From Candidatus Saccharimonadota bacterium (GTDB taxonomy: Bacteria; Patescibacteriota; Saccharimonadia; Saccharimonadales; Saccharimonadaceae), in assembly GCA_017537745.1 (NCBI GenBank), contig JAFYKF010000011.1:1-64000 (forward strand): 64,000 nt of DNA, given 5' to 3'. Positions 1 to 64,000 of the stretch are shown here, piece by piece. Every line of letters starts with the position of its first letter. The stretch's first letter is position 1. Under the pieces are notes generated by a model. That model was not told the DNA's origin. It did no database searches and saw nothing but the letters and a program-made list of their open reading frames with translations. A program made the translations under genes and the position numbers.

Positions 1-807
1 AAGGTCGTCCCCGCCACCGTCGAGTTCGTTGATATCGCCGGCCTAGTAGCTGGCGCCTCCAAAGGTGAAGGACTCGGCAACAAATTCCTCGCTCACATCC
101 GCGAATGCCAAGCCATCTGCCACGTTGTCCGCGCCTTCAAAAACGACGACATCGTCCGCGCCGACAATAAAATCGAAAATGATATTATAAAACAAGCTAA
201 GGACGACATCGACATTATCAATCTCGAACTTCAACTCGCCGACGAGGAAACCAAAGCCAAAATTGAGGCCAAACGCAAAAAAGACCCCGCCGACGAAAAC
301 ATCCCGTACCTCACCGATAAGCCTGTAATTTACATGTTTAATGTAGATGAAAACGGCCTCACCGACCAATCTCTCCAAACAAAACTAAAAGAGCTCGTTA
401 AACCCGCCGAAGCCATCTTTGTTAATGCCAAACTTGAAGAAGAAATGGCTGGCATGAATCGCGATGAGCGTAAAGAGTTTCTGGAAAGTTACGGCGTAAA
501 AGACGACGCTCTGGGCGAACTCATCAAAGCCGCCTACAAAACTCTCGGTCTTCAATCTTTCCTCACCGCCGGCAAAAAAGAATGCCGCGCCTGGACCGTC
601 AAAAAAGGCGCCACTGCTCCCGAAGCCGCCGGCACTATTCATACCGATTTCGAACGCGGTTTCATCGCCGCCTCAATTTGTAATTTTAACGACCTAAAAA
701 CACTTGGCTCTGAACAAGCCGTCAAAGCCGCAGGTAAACTTAGAACGGAGGGTAAAGCATACATCATGCAAGACGGTGATGTCGTCGAATTCAAATTTAA
801 TGTCTAG
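1..807 (+). CDS. ychF: Ribosome-binding ATPase YchF/OLA1, 5' end outside window
   Basis: Obg-family P-loop ATPase that binds ribosomes and is linked to translation and oxidative stress control. Frame 1 is open from the first base and ends at TAG 805-807, giving 268 residues. The family is usually about 363 residues, so roughly the first 95, including the P-loop, lie upstream. The visible part opens with the switch II segment (VDIAGLVAGASKGEG). It then has the NVDE motif, which replaces the usual NKxD and makes the family prefer ATP. The C-terminal TGS domain includes IHTDFERGFI and ends in the YIMQDGDVVEFKF segment. The next gene starts 8 nt after the stop behind a clear GGAGG, so the two are probably cotranscribed. 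Confidence 0.95.
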   Translation, partial: KVVPATVEFVDIAGLVAGASKGEGLGNKFLAHIRECQAICHVVRAFKNDDIVRADNKIENDIIKQAKDDIDIINLELQLADEETKAKIEAKRKKDPADENIPYLTDKPVIYMFNVDENGLTDQSLQTKLKELVKPAEAIFVNAKLEEEMAGMNRDERKEFLESYGVKDDALGELIKAAYKTLGLQSFLTAGKKECRAWTVKKGATAPEAAGTIHTDFERGFIAASICNFNDLKTLGSEQAVKAAGKLRTEGKAYIMQDGDVVEFKFNV

Positions 808-815
808 GAGGTAAA

Positions 816-1739
816 ATGGACAATCAAGCTACCACAGAAATCGATCCTTGGGCAAACATGGGCAACATGGGTCCTCAAAGGCCCCAAAACAACGAAGTTA
901 GCGCCGAAAATCTAAAACGCGCAGAAGAATGGAATCAAGCAATGCAAGATTCACCAGCCTTTAGTGGCGAAACACAACCTCAACCCGCTACTGTCGCGGA
1001 AACACCAATCGAAGCCAACCCACAACCCCTTCAAAACAACGAAGAACGCGACGGCAACATCTCCGATGCAGAAGCCATTTTGTTTCAAGGCCCCATTAAC
1101 GCTGCAGCCAAAGAAAAAGGCGTTGATGTAGTTGTCCAAGGAATTAAAAATTTCGTTTACAGCGGACAAGGCGACCCAATGAAGCAACTTCTTACCGAAA
1201 TCGGCGTTAACACACAACAAGAAAAACAAGAACTAGCAGAAGAGTCACAAGCCATCAAACCAGCTGAAGCTGCCTTCCGCGAAGAGAATATCAATGCTCC
1301 AACCGCAGCAACAAGATCCGAAGAAGGGACTCTTAGCGCTATTCAAGAATTTAAAGAGCTAATCGCTGAAGTCGAATCATCAGAAGAATACGCTCCTCTT
1401 CGCGCTAACGCCATGAAATATGGAAAATCAATCTGGGAAGAGGCAATTAGCGAATATGACGTCCGCGATTTAACCACCCTATTTGATGCCTTAAGTAAAC
1501 AAAAGGCAAGCGCCAAAGAAACAATGCCACCGCAAGAACCAGAAAGCCAAGAACTAGAACCAACGGAGCCAACAGAAATTACAGAAGAGACGATACCAAC
1601 AGAAACATTAGAAGCACAGCTAACCGAAGAAGCTATTTTGCGAACGCCAAAACCAGAAGGTACCGATCAAACAACAAACCAATCATCCACCGAAAACCCC
1701 GCCCCAGAAACCGACGCCACTGCAAGCATGGGATTCTGA
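816..1739 (+). CDS. Hypothetical acidic, low-complexity protein
   Basis: Not recognised. It has 307 residues. The start follows a strong Shine-Dalgarno (TAGGAGGTAAAATG) made from the end of ychF. There is no signal peptide or membrane segment, so it is probably cytoplasmic. The N-terminal ~80 residues are Asn/Gln/Pro-rich. A more ordered helical region spans about 80-230, and the C-terminal ~75 residues are a Glu/Pro/Thr-rich tail that looks disordered. Its last 73 nt overlap the 3' end of the opposite-strand RNase HII fusion. Coexpression with ychF is likely from spacing, but no function can be inferred. Confidence 0.75.
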   Translation: MDNQATTEIDPWANMGNMGPQRPQNNEVSAENLKRAEEWNQAMQDSPAFSGETQPQPATVAETPIEANPQPLQNNEERDGNISDAEAILFQGPINAAAKEKGVDVVVQGIKNFVYSGQGDPMKQLLTEIGVNTQQEKQELAEESQAIKPAEAAFREENINAPTAATRSEEGTLSAIQEFKELIAEVESSEEYAPLRANAMKYGKSIWEEAISEYDVRDLTTLFDALSKQKASAKETMPPQEPESQELEPTEPTEITEETIPTETLEAQLTEEAILRTPKPEGTDQTTNQSSTENPAPETDATASMGF

Positions 1740-2629
1740 GCACTAAACTCCGGGTGATGTTTTAAAAAAACTTCCGCAGCAAATTTCATTTGTTTCATTT
1801 TGTCACTCGTAATCGCCGCAAAACCACCGCCACGACTACTATTTTTACGATATTTCACCTCTGTAAAATAAATTGAATCCCCATACAAAGACACAATATC
1901 TATTTCGCAAATCTTTGTTTTAAAATTCCGCTCAACCACCACGTGCCCCTTTTGTTCCAAATATTTACAAACCGCCGTCTCGCCTTGCGCTCCCAATGCA
2001 GTCGTATCCTTCTTGTTAATCACTCCATCACCATTAATGTCCCACCCCACCATACTCTTAATCGGCTCAAAACTTTTCCGATGCTCCGGACAAATCCCCA
2101 CTTCACGAATTGCTTGCATATGTTTTGCTGTCCCATAACCCACATTTTTACCAAAATCATAACCCGGATACTTTTCATCCAAATCATACATATAATGATC
2201 ACGTGCCACCTTCGCCACAATCGATGCCGCCGAAACTTCCTTCACTAGATTGTCTGCCTTAACCACAGTAGTAACATATTTTTCCAACGGTGTCAAGGAA
2301 AGGAAATTCACTTTTCCATCAATTACTATCTGTGAAAAAGCCGCGTGAAGCCCTTGCACCGACTTCACAGCGCGTCGCGTCGCTAACCGAAGCGCCTCAG
2401 AAATACCCACATTATCCAGCTCATCAACGAAAACCCAGCCGAGTCCCACCGCCACAGCCTCCACCAAAATAATTTCATTTAACTTTTCACGCTTTTTGGC
2501 AGTTATTTTCTTTGAATCTTTTAACTCTTCCACCCAATCAGGTTTTTCATCGGGCAAAATTACTGCACCCACCACAAGCGGCCCAGCTAATGGACCTCTT
2601 CCAACTTCGTCTATCCCTAAAATTGCCAT
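1667..2629 (-). CDS. rnhB: Ribonuclease HII fused to a YraN/UPF0102 nuclease-like domain
   Basis: Residues 1-195 are RNase HII, which cuts RNA in RNA-DNA hybrids and at single ribonucleotides. GIDEVGRGPLAGP holds D7 and E8; D104 (VIDGK) and D126 (KADN) complete the acidic site. Residues 211-320 match UPF0102/YraN, a restriction-endonuclease-like fold, with CEIDIV (E242, D244) and FTEVKYR (E257, K259). The linker at 197-208 resembles an EF-hand/dockerin loop. rnhB and yraN are often neighbours in bacteria; here they are one frame. The -10 box (2636-2641, TGT-TATAAT) ends 6 nt before the ATG, so the mRNA is probably leaderless. Confidence 0.93.
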   Translation of the reverse strand: MAILGIDEVGRGPLAGPLVVGAVILPDEKPDWVEELKDSKKITAKKREKLNEIILVEAVAVGLGWVFVDELDNVGISEALRLATRRAVKSVQGLHAAFSQIVIDGKVNFLSLTPLEKYVTTVVKADNLVKEVSAASIVAKVARDHYMYDLDEKYPGYDFGKNVGYGTAKHMQAIREVGICPEHRKSFEPIKSMVGWDINGDGVINKKDTTALGAQGETAVCKYLEQKGHVVVERNFKTKICEIDIVSLYGDSIYFTEVKYRKNSSRGGGFAAITSDKMKQMKFAAEVFLKHHPEFSAQNPMLAVASVSGAGFSVDDWFVV

Positions 2630-2643
2630 ATCACCATTATAAC

Positions 2644-2672
2644 AAAAAGAGTGCCGCTAGTGGCACTCTTTT
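2644..2672 (-). terminator. Intrinsic terminator after rplS
   Basis: Inverted repeat with arms AAGAGTGCC and GGCACTCTT around a short loop, with a T-run on the minus strand. It lies between the rplS stop and the rnhB promoter, so it should end the radA-ruvA-rplS transcript. Confidence 0.85.
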
Positions 2673-2684
2673 ATTCAAATCTCT

Positions 2685-3179
2685 TTACTCAGCTTTTGCT
2701 TCTTCTGCCGGAGCGGTTTCTTCAGTTTTCGTCTCCTCAACTGGAGCTTCTTCAGCCTTTGCATCCTCAACTGGAGTCTCCTCAACTGGAGCTTCTTCAG
2801 CCTTAACTTCATTTACGGCTGCACGGTCAAAATCCTTCGCCACGAGACGAGCAGATTTACCAGAACGTTCGCGAAGATACGAAAGATTATTGCGACGTAC
2901 TTTCGAACGCTTTGTAATCACAATCTTCTCAACCAATGGCGAGTGAATAAGATATGACTTCTCCACGCCAACACCAGAAGTTACCTTGCGCACTACAATA
3001 CGAGCAGTATGAGATTCCTTGCGATCCACACGAATCACTACACCTTCAAAAGTCTGCAAACGAAACTTCTCACCTTCCTTAATCTTCTGAGTGACTTTCA
3101 CGGTATCACCCGGGCGCACATCCACCACAGACTTCTTCTTCTGTGCATCACCGATTTGCTTTAAAATAGAAAAACTCAT
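2685..3179 (-). CDS. rplS: 50S ribosomal protein L19 with acidic C-terminal tail
   Basis: Large-subunit protein at the 30S-50S interface. The core (~115 residues) has the typical RPGDTVKV, RLQTFEGVVI and SYLRERSGKSARL segments. The chosen start (MSFSILKQ) has AAGG about 7 nt upstream; an in-frame ATG 8 codons earlier lacks family support. The protein is 164 residues because of a ~45-residue Glu/Ala/Pro/Val tail built of repeated EEAPVEET-like units. That tail is absent from ordinary L19 and is probably disordered. It lies 50 nt after ruvA in the same direction. Confidence 0.95.
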   Translation of the reverse strand: MSFSILKQIGDAQKKKSVVDVRPGDTVKVTQKIKEGEKFRLQTFEGVVIRVDRKESHTARIVVRKVTSGVGVEKSYLIHSPLVEKIVITKRSKVRRNNLSYLRERSGKSARLVAKDFDRAAVNEVKAEEAPVEETPVEDAKAEEAPVEETKTEETAPAEEAKAE

Positions 3180-3229
3180 ATTTAACCTTTTATATTTATA
3201 CAATTAGCACCAATTATATCATACTAAGT

Positions 3230-3811
3230 TTATTTTTTCAAGGCCAATTTAATTCTTTCTTCTACTGGTAAAGAAGTATCGATATTCTCGAGCGCCGCTG
3301 TAGCCTCCTTCAAAGGAAAACCGAGTGCAATCAAAGCATCTAACGCCTCGTCCGGCTCTGCCGCAGACACCGCAGTACCAAATTTTACCTCTGTTGCCCC
3401 ATATCGCGACGGTATCCCCACCTTATCCCTTAAATCCACTATTACTCTTTCGGCCGATTTCTTTCCCACCCCAGATGCCTTTGAAATAAACGCTGTATCA
3501 CCATTCGCAATTGCGTTTCTCACTTCTTCCGCCTCCGCAAGCGACATAATCGCAATTCCCGCCTTTGGGCCAATTCCTTGCACTGAAATTAAAAGCTCAA
3601 AAATTTTCTTCGCCGTAAGACTTGAAAAACCATACAATTCTTCAGAATTCTCTCTCACTGCATGATATGTATAAAATTTCCGCTCTTCATCCAAAGTAGA
3701 CGCTTCGTAATCTGGTGTCGGCACCATCACCTCATATCCCACACCATTTACATCCACAATAATAGTGTTCCCCGATTTCTCCGTAACCTTACCACGCAAA
3801 TGCCCTATCAT
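3230..3811 (-). CDS. ruvA: Holliday junction branch-migration protein RuvA
   Basis: DNA-binding subunit that clamps Holliday junctions and loads RuvB. It has 193 residues, near the family norm. The N-terminal OB domain begins MIGHLRGKVTEK. Two helix-hairpin-helix motifs follow (GIGPKAGIAIMS and GVGKKSAERVIVDL). The C-terminal RuvB-contacting domain includes LDALIALGFPLKEA. The start has GAGGAATT just upstream. It starts 6 nt after radA, so the two repair genes are one operon. Confidence 0.97.
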   Translation of the reverse strand: MIGHLRGKVTEKSGNTIIVDVNGVGYEVMVPTPDYEASTLDEERKFYTYHAVRENSEELYGFSSLTAKKIFELLISVQGIGPKAGIAIMSLAEAEEVRNAIANGDTAFISKASGVGKKSAERVIVDLRDKVGIPSRYGATEVKFGTAVSAAEPDEALDALIALGFPLKEATAALENIDTSLPVEERIKLALKK

Positions 3812-3817
3812 AATTCC

Positions 3818-5167
3818 TCACTTTACATATTTAATTAATGTTTCACGCAAATCTTTCGCCGGAATCACAAACTTGTCTTTTACCGTCGAAGGCCCAATCG
3901 CATGCAAAAAACCAAGCTTCTTCGCTTCCGCAATCCTCTGGTCAGCCCGAAATGCCGACCGAATCTCACCACCCAGTCCAACTTCGCCAAATACCACATA
4001 TTCCTCACCCAGTTTCCGCCCTGCCACCGCCGATGCAATTGCCATACAAATCGCAAGATCCGCCGCCGAATCATTTAATTTCATTCCGCCCACCACATTA
4101 ATAAAGATATCTTTATCAGACAAACGCAATTTTGTCCGCCGCTCCAGCACCGCAATCAATAAATTTAATCTATTAATATCAAATCCCGATGCTGTCCTTT
4201 TCGGATAGCCGAAATTAGATTGTGTCGCTAAAGCTTGTATCTCCACCAATATTGGCCGGTTGCCATTCAAAGTCGCCAATATCACCGAGCCATCCGTATT
4301 GGTCCGCTCTGCTAATAGTGCCGCCGACGGGTTCACCACCTCTCGTAAACCTTGCTCCACCATTTCAAAAATCGCCACTTCATTAGTCGAACCAAATCGA
4401 TTTTTTACCGCTCGCACCGTTTTAAAACCACCATATCTATCACCTTCAAAATTCAAAACTACATCCACCAAGTGCTCCAAAACCTTCGGCCCCGCCAAAG
4501 TCCCCTCCTTTGTCACATGTCCCACAATTATCACCGCTGTATCCGTCGCCTTCGCCGCCCGAATAATCAAGTTTCCACAGTTAGTTACCTGCGATACTGT
4601 ACCAGGCGCCGAAGATATCTCGTCCATTGCCAGCGTCTGTATCGAATCGACTATTACTAAATCAAATTCACCCGACTCAATCGTTTTTGCAATATCGTTT
4701 CCAGATGTAGACGCCGCAAAGTTCAACCGCTCCGAATCTGCTCCAAGCCTTTCTGCACGCAATTTTACCTGTCCTGCCGACTCTTCCCCCGAAATATATA
4801 AGACATCGTGCTTTTTTGCAACTTCCGCGCAAATCTGCATCAAAAGTGTGGATTTACCGATTCCCGGCTGCCCAGCCAGCAGCGATACTGACCCCATCAA
4901 AATCCCTCCACCAAGCACGGTATTTAAATCATCGAATTCAGTCAAAAGCCTCGCCTTCGCGTCGCTCGGCACTACCGTTTTAAGTTTCACAAAATCTAAT
5001 TTTTTACCAGATTGTTTACCTTTTTCAATTGCCGACTTTTTACCAAGTTCTGGCTCCACTACTTGCTCCACCAAAGAATTCCAAGCATCACAATTCGTAC
5101 ACTGCCCCATCCACTTCGAAAAACTCGCCCCACATTGCTGACAAACAAACTGGCTCCTACTTTTCAT
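3818..5167 (-). CDS. radA: DNA repair protein RadA/Sms
   Basis: RecA-like ATPase that processes recombination intermediates. With the start at MKSRSQF it has 449 residues. A Zn finger uses C9, C12, C23 and C26. The Walker A GQPGIGKST is at about 99-107. The RadA-specific KNRFG motif is at 255-259, and a Lon-like C-terminal domain follows. The start is fixed by promoter geometry: TGC-TATAAT (5174-5179) ends 6 nt before this ATG, so translation from a leaderless mRNA is likely. A longer upstream ATG would lie inside or before the promoter. Confidence 0.96.
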   Translation of the reverse strand: MKSRSQFVCQQCGASFSKWMGQCTNCDAWNSLVEQVVEPELGKKSAIEKGKQSGKKLDFVKLKTVVPSDAKARLLTEFDDLNTVLGGGILMGSVSLLAGQPGIGKSTLLMQICAEVAKKHDVLYISGEESAGQVKLRAERLGADSERLNFAASTSGNDIAKTIESGEFDLVIVDSIQTLAMDEISSAPGTVSQVTNCGNLIIRAAKATDTAVIIVGHVTKEGTLAGPKVLEHLVDVVLNFEGDRYGGFKTVRAVKNRFGSTNEVAIFEMVEQGLREVVNPSAALLAERTNTDGSVILATLNGNRPILVEIQALATQSNFGYPKRTASGFDINRLNLLIAVLERRTKLRLSDKDIFINVVGGMKLNDSAADLAICMAIASAVAGRKLGEEYVVFGEVGLGGEIRSAFRADQRIAEAKKLGFLHAIGPSTVKDKFVIPAKDLRETLIKYVK

Positions 5168-5186
5168 GCTATTATTATAGCAAATT

Positions 5187-8100
5187 CTAGTATCTCGGAG
5201 CAAGTTCGTGTTGATAAGTCACCGTCAAAGTGTTAGACTCTCCAGCTCCCGCCATGCTAGCTCCCCAAATTAAGAGGGATGTATCATAATTAATGATTTC
5301 AGCCGGAGTTTCAGAGCCAGGAATTGATGGAGAAATATAGCCACCGTTAGAAATACCCAACGTGTTACCATACGTCCTATCAAGTACTAAATTACGAGCA
5401 ATCACCGTGCCGTTTATTACTAGCTGATTAGATCTCAAGTTATCATCTATCTCACCGCTATCATCTGAACATGTATCAACCGTATCTGCCGCAATTAAAA
5501 CTGCGTCAACTCTATTCACAGTACATGAAATATTAATATTGGTAGCATATATGACCACTTTAGACAAATTGTTTAACGTACTGTGTTTCTCTTCATCGTA
5601 CTTAATATTACCACTAATCGTTACATTTCTCGCCCTGATAATACGTGTCTGGTTTTCTGCTAATTGACTCTCCCCAATCGTTACATTACCAGTCGTATAA
5701 ATAGTCCGAACATCCTTACTGGTTGCACTAATCAATGAAGTACCCGCTCCAGCTAAATCGCCAGCATCTATGTCAGCACCGTCTGGCTCACCACTATCCC
5801 AATATTCCGCCAACGCTCCCGGGTTCGTCGCCGCATCAAAGGCTGTTGCCCGAATGCCAGCATAACCAGAAACTTGGTTTAACGGACAAATCAAACCAAG
5901 AAATCCACCCTCGCCATCATCAAATCCATAATTATAATTAGCAAAACTTAGCGACACCATATGATCGCAAAACACACCATCCATCGAAGCGGCGCTATAA
6001 CCCCCCTTCGTCTCCTTATCATTCTTACCCAAACCAGCACCAGAAGCAAGCCATTGAACAGAACCAAGCGTAGTTACATTCTCTTCAACCCACGAACCGA
6101 AAATCGTTGCATTATTACTCTTAGAAGTGTAGACATGTACTTTATAAATATTATTCTTTTCACTCACATTTGTACTAATGGATACGCCTCTAGTAGCCGA
6201 TTCTTTAGCGGCCGAATATAATCCACTTCCCCACACTTGGAAACTTGGCTTCTTTGCAATTTGGATACATTTAGGAGTGTAAAGCAACCAGCTATCATCG
6301 CCCTTTGCTTCCATATTTTTAGGCTCACCACTTGTTGCTGGATACACACCAAGCGTCATGCAAAACCAGTCGCCTGCCCTAGCGTCAAACACGTCATAAG
6401 TACCATTAAATGCAGTTCCCATAATTGTACCATCCTCATTATTACCATGAGTAAAGCCAAAGTCCGTCATTCCTGCCGGCACAGTTAAAGTACCAGCAGC
6501 TTCATTAACTGTTTCACAAAAGCCACTATACACAATTGCATCACTAACAAAGTTGCAGAGATCATCACCACCCCCACCAGCAGATGCCACCGTGGTCACC
6601 ACAGCTTCATCTTCTCCAGACACCTGATCTTCCTCAGACACATATGCAATTAATACCACCCTTGCCCCATCCACTTTTGTAGCATACGTAGACTCAACAA
6701 CAGAGTTTTCTTTGGTTCCAACCGTTACAAAAGTACCGCTCACTACCAATGTCTCTCCAGAATACACTGGGTCATGTTCCGTCGTTGTTCTATCTATTTT
6801 AAAACCAGATTCGTTCACAAAATTATAAGGTATCTTTAAAAACGTTTTACTTCTTAATTGTTTTTGCTCAGCATCATCTATTGTTTCAGATGACACGTAG
6901 GAGCCATACTTTTGCATATTCGTATGTCGACGATGTACGGATCTTCTAATCGGCTTACCTTCACTCGTGTAACCAACAACACAAGTTATGTACCAATCAT
7001 GAGGCTTCTCCTCTCTGTAATCAGATGAATGAGGGGTATTATCCTCCGTCATAATCAAATCGTCATATGTTTTACCAACATCGCCAACAAGCACTTCATA
7101 ACTATGTGTCTTGCGTCTTAGACTAGTGCTACCCAATCCCAATCGAAAGAACTCCTGGGGACCCCCTGGATAAGTCGCCGTAATTGAATAATTATTATTC
7201 CAATCTCCATAGCCCTTTGTACCCATAGGAACATAAGTATTCGCCGTAAAGCTACAACTTGGATGTTCGCCATGCCCACCTTTCAAGTCACCATTTATAT
7301 ACATCACTTGCTTTCCATAATTAACTTGCGCCTCAGGAGAATAATCATCCACCCAGTTTATCGTATCATCCGGCCTCGCCCAAACTACATTACCGTCTTC
7401 ACCAGTAGAGTCATGTTCCACGGGATTAGGATCATTTGGCACACCCTTAAGACCAGCATAGTCACCAGTTAATCGATCATTTATTATTCTAGACCAAACA
7501 TATGTAAAGCCTTTTAGTCCTTCTGGAGTTATTTCGGTAATTTTCATCACTATACAAGCTTCACTAGTAAAACCAGGACCTCCGTCCACTCTACTTTCCA
7601 ACGTATCCTTGTTTTCCGAAATATATAACCTTTCACAAAATCTAAATTCTTTTCCAGCATCTCCTTCTTCAAAAACGACATTTATTGTTTCTCTATTCAC
7701 GTACGCGCCATTATCCAGCTCGTTATTGATTGGGTAACCGATAGGTACGTTCGGCGGCACATCCTCGCCACCATACCAATACCCCCAATTACAAATGTCA
7801 CCATAATATATTTCGCAGTATTTAGTATTTACATTCTTATGCAAATATAGTCCACTCGCCGTATCAACCTGTGTTTTAAACTCAAGCTCCGACGAAGGCG
7901 CATAATAAGAAGGTAGACGCGAAAACACTATTGGCCCACTACCTACTTGTCCTTTTTCAACTAAGTCATCATTCCTATCTATTCCCCAATACACTTTACC
8001 ACTTGGGCTATCAGAATAAACGTTATGTGCAAATGTCAATTTCACCGTCCGAGAATCCCAATCGCCAGCGCCAAACGCTAACACTTCCGCCGAAGCATCT

Positions 8101-9440
8101 GGAGCTGTCGTTTCAGAGCCCATCGGCACAATCGCAGTTTTAGTGCTACCACCACCAGCCGCAGAAGCCGAAGACATGCCAAAATAGCCAGACGAAACTT
8201 CTATAACTAAGCATGCCTCGCTAGTAACTTTAGCTTCCGCCATTTTTTCCTCCGTATCAGCGACTCTAAGATCTTGGCAAAACACATAAGTACCGCCCTT
8301 GGTGAACGTAACGGGTGTTTCCGTCGAAACCACTGGGTTTGCCACCGGATCACCATCTGGCACATAATAACCTTTCTCCTTTTTATTGCCAAATTTCACC
8401 TTATTAGTTGTAACTTCCGAATTTCCTATTGTAAAATTCTCCGCTTTGCCAGTACTTTTATTAGCATCGAACCAAATCTCAGACACTCTCCACCAAGCCT
8501 CGTGTCCCGATTCTTTCGCATAAACATTATGTGCAAAATTTAAATCCACAGCAACATTAGTCTCGTAAAAAACAATAGGCGAAGAGTCCACAATTGTCTC
8601 ACTATCTTTATCCACTATTTCAGTAGCCGCCGTAATCTTTTTTCCACTACCGTCAACCGCAAAACCACTAGAAGAACCCAAATAGTCATCTTCCCAGTAA
8701 CAGAATGCCCACGTATCAGGAGGAATTGAGTTTATACCATCACGTTCTGCGGCCCCTTCACCGTTCAACCGATCATAAGCCTTTCTAAACTCCGGAAGAA
8801 CATCGTTGTATCCAGCCGCATAATCCGTCGCATAATATAGACGATTACCACTTCCGTCAAGTATCTGATGATTCAAGCACTCCTCTGGCAAGCCACAAGC
8901 ATTATAATCATGAGTAAGGGCAAATGCGCTAGCAGCACCTGCCACACCAGGAGCATAATTTTTGGCACTACCCTGTAAGTTCCTAGTATAAGAAGTCCAG
9001 TGCCCCCACTTCCCCGCTACCGATGAATACCTTTTGGTCGTCCTACCAAATAAAAACCTACCTGTATAATCTGCCTGGGCATTAATCCCGTAATGCCAAA
9101 AACCACCATTTCCGTTATTGGAACACTCAGAATCTATTTTGGCAGCATCACCTTCATTTGAAGACCCGACATACCCAAATGGAGAAAAGCTCACGTCCGA
9201 ATAAGTTGGGGTATCCGCCTTATAATAAATCCAGGAAAAACCAGCACAATAAGCGTACAACATATAGTCCTCTGCTGCAGTACAATTCCCAACCGACTCC
9301 CCCCAATCAATATATGCACCAGTACCTGAACCAATCCAACCACTACCAGCAGCAGAAGCCTCTTTTGAATCTAAAAAACTAATCACGCCAACAAACATTA
9401 CACATATTAACGCAACACTCAAAAGATTTTTTCTATTCAT
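5187..9440 (-). CDS. Giant secreted surface protein with repeated modules
   Basis: 1417 residues, extracellular. The signal peptide is about 1-31, with cleavage likely after EASAA. At least two modules open with a FAHNVY motif (around 300 and 475) and close with a Cys-containing TSEACxV strand. A third Cys-rich module (~1000-1120) includes PSFQVWGSGLYS. The last ~220 residues repeat xNVTI/NINI beta-strand units and resemble a right-handed beta-helix or polymer-forming domain. No LPxTG motif or C-terminal membrane anchor is visible. The strong GAGGAGGTAATAA Shine-Dalgarno and an 8-nt overlap show coupling to the upstream membrane protein. Likely structural or adhesive; the function is not known. 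Confidence 0.85.
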   Translation of the reverse strand: MNRKNLLSVALICVMFVGVISFLDSKEASAAGSGWIGSGTGAYIDWGESVGNCTAAEDYMLYAYCAGFSWIYYKADTPTYSDVSFSPFGYVGSSNEGDAAKIDSECSNNGNGGFWHYGINAQADYTGRFLFGRTTKRYSSVAGKWGHWTSYTRNLQGSAKNYAPGVAGAASAFALTHDYNACGLPEECLNHQILDGSGNRLYYATDYAAGYNDVLPEFRKAYDRLNGEGAAERDGINSIPPDTWAFCYWEDDYLGSSSGFAVDGSGKKITAATEIVDKDSETIVDSSPIVFYETNVAVDLNFAHNVYAKESGHEAWWRVSEIWFDANKSTGKAENFTIGNSEVTTNKVKFGNKKEKGYYVPDGDPVANPVVSTETPVTFTKGGTYVFCQDLRVADTEEKMAEAKVTSEACLVIEVSSGYFGMSSASAAGGGSTKTAIVPMGSETTAPDASAEVLAFGAGDWDSRTVKLTFAHNVYSDSPSGKVYWGIDRNDDLVEKGQVGSGPIVFSRLPSYYAPSSELEFKTQVDTASGLYLHKNVNTKYCEIYYGDICNWGYWYGGEDVPPNVPIGYPINNELDNGAYVNRETINVVFEEGDAGKEFRFCERLYISENKDTLESRVDGGPGFTSEACIVMKITEITPEGLKGFTYVWSRIINDRLTGDYAGLKGVPNDPNPVEHDSTGEDGNVVWARPDDTINWVDDYSPEAQVNYGKQVMYINGDLKGGHGEHPSCSFTANTYVPMGTKGYGDWNNNYSITATYPGGPQEFFRLGLGSTSLRRKTHSYEVLVGDVGKTYDDLIMTEDNTPHSSDYREEKPHDWYITCVVGYTSEGKPIRRSVHRRHTNMQKYGSYVSSETIDDAEQKQLRSKTFLKIPYNFVNESGFKIDRTTTEHDPVYSGETLVVSGTFVTVGTKENSVVESTYATKVDGARVVLIAYVSEEDQVSGEDEAVVTTVASAGGGGDDLCNFVSDAIVYSGFCETVNEAAGTLTVPAGMTDFGFTHGNNEDGTIMGTAFNGTYDVFDARAGDWFCMTLGVYPATSGEPKNMEAKGDDSWLLYTPKCIQIAKKPSFQVWGSGLYSAAKESATRGVSISTNVSEKNNIYKVHVYTSKSNNATIFGSWVEENVTTLGSVQWLASGAGLGKNDKETKGGYSAASMDGVFCDHMVSLSFANYNYGFDDGEGGFLGLICPLNQVSGYAGIRATAFDAATNPGALAEYWDSGEPDGADIDAGDLAGAGTSLISATSKDVRTIYTTGNVTIGESQLAENQTRIIRARNVTISGNIKYDEEKHSTLNNLSKVVIYATNINISCTVNRVDAVLIAADTVDTCSDDSGEIDDNLRSNQLVINGTVIARNLVLDRTYGNTLGISNGGYISPSIPGSETPAEIINYDTSLLIWGASMAGAGESNTLTVTYQHELAPRY

Positions 9441-10167
9441 TTATTACCTCCTCGTCCTCAGTTATCGGCACTAAATCATAGTATCTATTTGCCTCCTCAT
9501 CCATCTGTGCCATTCTATATAAATCACCAAACGAAACATAATATTCAATCAACAAGTCACCGCTCAATTCCCCTTCTATACTTTTCATTATCTCAGACGC
9601 TTTTTCTATGTCCCCTGTCTGATTAAATATAAAAAATGCGTACACGACAACGGCCCTAAGTTTCTCTACCCCGGTGCGACCCGCAATCAATTCTTCAAAG
9701 TCCTTTTTAGCATCTTCTATTGTGTAATTTGCATCTTCCGCCATTTTTTTCTCAACATTGTAAGCAAAATCACTTACACTAAATGAAATTTTTGCATCTT
9801 CACGTAATTCCTTTTCTTCATCACTAATCTCACGGGGGCTAGGCGGTAAATTAATCACCACAATCGCCACTACAGCACCAACCACTGCCACCGAAATCAC
9901 CGGAATCAAAACCTTCCAAATATTCTTCCGTTTTTGAACAGGCTTTTTATCTGCAACCACCGGCTGAGTAACCCCATTTGGAGCAACGGAATTCTGCTTC
10001 GGCTCAACCCGTGGCGCCACATTCTGTGTTGCGCCATTTTGCACAACACCGCTCTGTGTCGCACTATCCTGTACCGCACCACCCTGCGTCACTTGCTTAT
10101 TTTCTTGCGCACTAACAAAAGCATCAATCACATTACGCGTAGAACCACTAGTATTACTCTCCGTCAT
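9433..10167 (-). CDS. Single-pass membrane protein with TPR-like exterior domain
   Basis: 244 residues. The Gln/Thr/Asn-rich cytoplasmic N-terminus has short repeats of the form xTQxG/xVQNG. A membrane helix follows at ~78-100, preceded by basic KKPVQKRK. The C-terminal ~140-residue helical domain looks like tetratricopeptide repeats and probably lies outside. The start is set by TGG-TATAAT (10174-10179) ending 6 nt before the ATG. Its 3' end overlaps the start of the 1417-residue secreted protein, so the pair is translationally coupled and may assemble together. It could be an assembly or anchoring factor, but that rests on context only. Confidence 0.8.
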   Translation of the reverse strand: MTESNTSGSTRNVIDAFVSAQENKQVTQGGAVQDSATQSGVVQNGATQNVAPRVEPKQNSVAPNGVTQPVVADKKPVQKRKNIWKVLIPVISVAVVGAVVAIVVINLPPSPREISDEEKELREDAKISFSVSDFAYNVEKKMAEDANYTIEDAKKDFEELIAGRTGVEKLRAVVVYAFFIFNQTGDIEKASEIMKSIEGELSGDLLIEYYVSFGDLYRMAQMDEEANRYYDLVPITEDEEVINE

Positions 10168-10207
10168 GATACAATTATACCACAACCACTTTAAAAATCA
10201 CAAAAAA

Positions 10208-11491
10208 CTAGCAAAATTTTTCGCGCAACCATTCATCAGCCGGGCCTGCCGTCATCAAAACTACCAAGTAACCGTCATTTAATAATTCACGAATTCGTTT
10301 TTCCAATTCGTCAGACGGCTCCGCATATTCCACCACATCCTTATTCGTCAATCCACTTGCCAACTCTTCCGCCGACAGCACTGCCAAATTCGCATCCTCT
10401 CGCGTCAAATAAGTTGGCAACCAAATCACCTTACTAACGCCAGCAAAAGCATCTTTATACCCATCTCTCACCGCATATTGCCGAGTATTCTGATGTGGCT
10501 GATACACTACCACTACACCTTTTTTACCATCAATTTTTGCCTGTTCCAAAGCAACATCCACTGTCGCCTTTATTTCTTCCGGATGATGTGCATAGTCCGT
10601 ATATAACCCATCCATAATTTGTTCAAATCGTCGCCCCACGCCAGGGAATTCATTTAAAACATTCACTATTCTAGCCAAATCTGGATCTAGATGAATACCC
10701 TGCTCAGATGCTTCATCCAAAATCATCTCAAACACCGCATTTGCCGCTAAGCTAGCATCAGCCCTTCTCGCCTCACCCGCTAGTTTAAAATTCTGCGACT
10801 TAAACATCATCACTCTGCCATCACTTTGTTTTACCACCCCATCTACCATTTCTATCACTTCGTCACTCTGAGCCTTAAATTGCGAAAATGCTGCCGCATA
10901 GTCCTCGCGTGTTGGATAAATATCTGGATGATCATAGCTTACAAACGGAATTACTGCCAACCACGGATGATATTTCAAAAAGTTCCTATCATACTCATCT
11001 GCTTCATAAACAAAGAACTTATCACCATCATGGTACGCTCCAGAAGGAGCAAATCCAAGCGTCGTCCCCACCACATACGACACTGGCAATTTAGATTTCA
11101 AAGCCGCCCAAATAATCATCGCGGTCGTCGTAGTCTTACCATGGGTCCCAGCCACCGCTACCATTTTAAGCCCCAGCTTCTCTACCAAAAAAGCCGTAAA
11201 ATCATCACGTTTTGTACACTTTATTCCCGCTTCCTGTGCCAGCACTAATTCCGGATGTTCGGAAGTAAGTGCCGAAGTATAAACAAACCAGTCCACACCA
11301 TCCTCCAGCTTCTCCTTCAAAAATTCACCGTCTTGTTCACCAATAAACACGTCACATCCAGCCTCTACCAACTCATTATAAATCGCCCCTTTATGTAAAT
11401 CCGAACCAAAAACCTCAAACCCGGCCTGTTTTGCCATTAGCGCAAGCGGGCCCATTCCTGTTCCTGAAATTCCAGATATGTAAATTCTCAT
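10208..11491 (-). CDS. murC: UDP-N-acetylmuramate--L-alanine ligase (MurC)
   Basis: Mur ligase that adds L-Ala to UDP-MurNAc in cytoplasmic peptidoglycan synthesis. The N-terminal Rossmann motif is GISGTGMGPLA, the ATP loop is AGTHGKTTTTAM, and MurC-like TDYAHHPEEI and YQPHQNTRQ motifs follow. At 427 residues it is shorter than typical MurC (about 460-490). The related recycling ligase Mpl is possible, but the HHPEEI motif fits MurC better. Its ATG overlaps the tsaE stop (ATGA), indicating coupling. Confidence 0.9.
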   Translation of the reverse strand: MRIYISGISGTGMGPLALMAKQAGFEVFGSDLHKGAIYNELVEAGCDVFIGEQDGEFLKEKLEDGVDWFVYTSALTSEHPELVLAQEAGIKCTKRDDFTAFLVEKLGLKMVAVAGTHGKTTTTAMIIWAALKSKLPVSYVVGTTLGFAPSGAYHDGDKFFVYEADEYDRNFLKYHPWLAVIPFVSYDHPDIYPTREDYAAAFSQFKAQSDEVIEMVDGVVKQSDGRVMMFKSQNFKLAGEARRADASLAANAVFEMILDEASEQGIHLDPDLARIVNVLNEFPGVGRRFEQIMDGLYTDYAHHPEEIKATVDVALEQAKIDGKKGVVVVYQPHQNTRQYAVRDGYKDAFAGVSKVIWLPTYLTREDANLAVLSAEELASGLTNKDVVEYAEPSDELEKRIRELLNDGYLVVLMTAGPADEWLREKFC

Positions 11492-11901
11492 TTTAAAACC
11501 TCCATTTCGCGACTGTCATCATCGTTATTTTTTATATTTACTATTATACGCTTTTCAGGCAAAATATTTTTAACAGAATCAGACCACTCAATAACTATAA
11601 TATTATTCTCATTTCCCAAGCTCTCTTTTAGCTCATCAGACATCAAACCTGGCTCATTTAACCGATAAAAATCATAGTGTATCAAAGTTCGCCCATCCGG
11701 ACAAGCATAAGATTTTGAAATTGTAAAACTTGGGCTCGAAACTGGCTCCTTAATCCCCAAACCCTTAGCTAGTCCCTTCACAAAAGTCGTCTTCCCCACC
11801 CCAACATCCCCAATCAGCTCAATGACACACAAACCCTCACCACATTTCTCGGCCATTGCTTCACCCCTCTCCATCATCTCTTGTTCTGATTTGATTTTCA
11901 T
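11488..11901 (-). CDS. tsaE: tRNA t6A biosynthesis ATPase TsaE
   Basis: ATPase needed with TsaB, TsaC and TsaD to make t6A37 in ANN-decoding tRNAs. It has 137 residues. The Walker A GDVGVGKTT is at 31-39, and the family segments SSPSFTI, HYDFYRL and VIEWSD are present. It is divergent from tsaB with only 18 nt between starts. The two promoters share an AT-rich palindromic region; the minus-strand box TGG-TATAAT (11912-11917) ends 10 nt before the ATG. This is a compact arrangement of two genes in one pathway. Confidence 0.95.
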   Translation of the reverse strand: MKIKSEQEMMERGEAMAEKCGEGLCVIELIGDVGVGKTTFVKGLAKGLGIKEPVSSPSFTISKSYACPDGRTLIHYDFYRLNEPGLMSDELKESLGNENNIIVIEWSDSVKNILPEKRIIVNIKNNDDDSREMEVLK

Positions 11902-11919
11902 TATATAATATATTATACC

Positions 11920-12252
11920 ATGAAAATGTTTTTAGACACATCTACTGATACTACACTACTACAATTAGGTGATAAAAAATACGAATACCCTTTCGGTCAC
12001 GATCTCGCCGAAAAGCTACTTCAATTTATCCACGAAAAACTACAAGAAAATAATCAAGATTGGCACGATATCACCGAAATCGAATTTATGTCTGGACCCG
12101 GTTCCTTTACAGGGCTCAGAATTGGCGCCACCATAGTTAATACCCTAGCAAACGAACTGAATATTCCACTCTACGACCATCACGGCAACCAACAAAAACA
12201 AATCATTCCAGAATACGACCGCCCCGCTAACATCACTGCACCCCGCAAATAA
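11920..12252 (+). CDS. tsaB: Short TsaB-like t6A factor
   Basis: TsaB is the inactive actin-fold partner of TsaD. The N-terminal half is recognisable: LDTSTDTTLLQL at the start, then the signature GPGSFTGLRIG near residues 65-76. It stops at 110 residues, against about 220-230 in most bacteria, so the second lobe is missing. The reading frame ends cleanly and the next gene starts on the other strand 9 nt later, with no sign of a frameshift remnant. A minimal TsaB that keeps the TsaD-contact lobe is the likeliest reading. Confidence 0.85.
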   Translation: MKMFLDTSTDTTLLQLGDKKYEYPFGHDLAEKLLQFIHEKLQENNQDWHDITEIEFMSGPGSFTGLRIGATIVNTLANELNIPLYDHHGNQQKQIIPEYDRPANITAPRK

Positions 12253-12260
12253 CAATCAAC

Positions 12261-13412
12261 CTAACGCTTCTTCCAGACTCTCAGCCCAACCGACACCGCC
12301 AATATCGCCATCACTGCAAATACACCCACCATCATTACCTGTACTGTCACGGCAGTCTTGAGCGCGCGACCTCGATTTGGCTTCACTGTCAAACTTTCAC
12401 CAAGCGGCGCCACATACGAAGGATTCGATGGATCATATGCTACTTCCATTCCATCACCAGATTCGGAAGTTTTCGCAATTGTTGTATTTGTAATATTTGG
12501 CACCATATTAATTAAGGCTATATTAAATATTGAGCCCGTACCGCTATCCCTATCTGCATGAAACACACGAATCACCGCAGGCTCGCCCTCTTCTAATCTC
12601 ACCCCAGTAAAAGCCAACTCGTCATTTGTACCAGAATAAACCTCACCGGTATTATGAATTTCAAAAACCGCCTTTACCTCATCATGGATTCCACCCAAAT
12701 CAATCACCAACTTATCGTCCACAAACACCCATGTATCATCATCGGCTGTAATTTCAAACCTTTCGCTTCCGTTCATTAGCACCTGGATTGGTACACCTAG
12801 ATTCGCTGTAAAAAGATGGTTGTGGCCGTCATCATTCACACTCTCGTTTCGCGGCATCCATTCACCCTCCGTTGCATTCATCGTCAAAGCATCCAAAGGA
12901 TAAAATGAATTATTCTCATACTTAAGGCTAGCCGTCTTTGCCTCATAAATTAAACTAATCGTGCTACCATAACTCTTGCTCTTCCCATCCACTTGTGAAA
13001 ACCATCGCGAAAAGGCATTTTTAATACCACGATTAGTTATCGCCTCACCACCAGCCGCAACCGGTAAATACTCAGAACTGAGCTCACCGGTCACAATTCC
13101 TTCCTCAAGCCCAAAATTCTGGTATCCACACTCGCTCCATTCAAACTGACGCTCATCCGCCACGTGCGCCACAGAACTATACAAATCCACACAATCATCC
13201 ATCTTTTGATCATAATACAAAATAGGCACCGTCACCGATGCTTCATTTTCTACATTTGCGCTAGCTAGGATTATATCAGCCTGACCCTTCGTCATCTCCA
13301 CCGCTAATTCTTCTACCGATTGCGACATTTGTGCCACCCCCGCTATCATACCCACCACACTCGCTACTATCACGAGTAGGCTTATTATAAAACCTAAATT
13401 TCTTGCTTTCAT
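12261..13412 (-). CDS. Fibro-slime domain membrane protein
   Basis: 383 residues with a membrane segment at each end: N-terminal ~7-30, and C-terminal ~352-375 followed by basic VWKKR. The middle carries a fibro-slime/PA14-like region with DDDTWVFVDDKLVIDLGGIH and then VFHADRDSGTGS. That fold often binds carbohydrate at cell surfaces. The start is chosen because TATAAT (13419-13424) ends 6 nt before this ATG. It is probably displayed outside and anchored by the C-terminal helix; its ligand is unknown. Confidence 0.85.
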   Translation of the reverse strand: MKARNLGFIISLLVIVASVVGMIAGVAQMSQSVEELAVEMTKGQADIILASANVENEASVTVPILYYDQKMDDCVDLYSSVAHVADERQFEWSECGYQNFGLEEGIVTGELSSEYLPVAAGGEAITNRGIKNAFSRWFSQVDGKSKSYGSTISLIYEAKTASLKYENNSFYPLDALTMNATEGEWMPRNESVNDDGHNHLFTANLGVPIQVLMNGSERFEITADDDTWVFVDDKLVIDLGGIHDEVKAVFEIHNTGEVYSGTNDELAFTGVRLEEGEPAVIRVFHADRDSGTGSIFNIALINMVPNITNTTIAKTSESGDGMEVAYDPSNPSYVAPLGESLTVKPNRGRALKTAVTVQVMMVGVFAVMAILAVSVGLRVWKKR

Positions 13413-13479
13413 AATTCCATTATACAACAAAAAATAAAAACATATACTATTTTACCCCAATTTCAATCTTAAAAATATA

Positions 13480-14061
13480 TTAATCAATTATCTGATCAAT
13501 AATACCGTATTTCAAAGCTTCTTCTGCACTCATCCAGTTGTCACGATCCATATCTTTTTCAACCTGTGCAAGACTCTTACCAGTATTTTTAGCGAAAATT
13601 TCCGCAAGACGTTTTTTCAAAAACACACCTTCTCTCAACATAATCTCCTGGTCCGTAATCTTCCCTTCCGTCCCGGACGACGGTTGATGAATCATGATTC
13701 TAGAATTTGGCAAACAATATCTCTTGCCCTTTGCCCCACACGACAATAGCATTGCGCCCATCGAAGCTTGCAGTCCAATTCCAATCGTCTCCACATCCGG
13801 CTTAATATAATTCATCGTGTCAATTATAGCAAGCCCATCATAAACCGATCCGCCAGGCGAATTAATATAAAGTTTGATATCCTTTTTTGGATCCTCATGT
13901 GCCAAAAACAATAATTGCGCCACCACCAAATTTGCCGTATGTGCATTTACATCCTCACCCAAAAATATAATTCGATCATTTAAAAGCCGCGAATAAATAT
14001 CGTACGCTCTTTCGCCCTTATTCGTTTCTTCAATTACAGTTGGCACCAAATAATCTTTCAT
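13480..14061 (-). CDS. clpP: ATP-dependent Clp protease proteolytic subunit
   Basis: Serine protease that forms tetradecamers fed by Clp ATPases. It has 193 residues. The triad is visible: S100 (QASMGAM), H125 (MIHQP) and D174 (MDRDNWMS). The oxyanion region is [10 protein letters not shown]. It begins 1 nt after the clpC stop, so ATPase and protease are made from one CIRCE-controlled transcript. The start has an AGGAG upstream (within AAAGGAGTAAT). Confidence 0.98.
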
Positions 14062-14062
14062 A

Positions 14063-16534
14063 TTACTCCTTTACTAATTTAATTTTTCCATTTACCAATT
14101 TCACAAGCGGAATATCGCCCTTCTTAAATTCTTCCGCAATAATTGCTTCCGACAGTAACGACTCAACTTCATCCTCAATGCAACGACGAAGTGGCCTTGC
14201 ACCATTTTTCGGGTCAAATCCCTTATCAATTAAATATTTCTTTGCCTTTTCGTCCACACGAATACCAATTCCCTTTGTTGCCAAACGTGCTTTCAAATCA
14301 TCAATCAAATTATCAAAAATCTTTTCAACGTCTTTTCTGGTCAAAGCATGGAACACTTCAATATCATCCAAACGGTTAATCAGCTCAGGCCGCATGATTT
14401 TTCGCAAAGCCTTCATTGCATATTCTTTATTTTCCTCATATTCCTGCTCTAATGCTTTTTTATCTTTTGTAGTTTTTGCCGTAAAACCAAGTTCAGACTC
14501 GCGGAACATATCCGCCGAACCCAAATTAGACGTCAAAATCACAATCGTATTATTAAACTTAATTTTATTACCCTGCCCATCCGTCAACACACCGTCTTCC
14601 AAAATTTGTAATAACAAATTGAAAACATCCGGGTGAGCTTTTTCAATTTCATCAAACAAAATCACCGAATATGGTTTACGTCGCACCGCTTCAGTCAATT
14701 TGCCGCCATCGTCATATCCAACATATCCAGCCGGCGCACCCACTAGTCGTGACACATTATGCTTCTCGCCAAACTCGCTCATATCAATTTTTACTAGTGC
14801 GTTTTCCCCACCAAACACCTCGCGTGCAATCACTCTAGCTAGTTCAGTTTTACCCACGCCCGTCGGACCCATGAATAAGAATGAACCAATTGGTCGGCGT
14901 GAATCCGTAATTCCACTTCGCCCACGTCGAATTGCTTTTGCTACTGCCCTCACGGCATCGTCTTGACCAATAATCGATTTCTTTAATTCGTCTTCTAGCC
15001 CGAGCAACATTTTCATTTCCGACCCATGCACCTTAGATACCGGAATCCCAGTTTTCAAAGACACTGCCGTCGCTAAGTTTTCTTCTGTTAGCTTCGGATG
15101 CTCTTGCTTTGCTACACCCTTCTTTTCAAGTTTCTTAATTTCTTGTTCTAATTTAGCTAGTTCAGTTTTCAAATTAGCCGCTTTTTCAAAATCTTCCGCT
15201 TCCGCTGCAGCCGTAATTTTTTCTTCCAACGTAGCCCGTTCAATTTTCATCTTTTTATACTTGCTACCACCTTTTTTATCTGCCGCCACTTTACAAATTG
15301 CCGAAGCCTCGTCAATTACGTCTATCACTTTATCCGGCATAAATCTATCATTGATATATCTTTGGCTCATCGTAATTGCCGTTTCCAACATCGTGTCTGG
15401 AATTATCACACCGTGATGTTTTTCATAGTGTTTCTTTATTCCCTTCAAAATCCGCAAAGTCACTGCATTAGACGGCTCTTCCACCATCACAGTCTGAAAT
15501 CTACGCGAAAGCGCCTTATCTTTTTCAATCGTTTTACGATATTCGTCAAGAGTTGTCGCACCAATCAAATTAATCGAATTACGTGCCAACGCTGGTTTCA
15601 AAATATTTGCCGCATCCATCGAACCTTCACCAGAACCCGCGCCACACAACAAATGTATTTCATCAATAAACAATAGTACCGTGTCGTCCGAAGTCGCTTC
15701 GTCAATCACACCTTTAATTCGTTCCTCGAATTCACCACGGAATTTCGTGCCAGCGACTAATCCAGACAAATCCACTTGATAAATATGCTTCCCAATCAAA
15801 TTACCTGGCACTTCGTTTTTCACAATCCGCATTGCCAAACCTTCAACAATCGCCGTTTTACCCACACCGGCCTCACCAATCAACACCGGATTAGATTTGG
15901 TCCGACGTGACAAAACCGTCACCACGCGCTCAATTTCATTTTCACGACCAATCACTGTATCGAGCCGTCCTTCGCGCGCCTCTTCCGTCAAATCCTTGCC
16001 GTATTTTTTCAAAAACTTAAATCCAGACTTTTTTATATACTTAGCTTTTTCAGCCTCAGTCTGCTCATCCTTAGTCTGTTTCTCCACCAAAGTATCAATA
16101 TCATTTAATAATTTTTCCGTGTCCACATCAAGACCATGCAAAATTAAAGATGCTCTCGAATTTGGCTGACTAAGTAACGCATATAATATATGCTCCGTAC
16201 CAATTACACTAAGCCCCTGCTCTTTCACATAATTTTGTGCCATTCTAAAAGTCAAAATCACCGCCTCAGACAACGACATCATTGCCATATCAGACGGCGC
16301 AGCCACCTCTACCGCCACTTTATTGAGCGATTTTTCAACATCGTCAACCGTCACTCCTGCTTCGCGCAACATCGTCGCCGCCGTTGAAGTATCCATCGCA
16401 AGAACACCCATCAAAAGATGCTCAGTCCCCATGTAACCATTATTATATCTTTTTGCATAAAAATCCGACTTCTGCAAAGCAAACCTTGCATTCTCAGACA
16501 GTCTAGACATTATTTCACTAAATTCTGCTTGCAT
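14063..16534 (-). CDS. clpC: Clp ATPase ClpC
   Basis: AAA+ unfoldase that feeds ClpP. It has 823 residues: the Clp_N repeat domain (1-145), D1 with Walker A GEAGVGKT near 220, a short coiled middle domain with a UVR-like [18 protein letters not shown] segment (ClpC type rather than ClpB), and D2 with GPTGVGKTE. The start is set by promoter geometry: TATACT (16541-16546) ends 6 nt before this ATG, with TTGACC 17 nt further up inside a CIRCE operator. HrcA repression and heat induction are therefore expected. No CtsR-like gene is seen in the window. Confidence 0.96.
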
Positions 16535-16540
16535 ATCCCC

Positions 16541-16569
16541 AGTATAGCAAATTAGCACTCGTAGGTCAA
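16541..16569 (-). promoter_or_regulatory. clpC promoter
   Basis: TTGACC (16564-16569), a 17-nt spacer and TATACT (16541-16546) preceded by TGC. The -35 lies exactly in the loop of the CIRCE palindrome. Transcription should start at or next to the clpC ATG. Confidence 0.85.
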
Positions 16570-16578
16570 GAGTGCTAA
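16552..16578 (-). promoter_or_regulatory. CIRCE operator (HrcA site) of clpC-clpP
   Basis: A perfect match to the consensus TTAGCACTC-N9-GAGTGCTAA, both arms intact. Because the -35 hexamer sits in the 9-nt loop, bound HrcA should block RNA polymerase directly. Confidence 0.95.
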
Positions 16579-16682
16579 TTAAATTTTAATCCAACTTAGA
16601 ATTCTGCAGCTTTTTAAAGCGAAAGTGTGATAAAATCATACTTAGTGGGCCTATATATTATATATAATAATATGGAGTCATT

Positions 16683-18398
16683 ATGCTGAAAATCAAACAT
16701 CAAAAAAAAGATCCTATCGTTCCACCACTAAGTATTTCAGCTCTCTTTAACTTATCTAGCTTTCGTCACTGGGATAATGTCGTAATTAATCAAAAAGAAT
16801 TTGATTTTACTCGTCGCGAGCTCAAACACGACCGTAAAGTCCTCGCCAAAGCCTTCCTCGCTCTTGGCATCAAAAAAGGCGACATTATCACTGTCGCTAC
16901 CAGTCGCAGCATGTACGAAAACGTCCTGATTTTTCTCGCCGCCAACAAGATCGGCGCCCTCGTCAGTTATTTTGACGAGAAAAACTCTCGCGATACTATC
17001 CTGCATTACTTAGATGAATTCAAATCACCACTCCTTATTACCTATAAGTATGGCCCAAAGCGCATTAAAGAAATCAAACAAAATGCCAAATCAGTCAAAC
17101 ACGTTATTAATATGGACGGCGAAATGATTCGTCTTGGCAATATTGACGACAATCAAACCGAAATTATCGAAATGTCCGCCCTCGATGGCATGTGGGTCGG
17201 TAAACAAAAAATTACCAAAATCGCCGATTCTTATCATGGCCATATTCCCAAAAATATTTTTGGCGGCAATAATGAGGCTCTTATCACCTTTACTTCTGGT
17301 TCCACCTCCGGCCCTAAGCCAATGGTCTTTACCAACAAAGCCCTCATCGCCGCTGCTCTCTTCAGTAAAGCTGCTTCCGGTATCAAAATGTGGGACAAAG
17401 AAGTCACCAACTGGTTCTCTTTTGTAAAGTTCGATTGCCCCTATGGTCTTTGGACTTCCACTATGACCCCCATCATTGGTGGCAGCAAAGTCACCCTCAC
17501 TCCAGACATTGACGAAACCAACCTCGCCTATTACTTCAGTAAAGATATTAGCGTCGTCCAAGCTGTGCCACTTCTTTTTGAAACATTACCTAAAGCTTTG
17601 CCCGAAAACTTAGACTTATCATCAGTCAAAATGTGCATCTCCGGTGGCGAAAGACTAGAAAAACGCGCCTCACTCGAAATCGCCGATTTTTTCAAAGCTC
17701 ACGGCGCTACCGTCAAAATGTGTAACGGTTACGGTGTAGGTGAATGCCTTGGTTCTATCACCGTAGCAGTCGGCTCGACCTACCATCCAGATACCGTCGG
17801 GCGAGTTGTGCCAGGAGCCCACGTCGCCGTGCTCGACACCGAAACCGGCAACGAACTTGGCTTCGGCCAGACCGGACTCTTACACGTCACCGGCAAACAC
17901 CTCCTCAGCCGCTACTATAATCGCCCCGAACTTACCAAAGAAAAATTCAAAGTCATCAAAGGGCGCAAATATGTCAACACCGGCGACCTCGCAGCTGTAT
18001 CCGAAACTGGCTTCGTCAACCTAGTAGGGCGAGCCACCTTTTTTATCAATAGCCTTCCGGACAAAGTCTATTACGAAGTCGTCCGCGCCGCCGTCGCCAA
18101 ATCTGACTTGGTAAACAAATGTTACGTTGTTAAAGGCCCAGATAAAAAACTACGCTACGCCGCCTATGCCTTTGTCGTCACAAGAAAAGGCGTTGGCCAC
18201 AACAACGAAACTCGTCGCCAAATCGTCAAGGATTCCACTCAACCGTTTTACATCGGCAAACGTCGTATCATCCTTAAATCTTATGAAATACCGCGCAAAG
18301 TCATTTTCTTAGACGACCTACCACTCACCCGCGCCAACAAAACTGATTTTAGAAAACTAGAAAAAATGGCCAGCGAACTTGGCGAAGATCACGCCTAA
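16683..18398 (+). CDS. Adenylate-forming (ANL superfamily) enzyme, substrate unknown
   Basis: 571 residues, cytoplasmic. ANL motifs are clear: A3 TSGSTSGPKP at 204-213, a YGVGEC A5-like motif near 350, VNTGDLAAVSETGFVNLVGR in the A7/A8 region, and a C-terminal Lys in LTRANKTDFRKL (A10). These enzymes activate a carboxylate as acyl-AMP and usually pass it to CoA or a carrier protein. No carrier, polyketide or fatty-acid gene is nearby, so neither substrate nor acceptor can be named. The start has GGAG 7 nt upstream. Confidence 0.88.
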   Translation: MLKIKHQKKDPIVPPLSISALFNLSSFRHWDNVVINQKEFDFTRRELKHDRKVLAKAFLALGIKKGDIITVATSRSMYENVLIFLAANKIGALVSYFDEKNSRDTILHYLDEFKSPLLITYKYGPKRIKEIKQNAKSVKHVINMDGEMIRLGNIDDNQTEIIEMSALDGMWVGKQKITKIADSYHGHIPKNIFGGNNEALITFTSGSTSGPKPMVFTNKALIAAALFSKAASGIKMWDKEVTNWFSFVKFDCPYGLWTSTMTPIIGGSKVTLTPDIDETNLAYYFSKDISVVQAVPLLFETLPKALPENLDLSSVKMCISGGERLEKRASLEIADFFKAHGATVKMCNGYGVGECLGSITVAVGSTYHPDTVGRVVPGAHVAVLDTETGNELGFGQTGLLHVTGKHLLSRYYNRPELTKEKFKVIKGRKYVNTGDLAAVSETGFVNLVGRATFFINSLPDKVYYEVVRAAVAKSDLVNKCYVVKGPDKKLRYAAYAFVVTRKGVGHNNETRRQIVKDSTQPFYIGKRRIILKSYEIPRKVIFLDDLPLTRANKTDFRKLEKMASELGEDHA

Positions 18399-18419
18399 TT
18401 CACTGGCCACTATTTCAAT

Positions 18420-19253
18420 CTATCCACAAACTACATTATTTGCGTGTAGCCAACCTTCTACCGAGCCACCGTCGAGATAATCACCCTTCGTAGTTGCAAT
18501 TTTCATCTTGCCACCTTCACGAATATATTCGTCAATTGGGTCAGTCACCATATATTCTTGGTCTAATGGCCCAAAATCATTTTCATTTACATATTTTACA
18601 ATCTTCTTCAATAAGTCTGGAGTCATCACGTACTTCGATACATTAATCAAATTTGATGGTGCTTCTTCTGGCTTTGGCTTCTCCACTACACCAACCAAAT
18701 TACCATCCTTGGCAGACAACACTCCATATTTTTCAACTTCTTTTTTGTCAATTTCTACGCCAAGAATCGCCGAATTTTTACCGTCCGACGCTTTCACCAA
18801 AGCTTCTGCCGCCGATTCTCCTCCAGGATTCCAAATAAAATCATCACCCATAAATACTAATACCGGCTCATTGATTTTAAATTCTTCTACTGCCATCGCA
18901 ATTGGCACCGCCGTACCATATTTAGCCGACGGATCCTGTGCCACGTAATGAATATGTACATTTTCGGGCAAAGTTTTTGCTTTCTCTAATTTATCAGACT
19001 TGCCTCTATCCACCAAATACCGGTTCAATGCCAAATTGTCCTGATAAAAAGCTCTCACTTGGCATGGTTCAGTATTGGATACCACCATATATATATCTGT
19101 TACACCAGCCTTAATCAAATCTTGCACCGAATAATCCACTAAAGGTCGATTACCAACCGGCAACATCGACTTTTCAACTACCTTAGTAATTGGCAACCTT
19201 CGTGTTCCCCATCCCGCCACTGGAATAATTGCCTTTGTGATTTTTGCACTCAT
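18420..19253 (-). CDS. galU: UTP--glucose-1-phosphate uridylyltransferase
   Basis: Makes UDP-glucose for surface glycans. It has 277 residues. The nucleotide-binding motif IPVAGWGTRRLPITKVVEK is close to the family form (AGxGTRxLPxTK), the metal/uridine segment VFMGDDFIW is present, and VVEKPKPEEAPSN is typical. The start has GAGGATTT upstream, preceded by a separate TGG-TATAAT box, so this gene has a conventional leader. It converges on the ANL enzyme gene with 21 nt between stops. Confidence 0.95.
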   Translation of the reverse strand: MSAKITKAIIPVAGWGTRRLPITKVVEKSMLPVGNRPLVDYSVQDLIKAGVTDIYMVVSNTEPCQVRAFYQDNLALNRYLVDRGKSDKLEKAKTLPENVHIHYVAQDPSAKYGTAVPIAMAVEEFKINEPVLVFMGDDFIWNPGGESAAEALVKASDGKNSAILGVEIDKKEVEKYGVLSAKDGNLVGVVEKPKPEEAPSNLINVSKYVMTPDLLKKIVKYVNENDFGPLDQEYMVTDPIDEYIREGGKMKIATTKGDYLDGGSVEGWLHANNVVCG

Positions 19254-19306
19254 ACTAAATCCTCGCTAAATTTTTATACCCCCATTATACCATACTCAAC
19301 TACTAA

Positions 19307-20905
19307 CTACACTAGCTTAATTAGTGGTTCTTCCCATTCATCAGGATAGTCACTAAAGCCCAGCAACAATGCCACAGTCGCCGCAACATCCTCCAAAGAC
19401 GGTGGCAGCATCGAATCGTTCAATGTATACAAATCACGATTACTGGTATTGTCATAAAATATACACGGCACTTTATTTAATGTATGAGCAGTTTTAGGTG
19501 AGCCATCAGGATTCAACAATTCTTCCGCGTTACCATGATCCGATACGATTATCATCATACCACCAAGCTTATCAACCTCTTCAGCTATTCGCGCCAAAGA
19601 TAAATCCACCGCTTCCATTGCCATTATTGTAGCTTTAATATCTGCCGTATGACCTAACATGTCGCCATTTGGAAAATTCAACCGTATAAAATTATAATTT
19701 GGCATTCTTTCAATCACTGCATCCGTTATTTCCGCAGCTCTCATCCATGGCCGTGTTGTATATGCGTCCGAACCAGTTTCAATTTCCAAGAAATCCTCTC
19801 CTGGCGCCTGCATATAACTATTCCCATTAAAATAATATGTTATGTGTCCAAATTTAACCGTTTCCGAAACTGCAAATTCCGATACTCCTTTTCTACCCAA
19901 AAACCAATTCAAAGTTTTATCAATTTTAACTGGTTCTACTAATCTATGTTCTGGCACATGTGTGTCAGAATTATATTCCGTCATTCCCACAAAATAAACA
20001 TCATCTGGCGTATACATACCACGATTAAAATACGGAAAAGCTACTTCTGTAAACGCACGCGCAATTTCAATTGCCCTGTCTTTTCGGAAATCAAAATAGA
20101 TTAAAGTATCGCCCTTCTTTATCGTCCCTACCGGCTGGTCATCATCATCCACCACCACAAAAGCTGGCAAATCCTGGTCTTGTATATTTGGCTTAATTCT
20201 TCTAAGTACTTCGATTGCTTCTTCTGGTGATTTAAAATAATAATCCGCTCGCCCATTCACCATCATATCCCAACCACGCGCCACTACTTGCCAATCGTTT
20301 TCATATCTATCAGCAACCGTTGTTTGCCTTCCACCACCAGAGGCAATTTTAATATCAGCACCTGGAAACCTCTTTACAAATTCTTTAAACCGCAAAATAT
20401 ATTTCGGTTCAGATTGTGGCGGTACATCACGCCCATCAAAAATCGCATGCACACGTATTCGTCGCACACCTTCCAAATATGCTTGCTCCACCATCTGCTC
20501 CAAATGTGCGATATGACTATGTACTCCACCATCCGAAAAAATCCCCGCAAAATGCAACGTAGCAGAATCATCACCGTTTACAATTCTGCTAATTGCTGTC
20601 TCCCAAGTTTTAGTCTTAAAAACTACTCCACTTTTAAAAGCTTCATTTACCCTAACTGAATCTTGCTTAATTGCGCGCCCAGCTCCTATCGTATTATGTC
20701 CTACTTCCGAATTACCTACCTGGCCAGGCTCCACCCCCACCGCTTCACCCGAAGCATCCAACGCCACATGCAAATAGTTTTTCACCGCTCGCGCCAAAAA
20801 AGGAGTCCTCGCTCGGCTTACCGCATTTCCGGGAGAATTAGGCGTGAGTCCCACGCCATCAAGAATCGCCAAAACAATCGGCCCATCATACGACAGTTCA
20901 TTCAT
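19307..20905 (-). CDS. gpmI: 2,3-bisphosphoglycerate-independent phosphoglycerate mutase
   Basis: Glycolytic enzyme interconverting 3- and 2-phosphoglycerate with two metal ions. It has 532 residues. D16 (ILDGVG) and the phosphoryl-accepting S66 (GNSEVGHNT) are present; the second metal site shows SDHGNAE. The start follows TGG-TAAAAT (20912-20917) ending 6 nt before the ATG, a predicted leaderless gene. Confidence 0.97.
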   Translation of the reverse strand: MNELSYDGPIVLAILDGVGLTPNSPGNAVSRARTPFLARAVKNYLHVALDASGEAVGVEPGQVGNSEVGHNTIGAGRAIKQDSVRVNEAFKSGVVFKTKTWETAISRIVNGDDSATLHFAGIFSDGGVHSHIAHLEQMVEQAYLEGVRRIRVHAIFDGRDVPPQSEPKYILRFKEFVKRFPGADIKIASGGGRQTTVADRYENDWQVVARGWDMMVNGRADYYFKSPEEAIEVLRRIKPNIQDQDLPAFVVVDDDDQPVGTIKKGDTLIYFDFRKDRAIEIARAFTEVAFPYFNRGMYTPDDVYFVGMTEYNSDTHVPEHRLVEPVKIDKTLNWFLGRKGVSEFAVSETVKFGHITYYFNGNSYMQAPGEDFLEIETGSDAYTTRPWMRAAEITDAVIERMPNYNFIRLNFPNGDMLGHTADIKATIMAMEAVDLSLARIAEEVDKLGGMMIIVSDHGNAEELLNPDGSPKTAHTLNKVPCIFYDNTSNRDLYTLNDSMLPPSLEDVAATVALLLGFSDYPDEWEEPLIKLV

Positions 20906-20921
20906 AACCTAATTTTACCAC

Positions 20922-20952
20922 AAAAAACAGCCCTCATAAAGGGCTGTTTTTT
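20922..20952 (-). terminator. Terminator after the arcB-arcA-yfcC operon
   Basis: Arms AACAGCCCT and AGGGCTGTT around a short loop, flanked by A-run and T-run, so it may work in both directions. It sits between the YfcC stop and the gpmI promoter. Confidence 0.85.
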
Positions 20953-20961
20953 ATTAGTGGC

Positions 20962-22752
20962 TTATATCGAGAACAAGCAAAGTACTACGATATTTACTAT
21001 AGCAATCACTGCTACAACTCGAATTGCCCACTTAAACCAAGTTGAGTAGTCAACCTTGGCAAGTGCAAGGCCACCCATAATCGCACCACAAGTTGGCGTA
21101 ATCAAGTTGACCAAACCATTCGCTGCTACAATTGTCATTGCTGCTACATCAGTGCTGTAGCCAAGCGTTGCTGCCACCGGAGCAATAATTGGCGTAGACA
21201 AAGTAGCGAGACCAGATGACGATGGTACAAGCACAGATAGCACTATATGTAACAAATAGTTCAAAGGCACAAATGCCATCTCTGGCAATGATGCCAAACC
21301 GTTTGCTGCGTTTACGATGATGAAGCTATCCATTGAAGTTTCAGCCATCAAGACTGAGGCGCCACGTGCCACAGCAATGACCAAAGCTACACCAATCATA
21401 TCATCTGCACCATCTACGAAAGCATCCACAAATCCATGTTCGCCTTGACGGTTGATAATTGCAATTAAAATCGCACAAAGCAAGAACCAAAGAGCTGCTT
21501 CATAGAACCACCAGTTGCCTAGCGATGCACCAGTCAACCAACCGGTCCACGAATCAAAGAATGTGATTCCAAACTCACCCCATGGCACAAAGCCAACAAT
21601 CATCACAAGGAATGTAATTCCAAAGATAATGAGTGTCGCAATTTGCCTACCAGAAAGTTTATCAACTTCGTTCTGGCTCTTCAAAAACTTGCCATAAGCC
21701 TTCTCTGCCGCTGCCTGCTCACGAAGGCTTAGGAACGTAGAGCCCTTATCGCGTTGCACTTTCTTTGCATATCTTATAATGAAGAAAGCTGCAATCGCTA
21801 ACGTCGTCAACCATAATACAATTGCAATTAGAATAATTGTACCCTGATTATACTCAATGCCAGCATCTTTCATCGCCGACAATGCTACACCTGTAGCAAA
21901 CGGGTTAATTGTGGAGCCAAGCACACCAGCACCAGCACCAAGCAAAATCGTGGCTACACCTACTAGTGGATCAAGCCCAGCCGCAAACATCGTTGCCGCA
22001 ATCAACACATAGAAGCCTACGCTCTCTTCTAGGAATCCGTAAGTAGTACCAAGTATCGAGAAGATAAACATCAAAAGTACAATTAATAAGTATTCCTTAC
22101 CATGTAACTTTTGTACCAATAGTTTGATACCAGTCTCTAGTGCCTTGGTTCTTGCAACAACCGCGAGTAAACCACCGAGCATCATGATGAAAATACATAC
22201 ATCAATTGCATCAGCAAAACCAAGAATTGGCGACATCAAAATTTGATAAAGCTCTGCGCCTTCTACGCCAGAACCTTCTACGATTACACAGCCATCTTCA
22301 CCATAGACTTCCTCACAAGCTTCAAGAGTATCGTACTCTTCAGCCTTTGTCATCTCAGGAGCAGCTATCAAAGCACCATCGGTAGATACTTCCAAACCAC
22401 CTTTTAGCTCCGACGTACCTTCAACTACTTTGTCTAGCAAGTCATCATCAGTAGCCTGTGCGTCAGATTCAAGCAATTCCTCATAAGTTGCGTCATCAGC
22501 AGATGAATCCGTTTCAGAAGCGTCCAGCTCTGCACCTTCAGTAGTTGTATCCTCAGCCGGAGCCTCACCTTCCCACTCGCCAGGACCAACTTCTACGCTT
22601 GATTCTTCATCTTCAGAAGTAGCTACCGTATACTTTGCTTTCGGAAGTACATGCGAACAAATACCAAGTATGATGATGAGAATCATAATAATCGAATACG
22701 CCGAAAGCATCGCGCGTGTTCGTTTTTTGCTTCGATTTTTTTTCTTAAACAT
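20962..22752 (-). CDS. YfcC-family (DcuC-like) antiporter, probably arginine/ornithine
   Basis: Polytopic inner-membrane protein of 596 residues with about a dozen hydrophobic segments. The family (YfcC, DcuC/ArsB superfamily) is often found with arginine deiminase genes. Exchange of arginine for ornithine is inferred from being the third gene after arcB and arcA. After the first helix (~18-36) there is an acidic, Ser/Thr/Glu-rich stretch to about residue 170 with two Cys. It should lie outside the cell and is larger than the loop in ordinary YfcC proteins. AAAGGAAAGG precedes the ATG. Confidence 0.85.
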   Translation of the reverse strand: MFKKKNRSKKRTRAMLSAYSIIMILIIILGICSHVLPKAKYTVATSEDEESSVEVGPGEWEGEAPAEDTTTEGAELDASETDSSADDATYEELLESDAQATDDDLLDKVVEGTSELKGGLEVSTDGALIAAPEMTKAEEYDTLEACEEVYGEDGCVIVEGSGVEGAELYQILMSPILGFADAIDVCIFIMMLGGLLAVVARTKALETGIKLLVQKLHGKEYLLIVLLMFIFSILGTTYGFLEESVGFYVLIAATMFAAGLDPLVGVATILLGAGAGVLGSTINPFATGVALSAMKDAGIEYNQGTIILIAIVLWLTTLAIAAFFIIRYAKKVQRDKGSTFLSLREQAAAEKAYGKFLKSQNEVDKLSGRQIATLIIFGITFLVMIVGFVPWGEFGITFFDSWTGWLTGASLGNWWFYEAALWFLLCAILIAIINRQGEHGFVDAFVDGADDMIGVALVIAVARGASVLMAETSMDSFIIVNAANGLASLPEMAFVPLNYLLHIVLSVLVPSSSGLATLSTPIIAPVAATLGYSTDVAAMTIVAANGLVNLITPTCGAIMGGLALAKVDYSTWFKWAIRVVAVIAIVNIVVLCLFSI

Positions 22753-22810
22753 TTTACCTTTCCTTTATATTAGTATTAATAGCAATTTAAAATTTACACC
22801 ACTCTACCGT

Positions 22811-24040
22811 CTATAAATCCTCCCTTATAAGCGCCATACTCATACAGTGTGACCCGCCACGACCTCGCGAGAGTTCGGAACTTGGCACCTCGATTACCTT
22901 CACGCCATGTTTTCTCAAAGCTTCATTGGTTACAAAATTTCTATCATATGCAATCACAACACCAGGACGAATGCACAATAAGTTTACACCATCACTCCAT
23001 TGTTCGCGTTCCGCATCAATCCTTCGGCCATTACCACATTTAATTAATTCAACATGGTTTAAGTGCAAATACTTTTCCAAAATCTTCTGCAAACTTTGAT
23101 GAATCTCTACAATTTCAATTTCACCACCCCGCCCTGCAGTAATTTCATAAACCGTCGAAATGTCCATAATCGCATCTTGCACTGCAAATTTGTCCACATC
23201 TACTTGGGTCATCACTGTATCAAGATGCATAAAGCTTCTCTCATCAGGAATATCAATTGCAAGCACATACTTAAAGTTATTTGTCTTGTCTTTGAATAAC
23301 CGCCTTGCAAAATCAGCAATCGCATCCGGTTCGGTCCTTTGCGAAATACCAATTGCTACCACTTCATTAGACAGAACTTCAATATCGCCACCTTCAATAC
23401 AATAAGGCTCGCTCCTGTCATAATATAATTTTGTGTCATCATAGAACGGATGATATTTATAGACATACTCCATGAAAATCGATTCACGCGTTCTTGTCAC
23501 CGACCACATTCGATGAAGCGTCGCACCATGACCCACTGTCGCCATTGGATCGCGTTGGAAAAGAATGTTTGGAATTGGATCAATTATCATTCTACCCGTA
23601 TCACGCGTTGCATAAAAACCCGAAACCGCACCTAATTTCTTTAATTCCGAAATATCAATTCCCGCAATACATTTTCGCACCATATCGCGAGTGTCCTTAA
23701 ATGAATTCAAATAATCAAAGCAGTGTTTCACAACTTTCGGCGAAGTCACCCCAGCCTCATCAATAAACTGTTCTAAAAATTTTTTTCTCACCGTTCTCCC
23801 ACCAGACTCAATCGCCTCAGCCACCAGATCAACCACATAGACTACTTCCACTCCTTCTGCCCGCAACGCATTAGTATATGCATCATGCTCTTGCTGTGCA
23901 ATTTTTAAATATGGAATATCATCAAACAATAATCGCTCCAAAGTATTTGGAGTTAAATTCAAAAACTCATCCCCTGGCCGGTGCATCAAAACTTTCTTCA
24001 ATGGCCCAATCTCACTAAAATTATTAATTGAGTTTTTCAT
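22811..24040 (-). CDS. arcA: Arginine deiminase
   Basis: Hydrolyses arginine to citrulline and ammonia, the first step of fermentative arginine use. It has 409 residues. Guanidino-group modifying fold motifs are visible: FQRDPMATVG, YCIEGGDIE, FMHLDTVMTQVD, and the nucleophile C399 in GRGGSHCMSM. The start has a perfect AAGGAGG. It begins 8 nt after arcB. Confidence 0.98.
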   Translation of the reverse strand: MKNSINNFSEIGPLKKVLMHRPGDEFLNLTPNTLERLLFDDIPYLKIAQQEHDAYTNALRAEGVEVVYVVDLVAEAIESGGRTVRKKFLEQFIDEAGVTSPKVVKHCFDYLNSFKDTRDMVRKCIAGIDISELKKLGAVSGFYATRDTGRMIIDPIPNILFQRDPMATVGHGATLHRMWSVTRTRESIFMEYVYKYHPFYDDTKLYYDRSEPYCIEGGDIEVLSNEVVAIGISQRTEPDAIADFARRLFKDKTNNFKYVLAIDIPDERSFMHLDTVMTQVDVDKFAVQDAIMDISTVYEITAGRGGEIEIVEIHQSLQKILEKYLHLNHVELIKCGNGRRIDAEREQWSDGVNLLCIRPGVVIAYDRNFVTNEALRKHGVKVIEVPSSELSRGRGGSHCMSMALIREDL

Positions 24041-24048
24041 TTACCTCC

Positions 24049-25041
24049 TTATTTATTCTTTAATGTTAAGTACATTACTGCTTTAATTGTATGCATACGG
24101 TTTTCTGCTTCATCCATCACCGCCGACCTTTCACTATTAAACACTTCGTCAGTAACCTCCATTTCTGAAATACCAAATTTCTCATACACATCCTGTGCCG
24201 TAGTCGTATTCAAATCATGGAACGATGGCAAACAATGCAAGAAAATCGTTTCTGGCTTTGCATTGTTCATCATTTCCATCGTCACCTGGTATGGTTGCAA
24301 CAGCAAAATACGCTCACCCCACTTTTCCTTATCCTCACCCATTGACAGCCACACATCGGCATAAATTGCATCCGCTGTACCCCTCAAAGCATTTGTATCA
24401 TCAGTAATTATTATTTCCGCACCTGATTTTTCCGCTTCTAATTGGCAAGCTGCAATTATTTCATCAGAAGGCCTCAATTCTTTTGGCCCACACGCAATAT
24501 AATTCACACCCATTTTTGCGCTCATCATCATCAAAGAATTCGATACATTATTTCGCGTATCGCCCACAAAAGCCAGAGTTTTGCCTTTCAAACCACCCAA
24601 TCTTTCTTCCATTGTCATGAAATCCGCCAGCGCTTGTGTTGGATGGCAAGAATCCGTTAAACCATTCCAAACCGGCACATCAGAATACTCCGCCAAGGTA
24701 TTGACAGTTTCCTGTTTAAAACCACGGAATTCAATTCCATCATAAAACCGTGCCAAAACCTGCGCCGTATCCGCCACCGACTCCTTATGTCCCATTTGTG
24801 AACCAGTAGGATCAAGGTAAGTTACCCCCATCCCAAGGTCATAACCGGCCACTTCAAAAGCACACCTCGTCCGAGTCGAAGTCTTTTCAAAAACAATTAC
24901 GATATTTTTATCAGGAAAACATTTATGACTTTTCCGCTCATGTTTCAGTTTCTTAAATGCCTTAGAAACATCAAGCATATAGCGCAACTCTTCCGCGCTA
25001 AAATCTTGTATTCTTAAAAAATCCCTTCCTGTAAAATCCAT
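24049..25041 (-). CDS. arcB: Catabolic ornithine carbamoyltransferase
   Basis: Phosphorolyses citrulline to ornithine and carbamoyl phosphate. It has 330 residues. The carbamoyl-phosphate site STRTR is at 55-59, HPTQ at 133-136, HCLP around C270, and DVWLSMG at 229-235 is the SMG loop that marks ornithine enzymes. Direct linkage to arcA supports the catabolic role. It is the first gene of its operon and has a leader with AGGG/GGTAGG before the ATG. Confidence 0.97.
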   Translation of the reverse strand: MDFTGRDFLRIQDFSAEELRYMLDVSKAFKKLKHERKSHKCFPDKNIVIVFEKTSTRTRCAFEVAGYDLGMGVTYLDPTGSQMGHKESVADTAQVLARFYDGIEFRGFKQETVNTLAEYSDVPVWNGLTDSCHPTQALADFMTMEERLGGLKGKTLAFVGDTRNNVSNSLMMMSAKMGVNYIACGPKELRPSDEIIAACQLEAEKSGAEIIITDDTNALRGTADAIYADVWLSMGEDKEKWGERILLLQPYQVTMEMMNNAKPETIFLHCLPSFHDLNTTTAQDVYEKFGISEMEVTDEVFNSERSAVMDEAENRMHTIKAVMYLTLKNK

Positions 25042-25077
25042 AACCTACCCTTTTAATATATTTTCATTATATACCAA

Positions 25078-25104
25078 AACACAAGCATTTTCAATGCTTG
25101 TGTT
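25078..25104 (-). terminator. Probable terminator after the agmatine operon
   Basis: A 12-bp perfect stem (arms AACACAAGCATT and AATGCTTGTGTT) with a 3-nt loop between the aguA stop and the arcB promoter. The minus-strand T-run is short (TTTT), so termination may be partial and allow some read-through into arcB. Confidence 0.65.
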
Positions 25105-25129
25105 CTAGTTGTAAACCCACAAAAATACA

Positions 25130-26224
25130 TTAAACTTTAGGCACTTGCTGTGTAATACAATGAATATTACCACCACCAAGCAAGATTTCCCTTGCGTAAA
25201 TCGGTTCAATCACTCTATCCGGGAAAAGTGACTGCAAAGTCGCAATTGCTTCCTCATCATGTGGATCATCAAACACCGGCAAAATTATTGCACCATTACA
25301 GTTGTAATAATTAATATATGATGCCGGCAACCTATCCCCCTCATTCCGCGGGAAAGTTCCTTCAACTGTATCAATCCAAAACGCTTCCTCTGCCGTAATA
25401 GTAATCGGATTCGGCACATGGATTTTTACAATTTCAAGTTTCCTCCCCCTTGCATCAGTTACGTTTTCTAAATACTCCAGATCTTTTACAGATCTTTCGT
25501 GTTGTGGATCATCCGGATTATCCTCCCAGGCCAAGACCACTTTACCTGGTGCCACAAATTGACAAATATTATCTACATGCCCATTCGTATCTTCATCCTT
25601 ATAAACACCAAATGGTATCCAAAGTACTTTTTCAACACCAGTATATTCAATTAGTTTCGCCTCGATTTCTTCTTTTGTCATATCAGGATTACGCCCTTCA
25701 TCAAGCAAAGTTTCCTCCGTCACAAGCAGAGTTCCCTCGCCATCCGAATGAATCGAGCCGCCTTCCAAAACAAAATCATCCGTCCGATAACGATCGACAT
25801 TCTCAATTGCCGCCATTTTTGCCGCAATCATATCGTCAAGGTCCCACGGGAAATATATCCCATTAACCATTCCGCCATATCCGTTAAAACCCCAGTCCAC
25901 AGCTCGCATTTCGCCATTACCATTTACAACCATTGTTGCACCAGTATCACGAATCCACGAGTCATTGTTTGAAATTTCAACAATCGATACATTTTCCATA
26001 TTCATGCCAAGCACGTGTGAATATTGCGACTGGTTAACGCCGAGCACTACCGGCTCGTGTTTCGCAATCGCTTCCACTACTGCCCGAAAAGCCATCTGCG
26101 CCGGCTTGGCACCGAGCCTCCAGTTATCTGGACGCTCGGGCCACAGCAAATACGTACACTTATGTGGAGCAAGCTCCGACGGCATGAAGAATCCGTCTTG
26201 TTTTGGTGTCGTATTTAATCTCAT
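25130..26224 (-). CDS. aguA: Agmatine deiminase
   Basis: Converts agmatine to N-carbamoylputrescine and ammonia. It has 364 residues. Family motifs: N-terminal PSELAPHKCTYLLWPERPDNW, NDSWIRDTGATMV, FVLEGGSIHSDGEGT, DEDTNGHVDN, and the catalytic C356 in GGGNIHC. Its ATG overlaps the stop of the permease (ATGA), so the three agmatine genes are one transcript in the order carbamoyltransferase, permease, deiminase. Confidence 0.97.
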   Translation of the reverse strand: MRLNTTPKQDGFFMPSELAPHKCTYLLWPERPDNWRLGAKPAQMAFRAVVEAIAKHEPVVLGVNQSQYSHVLGMNMENVSIVEISNNDSWIRDTGATMVVNGNGEMRAVDWGFNGYGGMVNGIYFPWDLDDMIAAKMAAIENVDRYRTDDFVLEGGSIHSDGEGTLLVTEETLLDEGRNPDMTKEEIEAKLIEYTGVEKVLWIPFGVYKDEDTNGHVDNICQFVAPGKVVLAWEDNPDDPQHERSVKDLEYLENVTDARGRKLEIVKIHVPNPITITAEEAFWIDTVEGTFPRNEGDRLPASYINYYNCNGAIILPVFDDPHDEEAIATLQSLFPDRVIEPIYAREILLGGGNIHCITQQVPKV

Positions 26225-27678
26225 CGCCTACCAGCTTTCAAAGCCTTCTTCTGATAATCCTTGCGTGACATATTGAGCACCATTACTTCACCAATCACGA
26301 TACAAACAATCGTAGAAACAATCAAAACGTTATTTTCTTCCCAAGTTAAAGCTAAATCATCAGGATAAATCACCAAAGTAAAGAACAATGATACAAGAAG
26401 AAGTATCAATGGTACAACACCCATCAACCAGCGCAAAACTGGGCCAATCTTCAACCAGTAACCATTCTTAACTTGCTGACCCTTCTTGTGCAATTTGATA
26501 AATGCCGCAAACATTGGGATGTACGACAATAATAGACACACCAAAGATAGCGAGAAGAATGCCCAGAACATATTAGATAATTCTTCCATTTCTGGGAATA
26601 CATACGCAATAATAATCCCTGCTACTGCTAGAATTGCTGCTATTATACCGGTCCAAATGCCAACTACATATGGCACACCATCTTTGTTGCGTCTCCTCCA
26701 AGACTTCGGGAACATTCCGTCCTCAGCCGCATAGGCAATGACCGAATATACACCAAAGTTCCAAGAAGAAACATTTGAAATCAAAGTTACGATAAATAAA
26801 CCACCAACAGTAATAATAACCGCCTCAATCAACCCAGCCGATGCACCAGCATTAGCTAGCAAAATCTGCCAAGCGTTAAGAAGGCCTGTATCAGTTGCAA
26901 TCTCTGAAAATTCCGTACCTACGCCAAGTGCAAAAGATGGCAAAATGTAGAAAATTGCAATTAAAATACCACCAAGAATAATCGCCTGCGGTATTTGTTT
27001 CTTTGGCTTATCCATATCATCGTAGAATGTACCCACCACTTCAAAGCCAAGCATATTAAAGATAATGAGCGATACAAACGACAATCCTGCCCAGTCAAAT
27101 CCACCATCAGCACCGATTAGCGGCACGAAATCCTGCCAAGATTCTACTGGATTTGCTGTCCCACTAGTAAACAAAATGTAGAAACCGAGAAACCCAATTC
27201 CACCAAGAATGGCAAATTTAATGATTGCGCCAATATTTGACACCCAGTCAGACTGCGAAATACGTAGCATACCAAGCACGGTAACAATTGCAATGTATGC
27301 AATTTGGATTGCTAGCACCATCCACATCTCCATCTCAACACCAAACATTGTCATGAGAAGAGATGTAATGAGATCGGCGAGCGATGCAATCCATAGTGGA
27401 TAGTTCACCCAGTAAAACCAAGCTACACGAGCAGCCCACTTCTTGCCAAACGCTTTTTTTATCCAAGTATACATACCACCCTCGGACGGATATTGTGTGC
27501 CAAGCTCTGCCGAGATAAGAGCATATGGTACAAAGAACCCGATGAGCATAATGGCCCACCATATATACATTGAATGGCCGATAGCCGCAGTTGGTGCAAC
27601 TGCGTCAGCAACCAAGATTATACAGACCGTCGCGAGTACCGCCGAAAACAGCCTGAACTTATATTTCTTTTTTGGCAT
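26221..27678 (-). CDS. aguD: APC-family permease, probable agmatine/putrescine exchanger
   Basis: 485 residues with about 12 hydrophobic segments. The N-terminal half has LGTQYPSEGGMYTWIKKAFGKKWA, typical of the APC superfamily. Its place between putrescine carbamoyltransferase and agmatine deiminase is that of AguD in lactic acid bacteria, so agmatine-for-putrescine exchange is inferred from context. Its ATG directly follows the stop of the upstream gene. Confidence 0.85.
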   Translation of the reverse strand: MPKKKYKFRLFSAVLATVCIILVADAVAPTAAIGHSMYIWWAIMLIGFFVPYALISAELGTQYPSEGGMYTWIKKAFGKKWAARVAWFYWVNYPLWIASLADLITSLLMTMFGVEMEMWMVLAIQIAYIAIVTVLGMLRISQSDWVSNIGAIIKFAILGGIGFLGFYILFTSGTANPVESWQDFVPLIGADGGFDWAGLSFVSLIIFNMLGFEVVGTFYDDMDKPKKQIPQAIILGGILIAIFYILPSFALGVGTEFSEIATDTGLLNAWQILLANAGASAGLIEAVIITVGGLFIVTLISNVSSWNFGVYSVIAYAAEDGMFPKSWRRRNKDGVPYVVGIWTGIIAAILAVAGIIIAYVFPEMEELSNMFWAFFSLSLVCLLLSYIPMFAAFIKLHKKGQQVKNGYWLKIGPVLRWLMGVVPLILLLVSLFFTLVIYPDDLALTWEENNVLIVSTIVCIVIGEVMVLNMSRKDYQKKALKAGRR

Positions 27679-28695
27679 TTATTTGCCCTCCTTTTGTTGT
27701 TTTATATAATCTAGCGTAACCTGCGCTACATTTCCAAAATACAGCACTAATCCCCGTTGTGCCGTTAGCCGGTTTTCCGCTTCATCCCAAGCTGCCGAAT
27801 TCGGCCCGTCTAGCACCGAATCCGTGACCTCTTCATTACGAGTTGCTGGCAAACAATGCAAAAACTTACAATTTGGATTTCCAGTTGCCGCCATCATTTC
27901 ATCATTCACCTGATATTTTGGATAGAAATCCTTCATATAAACATCTTTTGGCGTTTCTTTATCATATAATCCATACCACACATCCGTATAAATGAAATCC
28001 GCGCCCTTCAAACATTCTGGATCTTCAGACCACTCACACGAACCGCCATATTTCTCAACATTCTGTCGTCCAATTTCCAACCATTCATCAGAGATTCGAT
28101 GATTTTCTGGGCCATAGTGCACAAACTGCATCCCCATTTTCGTCGTCATTTCACACAAAGTGTTGCAAACCTGCGTTGCATCCCCCACAAACACAACCTT
28201 TACGTCCCCATTATCCTTCCCCTCTGGCCAATGGTCAAAAATCGTAATCATATCACTCACACCTTGAGTCGGATGAACCCTATCACTCATACCATTTATC
28301 ACCGGTACAGCTGAATATTTTGCCAAAGCCTCAATCGATTCATGCCTATCTACACGAGACATTATTAAATCACACATTCGGCCCAAAACTTGTGCCGTAT
28401 CTTCAATCGTTTCATGCGCACCAAGCTGAATTGCACCTGGCGCAAGATTCAAAGCATGCCCACCAAGTTGTTCCATTGCCACTTCAAAGGACACACGCGT
28501 TCTAGTTGATTTTTGCTCAAAAATCATCGCTAATGACTTGTGATATAACGAATTTAAATACCCCCCATCTTTTATAAAATCCCTCACTGTTCGCGAAAGA
28601 GTAATAATATCCAACATCTCAGACTGGTCAAAGTCCGCCGTATCAATAAAATCTTTACGTGTTGGCGATTTATGTGTTAGTGTATACCCATCCAT
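27679..28695 (-). CDS. aguB: Putrescine carbamoyltransferase
   Basis: Phosphorolyses N-carbamoylputrescine to putrescine and carbamoyl phosphate. It has 338 residues from the chosen start. STRTR is at 63-67, HPTQ and HCLP are present, but where ornithine enzymes have the SMG loop this one has DVWYGLYDKE, the feature I associate with putrescine enzymes. The start is chosen because TTGCGC-N17-TATAAT places a -10 (28703-28708) 7 nt before this ATG. An ATG 9 nt upstream overlaps the -10 box. Confidence 0.92.
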   Translation of the reverse strand: MDGYTLTHKSPTRKDFIDTADFDQSEMLDIITLSRTVRDFIKDGGYLNSLYHKSLAMIFEQKSTRTRVSFEVAMEQLGGHALNLAPGAIQLGAHETIEDTAQVLGRMCDLIMSRVDRHESIEALAKYSAVPVINGMSDRVHPTQGVSDMITIFDHWPEGKDNGDVKVVFVGDATQVCNTLCEMTTKMGMQFVHYGPENHRISDEWLEIGRQNVEKYGGSCEWSEDPECLKGADFIYTDVWYGLYDKETPKDVYMKDFYPKYQVNDEMMAATGNPNCKFLHCLPATRNEEVTDSVLDGPNSAAWDEAENRLTAQRGLVLYFGNVAQVTLDYIKQQKEGK

Positions 28696-28752
28696 GTTGT
28701 TCATTATATCGCAATTATATTTTAAGCGCAAGTATTATGATATAATAAAACT

Positions 28753-29661
28753 ATGGTAAAGAAATCTACAAATTCCCCCAAAAATTCAAAAACTTCAAAT
28801 ACTAATCGCAACAAAAAATCCAACAAGCTAAAAACACGCCTCATTGCTCTTGCTGTCATATTATTATCCGCCGTACTCGCTTTTGTTGCTGCTAAAAACA
28901 CCAACTCGTCCGACTATGTTGTCGAAACTAACGCTTTCTTTGCTCCATTTGAATTTTACGAAGGTCGCAAAATCGTCGGCGTAGATGTTGATATTATTAA
29001 TCGCGTCGCCGAAAAGCTCGACAAAAAAATCGCCATCAAAGATGTCGAATTCGACGTCATTATCGACAATGTTGAAGCCGGCAAAATCGCCGATGCTGGC
29101 GCCGCCGGACTCACCATTACTCCAGCCCGTCTCGAAAAAGTTGATTTCAGCATCCCATACTACACTTCAGTGCAATATATTATATATAGTAAAACCGATG
29201 CTCCTGAATTAAGAGAAGGTCACACTACCTGGACCTCGTTAGAGGGCAAGACTCTCGGTACCCAAACTGGCAGCACCGGCTACCTATTTACTAGCGACGA
29301 AATCGACGAGGGTGTTTTAGAAAACACCAACACTACACTAAAAGGCTTTGATTCTCACCAACTCGCTGCCGATGCAATCGCATCACATATCGTCGACTAC
29401 GCCATCGCCGACCAACTCGCCGCCGAATTCATCGTCAGCAAAAATTCCGACCTTGCTTCCGCACCACTTTATTACGAAGGCGAAACCATCGCCGATGATT
29501 ATCCAGTCGAAGAATCCTATGCCATCGCCGTCAACAAAGAGCGCACCGAGCTCCTCGAAGCCTTCAACGAAGTTCTCGCCGAAATGACCAAAAAAGATCC
29601 AAAAGGCATTTCCGAAATCGACCGCCTTGTTATCAAATACATGGGACTTTCCGATGAGTGA
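28753..29661 (+). CDS. Amino-acid ABC transporter substrate-binding protein
   Basis: Extracytoplasmic solute-binding protein, family 3, 302 residues. It has a basic N-terminus and a membrane helix at ~31-48 but no lipobox Cys, so it is probably held by an uncleaved N-terminal anchor. Family signs: FAPFEFYEGRKIVGVDVDIINRVAEKL, AAGLTITPARLEKVDFSIPYYTS. It is divergent from the agmatine operon with 57 nt between starts. TGA-TATAAT ends 6 nt before the ATG. Basic amino acid uptake is likely from context; specificity is not proven. Confidence 0.93.
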   Translation: MVKKSTNSPKNSKTSNTNRNKKSNKLKTRLIALAVILLSAVLAFVAAKNTNSSDYVVETNAFFAPFEFYEGRKIVGVDVDIINRVAEKLDKKIAIKDVEFDVIIDNVEAGKIADAGAAGLTITPARLEKVDFSIPYYTSVQYIIYSKTDAPELREGHTTWTSLEGKTLGTQTGSTGYLFTSDEIDEGVLENTNTTLKGFDSHQLAADAIASHIVDYAIADQLAAEFIVSKNSDLASAPLYYEGETIADDYPVEESYAIAVNKERTELLEAFNEVLAEMTKKDPKGISEIDRLVIKYMGLSDE

Positions 29662-30352
29662 TTTCTTCGCTAAAATCATCGAATTATTTAGCACACCAGA
29701 ATACATCGACTCGCTCCTGCACGGCTTTTTACTCACTCTAGAAATCTCCTTTTTCGCCATTATCGTCGGCTTCACTCTCGGCACCGTCATCGCCTTAGTC
29801 GAAACCGCCAAACCATCCAAATGGCTCACCATCCCCAAATTTATCTGCCGTATTTACACTACCGTCATCCGTGGCACCCCAATGGCACTACAATTATTCA
29901 TTATGTTCTTCATTATTTTTGCCATTCGCGATTTCCCAGAACTGATTACGGCAATTCTCGCCTTTGGTTTTAATTCCGCTGCCTACACTTCCGAAATTAT
30001 CCGTGGCGGCATTTTATCAGTAGACAAAGGTCAAACCGAAGCCGGCCTCGCCCTCGGTCTCAAAAACTCCACGATTTTCTTCAAAATCGTCGCTCCGCAA
30101 GCCATCAAAAACATCATTCCCGCCCTCGGCAACGAAATTATCACTGTCATTAAGGAAACCGCCATCGTCAGCATGGTCGGCATGTACGACCTCAACATGG
30201 CCGCCAAAGACATCGGTTCCGGCCACAACCTTGCCAGCTACATCGTTCCAATGTTCACTGCCGCGCTCTTTTATCTTGCCACCATTTACCTTATTACCTT
30301 CCTCGTCGGCCGGCTCGAAAAACGTTTGAGAAAAAGTGACCTCATGGAGTAA
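29654..30352 (+). CDS. Amino-acid ABC transporter permease
   Basis: Inner-membrane channel subunit, 232 residues, of the polar amino acid (HisMQ/GlnP) type. The RGTPMALQLF motif and the cytoplasmic EAA loop (QTEAGLALGLKNSTIFFKIVAPQA) are clear. The start inside the end of the binding-protein gene (8-nt overlap) shows translational coupling. Confidence 0.95.
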   Translation: MSDFFAKIIELFSTPEYIDSLLHGFLLTLEISFFAIIVGFTLGTVIALVETAKPSKWLTIPKFICRIYTTVIRGTPMALQLFIMFFIIFAIRDFPELITAILAFGFNSAAYTSEIIRGGILSVDKGQTEAGLALGLKNSTIFFKIVAPQAIKNIIPALGNEIITVIKETAIVSMVGMYDLNMAAKDIGSGHNLASYIVPMFTAALFYLATIYLITFLVGRLEKRLRKSDLME

Positions 30353-30355
30353 TAT

Positions 30356-31081
30356 ATGGCAGAAATACTACGCATCAGAAACCTACGCAAAACCTTTGGC
30401 GACAACAAAGTTTTAAAAGGCATTGATTTTTCCCTCAGCCAAGGCGAAAAAGTTGTCGTGCTTGGTCCTTCCGGCTCGGGCAAATCAACTTTTTTGCGTT
30501 GCATCAACCGCATCGAAGAGCCCACGTCCGGAGAAATTTATCTTCACAACATCTTGGTCACCGACAAAAACATCACCAAAATCCGCCAAAAAGTTGGCAT
30601 GGTTTTCCAGCATTTCAATCTCATCAAAAATCTCACCGTCACCGAAAACCTCATTCTCGCGCCAGTCAAATTAAAACTTCTAAGTGAACCCGAGGCCCTC
30701 AAAAAAGCCTACAAGCTTTTAAAACACATCGGGCTCCTAAGCAAAAAAGACGCCTACCCAGCAAGTTTATCCGGCGGCCAAAAACAACGCATCGCCATCA
30801 TTCGTGCCATGATGATGAATCCCGAAATCCTACTTTTCGACGAACCAACCTCCGCGCTCGACCCAGAATCCATCGGCGATGTCTTGGAGCTTATCCACGA
30901 AGTCGCCGACCAAGGCATGACTATCATTATAGTCACCCACGAAATGAACTTTGCTAAAGAAATCGCTAGCCGCATCGTCTTCATAGATGAGGGCAAAATC
31001 ATCGAAGAAGGTACACCAAAAGTATTCTTTAATAACCCCCAAACCCCCCGCGTCCAAGAATTTCTAAAAAAAGTCTTATAA
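30356..31081 (+). CDS. Amino-acid ABC transporter ATP-binding protein
   Basis: ATPase of the importer, 241 residues. Walker A GPSGSGKST at 37-45, signature LSGGQ at 138-142, Walker B ILLFDEP near 158-164, and the H-loop in VTHEM. It lies 3 nt after the permease. The last 6 nt overlap the convergent pgi gene. Confidence 0.97.
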   Translation: MAEILRIRNLRKTFGDNKVLKGIDFSLSQGEKVVVLGPSGSGKSTFLRCINRIEEPTSGEIYLHNILVTDKNITKIRQKVGMVFQHFNLIKNLTVTENLILAPVKLKLLSEPEALKKAYKLLKHIGLLSKKDAYPASLSGGQKQRIAIIRAMMMNPEILLFDEPTSALDPESIGDVLELIHEVADQGMTIIIVTHEMNFAKEIASRIVFIDEGKIIEEGTPKVFFNNPQTPRVQEFLKKVL

Positions 31082-32260
31082 TAATTTCTTTAATTCAGCT
31101 TTATATGCTTCTACACCAGGCTGGTCAAATGGATTTACTCCAAACAATTTTGCCGACACCGCACACGCCGTCTCAAAAAACTGAATCAATTCGCCAAACC
31201 CGCGCTCATCAAACGATGGCACCGTTATTTCTAAGACCGGTATTCCTCCGCTCGCATGCGCCACCTTCACTGCCTTCACTACTTTTGCATTCATTTCATC
31301 CGTCGGATAATTAACAATCGTCTCAAACAAATTCCGTCTTCCATCCTGCAAGAACTGGCCCAATGAATGTAAATCCGTCGAATAAATCACCGCGTCCGGC
31401 AAAATTCCTTGACGATTCTTCCCCTCGCTCTCACCAAACAATTGCTTCAACCACTCATTAAAATACATTGTCGCCGGCTCAAAGCTAGCAAATATTTCCG
31501 TATCATATCCACGCACGCCCAAATCATGACGCATCCACGCATACTGCACCGCCGGGTTTTTTATTGTGATTTCTTCTATCTCATCAGGGGTAGCAGACTC
31601 ATTTTTAATTATCTCGACCGGGATTTTCTTTACAAAATCCGCCGCACCTGCAAGCAGTAAGTCAACATCAACTCCCGCTGCCGCAAGCGGCAAAAGCCCC
31701 ACCGCCGTCAGCACCGAATACCTCCCACCAATATTATCCGGCACTATAAATCTAGTATAATTATTCGCCACCGCCTCATCATGAAGCGTGCCCATCTTCG
31801 CGTCTGTTGTCGCATAAATCCGCGCATTGGCCTCTTCCGCACCATATTTTTCGACCAATTTCTTCTTAAAAGCATCAAAAGCAATCGCTGGCTCCAAAGT
31901 CGTACCAGACTTCGAAATCACATTCACTGAAAAATCTCTGTCCCCCACCTGCTCCAAAGCAAAATTCAATTCTCTTCGACTTAACGAATTGCCAGCAAAA
32001 ATAATCTCCACACCACTTCGCGGACGCAAAGCTTCAATTAGAGCCCTGTGTCCCAAATACGACCCACCAATTCCAATGCAAACTAAAACTTCCGCTTCCT
32101 CTTGAATCTTTTTTGCTGCACTTTTAATACTCGCCAATTCTTCTGCGTCCATCCGAGCTGGTAAATCAAACCACCCGCCCATCGGGTCATTCACAATTTC
32201 CGTCAAAATACTCTTCGCACGCCCTTCGTCAACCTGCGAATCAAAGTTTACTTCAATCAT
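31076..32260 (-). CDS. pgi: Glucose-6-phosphate isomerase
   Basis: Glycolytic isomerase between glucose-6-P and fructose-6-P. It has 394 residues, shorter than the ~450-550 of common forms. Signature regions: VCIGIGGSYLGHRALIEAL, NVISKSGTTLEPAIAF, and GGRYSVLTAVGLLPLAAAG. It has a strong TAGGAGG before the ATG and follows arcC by 7 nt, so it is probably cotranscribed with carbamate kinase. Confidence 0.95.
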   Translation of the reverse strand: MIEVNFDSQVDEGRAKSILTEIVNDPMGGWFDLPARMDAEELASIKSAAKKIQEEAEVLVCIGIGGSYLGHRALIEALRPRSGVEIIFAGNSLSRRELNFALEQVGDRDFSVNVISKSGTTLEPAIAFDAFKKKLVEKYGAEEANARIYATTDAKMGTLHDEAVANNYTRFIVPDNIGGRYSVLTAVGLLPLAAAGVDVDLLLAGAADFVKKIPVEIIKNESATPDEIEEITIKNPAVQYAWMRHDLGVRGYDTEIFASFEPATMYFNEWLKQLFGESEGKNRQGILPDAVIYSTDLHSLGQFLQDGRRNLFETIVNYPTDEMNAKVVKAVKVAHASGGIPVLEITVPSFDERGFGELIQFFETACAVSAKLFGVNPFDQPGVEAYKAELKKLL

Positions 32261-32267
32261 TTACCTC

Positions 32268-33203
32268 CTAACTTTTAACTATCGTCCCAGCCTTGCCAGC
32301 CAACGCCTGTTCCAAATTGTCGATATCTGTAATAATACTAGTGCGGTCTTTCTTAACAAATCCCACCGCCGCCTGTACTTTTGGCAGCATCGAACCCGCC
32401 GCAAAATAGCCATATCGTGCTAATCCGCCAAGCTCCTTTGCCGATATTTCCGTCAGTGCTCTTTGATCTTTTAACCCAAAATTAATATATACATTCGGCA
32501 CCGCCGTCACACTTACAAAAACATCCGCCTTAACTAACTCCGCCAACCGTTCCGCCGCCAAATCCTTATCAATCACTGCATCCACCCCTTTTAATCGCTT
32601 CAAAATCTTCGTCCGATATACCGGAATTCCACCCCCGCCTACCGCAATCACAATTACACCTTCTTCAACCAACTCGTTAATCGCCTTTTTCTCAACAATA
32701 TCAATCGGTTTTGGCGAAGCCACCACACGGCGCCACCCTCGCCCCGCATCTTCTTTCACCGTCCAATGATTTTTCAAAGCTAGCTTCTTCGCTTCCGCCG
32801 CCGTATAAAATTCTCCTATCGGCTTAGTCGGATTTCTAAAAGCCGGGTCATTCTTGTCTACCACCACCTGCGTCACAATCGTAGCAACTTTTGGTCGTTT
32901 GCCTTCTTTAATAAATGCATTACTTATTGCTTGCGACAGCCAGTACCCAATTTGCCCTTGGCTCATTGCGACCGCCGTTTCAAGTGGCATTGCCGGTGCT
33001 TTTTCCGTTGCCGCCGACTCCTCATGGATCATAATATTCCCCACCTGCGGCCCATTACCATGTGCCACAATTATTTCGTATTTTTGCGACAAATCCGCAA
33101 TCAACGCACCTATTTTTTCTGCAACTTTTTTCTGTGCTTCCGCCGTGGACTCGCCTTTTTTCTGCAAAGCGTTTCCACCCAGCGCTAAAACAATTTTCTT
33201 CAT
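32268..33203 (-). CDS. arcC: Carbamate kinase
   Basis: Transfers phosphate from carbamoyl phosphate to ADP, the ATP-yielding step of both arginine and agmatine fermentation. It has 311 residues from MKKIVLALGGNALQ. Other motifs: VAHGNGPQVGN, AVGGGGIPV, DKDLAAERLA. The frame is open upstream but carries no homology. TGG-TATAAT (33210-33215) ends 6 nt before this ATG and fixes the start. It is the only carbamate kinase here, so it must serve both carbamoyltransferases unless another lies elsewhere. Confidence 0.97.
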   Translation of the reverse strand: MKKIVLALGGNALQKKGESTAEAQKKVAEKIGALIADLSQKYEIIVAHGNGPQVGNIMIHEESAATEKAPAMPLETAVAMSQGQIGYWLSQAISNAFIKEGKRPKVATIVTQVVVDKNDPAFRNPTKPIGEFYTAAEAKKLALKNHWTVKEDAGRGWRRVVASPKPIDIVEKKAINELVEEGVIVIAVGGGGIPVYRTKILKRLKGVDAVIDKDLAAERLAELVKADVFVSVTAVPNVYINFGLKDQRALTEISAKELGGLARYGYFAAGSMLPKVQAAVGFVKKDRTSIITDIDNLEQALAGKAGTIVKS

Positions 33204-33244
33204 ACCACCATTATACCACAAGCAATATCTATATAGTCTTCTTA

Positions 33245-36064
33245 CTAAATATCCGCCACACAACGAACGGAATCGCCATAATACTTTCGATCCGTATTGT
33301 ATGTATTGGAAACACAAGTTGCAAAATTAAATCTATAGGCACTATGTTCCCAAAGTGTAGTTGAAGACCAAAGATATGCATTATTACCAGATCTTGTTCC
33401 ATTGTAGATTTGCCCACCATGTACTCCATAAAATGGCGCATCGAGATAAGAATCGTAGATTTCACAATTGGTACCGTTGGGGCCAGTATTCCAACTATCC
33501 TGCAAAGCGGTAAATTCATCAATCTTCGGTAATCTCCAACCAGCTGGACAAATATCTGAAGGAGCATCAGTCTGCGACGCCAAATCCTGTCCACCAGTCC
33601 CCGCAGTTGCAGCCACGAATGAATAATAACTATAACAACCTAAAGTTTGCGTATTATTATTACAATTTGTATTTCCAGAATTATAAACAAAAGCTTTATA
33701 AGTCCCACCGTTCAAATCATTAAACCCAGTTATGCTTGAAGCTGGCAAAGTATAGTTAGATGTCACATGAGAAAGCGATGGAGTCACCGTAGTTCCGCCA
33801 GCTAAATTCAAATTTTTTGTCATCCAGCACAATCCAACAAGTTTAGTTGTACCATAAACCTGGCCATCGCGTGCATCAGTAAGATTATTACCGCAAGTCG
33901 AAGCAGTAACTTTTTGCATACAACTAGCAGACGAAGCACATTGCCCAGGCTTACCAGTAAGTGTAATTGTGGCAGACCCAGCAACCGTATAGGTAGTAGA
34001 CAACGTGCTGGCACTTCCAAACGAACCAGCTGTGGCAGACCAAGATTGGAAATTATAATCCGTTGGGAAAGTACCAGAAATACTATAATTACCGCAAGCG
34101 ATACTTAACGTTTGATTATTTGTTTTAGTGTTATTATTCAAAGTAATATTTGTCGCATCGACAGTTTTAAATGTAATTGTTTGGGCAATATTGCTGGCGG
34201 TTGACGAAGCAGTAACGGTAGCATTAGATTTTGGCATAGTGTAGGTTGAGGATGCACCAGCCGCTGGGGCAGTACCAGCAGTAGCAGTCCAAGTGGGAGT
34301 AGCATAAGTAATACAAGTTGTATTAGCCGCTTTGGTTACACCAACAGTCACGCTTTCTCCCCATTTTTTACTACCACCACCGGTTGCACCGGATGTATTG
34401 GCGCCTGCAGTAACGGTTAGAGTGTAGGTATTTCTGTAGAGACTTACGCTCAGCGTTTGAGTGGATGTGACGTTATTGACTGTCATCGTACCAGCAGAAC
34501 CATTAGCGCCGTTAGCACTTCCCTTGTAGTCGGTTACCGTCTTAGAATAGGAGCAGGAGCCACCGTACAATATAGTTTCCGAACCATCTGCTGTATAAGA
34601 AGTTGGGAATGAGCCATCAGCATTTTCTAGCCTATATTGCTTATTGCAAGTGACGGGATTTCTATCTACACTTACAGTTTGGTTTATGTCAGCCGTAATA
34701 GTGGTACTATAGCTAGCAGCTTTATAAGTAGCATCGGCAGCTCTAGACCAAGCACAGGTCTCGCCGTAACGCAAGGTGGAATTAGTACCAGTTACAGCGG
34801 TAGCGTAAGAGCCGTTCGCATTTTGAAGTTGGTACCTAATGAGACAAGTAAAAGTGTTCCTATATAAATCTAGCGAAACCGTAATACCATCCACACTATT
34901 CATGACGCCAGAAGTAGTGGCAGCGCTATTGTTGGTAGCATTGGCAGAACCTTTGTAATTAGCAACCGTCTTCGAATACGAACAAGTAGCACCATATTTT
35001 ATTTGTTCAGTACCATCTGCGACATATTCACCCCAAGTGCCATCGGCATTTTGGAGTCTATATTGCTTGGTACAAGTATAACTATTGGCACTCCACATTG
35101 CATATAGATAATATGTATCTGGCGAAGTACCAGTAGCGTCAATACCAAAAGATTGCCCAGCTTCAAATTGGTTGGTAGCAGCATTACCGCAAACATCTAC
35201 CCCATCCGTAGTAGTGGTATTGGTCGAGCTAGAAGTACCCCTGCACCAACCAATAAAAGTATACCCTGTTCTTTCTGGGGCAGAAGCAAGAGTTACGCTT
35301 GCAGCAGTAGTACCCTGTGAAATAGTTCCACCCTGTGGATTCGGGCTAGGCATACCAGTAATGGTAGTAACATTTGCATTCTTGCTATAACTAATACTAT
35401 AAGTTACTGGGTTAGCGACATATTCAACCACAACGGCAGAGTTAGTATAAGTGCCAGTCGGGGTAGTAAAATCTGTTTTAATCCCAAGCCCCACCGTGTA
35501 ATTATTAGCCGTGGCATTAGCAGCTGAAGTCTCATCCATGATGAAACCAGTCGTAGAAGCCGGATAATAATTCATAGTATTATTAGCACTATTATATTTA
35601 CTTGGCAAAATACCCCAAGTATTGGTAGCAAAATTATCCGCTGTAATGCCAGCAGTAGAGATAGTTGATATACTATCTGTACCATTAGACAAAGACGTCG
35701 CGCCGTTATCGTCTACCTTCAAACTCACAGTGTACCCAGTAGCATTATTAGTACTAATACTAAAAGACGCGTTAGTGCCATCATTAGCGCTAGAATTAAA
35801 TGTACCACTAGGATTATCTACATTTAACACAACCGAAGCAGTATTGCTAGTACTATTAAAAGCAAGTGTAGACGGAACTGGATCTTTGGTAGTAGCCTCC
35901 GTGTTTGGAAGAGCAAAATAGACCGGAGACAAAATCGAAATAATCAGAGCGAATAGCAAAACAGTTGACACGCATCCAAAAACACCGCACCTACGATTTC
36001 TTCGTATATGCGACGAAATACCACGTCGCTTCAACAAAAAACGTTCTCTAAACAACCTTCCCAT
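33245..36064 (-). CDS. Secreted repeat protein ending in a FISUMP domain
   Basis: 939 residues, Ser/Thr/Asn-rich. A long basic N-terminus (~1-25) precedes a signal helix (~30-50). A WGILPS-containing beta domain follows (~65-218), then an InlB-like segment (~220-325, ending LYAMW), three tandem ~70-residue Cys repeats (~329-548: YRLQNADG, YGATCSYSKT, YKGSAN, LYRNT), and a glycine-rich beta section. From about 715 to the end is a FISUMP (Fibrobacter succinogenes major paralogous) domain with GLCWMTKNLNLAGG and DICPAGWRLPKIDE. There is no sortase motif. Likely a surface adhesin or structural protein; the ligand is unknown. Confidence 0.88.
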   Translation of the reverse strand: MGRLFRERFLLKRRGISSHIRRNRRCGVFGCVSTVLLFALIISILSPVYFALPNTEATTKDPVPSTLAFNSTSNTASVVLNVDNPSGTFNSSANDGTNASFSISTNNATGYTVSLKVDDNGATSLSNGTDSISTISTAGITADNFATNTWGILPSKYNSANNTMNYYPASTTGFIMDETSAANATANNYTVGLGIKTDFTTPTGTYTNSAVVVEYVANPVTYSISYSKNANVTTITGMPSPNPQGGTISQGTTAASVTLASAPERTGYTFIGWCRGTSSSTNTTTTDGVDVCGNAATNQFEAGQSFGIDATGTSPDTYYLYAMWSANSYTCTKQYRLQNADGTWGEYVADGTEQIKYGATCSYSKTVANYKGSANATNNSAATTSGVMNSVDGITVSLDLYRNTFTCLIRYQLQNANGSYATAVTGTNSTLRYGETCAWSRAADATYKAASYSTTITADINQTVSVDRNPVTCNKQYRLENADGSFPTSYTADGSETILYGGSCSYSKTVTDYKGSANGANGSAGTMTVNNVTSTQTLSVSLYRNTYTLTVTAGANTSGATGGGSKKWGESVTVGVTKAANTTCITYATPTWTATAGTAPAAGASSTYTMPKSNATVTASSTASNIAQTITFKTVDATNITLNNNTKTNNQTLSIACGNYSISGTFPTDYNFQSWSATAGSFGSASTLSTTYTVAGSATITLTGKPGQCASSASCMQKVTASTCGNNLTDARDGQVYGTTKLVGLCWMTKNLNLAGGTTVTPSLSHVTSNYTLPASSITGFNDLNGGTYKAFVYNSGNTNCNNNTQTLGCYSYYSFVAATAGTGGQDLASQTDAPSDICPAGWRLPKIDEFTALQDSWNTGPNGTNCEIYDSYLDAPFYGVHGGQIYNGTRSGNNAYLWSSTTLWEHSAYRFNFATCVSNTYNTDRKYYGDSVRCVADI

Positions 36065-36203
36065 TAATATTTGTTTTTAATGTATGTAGACCTTTTCTAC
36101 CTACAAGTTTAGCATAAACATTTCAAAAAAACAAGACTTTTTTCCCAATCCAGCAAAACCTCGCCGCTACTCTTTTTAACAGATTATGTTATAATACATG
36201 TAA

Positions 36204-36290
36204 GCCCGCTTGGCGGAATTGGTAGACGCGCTAGCTTCAGGTGCTAGTGGCAGTAATGCTGTGAGAGTTCAAATCTCTCAGTGGGCACCA
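36204..36290 (+). tRNA. tRNA-Leu (anticodon CAG)
   Basis: Cloverleaf with acceptor GCCCGCT/AGTGGGC, anticodon loop TTCAGGT, a long variable arm as in class II tRNAs, and an encoded CCA. TGT-TATAAT (36190-36195) ends 8 nt before G1, so the primary transcript should have at most about one extra 5' nucleotide. Confidence 0.97.
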
Positions 36291-36320
36291 AAAATTATCC
36301 CGCAAGGGTGTTTTTTATTA

Positions 36321-37172
36321 CTATAAATACATCTTCTTCCGCTTATGTATTTTTACTAGCCTCACAATCGCCGCCACGAATAACGCAATTGTAATTCCTA
36401 CCAAAAACATAAACCAAATCGGACAAATCAACACATCCCGGCTTTCCACCGACGTCACACCATTATAATATATTGTCTGCTCAATATTCACTACGCCCAA
36501 AAATGGCAAGTCCACCACATTCCGCCGAATATATCGTTGTGTCTCCGGCATCACAATGTCTACATATACTCCGCTGTTCTCGTCCGTAGGCAAAATTGTC
36601 TCACCGCTAAACACATTTGTCACCTTAATTCCAGTCTTTACTTCTTCAAACACGTTACCATTATTATCTAGTAACGCCCCCACCATTACCACCGGAGTAT
36701 CCGAAAAAGACGGAATGTCATTACTCAGTATCGAAGCTTCACGCCGCACTTCGCCCTCAATATCTGCATAGATAATACTTGCCATCTCAAAAATATTTTC
36801 CATCATCATCCCACCCTGCACCTCAGCATCTTTGTCCTGAGTTACCACAATGGTTGCACTCTGTGCTCCAGCTGGAGCATTTTCTGGTACGGTAATTTTA
36901 AAATTCACCACCGCCACCTCGTTCGGCGCCAACGTTCCCTTGTCGTTTTCAAGTTCAATCCAACCAGCAATCTGGTTATAAAAAGAATTGGTCACCAAAT
37001 CCACATCGTAATCCTCTCCCACCACACCATATGGCGCAACACTCACTACATAGCTAAAATTACTTGTCGAATTGGCCGGATTCACCACCTTTATCGACCC
37101 CTCAAAAACCTCACCGGGCTTCAAATAGAAATGCTGATTCATCGGTGTAATTAAAAAAGCATCTTCTCGCAT
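36321..37172 (-). CDS. Ig-like (DUF916/COG1470-type) protein with C-terminal membrane anchor
   Basis: 283 residues. Two beta-sandwich-like domains: FYLKPGEVFEGSIKVVNP near the N-terminus, with GTLAPNEVAVVNFKITVPENAPAG, resembles the domain found in WxL-binding proteins. A membrane helix lies at ~248-268 followed by a basic tail RLVKIHKRKK, which implies that the bulk lies outside. No N-terminal signal peptide is present although GGAGGA and a TATAAT promoter lie right upstream and an in-frame TGA two codons before the ATG excludes extension. Function unknown. Confidence 0.8.
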   Translation of the reverse strand: MREDAFLITPMNQHFYLKPGEVFEGSIKVVNPANSTSNFSYVVSVAPYGVVGEDYDVDLVTNSFYNQIAGWIELENDKGTLAPNEVAVVNFKITVPENAPAGAQSATIVVTQDKDAEVQGGMMMENIFEMASIIYADIEGEVRREASILSNDIPSFSDTPVVMVGALLDNNGNVFEEVKTGIKVTNVFSGETILPTDENSGVYVDIVMPETQRYIRRNVVDLPFLGVVNIEQTIYYNGVTSVESRDVLICPIWFMFLVGITIALFVAAIVRLVKIHKRKKMYL

Positions 37173-37249
37173 TCGTCACTCCTCCAATTTCTCTAATTAT
37201 AACACAAAACTAAAAACAACAACCGCTGAAGCAAAACTTTCAAATCACA

Positions 37250-38818
37250 CTACAAACGAACACAACGAATATAGGCCCCGCTGTACCGGTAGTAACCGTC
37301 GCCACTTAGCCTACCATTGTATACTAGCCGTCTACGAAGCGTGGTATTTTGTGCCGATGTAGACCACCAAAATCCGTTGCCGGTATTATGCGATGAGCCA
37401 TCGTAGTAGTCGCCACCAGCGACAGGGGAGAATTTGCGAATCAAAGTTTCAGACGTAGACGATAGACTATCAATAGAACCGGCAACAGCATCACCATGGC
37501 TCGGTAAACGCCATCCAGCTGGACAAATGTCCTCTGTAGCCTCCGTAGTATTTGAATCACCAACAATCGTTTTAGCCGAAGCGGCCGCATAATTATACCA
37601 CACGCCATTAGTAGTATTACCAGAATCATGGCAGTATGGGATGAAATAGCTATTACTAACCGTCCAATCTTCCTCGCAAACATCTACATTGTCATAAGTA
37701 CTAAAGTTAGAATATTGCTTATTCACCGTGCCAGTAATCCTGAGGTTTTGAGTCATCCAACAAGCCCCCTCAATATATCGAATCGTATAGTCATTTCCAT
37801 CCCGCCTATCATACACAGTATACGGATTTTCACTCGCCACCGTCTGGCACATCGAAGCCGTCATATCTTGAATGTACTTCGACGCCCACTGTGCATATAA
37901 TGTCACTGTTCCACCTGCGCTAGCCAGATTTGTCACAGACTGTCCAGTATAGTACTTGTAGCCACTCCCATCAGCTGCAGTATTCCAAGTTGCAAACTGA
38001 TTCTCTGCTACCGGTACTGGTGGTGTAAATCCATTAGCTAGAACCACTGTTGCCCTATCCACACACACTGTTTGTGAATCCATATTTCCAAACCCGCCAT
38101 TGCTATCATAATTAATCGTATAAGTTCCCACGCACGGAGTCTCCGTCGAGTTAGCCGGATGTACTAATACATATTTAACCTTCCCATTATAAGTGTCCGC
38201 CGCTTGCGTGCTAGAAACAAATCCTGCAAACGTAATCTTAAATTTTGATCCAGCATCATTCGTCGTGGTATTATTCGCAAAACTCACCACCTTAGTGTAT
38301 TCACCCGGCACAGTATGATAGTCTTCATACCCAGTCGCAATCGTCGGTGCCACAGTATTATCTACTGGCGTCAACCGCATCGCCCAGTTTGAAGTGCCGC
38401 CAGATGTCGCCGTACCAGTCGCAATCGTCCGTCCCGAACTTTGCCCCAACATATCATTACGCCCCAGCTCATTATTCGTAAATCCCGCCGCATAAACCGC
38501 ATAACCGTTTGCATCGTTACAAACCGTCGTAATTGTCGTTTCACCAATTTCAGACTTATAAACACCAGGAGCAATATCAGATTCATGAGCCGTATCAGTG
38601 TCTGAGCTCATCGAGCAAGATGATGATACTGTAAATGAAGTTTGTATTACCGCCTCAGTATCAGCATGTGTCAAAGGCATTACAAGTAGTCGCACAGAAA
38701 TCAGTGCAAAAACAAACGTCATTACCGCACCAAGACACAAAAGCACCGCCCCAAGCTTTGCTTCTTTAATTTCCAATCCCCCATTTTCATAAAACTTTCT
38801 ATTTTTCATATGACCCAT
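37250..38818 (-). CDS. FISUMP-domain secreted protein, tandem paralogue 1
   Basis: 522 residues. Signal helix ~22-50 with likely cleavage after LTHA. The N-terminal domain (~55-225) has NGYAVYAAGFTNNELGRNDMLG and TSNWAMRLTP. An InlB B-repeat lies at ~228-315 (YTINYDSNGGFG to TLYAQW). One FISUMP domain runs ~318-522 with GACWMTQNLRI and EDICPAGWRLPS and ends IRCVRL. Cysteines are regularly placed and may form disulfides. The start could also be an in-frame ATG 3 codons later. The upstream region shares the TATAATGGTTATGTA block with its paralogues. Confidence 0.87.
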   Translation of the reverse strand: MGHMKNRKFYENGGLEIKEAKLGAVLLCLGAVMTFVFALISVRLLVMPLTHADTEAVIQTSFTVSSSCSMSSDTDTAHESDIAPGVYKSEIGETTITTVCNDANGYAVYAAGFTNNELGRNDMLGQSSGRTIATGTATSGGTSNWAMRLTPVDNTVAPTIATGYEDYHTVPGEYTKVVSFANNTTTNDAGSKFKITFAGFVSSTQAADTYNGKVKYVLVHPANSTETPCVGTYTINYDSNGGFGNMDSQTVCVDRATVVLANGFTPPVPVAENQFATWNTAADGSGYKYYTGQSVTNLASAGGTVTLYAQWASKYIQDMTASMCQTVASENPYTVYDRRDGNDYTIRYIEGACWMTQNLRITGTVNKQYSNFSTYDNVDVCEEDWTVSNSYFIPYCHDSGNTTNGVWYNYAAASAKTIVGDSNTTEATEDICPAGWRLPSHGDAVAGSIDSLSSTSETLIRKFSPVAGGDYYDGSSHNTGNGFWWSTSAQNTTLRRRLVYNGRLSGDGYYRYSGAYIRCVRL

Positions 38819-38879
38819 TAAAACCTATGACCTTATTACATAACCATTATAGCACAATTAAGCATCATCCAATAGTTTT

Positions 38880-41114
38880 TTACAAATGAACGCAACGAAT
38901 CCGAAGGCCATCAGAACGAAAACCATAATCAATGACCAAACCATTATTATTGTTAAAATAATTTAAGCTCCATGAATGGCCAGCACCGTATGGCGCAGAT
39001 TGCCACCATACCCCCTGAGTATTAGCATTATTTAACAAACCATTACGATAATAGCCACCTACTTCCGGCAAAAACATTGTCACAGACGTAGCTGAAGTAG
39101 AAGTTAAACTATTAATTGAACCCGGACTATTATTTGCATCATAACCCGGCAAATGCCAACCGGCTGGACAAATATCTTCCGTTGCCACAGCACTAGAATC
39201 CCCAGTAATAGTTTTAGCTGAAGCCGACGCAAAATTATACCACACGCCATCCTCAATCTCTTCAGGAACATGGCACCTTAGTTCGGTGGTACTATTACCA
39301 GAAGTTAAATCACCTTCACACACATTTACACTACTATAAGTACTAAAATTAGAATCCTGCGAACCAACCACCCCAGCTATTCTCAAGTTTTGCGTCATCC
39401 ATAGTGCACCTTGTATTTTCGCAACCGTATATTCGTTACCATCTCGTCTATCCCTAAGTAAAGCCGTATCCCCTTCCGCCATACTTGCCACATACCCCGA
39501 AGTAATATTCTGCATATATGTCAAATCTTCATTCGGAACAGGTACCCGGGTACAACGAATACTAAGCCCGCGAATTCGGTTATTGCTACCAGTATTCAAA
39601 CTACCACCGACGTAAGCCAATTGGTAACGACTCGTATGGAGGCTCGCCGTAGCGGACCACCAATACCCATCACCGCCATAAAGCGATGAACCATCACCGT
39701 AGAGGCCACCTGTGGCAGGAGAAAATATTAGAATCGAAGTTGCGGATGTAGATGATAAACTATTAATAGAACCAGCTGCGTTAGACGTATCATAGCTTGG
39801 TAAACTCCAGCCAGCAGGACAGATATCTTCTGTAGCCACAGCAGTATTAGAACTACCGGTAATAGTTTTTGCACTAGCTGCGGCATAATTATACCATACA
39901 CCGTTGGTGGCATTACCAGAATCATGGCATCGTGAAATATCATTGCTATTACCAGCCGTGAGATCCTCTTCGCAAACATTTACACTATTATAAGTACTAA
40001 AGTTTGAGTATTGTGCATTTACCGTACCAGTAATTCTTAAGTTCTGCGTCATCCAGCAAGCACCCTCGATAAACCGCACCGTATAATCATTCCCGTCTCG
40101 TCTATCATATACCGTAAATGGTCTTTCGCTAGCTACCACTTGGCAAGTCGAACCTGTAAAATCTTGGATGTATTTCGGTACCCATTGTGCATATAATGTC
40201 ACCGTTTCGCCCGCATTAGCAAGGTTCATTACGGATTGCCCAGCATAATAAGTATATCCACTTCCATCTACCTCTGTATTCCATGCCGCAAATTGGTTCT
40301 CCGTTATCGACGCCGGCGCAGTAAACCCATTTGGCAGTAGCCCAATCGCCCTATCCACGCAAGCCGTTTGCGACTCCATGCTTCCACTTCCACCATTGCG
40401 ATTATAAATAATGGTGTAAGTGTCGCCACATGGCGTATTGGTCGTGTCTGCGGGATGCACTAAAGTATATTTTACCTTACCCACATAAGTATCCGGAGTC
40501 TGCAAACTCGCCACATAAGTCGCATAAGTTGTTTTAAATTGCGAACCAGACGCATTCGTCATTGTGCTATCTGCATAACTCACCACCTTAGTATAAGTAT
40601 CTGGTACCGTATGATAATCATCATAACCAGTCGCAATCGTCGGCTTCACACTATTATCAACTGGCGTTAATTTCATCGCCCAAGCCGAAGTTGTCCCAGA
40701 CGTAGCCGTACCAGTCGCAATCGTCCGTCCAGTAGTCTGCCCCAGCATATCATTCCGCCCAAATTCATTGTTCGTAAAACCAACCGCATAAATAGCATAG
40801 CCATTTGTATCATTACACGCCACCGTAATCGTCGTCTCGCCAATCTCATCTTCATACGTACTAGCCGTCACCGTCGCCTCGTGCACCGTATCTACCACAG
40901 ACGTCATCTCGCAGGAAGACGTCACCGTTACGGCAGTCTGCGTTAGTACCGTCTGATCAGCATAAGACTTTGAAGCCATTAACAAACTCAGCGAGACAAT
41001 CGTCAGCACAAAACCCGTCAGCGCCATAACACTTAGCACCGCGAAACTATACCTCGCTTTTTTCAAACCAAGCATTTTTCTACTCGCACCAAACTCCTGA
41101 TTCATTTCATTCAT
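38880..41114 (-). CDS. FISUMP-domain secreted protein, tandem paralogue 2 (two FISUMP domains)
   Basis: 744 residues. Signal helix ~24-50, cleavage likely after KSYA. The layout is that of its neighbour (NGYAIYAVGFTNNEFGRND domain, InlB repeat ending LYAQW), followed by two FISUMP domains (~325-515 and ~520-744) joined by a VPVPNEDLTYMQ linker. The first FISUMP domain and linker are almost identical to those in the paralogue at 42738-44969; the C-terminal half differs. It ends IRCVHL with no anchor signal. Likely surface-exposed. Confidence 0.87.
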   Translation of the reverse strand: MNEMNQEFGASRKMLGLKKARYSFAVLSVMALTGFVLTIVSLSLLMASKSYADQTVLTQTAVTVTSSCEMTSVVDTVHEATVTASTYEDEIGETTITVACNDTNGYAIYAVGFTNNEFGRNDMLGQTTGRTIATGTATSGTTSAWAMKLTPVDNSVKPTIATGYDDYHTVPDTYTKVVSYADSTMTNASGSQFKTTYATYVASLQTPDTYVGKVKYTLVHPADTTNTPCGDTYTIIYNRNGGSGSMESQTACVDRAIGLLPNGFTAPASITENQFAAWNTEVDGSGYTYYAGQSVMNLANAGETVTLYAQWVPKYIQDFTGSTCQVVASERPFTVYDRRDGNDYTVRFIEGACWMTQNLRITGTVNAQYSNFSTYNSVNVCEEDLTAGNSNDISRCHDSGNATNGVWYNYAAASAKTITGSSNTAVATEDICPAGWSLPSYDTSNAAGSINSLSSTSATSILIFSPATGGLYGDGSSLYGGDGYWWSATASLHTSRYQLAYVGGSLNTGSNNRIRGLSIRCTRVPVPNEDLTYMQNITSGYVASMAEGDTALLRDRRDGNEYTVAKIQGALWMTQNLRIAGVVGSQDSNFSTYSSVNVCEGDLTSGNSTTELRCHVPEEIEDGVWYNFASASAKTITGDSSAVATEDICPAGWHLPGYDANNSPGSINSLTSTSATSVTMFLPEVGGYYRNGLLNNANTQGVWWQSAPYGAGHSWSLNYFNNNNGLVIDYGFRSDGLRIRCVHL
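39400..40400 (-). repeat. Near-identical block shared with 43260-44260
   Basis: Coding sequence of the linker, first FISUMP domain and InlB repeat in paralogue 2 aligns without gaps (offset about 3860) to the same part of paralogue 4. Long stretches are identical at DNA level, unlike the flanking parts of the two genes. This fits recent duplication or gene conversion. Confidence 0.8.
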
Positions 41115-41180
41115 ATAGTATTACCTACACAAAAACACTTCCCATTACATAACCATTATAGCACAATTATATATTTTAAA

Positions 41181-42710
41181 CTATAAGCGAACGCAACGGA
41201 TAAAATCACCATTGTATATAGAATGGCCGCCGATAGTGTAAGAGTCAGTAGTACTTAAATTACTACCATCATAAACTAAATGCCAATGTCTTCCATAATT
41301 GCCATAAGTATTTGACCACCAATACCCATTACCACTACGCACGATTGCTCCATTATCGTAAAAACCACCAACAATAGGAGCAAATTTCGCAGTAGACGTA
41401 CTCGTAGTCGAGGATAAACTATTAATCGAACCTACGGTATTATCAACGTCATAGCCTGGCAGGCTCCATCCAGCTGGACAAATATCCTCTGTGGCTGCAT
41501 CCACATTCGAATCCGTGACAATAGTCTTAGCTGTAGCAGCAGGATAATTATACCAAACACCATCAGTGGTATTACCAGAATCATGACACCGAGGCTCCAC
41601 AAAACTATTGCCAGTCGTCAAGTCCCCTTCACAAACATCTATAATATTATAAGTACTGAAATTCGAATATTGTGCACTAACCATACCGGTAATACGCAAA
41701 TTTTGCGTCATCCAACAGGCACCCTCTATATAACGAATAGTGTAGTCGCTTCCATCACGCTTATCATATACGACAAACGGACCATCAGTGGTTGCTACTC
41801 TACACATCGTAGAAGTCATGTCTTGCATATACCTCGGCACCCACTGCGCATAAAGCGTCACCACGCCGTCTGCGCCAACAAGATTCGCCACGCTCTGCCC
41901 CGCACGATACGTATACCCACCACCATCCGCCGCTGTATTCCATGCCGCAAACCGATATTCAGTCGTTGGCGTTGGTGGCGTAAATCCATTAGCCAAAACT
42001 ACCGTTGCCCTATCCACACATACTGTTTGCGAATCCATACTCCCAGATCCACCATTATTATTGTAATTAATTGTGTATGTGCCAACAGTACACGGGGTTT
42101 CCGTTGAATTAGCCGGGTGCACTAAAGTGTATCTCACTTTTCCCAAATACGTATCCGCCGCCTGCGCGCTCGCCACAAACGATGCAAAAGTCACTTTAAA
42201 TTTCGATCCAGCATCATTTGCCATTGTACTATTTGCAAAACTCACTACTTTAGTATATTCATCCGGTATCGTATGATAAGCGTCATAACCAGTCGCAATT
42301 GTCGGCGCTACACTATTATCAACCGCCGTTAGTTGCATCGCCCAATTTGAAGTGTCACCAGAAGTCGCTGTACCAGTTGCAATCGTCCGCCCCGAATTTT
42401 GACCCAACATATCATTTCGGCCTATTTCATTATTAGTATAACCATCTGCATAAATCGCATAGCCATTCGCATCATTGCAAATTGTCGTAATCGTCGTTTC
42501 ACCAATTCCGCTCCGATAAATACCCGGAGCAACTTCCGCCGTGTGTGCCGTATCAGTGTCCGAACTCATTTCGCACGACGACGACACAATCACTTCTGCT
42601 TGCGTTGACGCATTATCGGCAGAAACAGTTGGCATCACAAGTAAACTTGCACAAATCACAGTCAAAAATAACATTCCCACTGCGCCAAAACACAAAACAA
42701 AACTCTTCAT
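41181..42710 (-). CDS. FISUMP-domain secreted protein, tandem paralogue 3
   Basis: 509 residues with a single FISUMP domain (~300-509; GACWMTQNLRI, EDICPAGWSLPG, ends IRCVRL). It has the same N-terminal beta domain and InlB repeat as the neighbours and a signal peptide cleaved probably after TVSA. TGT-TATAAT lies 8 nt before the ATG. The protein is closest in layout to the 522-residue paralogue. Confidence 0.87.
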   Translation of the reverse strand: MKSFVLCFGAVGMLFLTVICASLLVMPTVSADNASTQAEVIVSSSCEMSSDTDTAHTAEVAPGIYRSGIGETTITTICNDANGYAIYADGYTNNEIGRNDMLGQNSGRTIATGTATSGDTSNWAMQLTAVDNSVAPTIATGYDAYHTIPDEYTKVVSFANSTMANDAGSKFKVTFASFVASAQAADTYLGKVRYTLVHPANSTETPCTVGTYTINYNNNGGSGSMDSQTVCVDRATVVLANGFTPPTPTTEYRFAAWNTAADGGGYTYRAGQSVANLVGADGVVTLYAQWVPRYMQDMTSTMCRVATTDGPFVVYDKRDGSDYTIRYIEGACWMTQNLRITGMVSAQYSNFSTYNIIDVCEGDLTTGNSFVEPRCHDSGNTTDGVWYNYPAATAKTIVTDSNVDAATEDICPAGWSLPGYDVDNTVGSINSLSSTTSTSTAKFAPIVGGFYDNGAIVRSGNGYWWSNTYGNYGRHWHLVYDGSNLSTTDSYTIGGHSIYNGDFIRCVRL

Positions 42711-42737
42711 ACATAACCATTATAACACATTATTTTT

Positions 42738-44969
42738 CTACAAATGCACACAACGAACATAATTACCGTCACTCCGAGCACCGCCACTACCATCATTCAA
42801 ACTACTACCAGTATAATGTAAACCATAACGGGTTGTAGTACCACTTGCATCGGTGGACCACCAATACCCCCAATTAGTATAGCCCGGCGCTCCACCATAA
42901 TAACCACCGCCAGCAACTGGAGAAAACAAAGACATCGAAACCGCAGACGTAGAAGACAAACTATTAACAGAGCCCGCTGCCTTAGTGGCACTATCGTAAC
43001 TCGGCAAACTCCAACCGGCCGGACAGATATCTTCTGTGGCTTTATCATTATTGGAACCACCCGTAATAGTTTTTGCACTAGCAGCTGCATAGTTGTACCA
43101 AGCACCATTATCTGTATTTCCAGAATCATGACAGCGTGGAACGTCATTGCTACTACCTGCAGTCAAATCCTCTTCACACACATTTACATTACCATAAGTA
43201 CTGAAGTTAGAATATTGTGCATTCACTGTACCAGTAATTCTTAAGTTCTGCGTCATCCATAGTGCACCTTGTATTTTCGCAACCGTATATTCGTTACCAT
43301 CTCGTCTATCCCTAAGTAAAACCGTATCCCCTTCCGCCATACTCGCCACATATCCAGAAGTAATATCCTGCATATATGTCAAATCCTCATTCGGAACAGG
43401 AACCCGGATACAGCGAATACTAAGCCCACGAATTCTGTTATTACTACCAGTACTCAAGCTACTACCATCGTAAGCCAATTGGTAGCGACTCGTAGGGAGG
43501 CTCGCCGTAGCGGACCACCAAAACCCACTACCGCCATAAAGCGATGAACCATCACCGTAAAGGCCGCCTGCAGCAGGAGAAAATATTAGAATCGAAGTTG
43601 CGGATGTAGATGATAGACTATTAATAGAACCAGCTGCATTAGACGTATCATAGCTTGGCAAACTCCAACCAGCAGGACAGATATCTTCCGTAGCCAACGT
43701 AGTATTAGAACTGGTGAGAATTGTCTTAGCTGAGGCAGCAGCAAAATTATACCACACACCATCAGTAGTATTGCCAGAATCATGACAATACGGAATATCA
43801 AAGACATTACCAGCAGTCAAATCATTCTCGCAAACATTCACGCTATTATAAGTACTAAAGTTTGAATATTGTGCATTCACCGTACCAGTAATTCTTAAGT
43901 TTTGCGTCATCCAACAAGCACCCTCGATAAAGCGTACTGTATAATCATTCCCATCTCGCCTATCATATACCGTAAATGGTCTTTCACTAGCTACCACTTG
44001 GCAAGTCGAACCTGTAAAATCTTGAATGTATTTTGGTGCCCATTGCGCATATAATGTCACCGTTCCACCCGCATTAGCAAGGTTCATTACGGATTGCCCA
44101 GCATAATAAGTATATCCACTTCCGTCTACCTCAGTATTCCACGCTGCAAACTGTTTCTCCGTTATCGATGCTGGCGCAGTAAACCCATTTGGCAGTAGAC
44201 CAATCGCCCTATCCACACAAACCGTTTGCGATTCCATGCTTCCAGTCCCACCATTACGATTGTATATAATCGTATAAGTACTAGCACACGGCGTGTCAGT
44301 AGTATCCGCCGGATGCACCAAAGTGTATTTCACCTTGCCGCTATAAGTATCTGGCGTCTGTGAGCTCGCCACAAATGCCGCATAAGTCGTCTTAAATTTA
44401 GACCCATCCGGATTTTCCATTGTGCTGTCCGTGTAGCTCGCTACCTTAGTATAATCATTTGGTACTGTATGATAGTCATCATACCCCGTCTCAATCGAAG
44501 GCGACACGCTATTATCAACCGGTGTCAACTTCATCGCCCAGGCGGAAGTTGTTCCAGACGTAGCCGTACCGGTCGCAATCGTTCGTCCAGTAGTCTGCCC
44601 CAGCATATCGTTTCGCCCAAACTCATTGTTCGTAAACCCAGTCGCATATATTGCATAACCATTCGTGTCATTGCAAACTACGGTAATCGTCGTCTCACCA
44701 ATTTCGTCTTCGTACGTACTAGCAGTCACCGTTGTTTCATGCGCCGTATCTACCACCGAACTCATCTCACAAGACGACGTCACCGTAATCAATGCTTCCT
44801 CAGTAATAGTTTTATTCGCAAACACGCTAGAGCTACTTAGTAATCTAAAAGAAAGTATCGTAAAAAGTAACGCCATAGTTGCACTTATGCACAAAACAGC
44901 AGCACCAAACCTTACCCCCATCCAAGCAGTATGCGCCGTTTTTTCTTTACATCTCATCAAAACCCTCAT
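42738..44969 (-). CDS. FISUMP-domain secreted protein, tandem paralogue 4 (two FISUMP domains)
   Basis: 743 residues with the two-FISUMP layout of the 744-residue protein. Signal helix ~19-46, cleavage likely after SVFA. A second in-frame ATG 4 codons in (44957) has GAGGG directly upstream and may be the true start. The final ~50 residues carry a different surface pattern from the other copies. It begins 49 nt after grpE on the same strand, in the place where dnaK often lies, with no clear terminator between. Confidence 0.86.
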   Translation of the reverse strand: MRVLMRCKEKTAHTAWMGVRFGAAVLCISATMALLFTILSFRLLSSSSVFANKTITEEALITVTSSCEMSSVVDTAHETTVTASTYEDEIGETTITVVCNDTNGYAIYATGFTNNEFGRNDMLGQTTGRTIATGTATSGTTSAWAMKLTPVDNSVSPSIETGYDDYHTVPNDYTKVASYTDSTMENPDGSKFKTTYAAFVASSQTPDTYSGKVKYTLVHPADTTDTPCASTYTIIYNRNGGTGSMESQTVCVDRAIGLLPNGFTAPASITEKQFAAWNTEVDGSGYTYYAGQSVMNLANAGGTVTLYAQWAPKYIQDFTGSTCQVVASERPFTVYDRRDGNDYTVRFIEGACWMTQNLRITGTVNAQYSNFSTYNSVNVCENDLTAGNVFDIPYCHDSGNTTDGVWYNFAAASAKTILTSSNTTLATEDICPAGWSLPSYDTSNAAGSINSLSSTSATSILIFSPAAGGLYGDGSSLYGGSGFWWSATASLPTSRYQLAYDGSSLSTGSNNRIRGLSIRCIRVPVPNEDLTYMQDITSGYVASMAEGDTVLLRDRRDGNEYTVAKIQGALWMTQNLRITGTVNAQYSNFSTYGNVNVCEEDLTAGSSNDVPRCHDSGNTDNGAWYNYAAASAKTITGGSNNDKATEDICPAGWSLPSYDSATKAAGSVNSLSSTSAVSMSLFSPVAGGGYYGGAPGYTNWGYWWSTDASGTTTRYGLHYTGSSLNDGSGGARSDGNYVRCVHL

Positions 44970-45018
44970 GGTATACTACCATGATAGCATTTTTTATAAT
45001 AAACCTCAACCGGCTTAA

Positions 45019-45510
45019 TTAAGATTTTTGTACTTTTACCATTGCCGGACGCAATACTTCGCCCTCATAATAATAGCCTGGCCGCAAAGTTTCACTCACC
45101 AATTCTTTTGCACCATCCCCCTCCACCATCACCGCATCATGCAAATCCGGATTAAACTCTACCCCTACCTCAGACGAAATTCTCTGTATACCTAATCCGC
45201 TCAAAGTCTTTTCCATCGACTTATTTAATGGCCCAAGCTCCGCATAAGCCGCAATCGCCCTCTCCAAATCATCAAGTAATGGTAACATTTTTATCACCGT
45301 TGCTTGTTGTGCTGTTTTTATAGCGTTTTGCCTCTGCAATTCCACCTGCTTACGATAATTTTCAAAATCTGCCCTTGTTCGCTGCAGATCCGCCGTCATC
45401 TCAGCCAGTTTTGCCTCAAGCTCAGCTATTTTTGCAATGTAAGCACTAGTGTCAACACCAGCCCCACTATTAGCTCCAACTTGAGCTCCATTTGTTTTGT
45501 CTTTTTTCAT
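45019..45510 (-). CDS. grpE: Nucleotide exchange factor GrpE
   Basis: Releases ADP from DnaK. It has 163 residues: a long N-terminal coiled coil with RTRADFENYRKQ, then a beta domain ending in GYYYEGEVLRPAMVKV. Its ATG overlaps the hrcA stop (ATGA). dnaK and dnaJ are not downstream; a FISUMP surface gene is. Confidence 0.96.
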   Translation of the reverse strand: MKKDKTNGAQVGANSGAGVDTSAYIAKIAELEAKLAEMTADLQRTRADFENYRKQVELQRQNAIKTAQQATVIKMLPLLDDLERAIAAYAELGPLNKSMEKTLSGLGIQRISSEVGVEFNPDLHDAVMVEGDGAKELVSETLRPGYYYEGEVLRPAMVKVQKS

Positions 45511-46232
45511 AATACCTCCTCCAATACATTACCGGCATGTTTTACCAATGCCATTACTCTTGCATAGTTTTGTCGCGTTGGGCCCAAAACTCCGATATAG
45601 CTTCTATCCGAAAACGGCGACTTAAACCTTGAAATTATCAGCGATACTTCCGAATTTTTGCCAATCGGGTTCTCGTGACCAATAAAGATATTCAACGGTT
45701 CGCCCGGCGCCGCCTCACGTAGCCATGGCTCCAAATTATCTAACAACTTCGCCACCGATTGCACTCGTCTCGTGTCCATAAATTCCGGCTGTGTAAACAA
45801 TCGTGAAATCCCAGACAGATATAATTGTCCATCAATCGTTGCTAACCCCAAATTACCGGTTAATTCAACTAAAGTATCCACTGCGCCTCGAATCGCTGCA
45901 TCCGCCCGCGATTGCGAACTGACCCTTACTTCCAATACGTGCGTACCACGCTCCAAAGAACGCTCAGCTTCAAATCTATCAAACTCAGTCTCAGGATTGC
46001 TCAAATTGTTTACATAATATCGATACCCAGCATCAGTCGGTACTCGCCCCGCCGAAGTGTGTGGCTGCGCAATCAAACCTAATGCTTCAAGTCGCGCCAT
46101 CTCCGCTCGAACTGTTGCCGGCGACACACCAAAAAGCTTCGCCATTGTCACGCTCCCCACCGGCGCTGCCGTCTCGGCATATTCCTCTATTATTTGGCTC
46201 AATATTTCCTTCTGTCGTGCCGTGATTTCCAT
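45507..46232 (-). CDS. hrcA: Heat-inducible transcription repressor HrcA (short form)
   Basis: Represses CIRCE-controlled heat-shock genes. It has 241 residues, against about 340 in Bacillus. The winged-helix DNA-binding domain is intact (RQKEILSQIIEEYAETAAPVGS, SPATVRAEMARLE, PHTSAGRVPTDAGYRYYV). The GAF-like domain is shortened, but the C-terminal GVLGPTRQNYARVMALV motif is kept. The -10 ends 6 nt before the ATG and the promoter overlaps a CIRCE, so it is autoregulated. Confidence 0.95.
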   Translation of the reverse strand: MEITARQKEILSQIIEEYAETAAPVGSVTMAKLFGVSPATVRAEMARLEALGLIAQPHTSAGRVPTDAGYRYYVNNLSNPETEFDRFEAERSLERGTHVLEVRVSSQSRADAAIRGAVDTLVELTGNLGLATIDGQLYLSGISRLFTQPEFMDTRRVQSVAKLLDNLEPWLREAAPGEPLNIFIGHENPIGKNSEVSLIISRFKSPFSDRSYIGVLGPTRQNYARVMALVKHAGNVLEEVL

Positions 46233-46238
46233 GCTTCA

Positions 46239-46267
46239 ATTATACAAAATTAGCACTCACATGTCAA
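46239..46267 (-). promoter_or_regulatory. hrcA-grpE promoter
   Basis: Consensus TTGACA (46262-46267), 17-nt spacer, TATAAT (46239-46244). The -10 ends 6 nt from the ATG, so the message should be leaderless. Confidence 0.9.
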
Positions 46268-46276
46268 CAGTGCCAA
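46250..46276 (-). promoter_or_regulatory. CIRCE operator of hrcA-grpE
   Basis: TTAGCACTC-N9-CAGTGCCAA on the plus strand: one perfect arm, and one arm with two changes from GAGTGCTAA. As at clpC, the -35 hexamer lies in the 9-nt loop. Confidence 0.88.
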
Positions 46277-46284
46277 TTATATCC

Positions 46285-46364
46285 GCGGGGGTGGCAGTCG
46301 CGGAGGGGGTCCCCCACAGAGCGTCAGCGATGTGGGGGAGGACAGCGACTGACAGGACCCCCGC
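46285..46364. other. GC-rich nested inverted repeat between divergent promoters
   Basis: Three nested stems: GCGGGGGT/ACCCCCGC (46285-46292 with 46357-46364), CAGTCGC/GCGACTG (46295-46301 with 46345-46351) and CCCCCACA/TGTGGGGG (46311-46318 with 46331-46338), with a 12-nt apical loop. It is strongly GC-rich against AT-rich surroundings. It lies between the hrcA CIRCE and the -10 of the next gene and lacks a T-run on either side. Confidence 0.75.
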
Positions 46365-46391
46365 TATATAATATGTGTTATAATTGTTACT

Positions 46392-47015
46392 ATGGAAGAA
46401 AAATTTAATGTAATTAAATCCTGGCTCGGCACAGGCTCTATCAATATCTTTGGCCTACCAATGTCTGGCAAAGACACTCAGGGCATCCGTCTCGCCGAGG
46501 CACTCGGTGCCAAATTCCTATCTTCTGGCCTCATCATCCGTGCCATGGAGCAAGAGAATCGCAAACATTATTCGGAGCATGGCGCCCTTATCCCTACCGA
46601 CGTCTTCTACAAATGGGTACTCCCCTACTTCAAACGCGCAGACCTAAAACAATTCCCACTTATTCTCTCTTCTATTGGCCGTTGGTTTGGCGAAGAAGAT
46701 TCTGTCATGTCTGCCGCCGCTGCCGCCGGCCACGAAATCAAAGCCGTCATTCTCCTCAACGTCTCCGAAGCCGACGTCGAAAATCGTTTTACTGCTGCCA
46801 AAGCCATCGGTGATCGCGGCGAGCGTAAAGACGACAAAGACATCACCACCTTCCGCACTCGCCTTGAAGAATTCCGCACCAAAACCTTACCAGTTCTTCA
46901 ACATTACAAACAGCTTAATCTCCTCATCAATGTCAACGGCGACCAAACCCGTGAAGCAGTTTTTAACGAACTCGTCGAAGCACTCTACGCAGTAGCTTCA
47001 CAATCTCGCGCCTAA
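46392..47015 (+). CDS. Adenylate kinase-like nucleotide kinase
   Basis: 207 residues. The P-loop GLPMSGKDTQG at 21-31 is a variant of the adenylate kinase GxPGxGKGTQ, followed by ISSGxxxR-like FLSSGLIIRAMEQE and a late VSEADVENRF/GERKDDKD lid-core region typical of AdK. Substitution at the usually conserved glycines (Met and Asp in the loop) makes AMP kinase activity likely but not certain. TGT-TATAAT ends 7 nt before the ATG. The 3' end overlaps the opposite gene by 53 nt. Confidence 0.82.
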   Translation: MEEKFNVIKSWLGTGSINIFGLPMSGKDTQGIRLAEALGAKFLSSGLIIRAMEQENRKHYSEHGALIPTDVFYKWVLPYFKRADLKQFPLILSSIGRWFGEEDSVMSAAAAAGHEIKAVILLNVSEADVENRFTAAKAIGDRGERKDDKDITTFRTRLEEFRTKTLPVLQHYKQLNLLINVNGDQTREAVFNELVEALYAVASQSRA

Positions 47016-48420
47016 ACTCATATATTATATATATAATACCTGCGACTAGCACACCGATTATTGCGTATACCGCCACAAAAGAAGTTTCTTCCTTATATTC
47101 ATCTTCGCTCAGCGCATAAGTGGTACCGTTATTTTCAATAATCTTCCGGCATCTACCAGTTTCTTCATTTAAATAGTACCCCTCCTTGCATGTTTTAGCC
47201 ACCGCTACTTCAATTTTTCGGCACCGCCCAGTCAGAGGATTTAAATAATACCCATCTTCACATGTTTTTTCCGCCGCCACCGTCGCTACTTTTACACAAT
47301 TTCCCGTTGCCTCATTTATTACTTTTCCCTCTTCGCAAGTTTTATACTCCTGATAATTATTTGCTTCACCTCGCGTCACTGCATAAGTCACCCGCCAAAT
47401 CTCTTTCCCTTGTTCATCGTACCCCACAAAAGCATACGACGCGCCCTTCCGCTGTCCATTTGGATATTCCAATTTATCCACCACTGCACCATTCACATCT
47501 ATAATTTCCAATATGTTTGAATTAGTTGGATTCTTTGTCAAGCTAAAATCACTCGCATTTCGCACATAATATTCTTCCGCCTTCAAAATTCCGCTTAGCT
47601 GATAATATTTATTTTTATATTTCAACGTACACCCATCCAGCAAAATCTGTTCCGACCCACTATTATATAGCTCCACAAATTGTTCATCCTGTGTTTCCGC
47701 ATAATAACTTAATATCTCCGAAAAAACCAACCCGGCACATTGTCCATTCAACGTATCAGCAGCCTCGCCCGCATCAACTCCACCCGCCCCGCCACTATTA
47801 TCTATCACCGCATCCGCATGATAAACTGGTTCATATTCAGTCAAATGCTCAAACTCACCAGTTTCCAAATTCCGCACCAAAATTGTCGGGCTACTTGATT
47901 TAAAAGCCTTTTTACACCCTTCCTTTCCCGTCCAACACACCGCATCCAACACTTCATCATCTTTTTTAAGCGTTAGCCCACCCTGAAAAGCTAACGTCTT
48001 TGTATAGTTAAAGTTTGCCAGCTCCGCTTCTTCACTGCTAGCAAGCCTTAAAATAATATTCTCACTAGTAGTCGTAAGGTGCTCGGAAAATTTCACCAAT
48101 TCAGATTCATTTCCGCTTGAATTCGTATAGCTTAGACTAAGACTAGCGAGCGAAATCACGTCTTGGGGATGCTCTTTGCGAAAGCCAATTTCAATCATTT
48201 CCCCAACATTACTTTTACCGTCCACAGTATATCCAGGATTAATTGCCTTGATAAATATTTCTGGAATATTTTCATTTATCACTATCTCCTCTGCCCCACC
48301 ATCCACTATTTCCTCACCCACATCGCTTTCCGCATACACAACTTCGCCCACAACACCACCAACTAACCCACCCAACATCACCCCCAACATTATTAATAAT
48401 AATTTATAAAAGTTTTTCAT
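46963..48420 (-). CDS. Lamin-tail-domain surface protein with Cys repeats
   Basis: 485 residues from MKNFYKLLL. Signal peptide ~1-29, ending VVYA. A lamin-tail (LTD) domain lies at ~235-350 (LVFSEILSYYAETQDEQFVELYN, DVNGAVVDKLEYPNG). Three short Cys motifs follow (CEEGKVINEATGNC, CEDGYYLNPLTGRC, CKEGYYLNEETGRC). A C-terminal membrane helix (~448-466) has a very basic tail. So it is exported and anchored at its C-terminus. LTD domains occur on surface proteins and some nucleases; no nuclease motif is seen here. Confidence 0.85.
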   Translation of the reverse strand: MKNFYKLLLIMLGVMLGGLVGGVVGEVVYAESDVGEEIVDGGAEEIVINENIPEIFIKAINPGYTVDGKSNVGEMIEIGFRKEHPQDVISLASLSLSYTNSSGNESELVKFSEHLTTTSENIILRLASSEEAELANFNYTKTLAFQGGLTLKKDDEVLDAVCWTGKEGCKKAFKSSSPTILVRNLETGEFEHLTEYEPVYHADAVIDNSGGAGGVDAGEAADTLNGQCAGLVFSEILSYYAETQDEQFVELYNSGSEQILLDGCTLKYKNKYYQLSGILKAEEYYVRNASDFSLTKNPTNSNILEIIDVNGAVVDKLEYPNGQRKGASYAFVGYDEQGKEIWRVTYAVTRGEANNYQEYKTCEEGKVINEATGNCVKVATVAAEKTCEDGYYLNPLTGRCRKIEVAVAKTCKEGYYLNEETGRCRKIIENNGTTYALSEDEYKEETSFVAVYAIIGVLVAGIIYIIYEFRREIVKLLRRVLRRVR

Positions 48421-48492
48421 AGCTTCGTAGCCTAGCAAACACTTCAAAATATTGCAACCCCCTACCCCATTTTTATATGATATAATATAAGC

Positions 48493-49191
48493 ATGAGCTA
48501 TATATTCCCTGTTATTTTCTTTATCGTGTCTATGGTAATTTTCTGTTTTTTGCAAATCCCTTCCGGCGTTTTTTCAATGTTTTATCATTTTCGCCTTGCC
48601 AAAACTTCCAAAAAGCAAGCCGACGATGCCACACTCAGCTTCATTCTTGGCGTCGAAATTTTTAACACAATTATGTGGCTCCTTACCTATATCATCATTT
48701 TCTGTTGTCAATCTAGTTCTATCTCACCATTCTTCCTTTGGCTCATGACTGGCATTTGCCTAGCCGACGCAGTTGCCGCTTTCTTCTTTTATTTCCGCAA
48801 AAGCAAATCCTCAACTGCAACATTCATTTCTCGTCGCGTCGCCAAAAGTCTTGCCTCTCGCGCCAAAACCGTTAGCTCCCGCTCCGACGCCATCACGCTT
48901 GGCTTTGTTTCTTGTCTACCGGAACTTCTCTTTACACTCCCACTTTACATCACTTGTTCGGCCTTCCTCCAAAGCGAAAACGCCTTGCCTCGCGCCATTC
49001 TCATTATCGTCGCCGTAATCATCGCTGTAGTTCCACTTTTCGTCATCCGCACCTTCTTCCGCACCGACCACAACCTCGCCGAAATTCAACGTCTCCGTGT
49101 CAAACTCAAACCTCATTTCCGCATCATCCTTTCTCTCGCCTACATCGCCGCCACTATTACTTTAATGAATCTCGCCATCATTAATATGTAA
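48493..49191 (+). CDS. Polytopic membrane protein, unknown function
   Basis: Not recognised. 232 residues with about six hydrophobic segments (near 4-26, 50-72, 80-98, 142-160, 168-186 and 211-230) and basic loops. TGA-TATAAT (48481-48486) ends 6 nt before the ATG, a clear start. Divergent from the LTD protein; the next small gene begins 8 nt after its stop with AAGGAG, so they form a pair. Confidence 0.8.
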   Translation: MSYIFPVIFFIVSMVIFCFLQIPSGVFSMFYHFRLAKTSKKQADDATLSFILGVEIFNTIMWLLTYIIIFCCQSSSISPFFLWLMTGICLADAVAAFFFYFRKSKSSTATFISRRVAKSLASRAKTVSSRSDAITLGFVSCLPELLFTLPLYITCSAFLQSENALPRAILIIVAVIIAVVPLFVIRTFFRTDHNLAEIQRLRVKLKPHFRIILSLAYIAATITLMNLAIINM

Positions 49192-49199
49192 GGAGCAAA

Positions 49200-49469
49200 A
49201 TGAAAAATTCCAACGACAAGAAACCAAAAGACTACGACAAACCATTTTTAGAAGCCGAAAAACTCCTCAAGCTCCACGCCAAAGGCCTTGGTATTCCCAC
49301 TGGCGCCGCTGAAGATTTTATTAAACGTTCCGTCAAATCTGCTCAAAAAACCCTCAAAGGCAAATCCATCATCACCGACGCCGATCTCACTCGCGCCATT
49401 TCAAAAGAGCTCAAAAAATACAACAAAGATTTAGCTTATGTTTATGAAAACTGTGATATAATAATTTAA
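49200..49469 (+). CDS. Small basic Lys-rich protein, unknown
   Basis: 89 residues, not recognised. Soluble, Lys-rich, mainly helical. KSIITDADLTRAISKELKKYN near the C-terminus has the look of a DNA- or nucleoprotein-binding helix pair, but this is only an impression. AAGGAGCAAA before the ATG and the 8-nt gap link it to the membrane protein upstream. Confidence 0.75.
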   Translation: MKNSNDKKPKDYDKPFLEAEKLLKLHAKGLGIPTGAAEDFIKRSVKSAQKTLKGKSIITDADLTRAISKELKKYNKDLAYVYENCDIII

Positions 49470-49480
49470 AAGATAGTACT

Positions 49481-50854
49481 ATGATGGGCAAAAAATACAA
49501 TTTCGACTATATTATTATTGGTAGCGGACCAGCTGGTAGCACCGCCGCCATCAATTTAGCAAAAGCCAAAAAGAAAGTTACCTTAATCGAAGGCAATGCT
49601 TTCGGTGGCAGCAATCTTAATACAAGAGATGTTCCCTACGCCGTTGGCCTTAACTTCTCGCATACCTTTGCAAAGCTCGCTCGCTATCCAGAAATCAACC
49701 GTCAAAATATTCATTTTAATTTTCCATCTGTAGCTTCTCGCCAAGAAAGTGCTATTTCTACCCTAAGCAATATCGGTACCAATCTCTATAAATCCACTGG
49801 TATCACCTGCATCAAAGGGTATGCTAATTTTCTAGATAACCATACTGTCGCCGTCGGCAACAAACAATACACCGCTAAGACATTCATTCTAGCTACTGGC
49901 TCACACCTAAAAACCAGCGAAATCGCCGGTCTCGATTCTGTTGACTATCTCACCCCCGAATCCGCTATCAAAGTTCGTCGTTTACCAAGAGTTGTCTTTA
50001 TCGTCGGCGGTGGCCCATCGGGTTGCGAAATTGCCGAATATTACGCGGAACTTGGCGTCAAAGTCCTCATCATGGAATTAAAAGACCGCTTACTCCCACG
50101 CGAAGATACTGAAGCCGGCACCACAATCAAAAGTTATCTCGAAAATGAACTTGGCGTCATGGTAGTACTCAACTCCAAAGTTATCGCCGTTGAGCCCAAC
50201 GGTGCCACCAAACGCGTCGTATTCACTACAAATGGACATGAAAAAATGGTAACTGTCGATTGCGTCATCATTGCAACCGGCTCCGAACCAACTACAAATT
50301 ATGGCCTAGAAAATGCCGGCGTTAAATACAAACGCGCCGGCATACCAGTCAATCATCTTCTTCAAACCTCCGCCAAAAACATCTACGCCATCGGCGATTG
50401 TCTCGGCAAAGGTTCTTCTACCGAGCGCGCCGAATATGAGGCTTCCGTCCTTGCCGCAAACCTTACTAGCCGCTCCAAGAATCTCCTAAACTACGTTGGC
50501 TTCATTCGCAAGACTAATACTTATCCAGAAGTTGCTACCGTTGGCCTTAACGAAGTAGACTTAATCAAACGCGACCGCAAATACAAAAAATCCATTGTCC
50601 TATTGAAAGATCTTCCCGCCAGCGTTATTGAACGCTCAAGTTATGGATTCGTCAAAATTCTCGCCGACAATCGCAGCGACCGCATTCTTGGTGCCACCAT
50701 CGTTGCACCAAATGCTATCTATCTAGCAGAAGAAATCTCAATCGCACTTCGTCACCGTCTCACCGCCTTAACTCTTGCTAGTACTCCACATGTCGCCAAC
50801 ACCTTCAATTATGCAGTTAAACTTGCTGCCAGAAATCTCATTAGCAAAAAATAA
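49481..50854 (+). CDS. FAD/NAD(P)-dependent oxidoreductase lacking the redox disulfide
   Basis: 457 residues, of the dihydrolipoamide dehydrogenase/mercuric reductase fold. The FAD-binding GSGPAG is at 14-19, the NAD(P) motif GGGPSGCEIAEYYAELG near 168-184, and the second FAD motif IYAIGD near 305. The CxxxxC disulfide site should follow GG in the family GGTCLN motif; here it reads GGSNLNTRDVP, with neither Cys. The usual C-terminal HPTxSE is also absent. It therefore cannot act as a disulfide reductase. An NAD(P)H oxidase or dehydrogenase role is possible. The second codon is also ATG. Confidence 0.88.
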   Translation: MMGKKYNFDYIIIGSGPAGSTAAINLAKAKKKVTLIEGNAFGGSNLNTRDVPYAVGLNFSHTFAKLARYPEINRQNIHFNFPSVASRQESAISTLSNIGTNLYKSTGITCIKGYANFLDNHTVAVGNKQYTAKTFILATGSHLKTSEIAGLDSVDYLTPESAIKVRRLPRVVFIVGGGPSGCEIAEYYAELGVKVLIMELKDRLLPREDTEAGTTIKSYLENELGVMVVLNSKVIAVEPNGATKRVVFTTNGHEKMVTVDCVIIATGSEPTTNYGLENAGVKYKRAGIPVNHLLQTSAKNIYAIGDCLGKGSSTERAEYEASVLAANLTSRSKNLLNYVGFIRKTNTYPEVATVGLNEVDLIKRDRKYKKSIVLLKDLPASVIERSSYGFVKILADNRSDRILGATIVAPNAIYLAEEISIALRHRLTALTLASTPHVANTFNYAVKLAARNLISKK

Positions 50855-50857
50855 GTA

Positions 50858-50886
50858 TTGACATAATAATTTATTTAGAGTATAAT
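50858..50886 (+). promoter_or_regulatory. Consensus promoter of the initiator tRNA
   Basis: TTGACA (50858-50863), 17-nt spacer and TATAAT (50881-50886), both perfect. It should give a ~20-nt 5' leader, unlike the other tRNA genes here. Confidence 0.9.
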
Positions 50887-50914
50887 ACAAGCATACCATT
50901 CGGTTGTTGTATAT

Positions 50915-50991
50915 CGCGGGGTAGAGCAGCCTGGTAGCTCGTTTGGCTCATAACCAAAAGGTCGTTCGTTCAAATCGAACCCCCGCCACCA
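50915..50991 (+). tRNA. Initiator tRNA-fMet (anticodon CAT)
   Basis: Cloverleaf with encoded CCA. Two initiator features are seen: a 1-72 mismatch (C1 opposite C72) and an A11-U24 pair in the D stem. The anticodon stem is TTTGG/CCAAA, so only two of the three usual G-C pairs at 29-31/39-41 are kept (29-41 is U-A). Confidence 0.96.
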
Positions 50992-51016
50992 AGTTCTTGA
51001 AGGTGCAAATTCAAGG

Positions 51017-51062
51017 AAAAAATCTGCCTAGGTTACCCCCCTAACCCAGGCAGATTTTTTTA
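51017..51062. terminator. Strong bidirectional terminator
   Basis: Long stem with arms AATCTGCCTAGGTTA and TAACCCAGGCAGATT (one mismatch), a short C-rich loop, an A-run before and a T-run after. It serves the tRNA on one strand and the pilin-like cluster on the other. Confidence 0.9.
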
Positions 51063-51067
51063 GTTAG

Positions 51068-52420
51068 CTACATATCGTAAGAAGTTCTATTATGTTCAGA
51101 CGTCACAACCAGCTCCTTGGTTATAGGCGCAGCATTACCCATTCCCGTATCCAATATCTGAAGAGCATAATAGACAAACGGGAACGAGACATCCATCGAC
51201 TCAAGACGCGTCTCAACTCTCCGGAACAAATCATTCGCCCGTCCAGTCGAGTCAATCACAATTTGCACCTCGCTAATATATGCCGTATTAGATTCAATTA
51301 CCTCTTCGTCGTCACTCATTTCAGTTGAACATACTACATCGTCGTCGCATAGAAACATCATTGCAAAATCTGTATCTGGTTCCCCATACGGTAAAGTAAC
51401 CAAGAATAAGAACGTGCCATCAATTCTCGCGCCACCAAATGGCTCGGGCAGTTCAATTGTCGTCTCGCACAAGAAAGCCCCAGTCGTACTACACTTTACA
51501 GCATAAGGCACTATGTTTATATGCTGGTAATTAGTTTTTGCCACCTGTGCCGGCGATATCACATTAACCTCATTTTCCCCATCGTAAACACTGATATAAT
51601 TACCATCTAGTCCGCTCGACAAAGTTGTTTCATTCGGATCAACCGGCACCAAGAACAACGTAGCTCTATCTGTACGCCAAGTACCACCAATATTTTCGGA
51701 TGGGCTATTGACTTGATCCATCGTAAATTCATCAGAAGTTTGAACCATTTGCAATTGAATAGTTGGCGGCGTTGGCGGTTGAACCGTCTGAGTAATCGGC
51801 TTAAATGTCACGCGTCCACCACTAAAATTCGAAAAACTAGTCGTCTGCCCCTCTCTCACTGAATACCAACTAAATCGAATCTTTTTAATATCCTTAGCCG
51901 CAACATCATCAAGCGACACTCTTACCAATCGATAGTTTGTAGTCGAGGACAAATTTGCCCTATAATCTTTTAATACCGTCCCTATTTTCACACATGTATA
52001 CGCTTGATTCAAATCACTTGTCTTTCCACTACCGTCAGTAGAAGTCGTATCACTAACCATCACCTCGCCGCTCTCATAATCCGGAATTCGGCCAATCATA
52101 TGAGCCACCATGTCACAATCTGCATTTTCCGGCTGCATCCACCACAATATCTCTTCACATGTCACCATGCCGTCGCCATCTGGCTCCCTTGGCGTTATAC
52201 CAGTCTTTTGCAAACATCTCTGATAATTTGCAAAAGCTAGCTTCGCATCTTCCACACCGGCCAACGCGGCATCATATGCCGATTGCGACAAATCATCATT
52301 GCTAGCTCTTGTGATCGCTGAAATAATCACCGTTGCAAAACTTGCCGCGATAATCACTAGTATCAATGTCGAAAACGACACGATATAAAACGATGCAGCA
52401 CCTTTTTTAAATCTTTTCAT
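51068..52420 (-). CDS. PilX-like pilus-associated membrane protein
   Basis: 450 residues. A short basic N-terminus (MKRFKKGAASFYIVSFSTL) is followed by a single helix (~12-35) and a large exterior domain with paired Cys. It lacks the GFTLxE prepilin site, but its place directly after two prepilins (2-nt gap) and the early DAALAGVEDAK helix match PilX/PulK-like minor components of type IV pili. The exact role is inferred from context. Confidence 0.75.
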   Translation of the reverse strand: MKRFKKGAASFYIVSFSTLILVIIAASFATVIISAITRASNDDLSQSAYDAALAGVEDAKLAFANYQRCLQKTGITPREPDGDGMVTCEEILWWMQPENADCDMVAHMIGRIPDYESGEVMVSDTTSTDGSGKTSDLNQAYTCVKIGTVLKDYRANLSSTTNYRLVRVSLDDVAAKDIKKIRFSWYSVREGQTTSFSNFSGGRVTFKPITQTVQPPTPPTIQLQMVQTSDEFTMDQVNSPSENIGGTWRTDRATLFLVPVDPNETTLSSGLDGNYISVYDGENEVNVISPAQVAKTNYQHINIVPYAVKCSTTGAFLCETTIELPEPFGGARIDGTFLFLVTLPYGEPDTDFAMMFLCDDDVVCSTEMSDDEEVIESNTAYISEVQIVIDSTGRANDLFRRVETRLESMDVSFPFVYYALQILDTGMGNAAPITKELVVTSEHNRTSYDM

Positions 52421-52422
52421 TA

Positions 52423-53448
52423 TTATTCTCCGCCTGCCTGCATGGCAAAATTAAATTTATTAATTGCACAATAATCAAAATTTTCTTTTTCATATTCTGT
52501 CGGCGCCTTACATGACTTGCCACTCTCAACTATATTTGCGCCGCCTCTAACAGTACCAAGAATAAACGATACCGAATAAAACATATTCTTTTGCACCGTG
52601 CTCTCTGCTGGACGCGCCACATACAAATCAAATAATGCCAAATCACTGTCGGCATTTGTCATAATCAAGTCCTCCGGAGTATCGCTCATTACGCCAAAAC
52701 TCACAATATTAAAATCACCACTAATCCCATCATCTTCTTCATCAATCTTCTCCTGACTATAATAACTATGGTTTCCCCCGCTAAGACTACTCGTTCTACG
52801 TGCCTCACTCATACATACTACACGATTCGAATCATGGATTTTTAGTAATCTAAATGGCTTTGCATCTTCGCCGTCCCAGCCCAGTATATATTTTCCGCTC
52901 TCAATCTTCGAGAAATCTGCATTTCTAGCTAAACTCCCCACAACCCTCACTACCCTTGAAGTCCCCCGATAAGTCAACGTTGCCCATTTTTTCTGAGTCT
53001 TCTCCGGAAAACTCGCTTCCTCCATATCATAGTATCCCGAATTCCAAATGTAAGAAAAAGTACCAGTACAAAAAGCTCCATAAATCGGCACATTTTCTAG
53101 AGGCTCACTACTACCTTCCAGCGTAATAGTCGACGTCTTTACTAGGGTCACAAAGCTATAAGCCCCATCTTCTTCGCAACGCGTCCTAGCGTCAATCTCT
53201 TCATTTTTGTTATAATATCGAGCACAATCTGCCGACACCGCTCGCGACGAAGAATTAGTCACCGCAAGTCGCATATCATCCACAATATCCATACCCGCCG
53301 AATTAACTTGAGCAATTATTAAACCCCTACGATAAGTTGCCACGGTATCAGAAATAATTAATACCACAGACACCGATAAAATCCCTACAAATGCCATCGA
53401 CAGCGCAAGCTCCACCAAAGTAAAACCTTCACTAAAAGACTTCTTCAT
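52423..53448 (-). CDS. Type IV prepilin-like protein
   Basis: 341 residues. The leader MKKSFSEG precedes a class III signal (cleavage before FTLVEL, with the conserved Glu at mature position 5), then a hydrophobic helix. The large variable exterior domain has several Cys. TGG-TATAAT (53455-53460) ends 6 nt before the ATG. Likely a minor pilin or pseudopilin. Confidence 0.88.
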   Translation of the reverse strand: MKKSFSEGFTLVELALSMAFVGILSVSVVLIISDTVATYRRGLIIAQVNSAGMDIVDDMRLAVTNSSSRAVSADCARYYNKNEEIDARTRCEEDGAYSFVTLVKTSTITLEGSSEPLENVPIYGAFCTGTFSYIWNSGYYDMEEASFPEKTQKKWATLTYRGTSRVVRVVGSLARNADFSKIESGKYILGWDGEDAKPFRLLKIHDSNRVVCMSEARRTSSLSGGNHSYYSQEKIDEEDDGISGDFNIVSFGVMSDTPEDLIMTNADSDLALFDLYVARPAESTVQKNMFYSVSFILGTVRGGANIVESGKSCKAPTEYEKENFDYCAINKFNFAMQAGGE

Positions 53449-53466
53449 GTCTCTATTATACCATAA

Positions 53467-54366
53467 TCAATTTGAAAAACGACATTTATTTCCGATTTGC
53501 TCATCAACTCCAGACGCATCATGCCTTATTTCGTTTAAATCTAAATCAACTATTTCTACGCCAGACACATTTCTATTATTTTTTGTCAGCCTAATATCAC
53601 GTCGTATTTCACTAGGCTTTTCTGCGCCGGCTGGATTAATACAAAAATCTATCTGCATAGCGCCAAAACCACCATTCCTAACAGTACGCGCCAACACCGA
53701 CGTGAGTAAGTCTGTCGCCTTTGTAAAATCTTTATCCTCATTCACCGTATTCAGCGTTTCATTCACTTTAATAACCGTATTACTAAATAAGGTGTTGATA
53801 GTTCCAGATTGTGGATGGCGTACTATTAGCATTGAACCCGTAAACAAATTGCCACCTGGATTCAAAATATCCTTCTGCTCCACTTTCTCAAGCGATGCCC
53901 CCCACCTCAATACATAACTTTGCACTTCGCCAGCCGGCCCCATCTCCATTATGTTGCCAAGCTCATCTCTTTCTGTTACTACAACAACATTGGCTTGCAA
54001 TTCTTTCAAGGCTTCTGTTACCTTCCCGCTCCCTGCATTATCCGCTCTTCCTACCACATCATAAATAAAAATTCTCTGTTCATATTTATCAGCTATTCTT
54101 TTTCCGTCTAGTCCATATCTTTCACCAAAAGTTATCAATTTTCCATAAATTGCTACATCAGATCTTCCATCACCCACACTCTGCGGATTTGAGACCTCTG
54201 AATATACACTCTTTAACAGCTCAGCAAAATTTTGCACCGAGTCATTAAAACGTTGTTGCGCAATCGAATTGTTCGTTCCCACAATAATCCCCACAAAAAG
54301 AAGCGAAGTGATTGCCAAAAAAAGCATAATCTCAATCAGCGTAAAACCTTTTCGCTTATGTTTCAT
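53467..54366 (-). CDS. Type IV prepilin-like protein
   Basis: 299 residues. Leader MKHKRKG, cleavage before FTLIEI with Glu at position 5, hydrophobic helix to about residue 30, then a mixed exterior domain with few Cys. TGA-TATAAT (54373-54378) ends 6 nt before the ATG. Together with the next two genes it forms a pilus cluster whose ATPase is encoded at 59997-61790. Confidence 0.88.
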   Translation of the reverse strand: MKHKRKGFTLIEIMLFLAITSLLFVGIIVGTNNSIAQQRFNDSVQNFAELLKSVYSEVSNPQSVGDGRSDVAIYGKLITFGERYGLDGKRIADKYEQRIFIYDVVGRADNAGSGKVTEALKELQANVVVVTERDELGNIMEMGPAGEVQSYVLRWGASLEKVEQKDILNPGGNLFTGSMLIVRHPQSGTINTLFSNTVIKVNETLNTVNEDKDFTKATDLLTSVLARTVRNGGFGAMQIDFCINPAGAEKPSEIRRDIRLTKNNRNVSGVEIVDLDLNEIRHDASGVDEQIGNKCRFSN

Positions 54367-54382
54367 AAAACTATTATATCAC

Positions 54383-54412
54383 AAAAAAGAGACGCTTAAG
54401 CAGCGTCTCTTT
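54383..54412 (-). terminator. Terminator of the 67-residue protein gene
   Basis: Arms AAAGAGACGC and GCGTCTCTTT around a 7-nt loop, with A/T runs on both sides. Placed between the small gene stop and the prepilin promoter. Confidence 0.85.
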
Positions 54413-54426
54413 CATCTTATTACAAA

Positions 54427-54630
54427 CTATTTCTTCTTGAGGGTCAAGAAACCGTTGCGTGGATTTTCACAAACCATGCGATCTGCTGGAAGGTCACAAG
54501 GAGTACCCTTGCCGCCCTTTGCATCCTTAGTAAAGAAATAAATTGTCTGTGGTTTACCACCGCGTAGGGTAACTTCTGATTTATGTAGGTAGTATTTCAC
54601 TCCCTTGCCGTTAGTATGTTCGTAAGCCAT
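54427..54630 (-). CDS. Small conserved-looking basic protein, unknown
   Basis: 67 residues. Soluble, Lys-rich, ends in KKK, with two Cys (CDLPADRMVCENPRNG). It seems to be a monocistronic, highly expressed gene: TTGACA-N17-TAAGAT promoter, AGGAGG before the ATG and its own terminator. The pattern VTLRGGKPQTIYFF looks like a compact beta fold. I recall similar small proteins in candidate phyla but cannot give a function. Confidence 0.85.
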   Translation of the reverse strand: MAYEHTNGKGVKYYLHKSEVTLRGGKPQTIYFFTKDAKGGKGTPCDLPADRMVCENPRNGFLTLKKK

Positions 54631-54663
54631 GTAAGCTTCCTCCTTAAGTATTATTATAATTAT

Positions 54664-54692
54664 ATCTTATGACCCCATACATAAAATGTCAA
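54664..54692 (-). promoter_or_regulatory. Promoter of the 67-residue protein gene
   Basis: TTGACA (54687-54692), 17-nt spacer, TAAGAT (54664-54669); a TATAAT overlaps just downstream. The leader carries an AGGAGG site. Confidence 0.75.
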
Positions 54693-54783
54693 GGGGGATT
54701 TTTTAAAATTTTTCCACATTCCACTCATGACGCTTATAGTTTAAGATAGGCCTTCAAAAAAGACTCTATTATTTTTTACAACA

Positions 54784-55515
54784 CTACACAAAAATCAGTG
54801 CCAATCTAAGCACTATCCAAATAATAATCCGTACAATAATAACTATCGCTACTACCAATGTTATCAATAGCAAAAATCCAGTCAACGTTGGCGCCCACAC
54901 CGGAGACGCATAATTCCGTCGATAAAGCTCCGTCGAAGGCAAAGCTGCTATAATTTTATCCTGTATTTCTCCCGCTGATGGATATTTTGCAATTTCATCC
55001 AACATACAATTAATATATCCCGCCGAATCCCAGTTCCAACCATTCTCGATTGCCGCTGCTTTGCAAACCTCACCAGCCTGTCCATAAATATTCCCGTTCG
55101 GATTCCCATCACCTGTCAATCTCGCTTCTGCCTCTCTTAAGGCTTTATTCGCCGCTCGGATATATTGATGTTCCAAATAAAATGGCCCTGTTCCGAATGT
55201 TATCTTCTGCTCGCCATTATCATCAACGATATTTATTACAATATTCGAGAACACAAACTCCTTCAAATTAGTTAGTGCTTCAGCCAATTCGGCCTCGCTC
55301 TCAACCGCCTGCTCTTCGTTTTCTGCCGCGCCAAGCTCCACGTCGGCATTAAGCACTGCATCCCGAAGCTCCGTCATATGTATATGGTCATATCTTAACA
55401 AGGTGGCATCCACAGCCAAAAGCGCAACCAAAAGCAAAATCAACATCCAGTTTTTAATCTTGATTTTCCACTTGCGCTTCCTGATAAATTCTCTTAATTT
55501 CCCACCCGGCTTCAT
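54784..55515 (-). CDS. Two-helix membrane protein, unknown
   Basis: 243 residues from the chosen start (MKPGGK); another ATG 7 codons upstream is only 1 nt after the CCA of tRNA-Ile. A very basic N-terminus and a helix (~26-42) are followed by an exterior, mostly helical domain with two Cys and a C-terminal long hydrophobic segment (~203-240). It is not recognised. No separate promoter is evident, so it is probably read from the tRNA promoter. Confidence 0.7.
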   Translation of the reverse strand: MKPGGKLREFIRKRKWKIKIKNWMLILLLVALLAVDATLLRYDHIHMTELRDAVLNADVELGAAENEEQAVESEAELAEALTNLKEFVFSNIVINIVDDNGEQKITFGTGPFYLEHQYIRAANKALREAEARLTGDGNPNGNIYGQAGEVCKAAAIENGWNWDSAGYINCMLDEIAKYPSAGEIQDKIIAALPSTELYRRNYASPVWAPTLTGFLLLITLVVAIVIIVRIIIWIVLRLALIFV

Positions 55516-55537
55516 ACAATAATCTCTAATAAACATC

Positions 55538-55614
55538 TGGTCGGGGTACTTGGATTCGAACCAAGGACACTGCGTGTATAAGACGCATGCTCTAACCAGC
55601 TGAGCTATACCCCG
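55538..55614 (-). tRNA. tRNA-Ile (anticodon TAT, reads AUA)
   Basis: Cloverleaf with acceptor CGGGGTA/TACCCCG, anticodon stem TGCGT/ACGCA and loop CTTATAC, plus encoded CCA. Isoleucine identity features U12-A23, C29-G41 and A73 are present. TGT-TATAAT (55623-55628) ends 8 nt before C1, so almost no 5' leader is expected. Confidence 0.93.
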
Positions 55615-55665
55615 CTCCTATAATTATAACATATTTTTTAGGGAAACTATGCTATAATAATAACC

Positions 55666-56103
55666 ATGAGTGGAGTAGCAAATAAGTTGCGACAGCTAAA
55701 GTACAAAGTCAAACACGACTACCTAGCTATCGAAAACATCGTTCTTGTTGTTGCCGTCGTAATGTGTCTTGTTTGGACTTTTCAGTCCATCGAAGCCATG
55801 ACTCGCAATTGGACCCTCACTGAACGCCTAAATGCCGAACGCAAGAATCTCGAGCTTCTCGAAATTGAAGTTGAGACCGCCGAACTCGAAAACATCTACC
55901 TTGAAACTGAAGAATATCAGGAACTTGCCGCCCGCAAACTACTAGACAAGCAACTTCCAGGCGAACAATTAGTAGTTCTGCCCGAGAATTCCGAAGCCGC
56001 CAAAACTAAGCACCAAACCCCTAATACTACAATTGTCGCCAAAGAGCCCACCGAATACTCCAATTTTGAAAAATGGCTTCACTACCTCTTTCCATCGTAT
56101 TAG
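55666..56103 (+). CDS. DivIC/FtsB-like septum protein
   Basis: 145 residues: short basic N-terminus, one membrane helix (~24-43), a Leu/Glu-rich coiled coil (~50-85) and a EEYQELAARKLLDKQLPGEQLVVLPE segment typical of FtsB/DivIC proteins, which bridge FtsQ/DivIB and FtsL in the divisome. TGC-TATAAT ends 7 nt before the ATG. The stop overlaps the convergent ruvC by 4 nt. Confidence 0.82.
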   Translation: MSGVANKLRQLKYKVKHDYLAIENIVLVVAVVMCLVWTFQSIEAMTRNWTLTERLNAERKNLELLEIEVETAELENIYLETEEYQELAARKLLDKQLPGEQLVVLPENSEAAKTKHQTPNTTIVAKEPTEYSNFEKWLHYLFPSY

Positions 56104-56573
56104 AGCTTGATTAACGAATGAGTAATTGCTGCCGCCAAAGCATCCGCCGCATCATCAGGCTTCGGCTTCTTTTCTAGCCCCAAATGCATTCGCACCATCT
56201 CTTCCATTTGCGGCTTCCCCGCCGAACCATATCCAGTCAAAGTCTTTTTTATTTCGTTTGGTGTATATTCAAACACTGGAATTTTATGCTGTTCCGCCAC
56301 CAGTAGTACTATACCCCTTGCTTCCGCCACCGCAATCCCAGTTGTAATATTCTTCGAAAAAAACAACTTTTCAACCGAAACTACATCCGGCCGGCACGAT
56401 TCAAATACCTCCGTCAAACCATCATATAATTCCAATAATCGCGACGGCAACGGCGCTCGTATCTTGGTCGTCACCACACCAAAATCCACAGCTTTCGCAT
56501 CTGCACGCGAAGTCGTTTCAATCAAGCCAAATCCACAAATACCAATCCCCGGATCAATCCCGAGCACCCGCAT
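56100..56573 (-). CDS. ruvC: Holliday junction resolvase RuvC
   Basis: Endonuclease that cuts Holliday junctions. It has 157 residues. The four acidic residues are D7 (GIDPGIG), E68 (VSVEKLFF), D141 and D144 (DDAADALA). It lies 4 nt after aspS and separate from ruvA, which is 52 kb away in this window. Confidence 0.97.
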   Translation of the reverse strand: MRVLGIDPGIGICGFGLIETTSRADAKAVDFGVVTTKIRAPLPSRLLELYDGLTEVFESCRPDVVSVEKLFFSKNITTGIAVAEARGIVLLVAEQHKIPVFEYTPNEIKKTLTGYGSAGKPQMEEMVRMHLGLEKKPKPDDAADALAAAITHSLIKL

Positions 56574-56577
56574 AAAA

Positions 56578-58377
56578 TTACTCTTCTTCTGGAAGCACCG
56601 CTAAGTGTGCCTCTTCAAGCTGCACCGCATCCACCTCAGATGGAGAATTCATCATCAAATCCACACCGTTGCCATTCTTCGGGAACGCCACAATATCACG
56701 AATATTTTCCTGGTCTTCCAGCACCATAAAAATTCTATCTAGACCAGGCGCCGCTCCTGCATGCGGTGGCGCACCAAATTTAAACGCCGAGAGCATTCCA
56801 CCGAATCTCGCTTCTACGTAATCATTATTGTAACCAAGAATATTGAACACCTTATACATGATTTCTGGATTGTAGTTCCGCACCGCACCAGACGCCACTT
56901 CGTAGCCATTCATTACCATATCGTATTGATCAGCCACAATCGCGAGCTTCTGTTCTGTCGTCTCCGCCTCTTCCAGAGCTTTCAAGCCACCCTTTGGCAT
57001 CGAAAATGGATTGTGTCCAAAATCTAACTTCTTCGCCTTATCATCCCATTCATAAAATGGAAAATCCACCACCCAAGCTAACGCCACTTCAGATGATTTC
57101 TTCAACCCCATATGGTCCGCAAAGGCAATCCTTAGTTGTCCCAAAACTTTATTTACTACTTCGCGCGAATCCGCACCAAAGAAGACCGCATCACCAACAC
57201 CAGCATTACACTTTTTCTTTACCTCTTTAATTTCGGTCTCACTCATAAATTTGAGTATTGGTGATTTCTCGCCTTCCTCTGTATATAATATATATGCTAA
57301 TCCACCAGCCCCTAATTTCCGCGCTTTCTCAGTAAATTCATCGATTTCCCGACGCGTCAGTTTAGCTCCACCCTTTACACACAACGCTTTCACACATGGT
57401 TGCTTAAACACTTTGAAATCAGTATCCTTAAACACCTCGGTTAGCTCAATTAATTCCATTTCGTAACGTAAATCCGGCTTATCTACACCATAAGTATTCA
57501 TTGCAACTTCATAAGGAATTCGTGGTACCGTCTCGCCCTTTGGAATGTATTCGCGTGCAGTTTTTGAATTGCAAACTAGTTTCTTCCCTGCGAACTCAGT
57601 CACCAGCTTCTCATACAGCGGCTGAATCTCTTGTCTCACCACTTCACCATCATTCACAAAAGACATCTCAAAATCCAACTGATAGAAATCCCCATACAAT
57701 CTATCCGCCCGCGGATCCTCATCCCGGAAACACGGCGCAATCTGGAAATATTTCTCTACACCACCAACCATCAATAGCTGCTTGAACTGTTGTGGCGCCT
57801 GTGGCAAAGCGTAAAACTTGCCTGGATGAAGACGTGACGGCACCAAGAAATCTCTTGCCCCTTCCGGCGATGAATTAGCCAAAATCGGCGTCGTCACCTC
57901 AGTAAACCCACGCTCATACATATATTCTCTAATAAAACGATAGTATTCACTCCGCCTCTTCAAAATCTTTTGCATCTTTGGACGACGCAAGTCCAAATAA
58001 CGATATTTTAATCTTAATTCTTCTGAAGATTCCGCTCCATCATCGTGGGTATTTACCGGCAATGGCTCACTCTTATTTAATAATTCCAGTTCGCTTACAA
58101 CTAGTTCAATCTTGCCAGTTGCGATATTTGGATTCACTAGCTCCGGCGCTCGCTCTCGCATCTTACCAGCAGCTTTCAAAACAAACTCATCACGCACCGA
58201 CTCCGCCAATTTAAACGCCTTTTCATTCTCCGGCGTCACCACAAGCTGCACTATTCCTCTACTATCGCGCAAATCGATAAAGATCAAGCCACCATGATCA
58301 CGCCGCGAGTTTACCCAACCCTCGACTTCAACTTCTTTGCCCAAAAATTTATTTAATTCGTCCGTCAAAATTCTCAT
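56578..58377 (-). CDS. aspS: Aspartyl-tRNA synthetase, bacterial type
   Basis: 599 residues. Anticodon-binding OB domain (GWVNSRRDHGGLIFIDLRD), catalytic core with motif 2 (FRDEDPRADRLYGDFYQLD), an inserted GAD domain (~285-415), and motif 3 (GAAPGLDRIFMVL). His28 in RRDHGG is the residue reported for non-discriminating enzymes, which also charge tRNA-Asn. TGA-TATAAT ends 7 nt before the ATG. Confidence 0.97.
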   Translation of the reverse strand: MRILTDELNKFLGKEVEVEGWVNSRRDHGGLIFIDLRDSRGIVQLVVTPENEKAFKLAESVRDEFVLKAAGKMRERAPELVNPNIATGKIELVVSELELLNKSEPLPVNTHDDGAESSEELRLKYRYLDLRRPKMQKILKRRSEYYRFIREYMYERGFTEVTTPILANSSPEGARDFLVPSRLHPGKFYALPQAPQQFKQLLMVGGVEKYFQIAPCFRDEDPRADRLYGDFYQLDFEMSFVNDGEVVRQEIQPLYEKLVTEFAGKKLVCNSKTAREYIPKGETVPRIPYEVAMNTYGVDKPDLRYEMELIELTEVFKDTDFKVFKQPCVKALCVKGGAKLTRREIDEFTEKARKLGAGGLAYILYTEEGEKSPILKFMSETEIKEVKKKCNAGVGDAVFFGADSREVVNKVLGQLRIAFADHMGLKKSSEVALAWVVDFPFYEWDDKAKKLDFGHNPFSMPKGGLKALEEAETTEQKLAIVADQYDMVMNGYEVASGAVRNYNPEIMYKVFNILGYNNDYVEARFGGMLSAFKFGAPPHAGAAPGLDRIFMVLEDQENIRDIVAFPKNGNGVDLMMNSPSEVDAVQLEEAHLAVLPEEE

Positions 58378-58397
58378 ACACCTAATTATATCACATT

Positions 58398-58964
58398 TTA
58401 CCCTAAAAGGTAACCTAGGAGCTGCTGCACGTTAAAGGATCCCACCGTCTCACCATCATCATTCTTAACCAAAAAATACCTTCCACCAGTCCGCTTCATC
58501 TCCTCAACCGCATATTTCAAAGAGTCAGTAGCCTTTAAATACCTCACCTCAGACTCCATATACTTTTTCGCCTTCTCAGTTTTACGAACCTCTAAAGCAT
58601 TCAGCGCCTCGGTCCCCAGTATCCCCACTACCTTTTCATGACTATCAATCACCGGAAAATTTGTCTGCCCAGACTGATAAAGTTTGTCCAAAACCAACGG
58701 CCCTAGCACCTCGTCAGAATTCACAAACACCATTTCGCTTCTTCTCGTCATCAAATCTCCCACTTTTCGCTCATCAAAACTCATCACCGCAGCAATTCGC
58801 TCACGATCTTTTGCAGACAAAATACTTCGTGGTGTTCTTTGCATCACTCCTATAAATTCTTCCAGTGATTTCGGTGTATAGGGTTTTTCAACCTTTTTTT
58901 CTCGATACTTATCAAGCCTTGGATCTATCCACCGCACAAACTTCCGGAACAAATTCAACCACAT
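58398..58964 (-). CDS. CBS-domain protein (CorC/HlyC-like, no membrane part)
   Basis: 188 residues. A basic N-terminal helix region is followed by two CBS motifs (~68-180: VGDLMTRRSEMVFV, FPVIDSHEKVVGILG, VRYLKATDSLKYAVEEM, YFLVKNDDGETVGSFNVQQLL). Such pairs bind adenosine nucleotides and regulate transporters. Usually they follow a DUF21 membrane domain, absent here. TGA-TATAAT lies 9 nt before the ATG. Confidence 0.85.
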   Translation of the reverse strand: MWLNLFRKFVRWIDPRLDKYREKKVEKPYTPKSLEEFIGVMQRTPRSILSAKDRERIAAVMSFDERKVGDLMTRRSEMVFVNSDEVLGPLVLDKLYQSGQTNFPVIDSHEKVVGILGTEALNALEVRKTEKAKKYMESEVRYLKATDSLKYAVEEMKRTGGRYFLVKNDDGETVGSFNVQQLLGYLLG

Positions 58965-58982
58965 GATATAAATATTATATCA

Positions 58983-59066
58983 TTAAATTTCAATAAATTT
59001 TTGCCATTCTGCAGGCGCTATTTTCGATTTTTGTATTTTCGAATACTTCGATTTTCTGATACGCAT
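58983..59066 (-). CDS. Possible 27-residue leaderless small protein
   Basis: The frame MRIRKSKYSKIQK... ends with TAA and is Lys-rich. It is placed behind TTGCAC-N17-TAGAAT with a TGA extension, and the -10 ends 7 nt before this ATG, the same geometry as the main genes. It may be a small protein or a short upstream frame for the CBS gene. No homology could be assessed. Confidence 0.45.
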   Translation of the reverse strand: MRIRKSKYSKIQKSKIAPAEWQKFIEI

Positions 59067-59143
59067 GTTACTCATTCTATCAAACATCACCCACGAGTGC
59101 AAGCATAATTTTAATCAACAGAGATCACTTTTCCACAAAAAAA

Positions 59144-59218
59144 TGGTAGAGCCAGCAGGAATCGAACCTGCATCGCAGACTTAGAGGGTCTGGGTCCTAT
59201 CCGTTGAACGATGGCTCC
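59144..59218 (-). tRNA. tRNA-Arg (anticodon TCT)
   Basis: Cloverleaf with acceptor GGAGCCA/TGGCTCT (G1-U72 wobble), anticodon stem CAGAC/GTCTG, loop CCTCTAA, encoded CCA. TATAAT (59229-59234) lies 10 nt upstream, giving a leader of about 3 nt. Confidence 0.96.
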
Positions 59219-59236
59219 ACCTATAATTATTATACA

Positions 59237-59986
59237 CTATTTTACTGGTTTACGCAATTTATAGTAGATTGACGGTGCAAACCTAATCGGTGCCAGTATC
59301 TGTTGTGCTGTATCTTCCATTTTAACAAGATTATTAGTCTTGAAAACTTTCTTAAGCGCCTTACTCCTAAAATTCGACACCGACAATACTTTCTCACGTT
59401 TAAATCCAACCTTGTTAAAAATATCTTCCACATATTTTGGATGATAATTATAAAACCCACCTGCCGAAATTTCCTTATAATTTGCCACTTTCTTATCAAA
59501 TGGATTTACCTTGCTTTTACCAGTAATAAATCTTGCCATCTTTGGCAACGTCCGCTTATTTGCCACCTCAATCACTGCCACCCCACCAGGTTTCAAAACG
59601 CGATATAGTTCCGCCATCGCCTTATCCATATGCTCCAAATGATGCGTCACCCGCACCATCATCAAACCATCTAATTCTTCATCCTTAAATGGCAACTCAT
59701 AAATATCGCCAGCCTTCGTTTCAATCTTATCACCATAGATTTCTTTAGCCTGCTTTAATTCGGATTTTGAATAGTCAAACAAATATACTTTATGTGCTCG
59801 TTTTAGATATTCGTTTGCGAGCCTACCGTACCCACCACCAATATCGGCAAATTTCTCCATTCTTTTTGGCAACAACTTACGAATTGCCATCCGGTCCGCC
59901 TGGTCCTCATACTCACGATCAGCATCTTCCCAAAAGATTTTTTTATAATCATAACCATTATAGTCAGAAATAACTTTTTCACTCAT
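59237..59986 (-). CDS. Class I SAM-dependent methyltransferase
   Basis: 249 residues. Motif I FADIGGGYGRLA (~47-58), an acidic VYLFDYSK strand 2 end, AGDIYELPFKDEELDGLMMVRVTHHLEH, and YRVLKPGGVAVIEVAN match the UbiE/COQ5-like Methyltransf_11 group. Substrate unknown; no linked pathway gene. TGA-TATAAT lies 9 nt before the ATG. Confidence 0.88.
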   Translation of the reverse strand: MSEKVISDYNGYDYKKIFWEDADREYEDQADRMAIRKLLPKRMEKFADIGGGYGRLANEYLKRAHKVYLFDYSKSELKQAKEIYGDKIETKAGDIYELPFKDEELDGLMMVRVTHHLEHMDKAMAELYRVLKPGGVAVIEVANKRTLPKMARFITGKSKVNPFDKKVANYKEISAGGFYNYHPKYVEDIFNKVGFKREKVLSVSNFRSKALKKVFKTNNLVKMEDTAQQILAPIRFAPSIYYKLRKPVK

Positions 59987-59996
59987 AGTAAATCTA

Positions 59997-61790
59997 TTAT
60001 ATCACACGCGACACTTCTTCAAGTGTTGTCTCACCTTTCAAAGCCGCAATAATACCCTTTTGTTCCAAAGTTAACATACCGTGCTCTTTGGCCGTCTTCT
60101 CAATCTCATTAACATTAATATCCGCCACATCACCACGAATAAACTTCGCAATCTCATCATCCACCACAAGTTGCTCCATTAGCACTGTACGTCCACTGTA
60201 ACCAAATGGATCACTTTCGGTCACCACTGGGTCATAAAGCACAATATTATCAAAATCAAACTCAGACGGCTCCTCTAGTTCAATTTCTGCCGCTCTAGCA
60301 GATAACGCCTTGTCTAGTTCAGTCTCCGTCGCAGCACTAGTTTCCGGAGCAACCTCTTCGGCCGGATTATTACCATCAGTTTTTGACTCAACCTCTGGTT
60401 TTTCTTCTGGCAAATCCTTAGGAGTCTTTATCCCCTCCAACCACTTTTTATCCACACCAGACAAAACCTCACGTATGTATTTTGCCTCCGCTTCTGTTGC
60501 ACGTCTTGCACGCTTCGAGCTAGATAGCTTCCTTACCAACCTCTGTGCCACAATCAACCTAATCGACGACGCAAAAATTGGATTAATGCCAATCAAATCA
60601 ATCATTCTTGAAAAAGCTGCCGATGTAGAATTTGCGTGAAACGATGACAACACCAAATGACCCGTAATAGAAGCCTGAATTGCCGTCTTCGCCGTATCAG
60701 CATCACGAATCTCGCCCACCATTACCACGTCCGGGTCCAAACGGAGCACGCTACGCAAACCATCTGCAAACGAACCACCACTATTGGTATTAATCGGGAT
60801 CTGCGAAATACCAGTAATACCGTATTCAATCGGATCCTCCAAAGTAATAATTTTCCTTTCTGTAGTATTCAGCGCATTAATCATGGAATAAAGCGTCGTA
60901 GACTTACCAGAACCAGTCGGACCGACCATCAACACTAATCCGCGTGGGTGCGAAATCACTTCATTAATTTCTGCCAACTCTTCATCAGACAAACCAAGCA
61001 AATTCAAATTGAGCAGCGATTCATCAAAGTTAAACAACCTCATCACTGCATCTTGGCCATACATTGTCGGGATTGTTTCTACACGAATATTCAACAAATG
61101 TTTTGCCCCGTTCTGCACAATATCCTTCTGCATATGCCCAGATTGAGGTTTATTCGACGCCGTAGACACATTCGCTCGTGACGAAAGCTCCCCCATCAAA
61201 ATACGATACCGATCTCTATCTATAATTGCCACTGGATGCAGCATACCATCCACACGCATCCTAATCCGAATTTCTTCACGTAAGTTCTCAATATGTATAT
61301 CGGATGCGCCCAACTTGTCTGCCTGATCAATCAAAAAGTCGAACACCTTTTCGGTCGACACCTGATTAAGTGTTTGCGACACTTTCTCTATTGTTGCCGA
61401 ATCGCCTTCACCGGCAATCTGAATATCATCATATGTTGCCTCCATCGGCGGATCATAGCGAAGCATCAAAATCTTGTATGCCGCGTTAGAAATCAAGAAA
61501 AAGTCCGCTCTCTCACCGCTATCAGAATATTCTTTTCGCATCTTTTGTATCAAAGAACGTGGCGTTTGGCTTGTCACCATAAACTGATAGTGCTCTTCAC
61601 CATTCCCCTTAGCCAAAGGTAAAATGATGTCCTTGTGCATCTGCTCCACCGTCAGTAAATCTTTTACTAACGGCATAGTATCCTCAAAATTTCGTGTATC
61701 GAGATATGGCAAACCTAAAATCCGCGCCCGCCCCGCAGTTGCCTGCTCTTCGTTTTCACGCCTTTTTTCTTGTATCTCCTTTTCGTCCAT
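59997..61790 (-). CDS. PilB/GspE-family pilus assembly ATPase
   Basis: 597 residues. N2 domain, then Walker A GPTGSGKST (290-298), Asp box and LEDPIEYGITGI, Walker B LRLDPDVVMVGEIRD (350-363). It powers type IV pilus extension or type II secretion. The zinc-binding Cys normally after QRLVRKL and before GYSGR are replaced (LSSSKRARR, SDPFGYSGR), and a long acidic insert (~455-512) lies between. TGG-TATAAT ends 6 nt before the ATG. It probably serves the pilins at 51-54 kb. Confidence 0.93.
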   Translation of the reverse strand: MDEKEIQEKRRENEEQATAGRARILGLPYLDTRNFEDTMPLVKDLLTVEQMHKDIILPLAKGNGEEHYQFMVTSQTPRSLIQKMRKEYSDSGERADFFLISNAAYKILMLRYDPPMEATYDDIQIAGEGDSATIEKVSQTLNQVSTEKVFDFLIDQADKLGASDIHIENLREEIRIRMRVDGMLHPVAIIDRDRYRILMGELSSRANVSTASNKPQSGHMQKDIVQNGAKHLLNIRVETIPTMYGQDAVMRLFNFDESLLNLNLLGLSDEELAEINEVISHPRGLVLMVGPTGSGKSTTLYSMINALNTTERKIITLEDPIEYGITGISQIPINTNSGGSFADGLRSVLRLDPDVVMVGEIRDADTAKTAIQASITGHLVLSSFHANSTSAAFSRMIDLIGINPIFASSIRLIVAQRLVRKLSSSKRARRATEAEAKYIREVLSGVDKKWLEGIKTPKDLPEEKPEVESKTDGNNPAEEVAPETSAATETELDKALSARAAEIELEEPSEFDFDNIVLYDPVVTESDPFGYSGRTVLMEQLVVDDEIAKFIRGDVADINVNEIEKTAKEHGMLTLEQKGIIAALKGETTLEEVSRVI

Positions 61791-61847
61791 ACGCCCATTA
61801 TACCATAAACATTTTTATTTTACACTTTTATATGATAAAATAATCCC

Positions 61848-61952
61848 ATGGCAAGAAAAATCAAATTGCATTCAGTCGCTAAACAAAACCGAAACAACAA
61901 TCACAAACATAGCGACAAGCGCAAACACCCACGCCTGAAAAACGGGCGTTAA
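61848..61952 (+). CDS. 34-residue basic small protein
   Basis: The frame starts MARKIKLHSVAKQ and ends LKNGR. It is rich in Lys, Arg, His and Asn, like small ribosomal or RNA-binding proteins. TGA-TAAAAT ends 6 nt before the ATG and a strong terminator starts right after the stop, so it is a self-contained transcription unit. Function unknown. Confidence 0.7.
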   Translation: MARKIKLHSVAKQNRNNNHKHSDKRKHPRLKNGR

Positions 61953-61980
61953 AATAAGCCCTGCGAGGGGCTTATTTTTT
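61953..61980. terminator. Bidirectional terminator
   Basis: Perfect 9-bp stem AATAAGCCC/GGGCTTATT with a 6-nt loop and T-run. It ends the small gene on the plus strand and the LiaF-like gene on the minus strand. Confidence 0.9.
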
Positions 61981-62666
61981 TATTTAATTTCTATTCCGCC
62001 AAATACCGCTGTCCCATTTACATAAACAGTTGGCGCTTTTTCTTTAGCCTTATTATCTTTCTTATTTGAAACTCCACCAAATACCGAATTGGACTTCACT
62101 TTCACGACCACATCATCTGGCAAAAAGATGTCAATTCCACCGAAAGTTGCAGTTGCATTTATTACTACGTCTTCTTTTATTTTAGCGTTCCGTAAATCCA
62201 ACTGTAGTCCACCAAATATTGCTTTTACAGTCTTGCCTTTAAACTCTTCATTAGACAAATTTATATTTTGCCCGCTGAACACCGCACCAATCTCACCATC
62301 GTTAAGAATCTTCTTATTCAATTTTTCTATTTGTTCATCAAATTTATGATTAAACAAATTCTTACAAATCATTGCCACCCCAATCAGAATAATCGCTACC
62401 GGCAACACTATTTGCCATAACATTTCAAACGCAATTACGCCTTGGCAAGCGAGCAACAATAACACACCTATTATAAGTCCTGCCAAATTCCCTATCCTTT
62501 CCCCCTTCTCCGTAATTATTCCAATCGCACAAGGGATTATGATAAATAAAGTCCACCAACCATCAAAAAACAAATCTATGTTAAACCATCCCAAAGCATT
62601 GCCACCCATTATTATACCTAGGGCAACCAACACCAATCCCCACATTACGCCTTTAATACTTTTCAT
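61980..62666 (-). CDS. LiaF-like membrane protein
   Basis: 228 residues. The N-terminal half has four hydrophobic segments (~7-26, 38-52, 60-80, 84-101) of the LiaI/LiaF-like kind. The C-terminal half has three IFGG/TFGG/VFGG repeats (VKAIFGGLQLDLR, TATFGGIDIFLPDDV, NGTAVFGGIEIK) as in cell-wall-active antibiotic response proteins. No two-component system adjoins it. AAGGAG lies before the ATG. Confidence 0.87.
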   Translation of the reverse strand: MKSIKGVMWGLVLVALGIIMGGNALGWFNIDLFFDGWWTLFIIIPCAIGIITEKGERIGNLAGLIIGVLLLLACQGVIAFEMLWQIVLPVAIILIGVAMICKNLFNHKFDEQIEKLNKKILNDGEIGAVFSGQNINLSNEEFKGKTVKAIFGGLQLDLRNAKIKEDVVINATATFGGIDIFLPDDVVVKVKSNSVFGGVSNKKDNKAKEKAPTVYVNGTAVFGGIEIK

Positions 62667-62721
62667 TTTTCTCCTTAGTTATAACTTTATTATATCACAA
62701 AAATGTGATATAATAATATAT

Positions 62722-62807
62722 GGAAGGGTGGCCGAGTGGTTGATGGCACTGGTCTTGAAAACCAGCATACGAAAGTATCGCAAGTTCGAATCTTGTCCCT
62801 TCCGCCA
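62722..62807 (+). tRNA. tRNA-Ser (anticodon TGA)
   Basis: Class II cloverleaf: acceptor GGAAGGG/CCCTTCC, anticodon stem CTGGT/ACCAG with loop CTTGAAA, long variable arm, discriminator G73 and encoded CCA. TGA-TATAAT (62709-62714) ends 7 nt before G1, so transcription should begin at the mature 5' end. Confidence 0.97.
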
Positions 62808-62833
62808 AAAAAAGACCCCGTAGGGCCTTTTTT
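62807..62833. terminator. Terminator between tRNA-Ser and yebC
   Basis: Hairpin AAAAAG-A-CCC ... GGG-C-CTTTTT with CGTA loop, flanked by A- and T-runs, usable in both directions. Confidence 0.75.
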
Positions 62834-62840
62834 AATTGGG

Positions 62841-63542
62841 TTATTCAGCATTCGTATAGGTATTAACCACATCGTCCAAATCATCAATCGCAGATAGCAA
62901 GTTTTCCAACTTTTCAGCGTTTTCACCTTCTACCGGCACGTATGAATTTGGCACATATTGAAGCTCTGCCGAAGTCACAGTCATCCCCGCATCCACAAGC
63001 GCCTGTCTTACCTTCATCAAATCAGAAGACGTTGTATATATTACTGTTCCTTCATCCTCGTCCACCACATCTTCTGCACCGGCATCAAGTGCCACCATCA
63101 TCGCATCATCACCTTTTTCAGAAATCTCAATCACACCCTTTCGTGTAAACTGGAACATCACCGAACCCGGATCAGCCATCCGCCCACCAGTCTTATCAAG
63201 CGTATGTCTCACCTCTGGCATCGTACGATTTTTGTTGTCGGTCGCCACTTCAATTACAATCCCCACACCGCCAGGACCATAAGCCTCATAAACTTCCTCA
63301 ATCAACGCCGCCGCCGACTTATCTGCTACCCGCGCAATCGCCCGTTCAATATTTGCCTTCGGCATATTTGCTAGTCGCGCCTTTTCAAGCACCATCGCAA
63401 GCGACGGGTTCATCGCCGGGTCAGTACCAGCTCGCGCTGCAATCGCAATTTGATTTCCAATCTTGGTAAAAAGCGCGCCTCGCTTGGCATCCACCACCGC
63501 TTTTTGCCGCTTCGTCGTCGCCCATTTACTATGTCCTGACAT
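62841..63542 (-). CDS. yebC: YebC/PmpR-family transcription or translation factor
   Basis: 233 residues. Starts MSGHSKWATTKRQK, the family hallmark, with LFTKIGNQIAIAARAG, AYGPGGVGIVIEVATDNKNRT and a C-terminal YVPNSYVPVEG motif. The family acts as DNA-binding regulators or helps ribosomes at stalling motifs. GGAG sits 8 nt before the ATG, so an independent start is likely. The preceding comEC frame runs into it without a stop. Confidence 0.96.
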   Translation of the reverse strand: MSGHSKWATTKRQKAVVDAKRGALFTKIGNQIAIAARAGTDPAMNPSLAMVLEKARLANMPKANIERAIARVADKSAAALIEEVYEAYGPGGVGIVIEVATDNKNRTMPEVRHTLDKTGGRMADPGSVMFQFTRKGVIEISEKGDDAMMVALDAGAEDVVDEDEGTVIYTTSSDLMKVRQALVDAGMTVTSAELQYVPNSYVPVEGENAEKLENLLSAIDDLDDVVNTYTNAE

Positions 63543-64000
63543 TATTTTTACTCCAAAAATATATTTAACTTCCCTTAATTTTACCACTTTTCCAGCAAAA
63601 AGTAAAATCCCAATCAGAATATAAATCAAAAACACCCACGGATTATACGGTTCAATCTTCACCAAAAAATATTCCATTTTGCCAAAAAACTCCACCACTC
63701 CAATATGGAAATCTAACAACCATATCGCCATGGACGACACCACCATCTCTATAAATGGCAACCCTGCTACCACACCGGTCAAAAATACCAATCCCATCGC
63801 AATTGAAAGCGTCGGCAAAATCAACAAATTCGCCACCACCGAAATCAAAGACACTTGTCCGAAATAAAACAGCGTAATCGGCAACGTCATTAACGTTGCC
63901 GCAAGCGTCGTCAGCACTGTAGATGCTATAAACCCAGGCTTCCGAGCACCATAAAATATCTTGTTTAATAACGGTCCAAGCAGCATTATCCCCGCATAGC
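63543..64000 (-). CDS. comEC: ComEC-type DNA uptake channel, C-terminal part of competence domain
   Basis: Partial: the gene continues beyond the window end. Visible are several membrane helices with PLLNKIFYGARKPG, LMTLPITLFYFGQVSLIS and NLLILPTLSIAMGLVFL, typical of the ComEC/Rec2 competence domain that passes DNA across the membrane. It ends with KVVKLREVKYIFGVKI and then continues in frame into yebC. The metallo-beta-lactamase-like domain often found after this is absent. Confidence 0.85.

Follow-up and report, generated by a model that had tools for sequence, protein, structure and literature searches.

The window, by which we mean the whole 64,000-nucleotide stretch of DNA analysed here, lies on contig 10 of a genome of 838,126 bases (11 contigs, 98.23% complete) whose source is a tiny, probably parasitic bacterium. 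In the ORF list, positions 33245 to 44969 indeed hold five FISUMP-domain ORFs, all on the minus strand. The initial annotation took these for a single array of one common plan, which proved accurate for four of them; these are tandem genes at 37250-44969 on the minus strand, with six FISUMP domains altogether, and they are linked by direct repeats of up to 300 nt. The fifth, P0001, is split off by a non-FISUMP gene (36321-37172) and an opposite-strand tRNA, and it departs from the plan in its N-terminal domain (NATGYTV) and in extra repeats. On the minus strand, the four array genes lie between grpE/hrcA and a carbamate-kinase-like gene (names read from the translations, without a family search); beyond the array, the order is P0002, then the tRNA, then P0001. 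The features are as follows (DGR, diversity-generating retroelement).

42738..44969, minus strand: P0006, array gene, 743 aa; leader, NGYAIYA domain, InlB-type repeat, two FISUMP domains
43401..43586, minus strand: DGR variable-region equivalent, first FISUMP domain of P0006
42741..42929, minus strand: DGR variable-region equivalent, second FISUMP domain of P0006
42710..42724, minus strand: TATAATGGTTATGTA, promoter-like, before P0005
41181..42710, minus strand: P0005, array gene, 509 aa; plan as P0006 but one FISUMP domain
41184..41387, minus strand: DGR variable-region equivalent of P0005
41146..41160, minus strand: TATAATGGTTATGTA, promoter-like, before P0004
38880..41114, minus strand: P0004, array gene, 744 aa; plan as P0006, two FISUMP domains
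39543..39728, minus strand: DGR variable-region equivalent, first FISUMP domain of P0004
38883..39074, minus strand: DGR variable-region equivalent, second FISUMP domain of P0004
38837..38851, minus strand: TATAATGGTTATGTA, promoter-like, before P0003
37250..38818, minus strand: P0003, array gene, 522 aa; plan as P0006 but one FISUMP domain
37253..37435, minus strand: DGR variable-region equivalent of P0003
36321..37172, minus strand: P0002, 283 aa, non-FISUMP neighbour with a C-terminal membrane helix and without a signal peptide
36204-36287, strand opposite to the array: tRNA between P0001 and P0002
33245..36064, minus strand: P0001, 939 aa, secreted FISUMP protein outside the tandem array; other N-terminal domain, extra repeats

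Judged by their sequences, P0004 and P0006 are a recent duplicate pair. Elsewhere in the window, 46963-48555 (minus strand) encodes a secreted-looking protein with cysteine repeats and a C-terminal membrane helix, whose match to a lamin-tail domain (32.5 bits) is slightly below the cut-off of 34.3.

A shared upstream block at four starts had been taken as a sign of joint expression. TATAATGGTTATGTA is present in exact form at three of the four array starts, and the fourth carries TATCATGGTAGTATA. The block looks like a general extended -10 promoter: TGnTATAATGG occurs in 7 copies in the window, against 0.3 expected from shuffling, and precedes other genes too. Because the motif is generic in the window, it is no marker of the array; a special promoter common to the array was therefore ruled out, and the proposal of joint expression through the block was dropped.

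FISUMP proteins, their relatives and their neighbour

The four array proteins share one plan, namely a hydrophobic leader, an NGYA[IV]YA domain, an InlB/Flg_new repeat and one or two FISUMP domains. Their leaders carry an A-x-A-like cleavage site (assessed by eye), and no C-terminal anchor was seen when the four translations were inspected; secretion is predicted from the leader, and release instead of surface display is conceivable. The endings IRCVRL and IRCVHL, which the initial annotation gave for all five FISUMP proteins, apply to three (IRCVRL twice, IRCVHL once), and the other two end in VRCVHL and VRCVADI.

PF09603 and TIGR02145 matched all five proteins of 33245-44969, and P0001, P0003, P0004 and P0006 passed the curated cut-off in at least one library. 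P0005 scored under both cut-offs (27.0 versus 33.9 bits; 31.3 versus 41.65), and in its FISUMP domain it shares 52-61% identity with the window's five other array-type domains. The 838-kb genome contains 29 FISUMP matches, in keeping with the proposed expanded family of secreted, leader-bearing proteins; the 11.7 kb described as a large investment is thus only part of the total. Two very long FISUMP ORFs were observed in this genome, L072 (contig C8) and L141 (contig C10), with open frames of 2108 and 2458 codons, in which a local FISUMP profile matched four and six times. Within the genus the domain is the rule, being present in 115 of 118 sampled congeners, and outside it is patchy (64/198 sampled genomes of the family). 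Two AlphaFold2 predictions had mean pLDDT values of 35 and 45, and a PDB profile search with the FISUMP alignment returned a single match at chance level. By analogy with the DGR-target literature and with the similarity between DUF1566 and Fib_succ_major reported in the parts of PMC4159848 and PMC8144416 used here, the tips may adopt a C-type-lectin fold. The term "FISUMP" itself was not found in the literature searched.

The nearest relative found was a sister species, G287, with an HrcA 96% identical to that of the window's genome. At the array site, it has two array genes with one FISUMP domain each, against four genes and six domains in the window, so that the anticipated variation in copy number and end sequences holds at the species level. 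The P0001 orthologue in the sister is 1309 aa long and has a diverged C-terminus. Between its P0001 and P0002 orthologues, G287 also has a gene with an ADP-ribosyltransferase exoenzyme domain (L070:7166-8122, plus strand; PF03496, 44.6 bits versus a cut-off of 23.4), which is absent from that place in the window. A scan of database contigs for the locus yielded no relative besides the sister's contig, and an array adjoining grpE was seen in these two genomes only: among 20 further hrcA loci that we fetched, none had a FISUMP gene directly after grpE (grpE was not found in L093), and nine had one elsewhere in the stretch.

P0002 belongs to a beta-rich family found in 115/118 congeners. Relatives were taken from loci L009-L038, L069, L071 and L078-L084. 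All 40 members checked have a C-terminal membrane helix and a basic tail, and 39 of the 40 lack a hydrophobic N-terminus, with an upstream open frame too short for a signal peptide; one longer paralogue carries a leader. A role as a WxL-type partner (WxL interacting proteins) was considered and rejected, PF06030 scoring 15.3 bits, below its cut-off of 27.3. P0002-like genes adjoin FISUMP genes at some loci; since these loci were chosen for P0002 itself, and since none of 20 further RT loci had a P0002-like gene, no partnership between P0002 and FISUMP proteins is claimed.

DGRs in congeners and the search for them in the genome of the window

Fib_succ_major is recorded as a DGR target domain in the part of PMC4159848 used here, and a match to RVT_1 was present in 69 of the 118 congeners. 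We examined 34 congener reverse transcriptase (RT) loci, chosen by closeness to P0002 or to FISUMP matches, or by RT score. A template/variable pair was found in 30 of them, in the 3′ end of a FISUMP gene, with the near-identical partner near the RT; every RT locus in which a FISUMP gene was found is among these 30, and 30/34 is a biased rate given how the loci were chosen. The four loci without such a pair were L086, L089, L090 and L125. DGR mutagenesis is recognised by mismatches at template adenines. Among the 573 mismatches of the processed pairs, 558 fell at template adenines (a count that is without L081, a fragment at a contig end, and to which L112, trimmed to nothing, does not contribute; in the pair scan, 21 of the 23 mismatches of L112 were at A), and DGR mutagenesis is therefore indicated at the FISUMP ends of congeners.

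The template is antisense and lies just 3′ of the RT in 29/30 loci, and in 25 of the 30 the RT and the target share a strand, the template alone being inverted. Same-strand template scans had given few pairs, and the antisense rule emerged only from a scan of both strands. Its sole exception is at L123 (G300), a 17-kb contig with two RTs, where one element's template is on the RT strand. In most maps inspected, an accessory ORF of about 270-330 aa adjoins the RT. The RTs matched RVT_1, a PHROG reverse transcriptase and, as the only PDB match, 8ub7, and 33/35 RT ORFs contain IGxxxSQ, which we take to be typical of DGR RTs. With RT, template, variable repeat and adenine-specific mismatches all present, these 30 congener loci are DGRs. 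A DGR of ordinary layout, in which a single strand carries variable repeat, template and RT, was seen at L086:2065-4458 (G208), a few kb from hrcA; 26 of its 28 mismatches are at template A, and its target gene has no FISUMP match.

The same components were sought in the window's genome (G000) and in G287. RVT_1 and RT searches detected no reverse transcriptase in either, the control genomes being positive; the accessory protein (query P0008) had no match in either genome and matches in three controls; and no template repeat was found in the two. A profile of the tip (the last ~62 residues) matched 25 times in the window's genome, where every match lies in a long open frame of 404 codons or more, and 22 times in G287, where these frames are of 431 codons or more. 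In the DGR-bearing genomes G089 and G260, it had 8 and 7 matches, some in frames of 67-118 codons, and two of these short-frame matches are the known templates (G089, C10:3121-3303; G260, C5:116467-116646). At 98.23% completeness an RT could lie in a gap; the sister is likewise without one. The genome of the window thus retains many target domains, and the machinery of a complete DGR is absent from it.

Variation and origin of the array tips

In line with the end-sequence variation that the initial annotation proposed as a check, the C-termini of the array proteins diverge much more than the remaining parts. In 14 of 15 pairs of paralogues or species, tip identity is 31-54%, whereas the N-terminal, InlB and upstream FISUMP parts reach 65-88%; the exception is P0004/P0006, at 86-94%. 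The second FISUMP domain of P0006 has 94-97% DNA identity to the second domain of P0004 over its first ~100 bp and then drifts nearer to the first domain of P0004. This mosaic favours conversion between domains.

The alignment comprised 27 congener templates together with the variable repeat of each, and 24 segments from the two genomes without a DGR. Pairs no longer than 150 nt were omitted, as were L133 and L134 (array-type, from the window's genome) and L137, whose end motif was unmatched. Columns in which 50% or more of the templates read AAY, 18 in all, were defined as DGR-mutable. Among the six window tips, mean entropy was 1.90 bits at these columns and 0.96 at 40 others (P = 1.4e-6), and among 12 array-type tips it was 2.55 bits against 1.33 at 41 others (P = 3.6e-7). 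The array therefore varies at the very columns that congener DGRs mutate, and it belongs to a DGR target family.

When AAC or AAT is mutated by a DGR, the third base stays C or T. At degenerate codons, the variable repeats of congeners had NNY in 172/188 cases at mutable columns and in 260/405 at other variable columns; for the window array, the counts were 48/55 and 51/84 (column permutation, P = 0.009; 0.02 without the duplicate tip). The bias was missing in four other array-type tips of the same genome (17/27, P = 0.74) and was below significance in the sister's two tips (10/13, P = 0.13) and among 12 further segments from the DGR-less genomes (72/98, P = 0.15); five sets were tested with P values uncorrected for their number, and significance was reached by the window set, complete or reduced, and by no other. 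The NNY bias gives modest support to a descent of the window tips from DGR output.

Whether the lineage lost a DGR was approached through gene order and a tree. At L069 in the window's genome, a FISUMP gene and a P0002-like gene stand without an RT, and the flanking gene order equals that of the DGR-bearing congener loci L083 and L084. In an HrcA tree of 30 genomes, most of it poorly resolved, the window's genome and G287 form a pair (support 97/94), and RT presence is scattered, with 10 changes against a shuffled mean of about 10. DGR turnover in the genus looks frequent, and the window lineage may have lost a DGR or never had one. A clade-level loss was not upheld, given the poor resolution. 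Higher FISUMP counts in DGR-less genomes were also considered: a first look at genomes at least 90% complete gave medians of 24 in 33 RT-less and 17 in 47 RT-bearing genomes (P = 0.045), and across all 118 genomes the comparison was weak (P = 0.20), with P values that ignore kinship of the genomes.

It is unlikely, in our estimate, that no DGR ever acted on the array. On that view, FISUMP tips would be exposed loops on which diversifying selection acts in every lineage, the adenines of DGR templates would fall in these loops, and the shared columns would reflect the fold and no common mutator; the array would have grown by ordinary duplication. The scattered RT presence, the occurrence of Fib_succ_major in RT-less congeners as well and the missing NNY bias in the other tips of this genome all accord with such an origin, but the bias in the window array itself and the flanking gene order that L069 shares with L083 and L084 argue against it.

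A probable fixed repertoire and its relation to known systems

Taken together, the array is probably a fixed, duplicated and recombining repertoire of secreted binding proteins whose FISUMP tips are of the DGR variable-region type. In congeners, an error-prone RT copies the antisense template 3′ of its own gene, and the adenine-mutated copy replaces the end of a FISUMP gene, its last ~60 residues, by mutagenic retrohoming. The lineage of the window would once have carried a DGR and then lost it, and would now maintain variation through gene duplication, conversion between domains and ordinary mutation on which selection acts. To go by the sequence, the leader would export each array protein; the N-terminal and InlB-type parts would form a stem and the FISUMP tip the variable face. 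Different tips may then bind different ligands, most plausibly surface structures of a host bacterium. Attachment to such a host, already suggested by the initial annotation, is plausible by analogy and is sharpened by the DGR link.

That the proteins have no part in host recognition and are instead secreted structural or polymer-binding proteins, acting for instance on the cell's own wall or on environmental glycans, seems doubtful. This would suit a leader without a visible C-terminal anchor in the four array proteins, and the literature searched offers no established function for FISUMP proteins; hypervariable tips would, however, fit changing ligands better than a constant one, and the part of PMC8144416 used here assigns cellular DGR targets mostly to cell-particle interaction. 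Most improbable by far is that a DGR still acts on the array in trans, its RT being carried by a mobile element or by a stretch of the genome absent from the assembly: an assembly of 11 contigs at 98.23% completeness leaves room for such an RT and the tips resemble DGR output, but RT, accessory protein and template are missing from both sister species, and in congeners the RT adjoins the FISUMP gene and the template adjoins the RT.

The fixed repertoire may be one side of a wider pattern, which we propose tentatively and with less confidence than the repertoire itself: lineages of the genus might alternate between a small number of FISUMP genes that a DGR with an antisense template rewrites and, after its loss, a fixed multigene set that spreads DGR-made tips by duplication and conversion. 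The array would then be preserved DGR output, a germline repertoire. Type IV pili are the main studied candidates for host recognition in episymbiotic Saccharibacteria, according to the part of PMC12206443 used here, and the FISUMP family provides a concrete second candidate: a secreted family that occurs nearly genus-wide, with DGR-driven diversification in many species and a fixed array in two or more. DGR-bearing species and their DGR-less sister species offer a natural experiment on host range and tip turnover.

The array sequences match the FISUMP/Fib_succ_major family (TIGR02145, PF09603; related to DUF1566/Lcl_C, PF07603), and they add NGYAIYA and InlB-type parts to what characterizes that family in general. 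They fall in the same domain family as the DGR variable proteins with Fib_succ_major, DUF1566 or FGE-sulfatase domains that are described in the portion of PMC4159848 used here. The likeness extends to a variation limited to the C-terminal part and, in the congener templates, to AAY-coded sites around conserved W, G and RC; in contrast to those systems, the window has neither RT, accessory gene nor template, and its targets are tandem paralogues, two of them with two FISUMP domains.

CPR DGRs are already known, and DGRs in Saccharibacteria as such are not claimed as new. Like the clade-2 DGRs of Patescibacteria/CPR (Roux et al. 2021, PMC8144416), as far as the text used here describes them, those of the congeners are cellular CPR DGRs with C-terminal variable regions. 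Clade-2 targets, in the same text, usually have no recognisable transmembrane or other conserved domain, whereas leaders and FISUMP domains are present in the congener targets, and the template lies antisense 3′ of the RT, a comparison based on targets and layout; a recognisable secreted target is thereby assigned to these CPR DGRs. Finally, the congener loci share opposite strands for RT and template with the inverted DGR cassettes of pattern G5 (BMC Genomics 2019, PMC6642488, in the part used here), but differ from them in that 25/30 keep the target on the RT strand and invert only the template.
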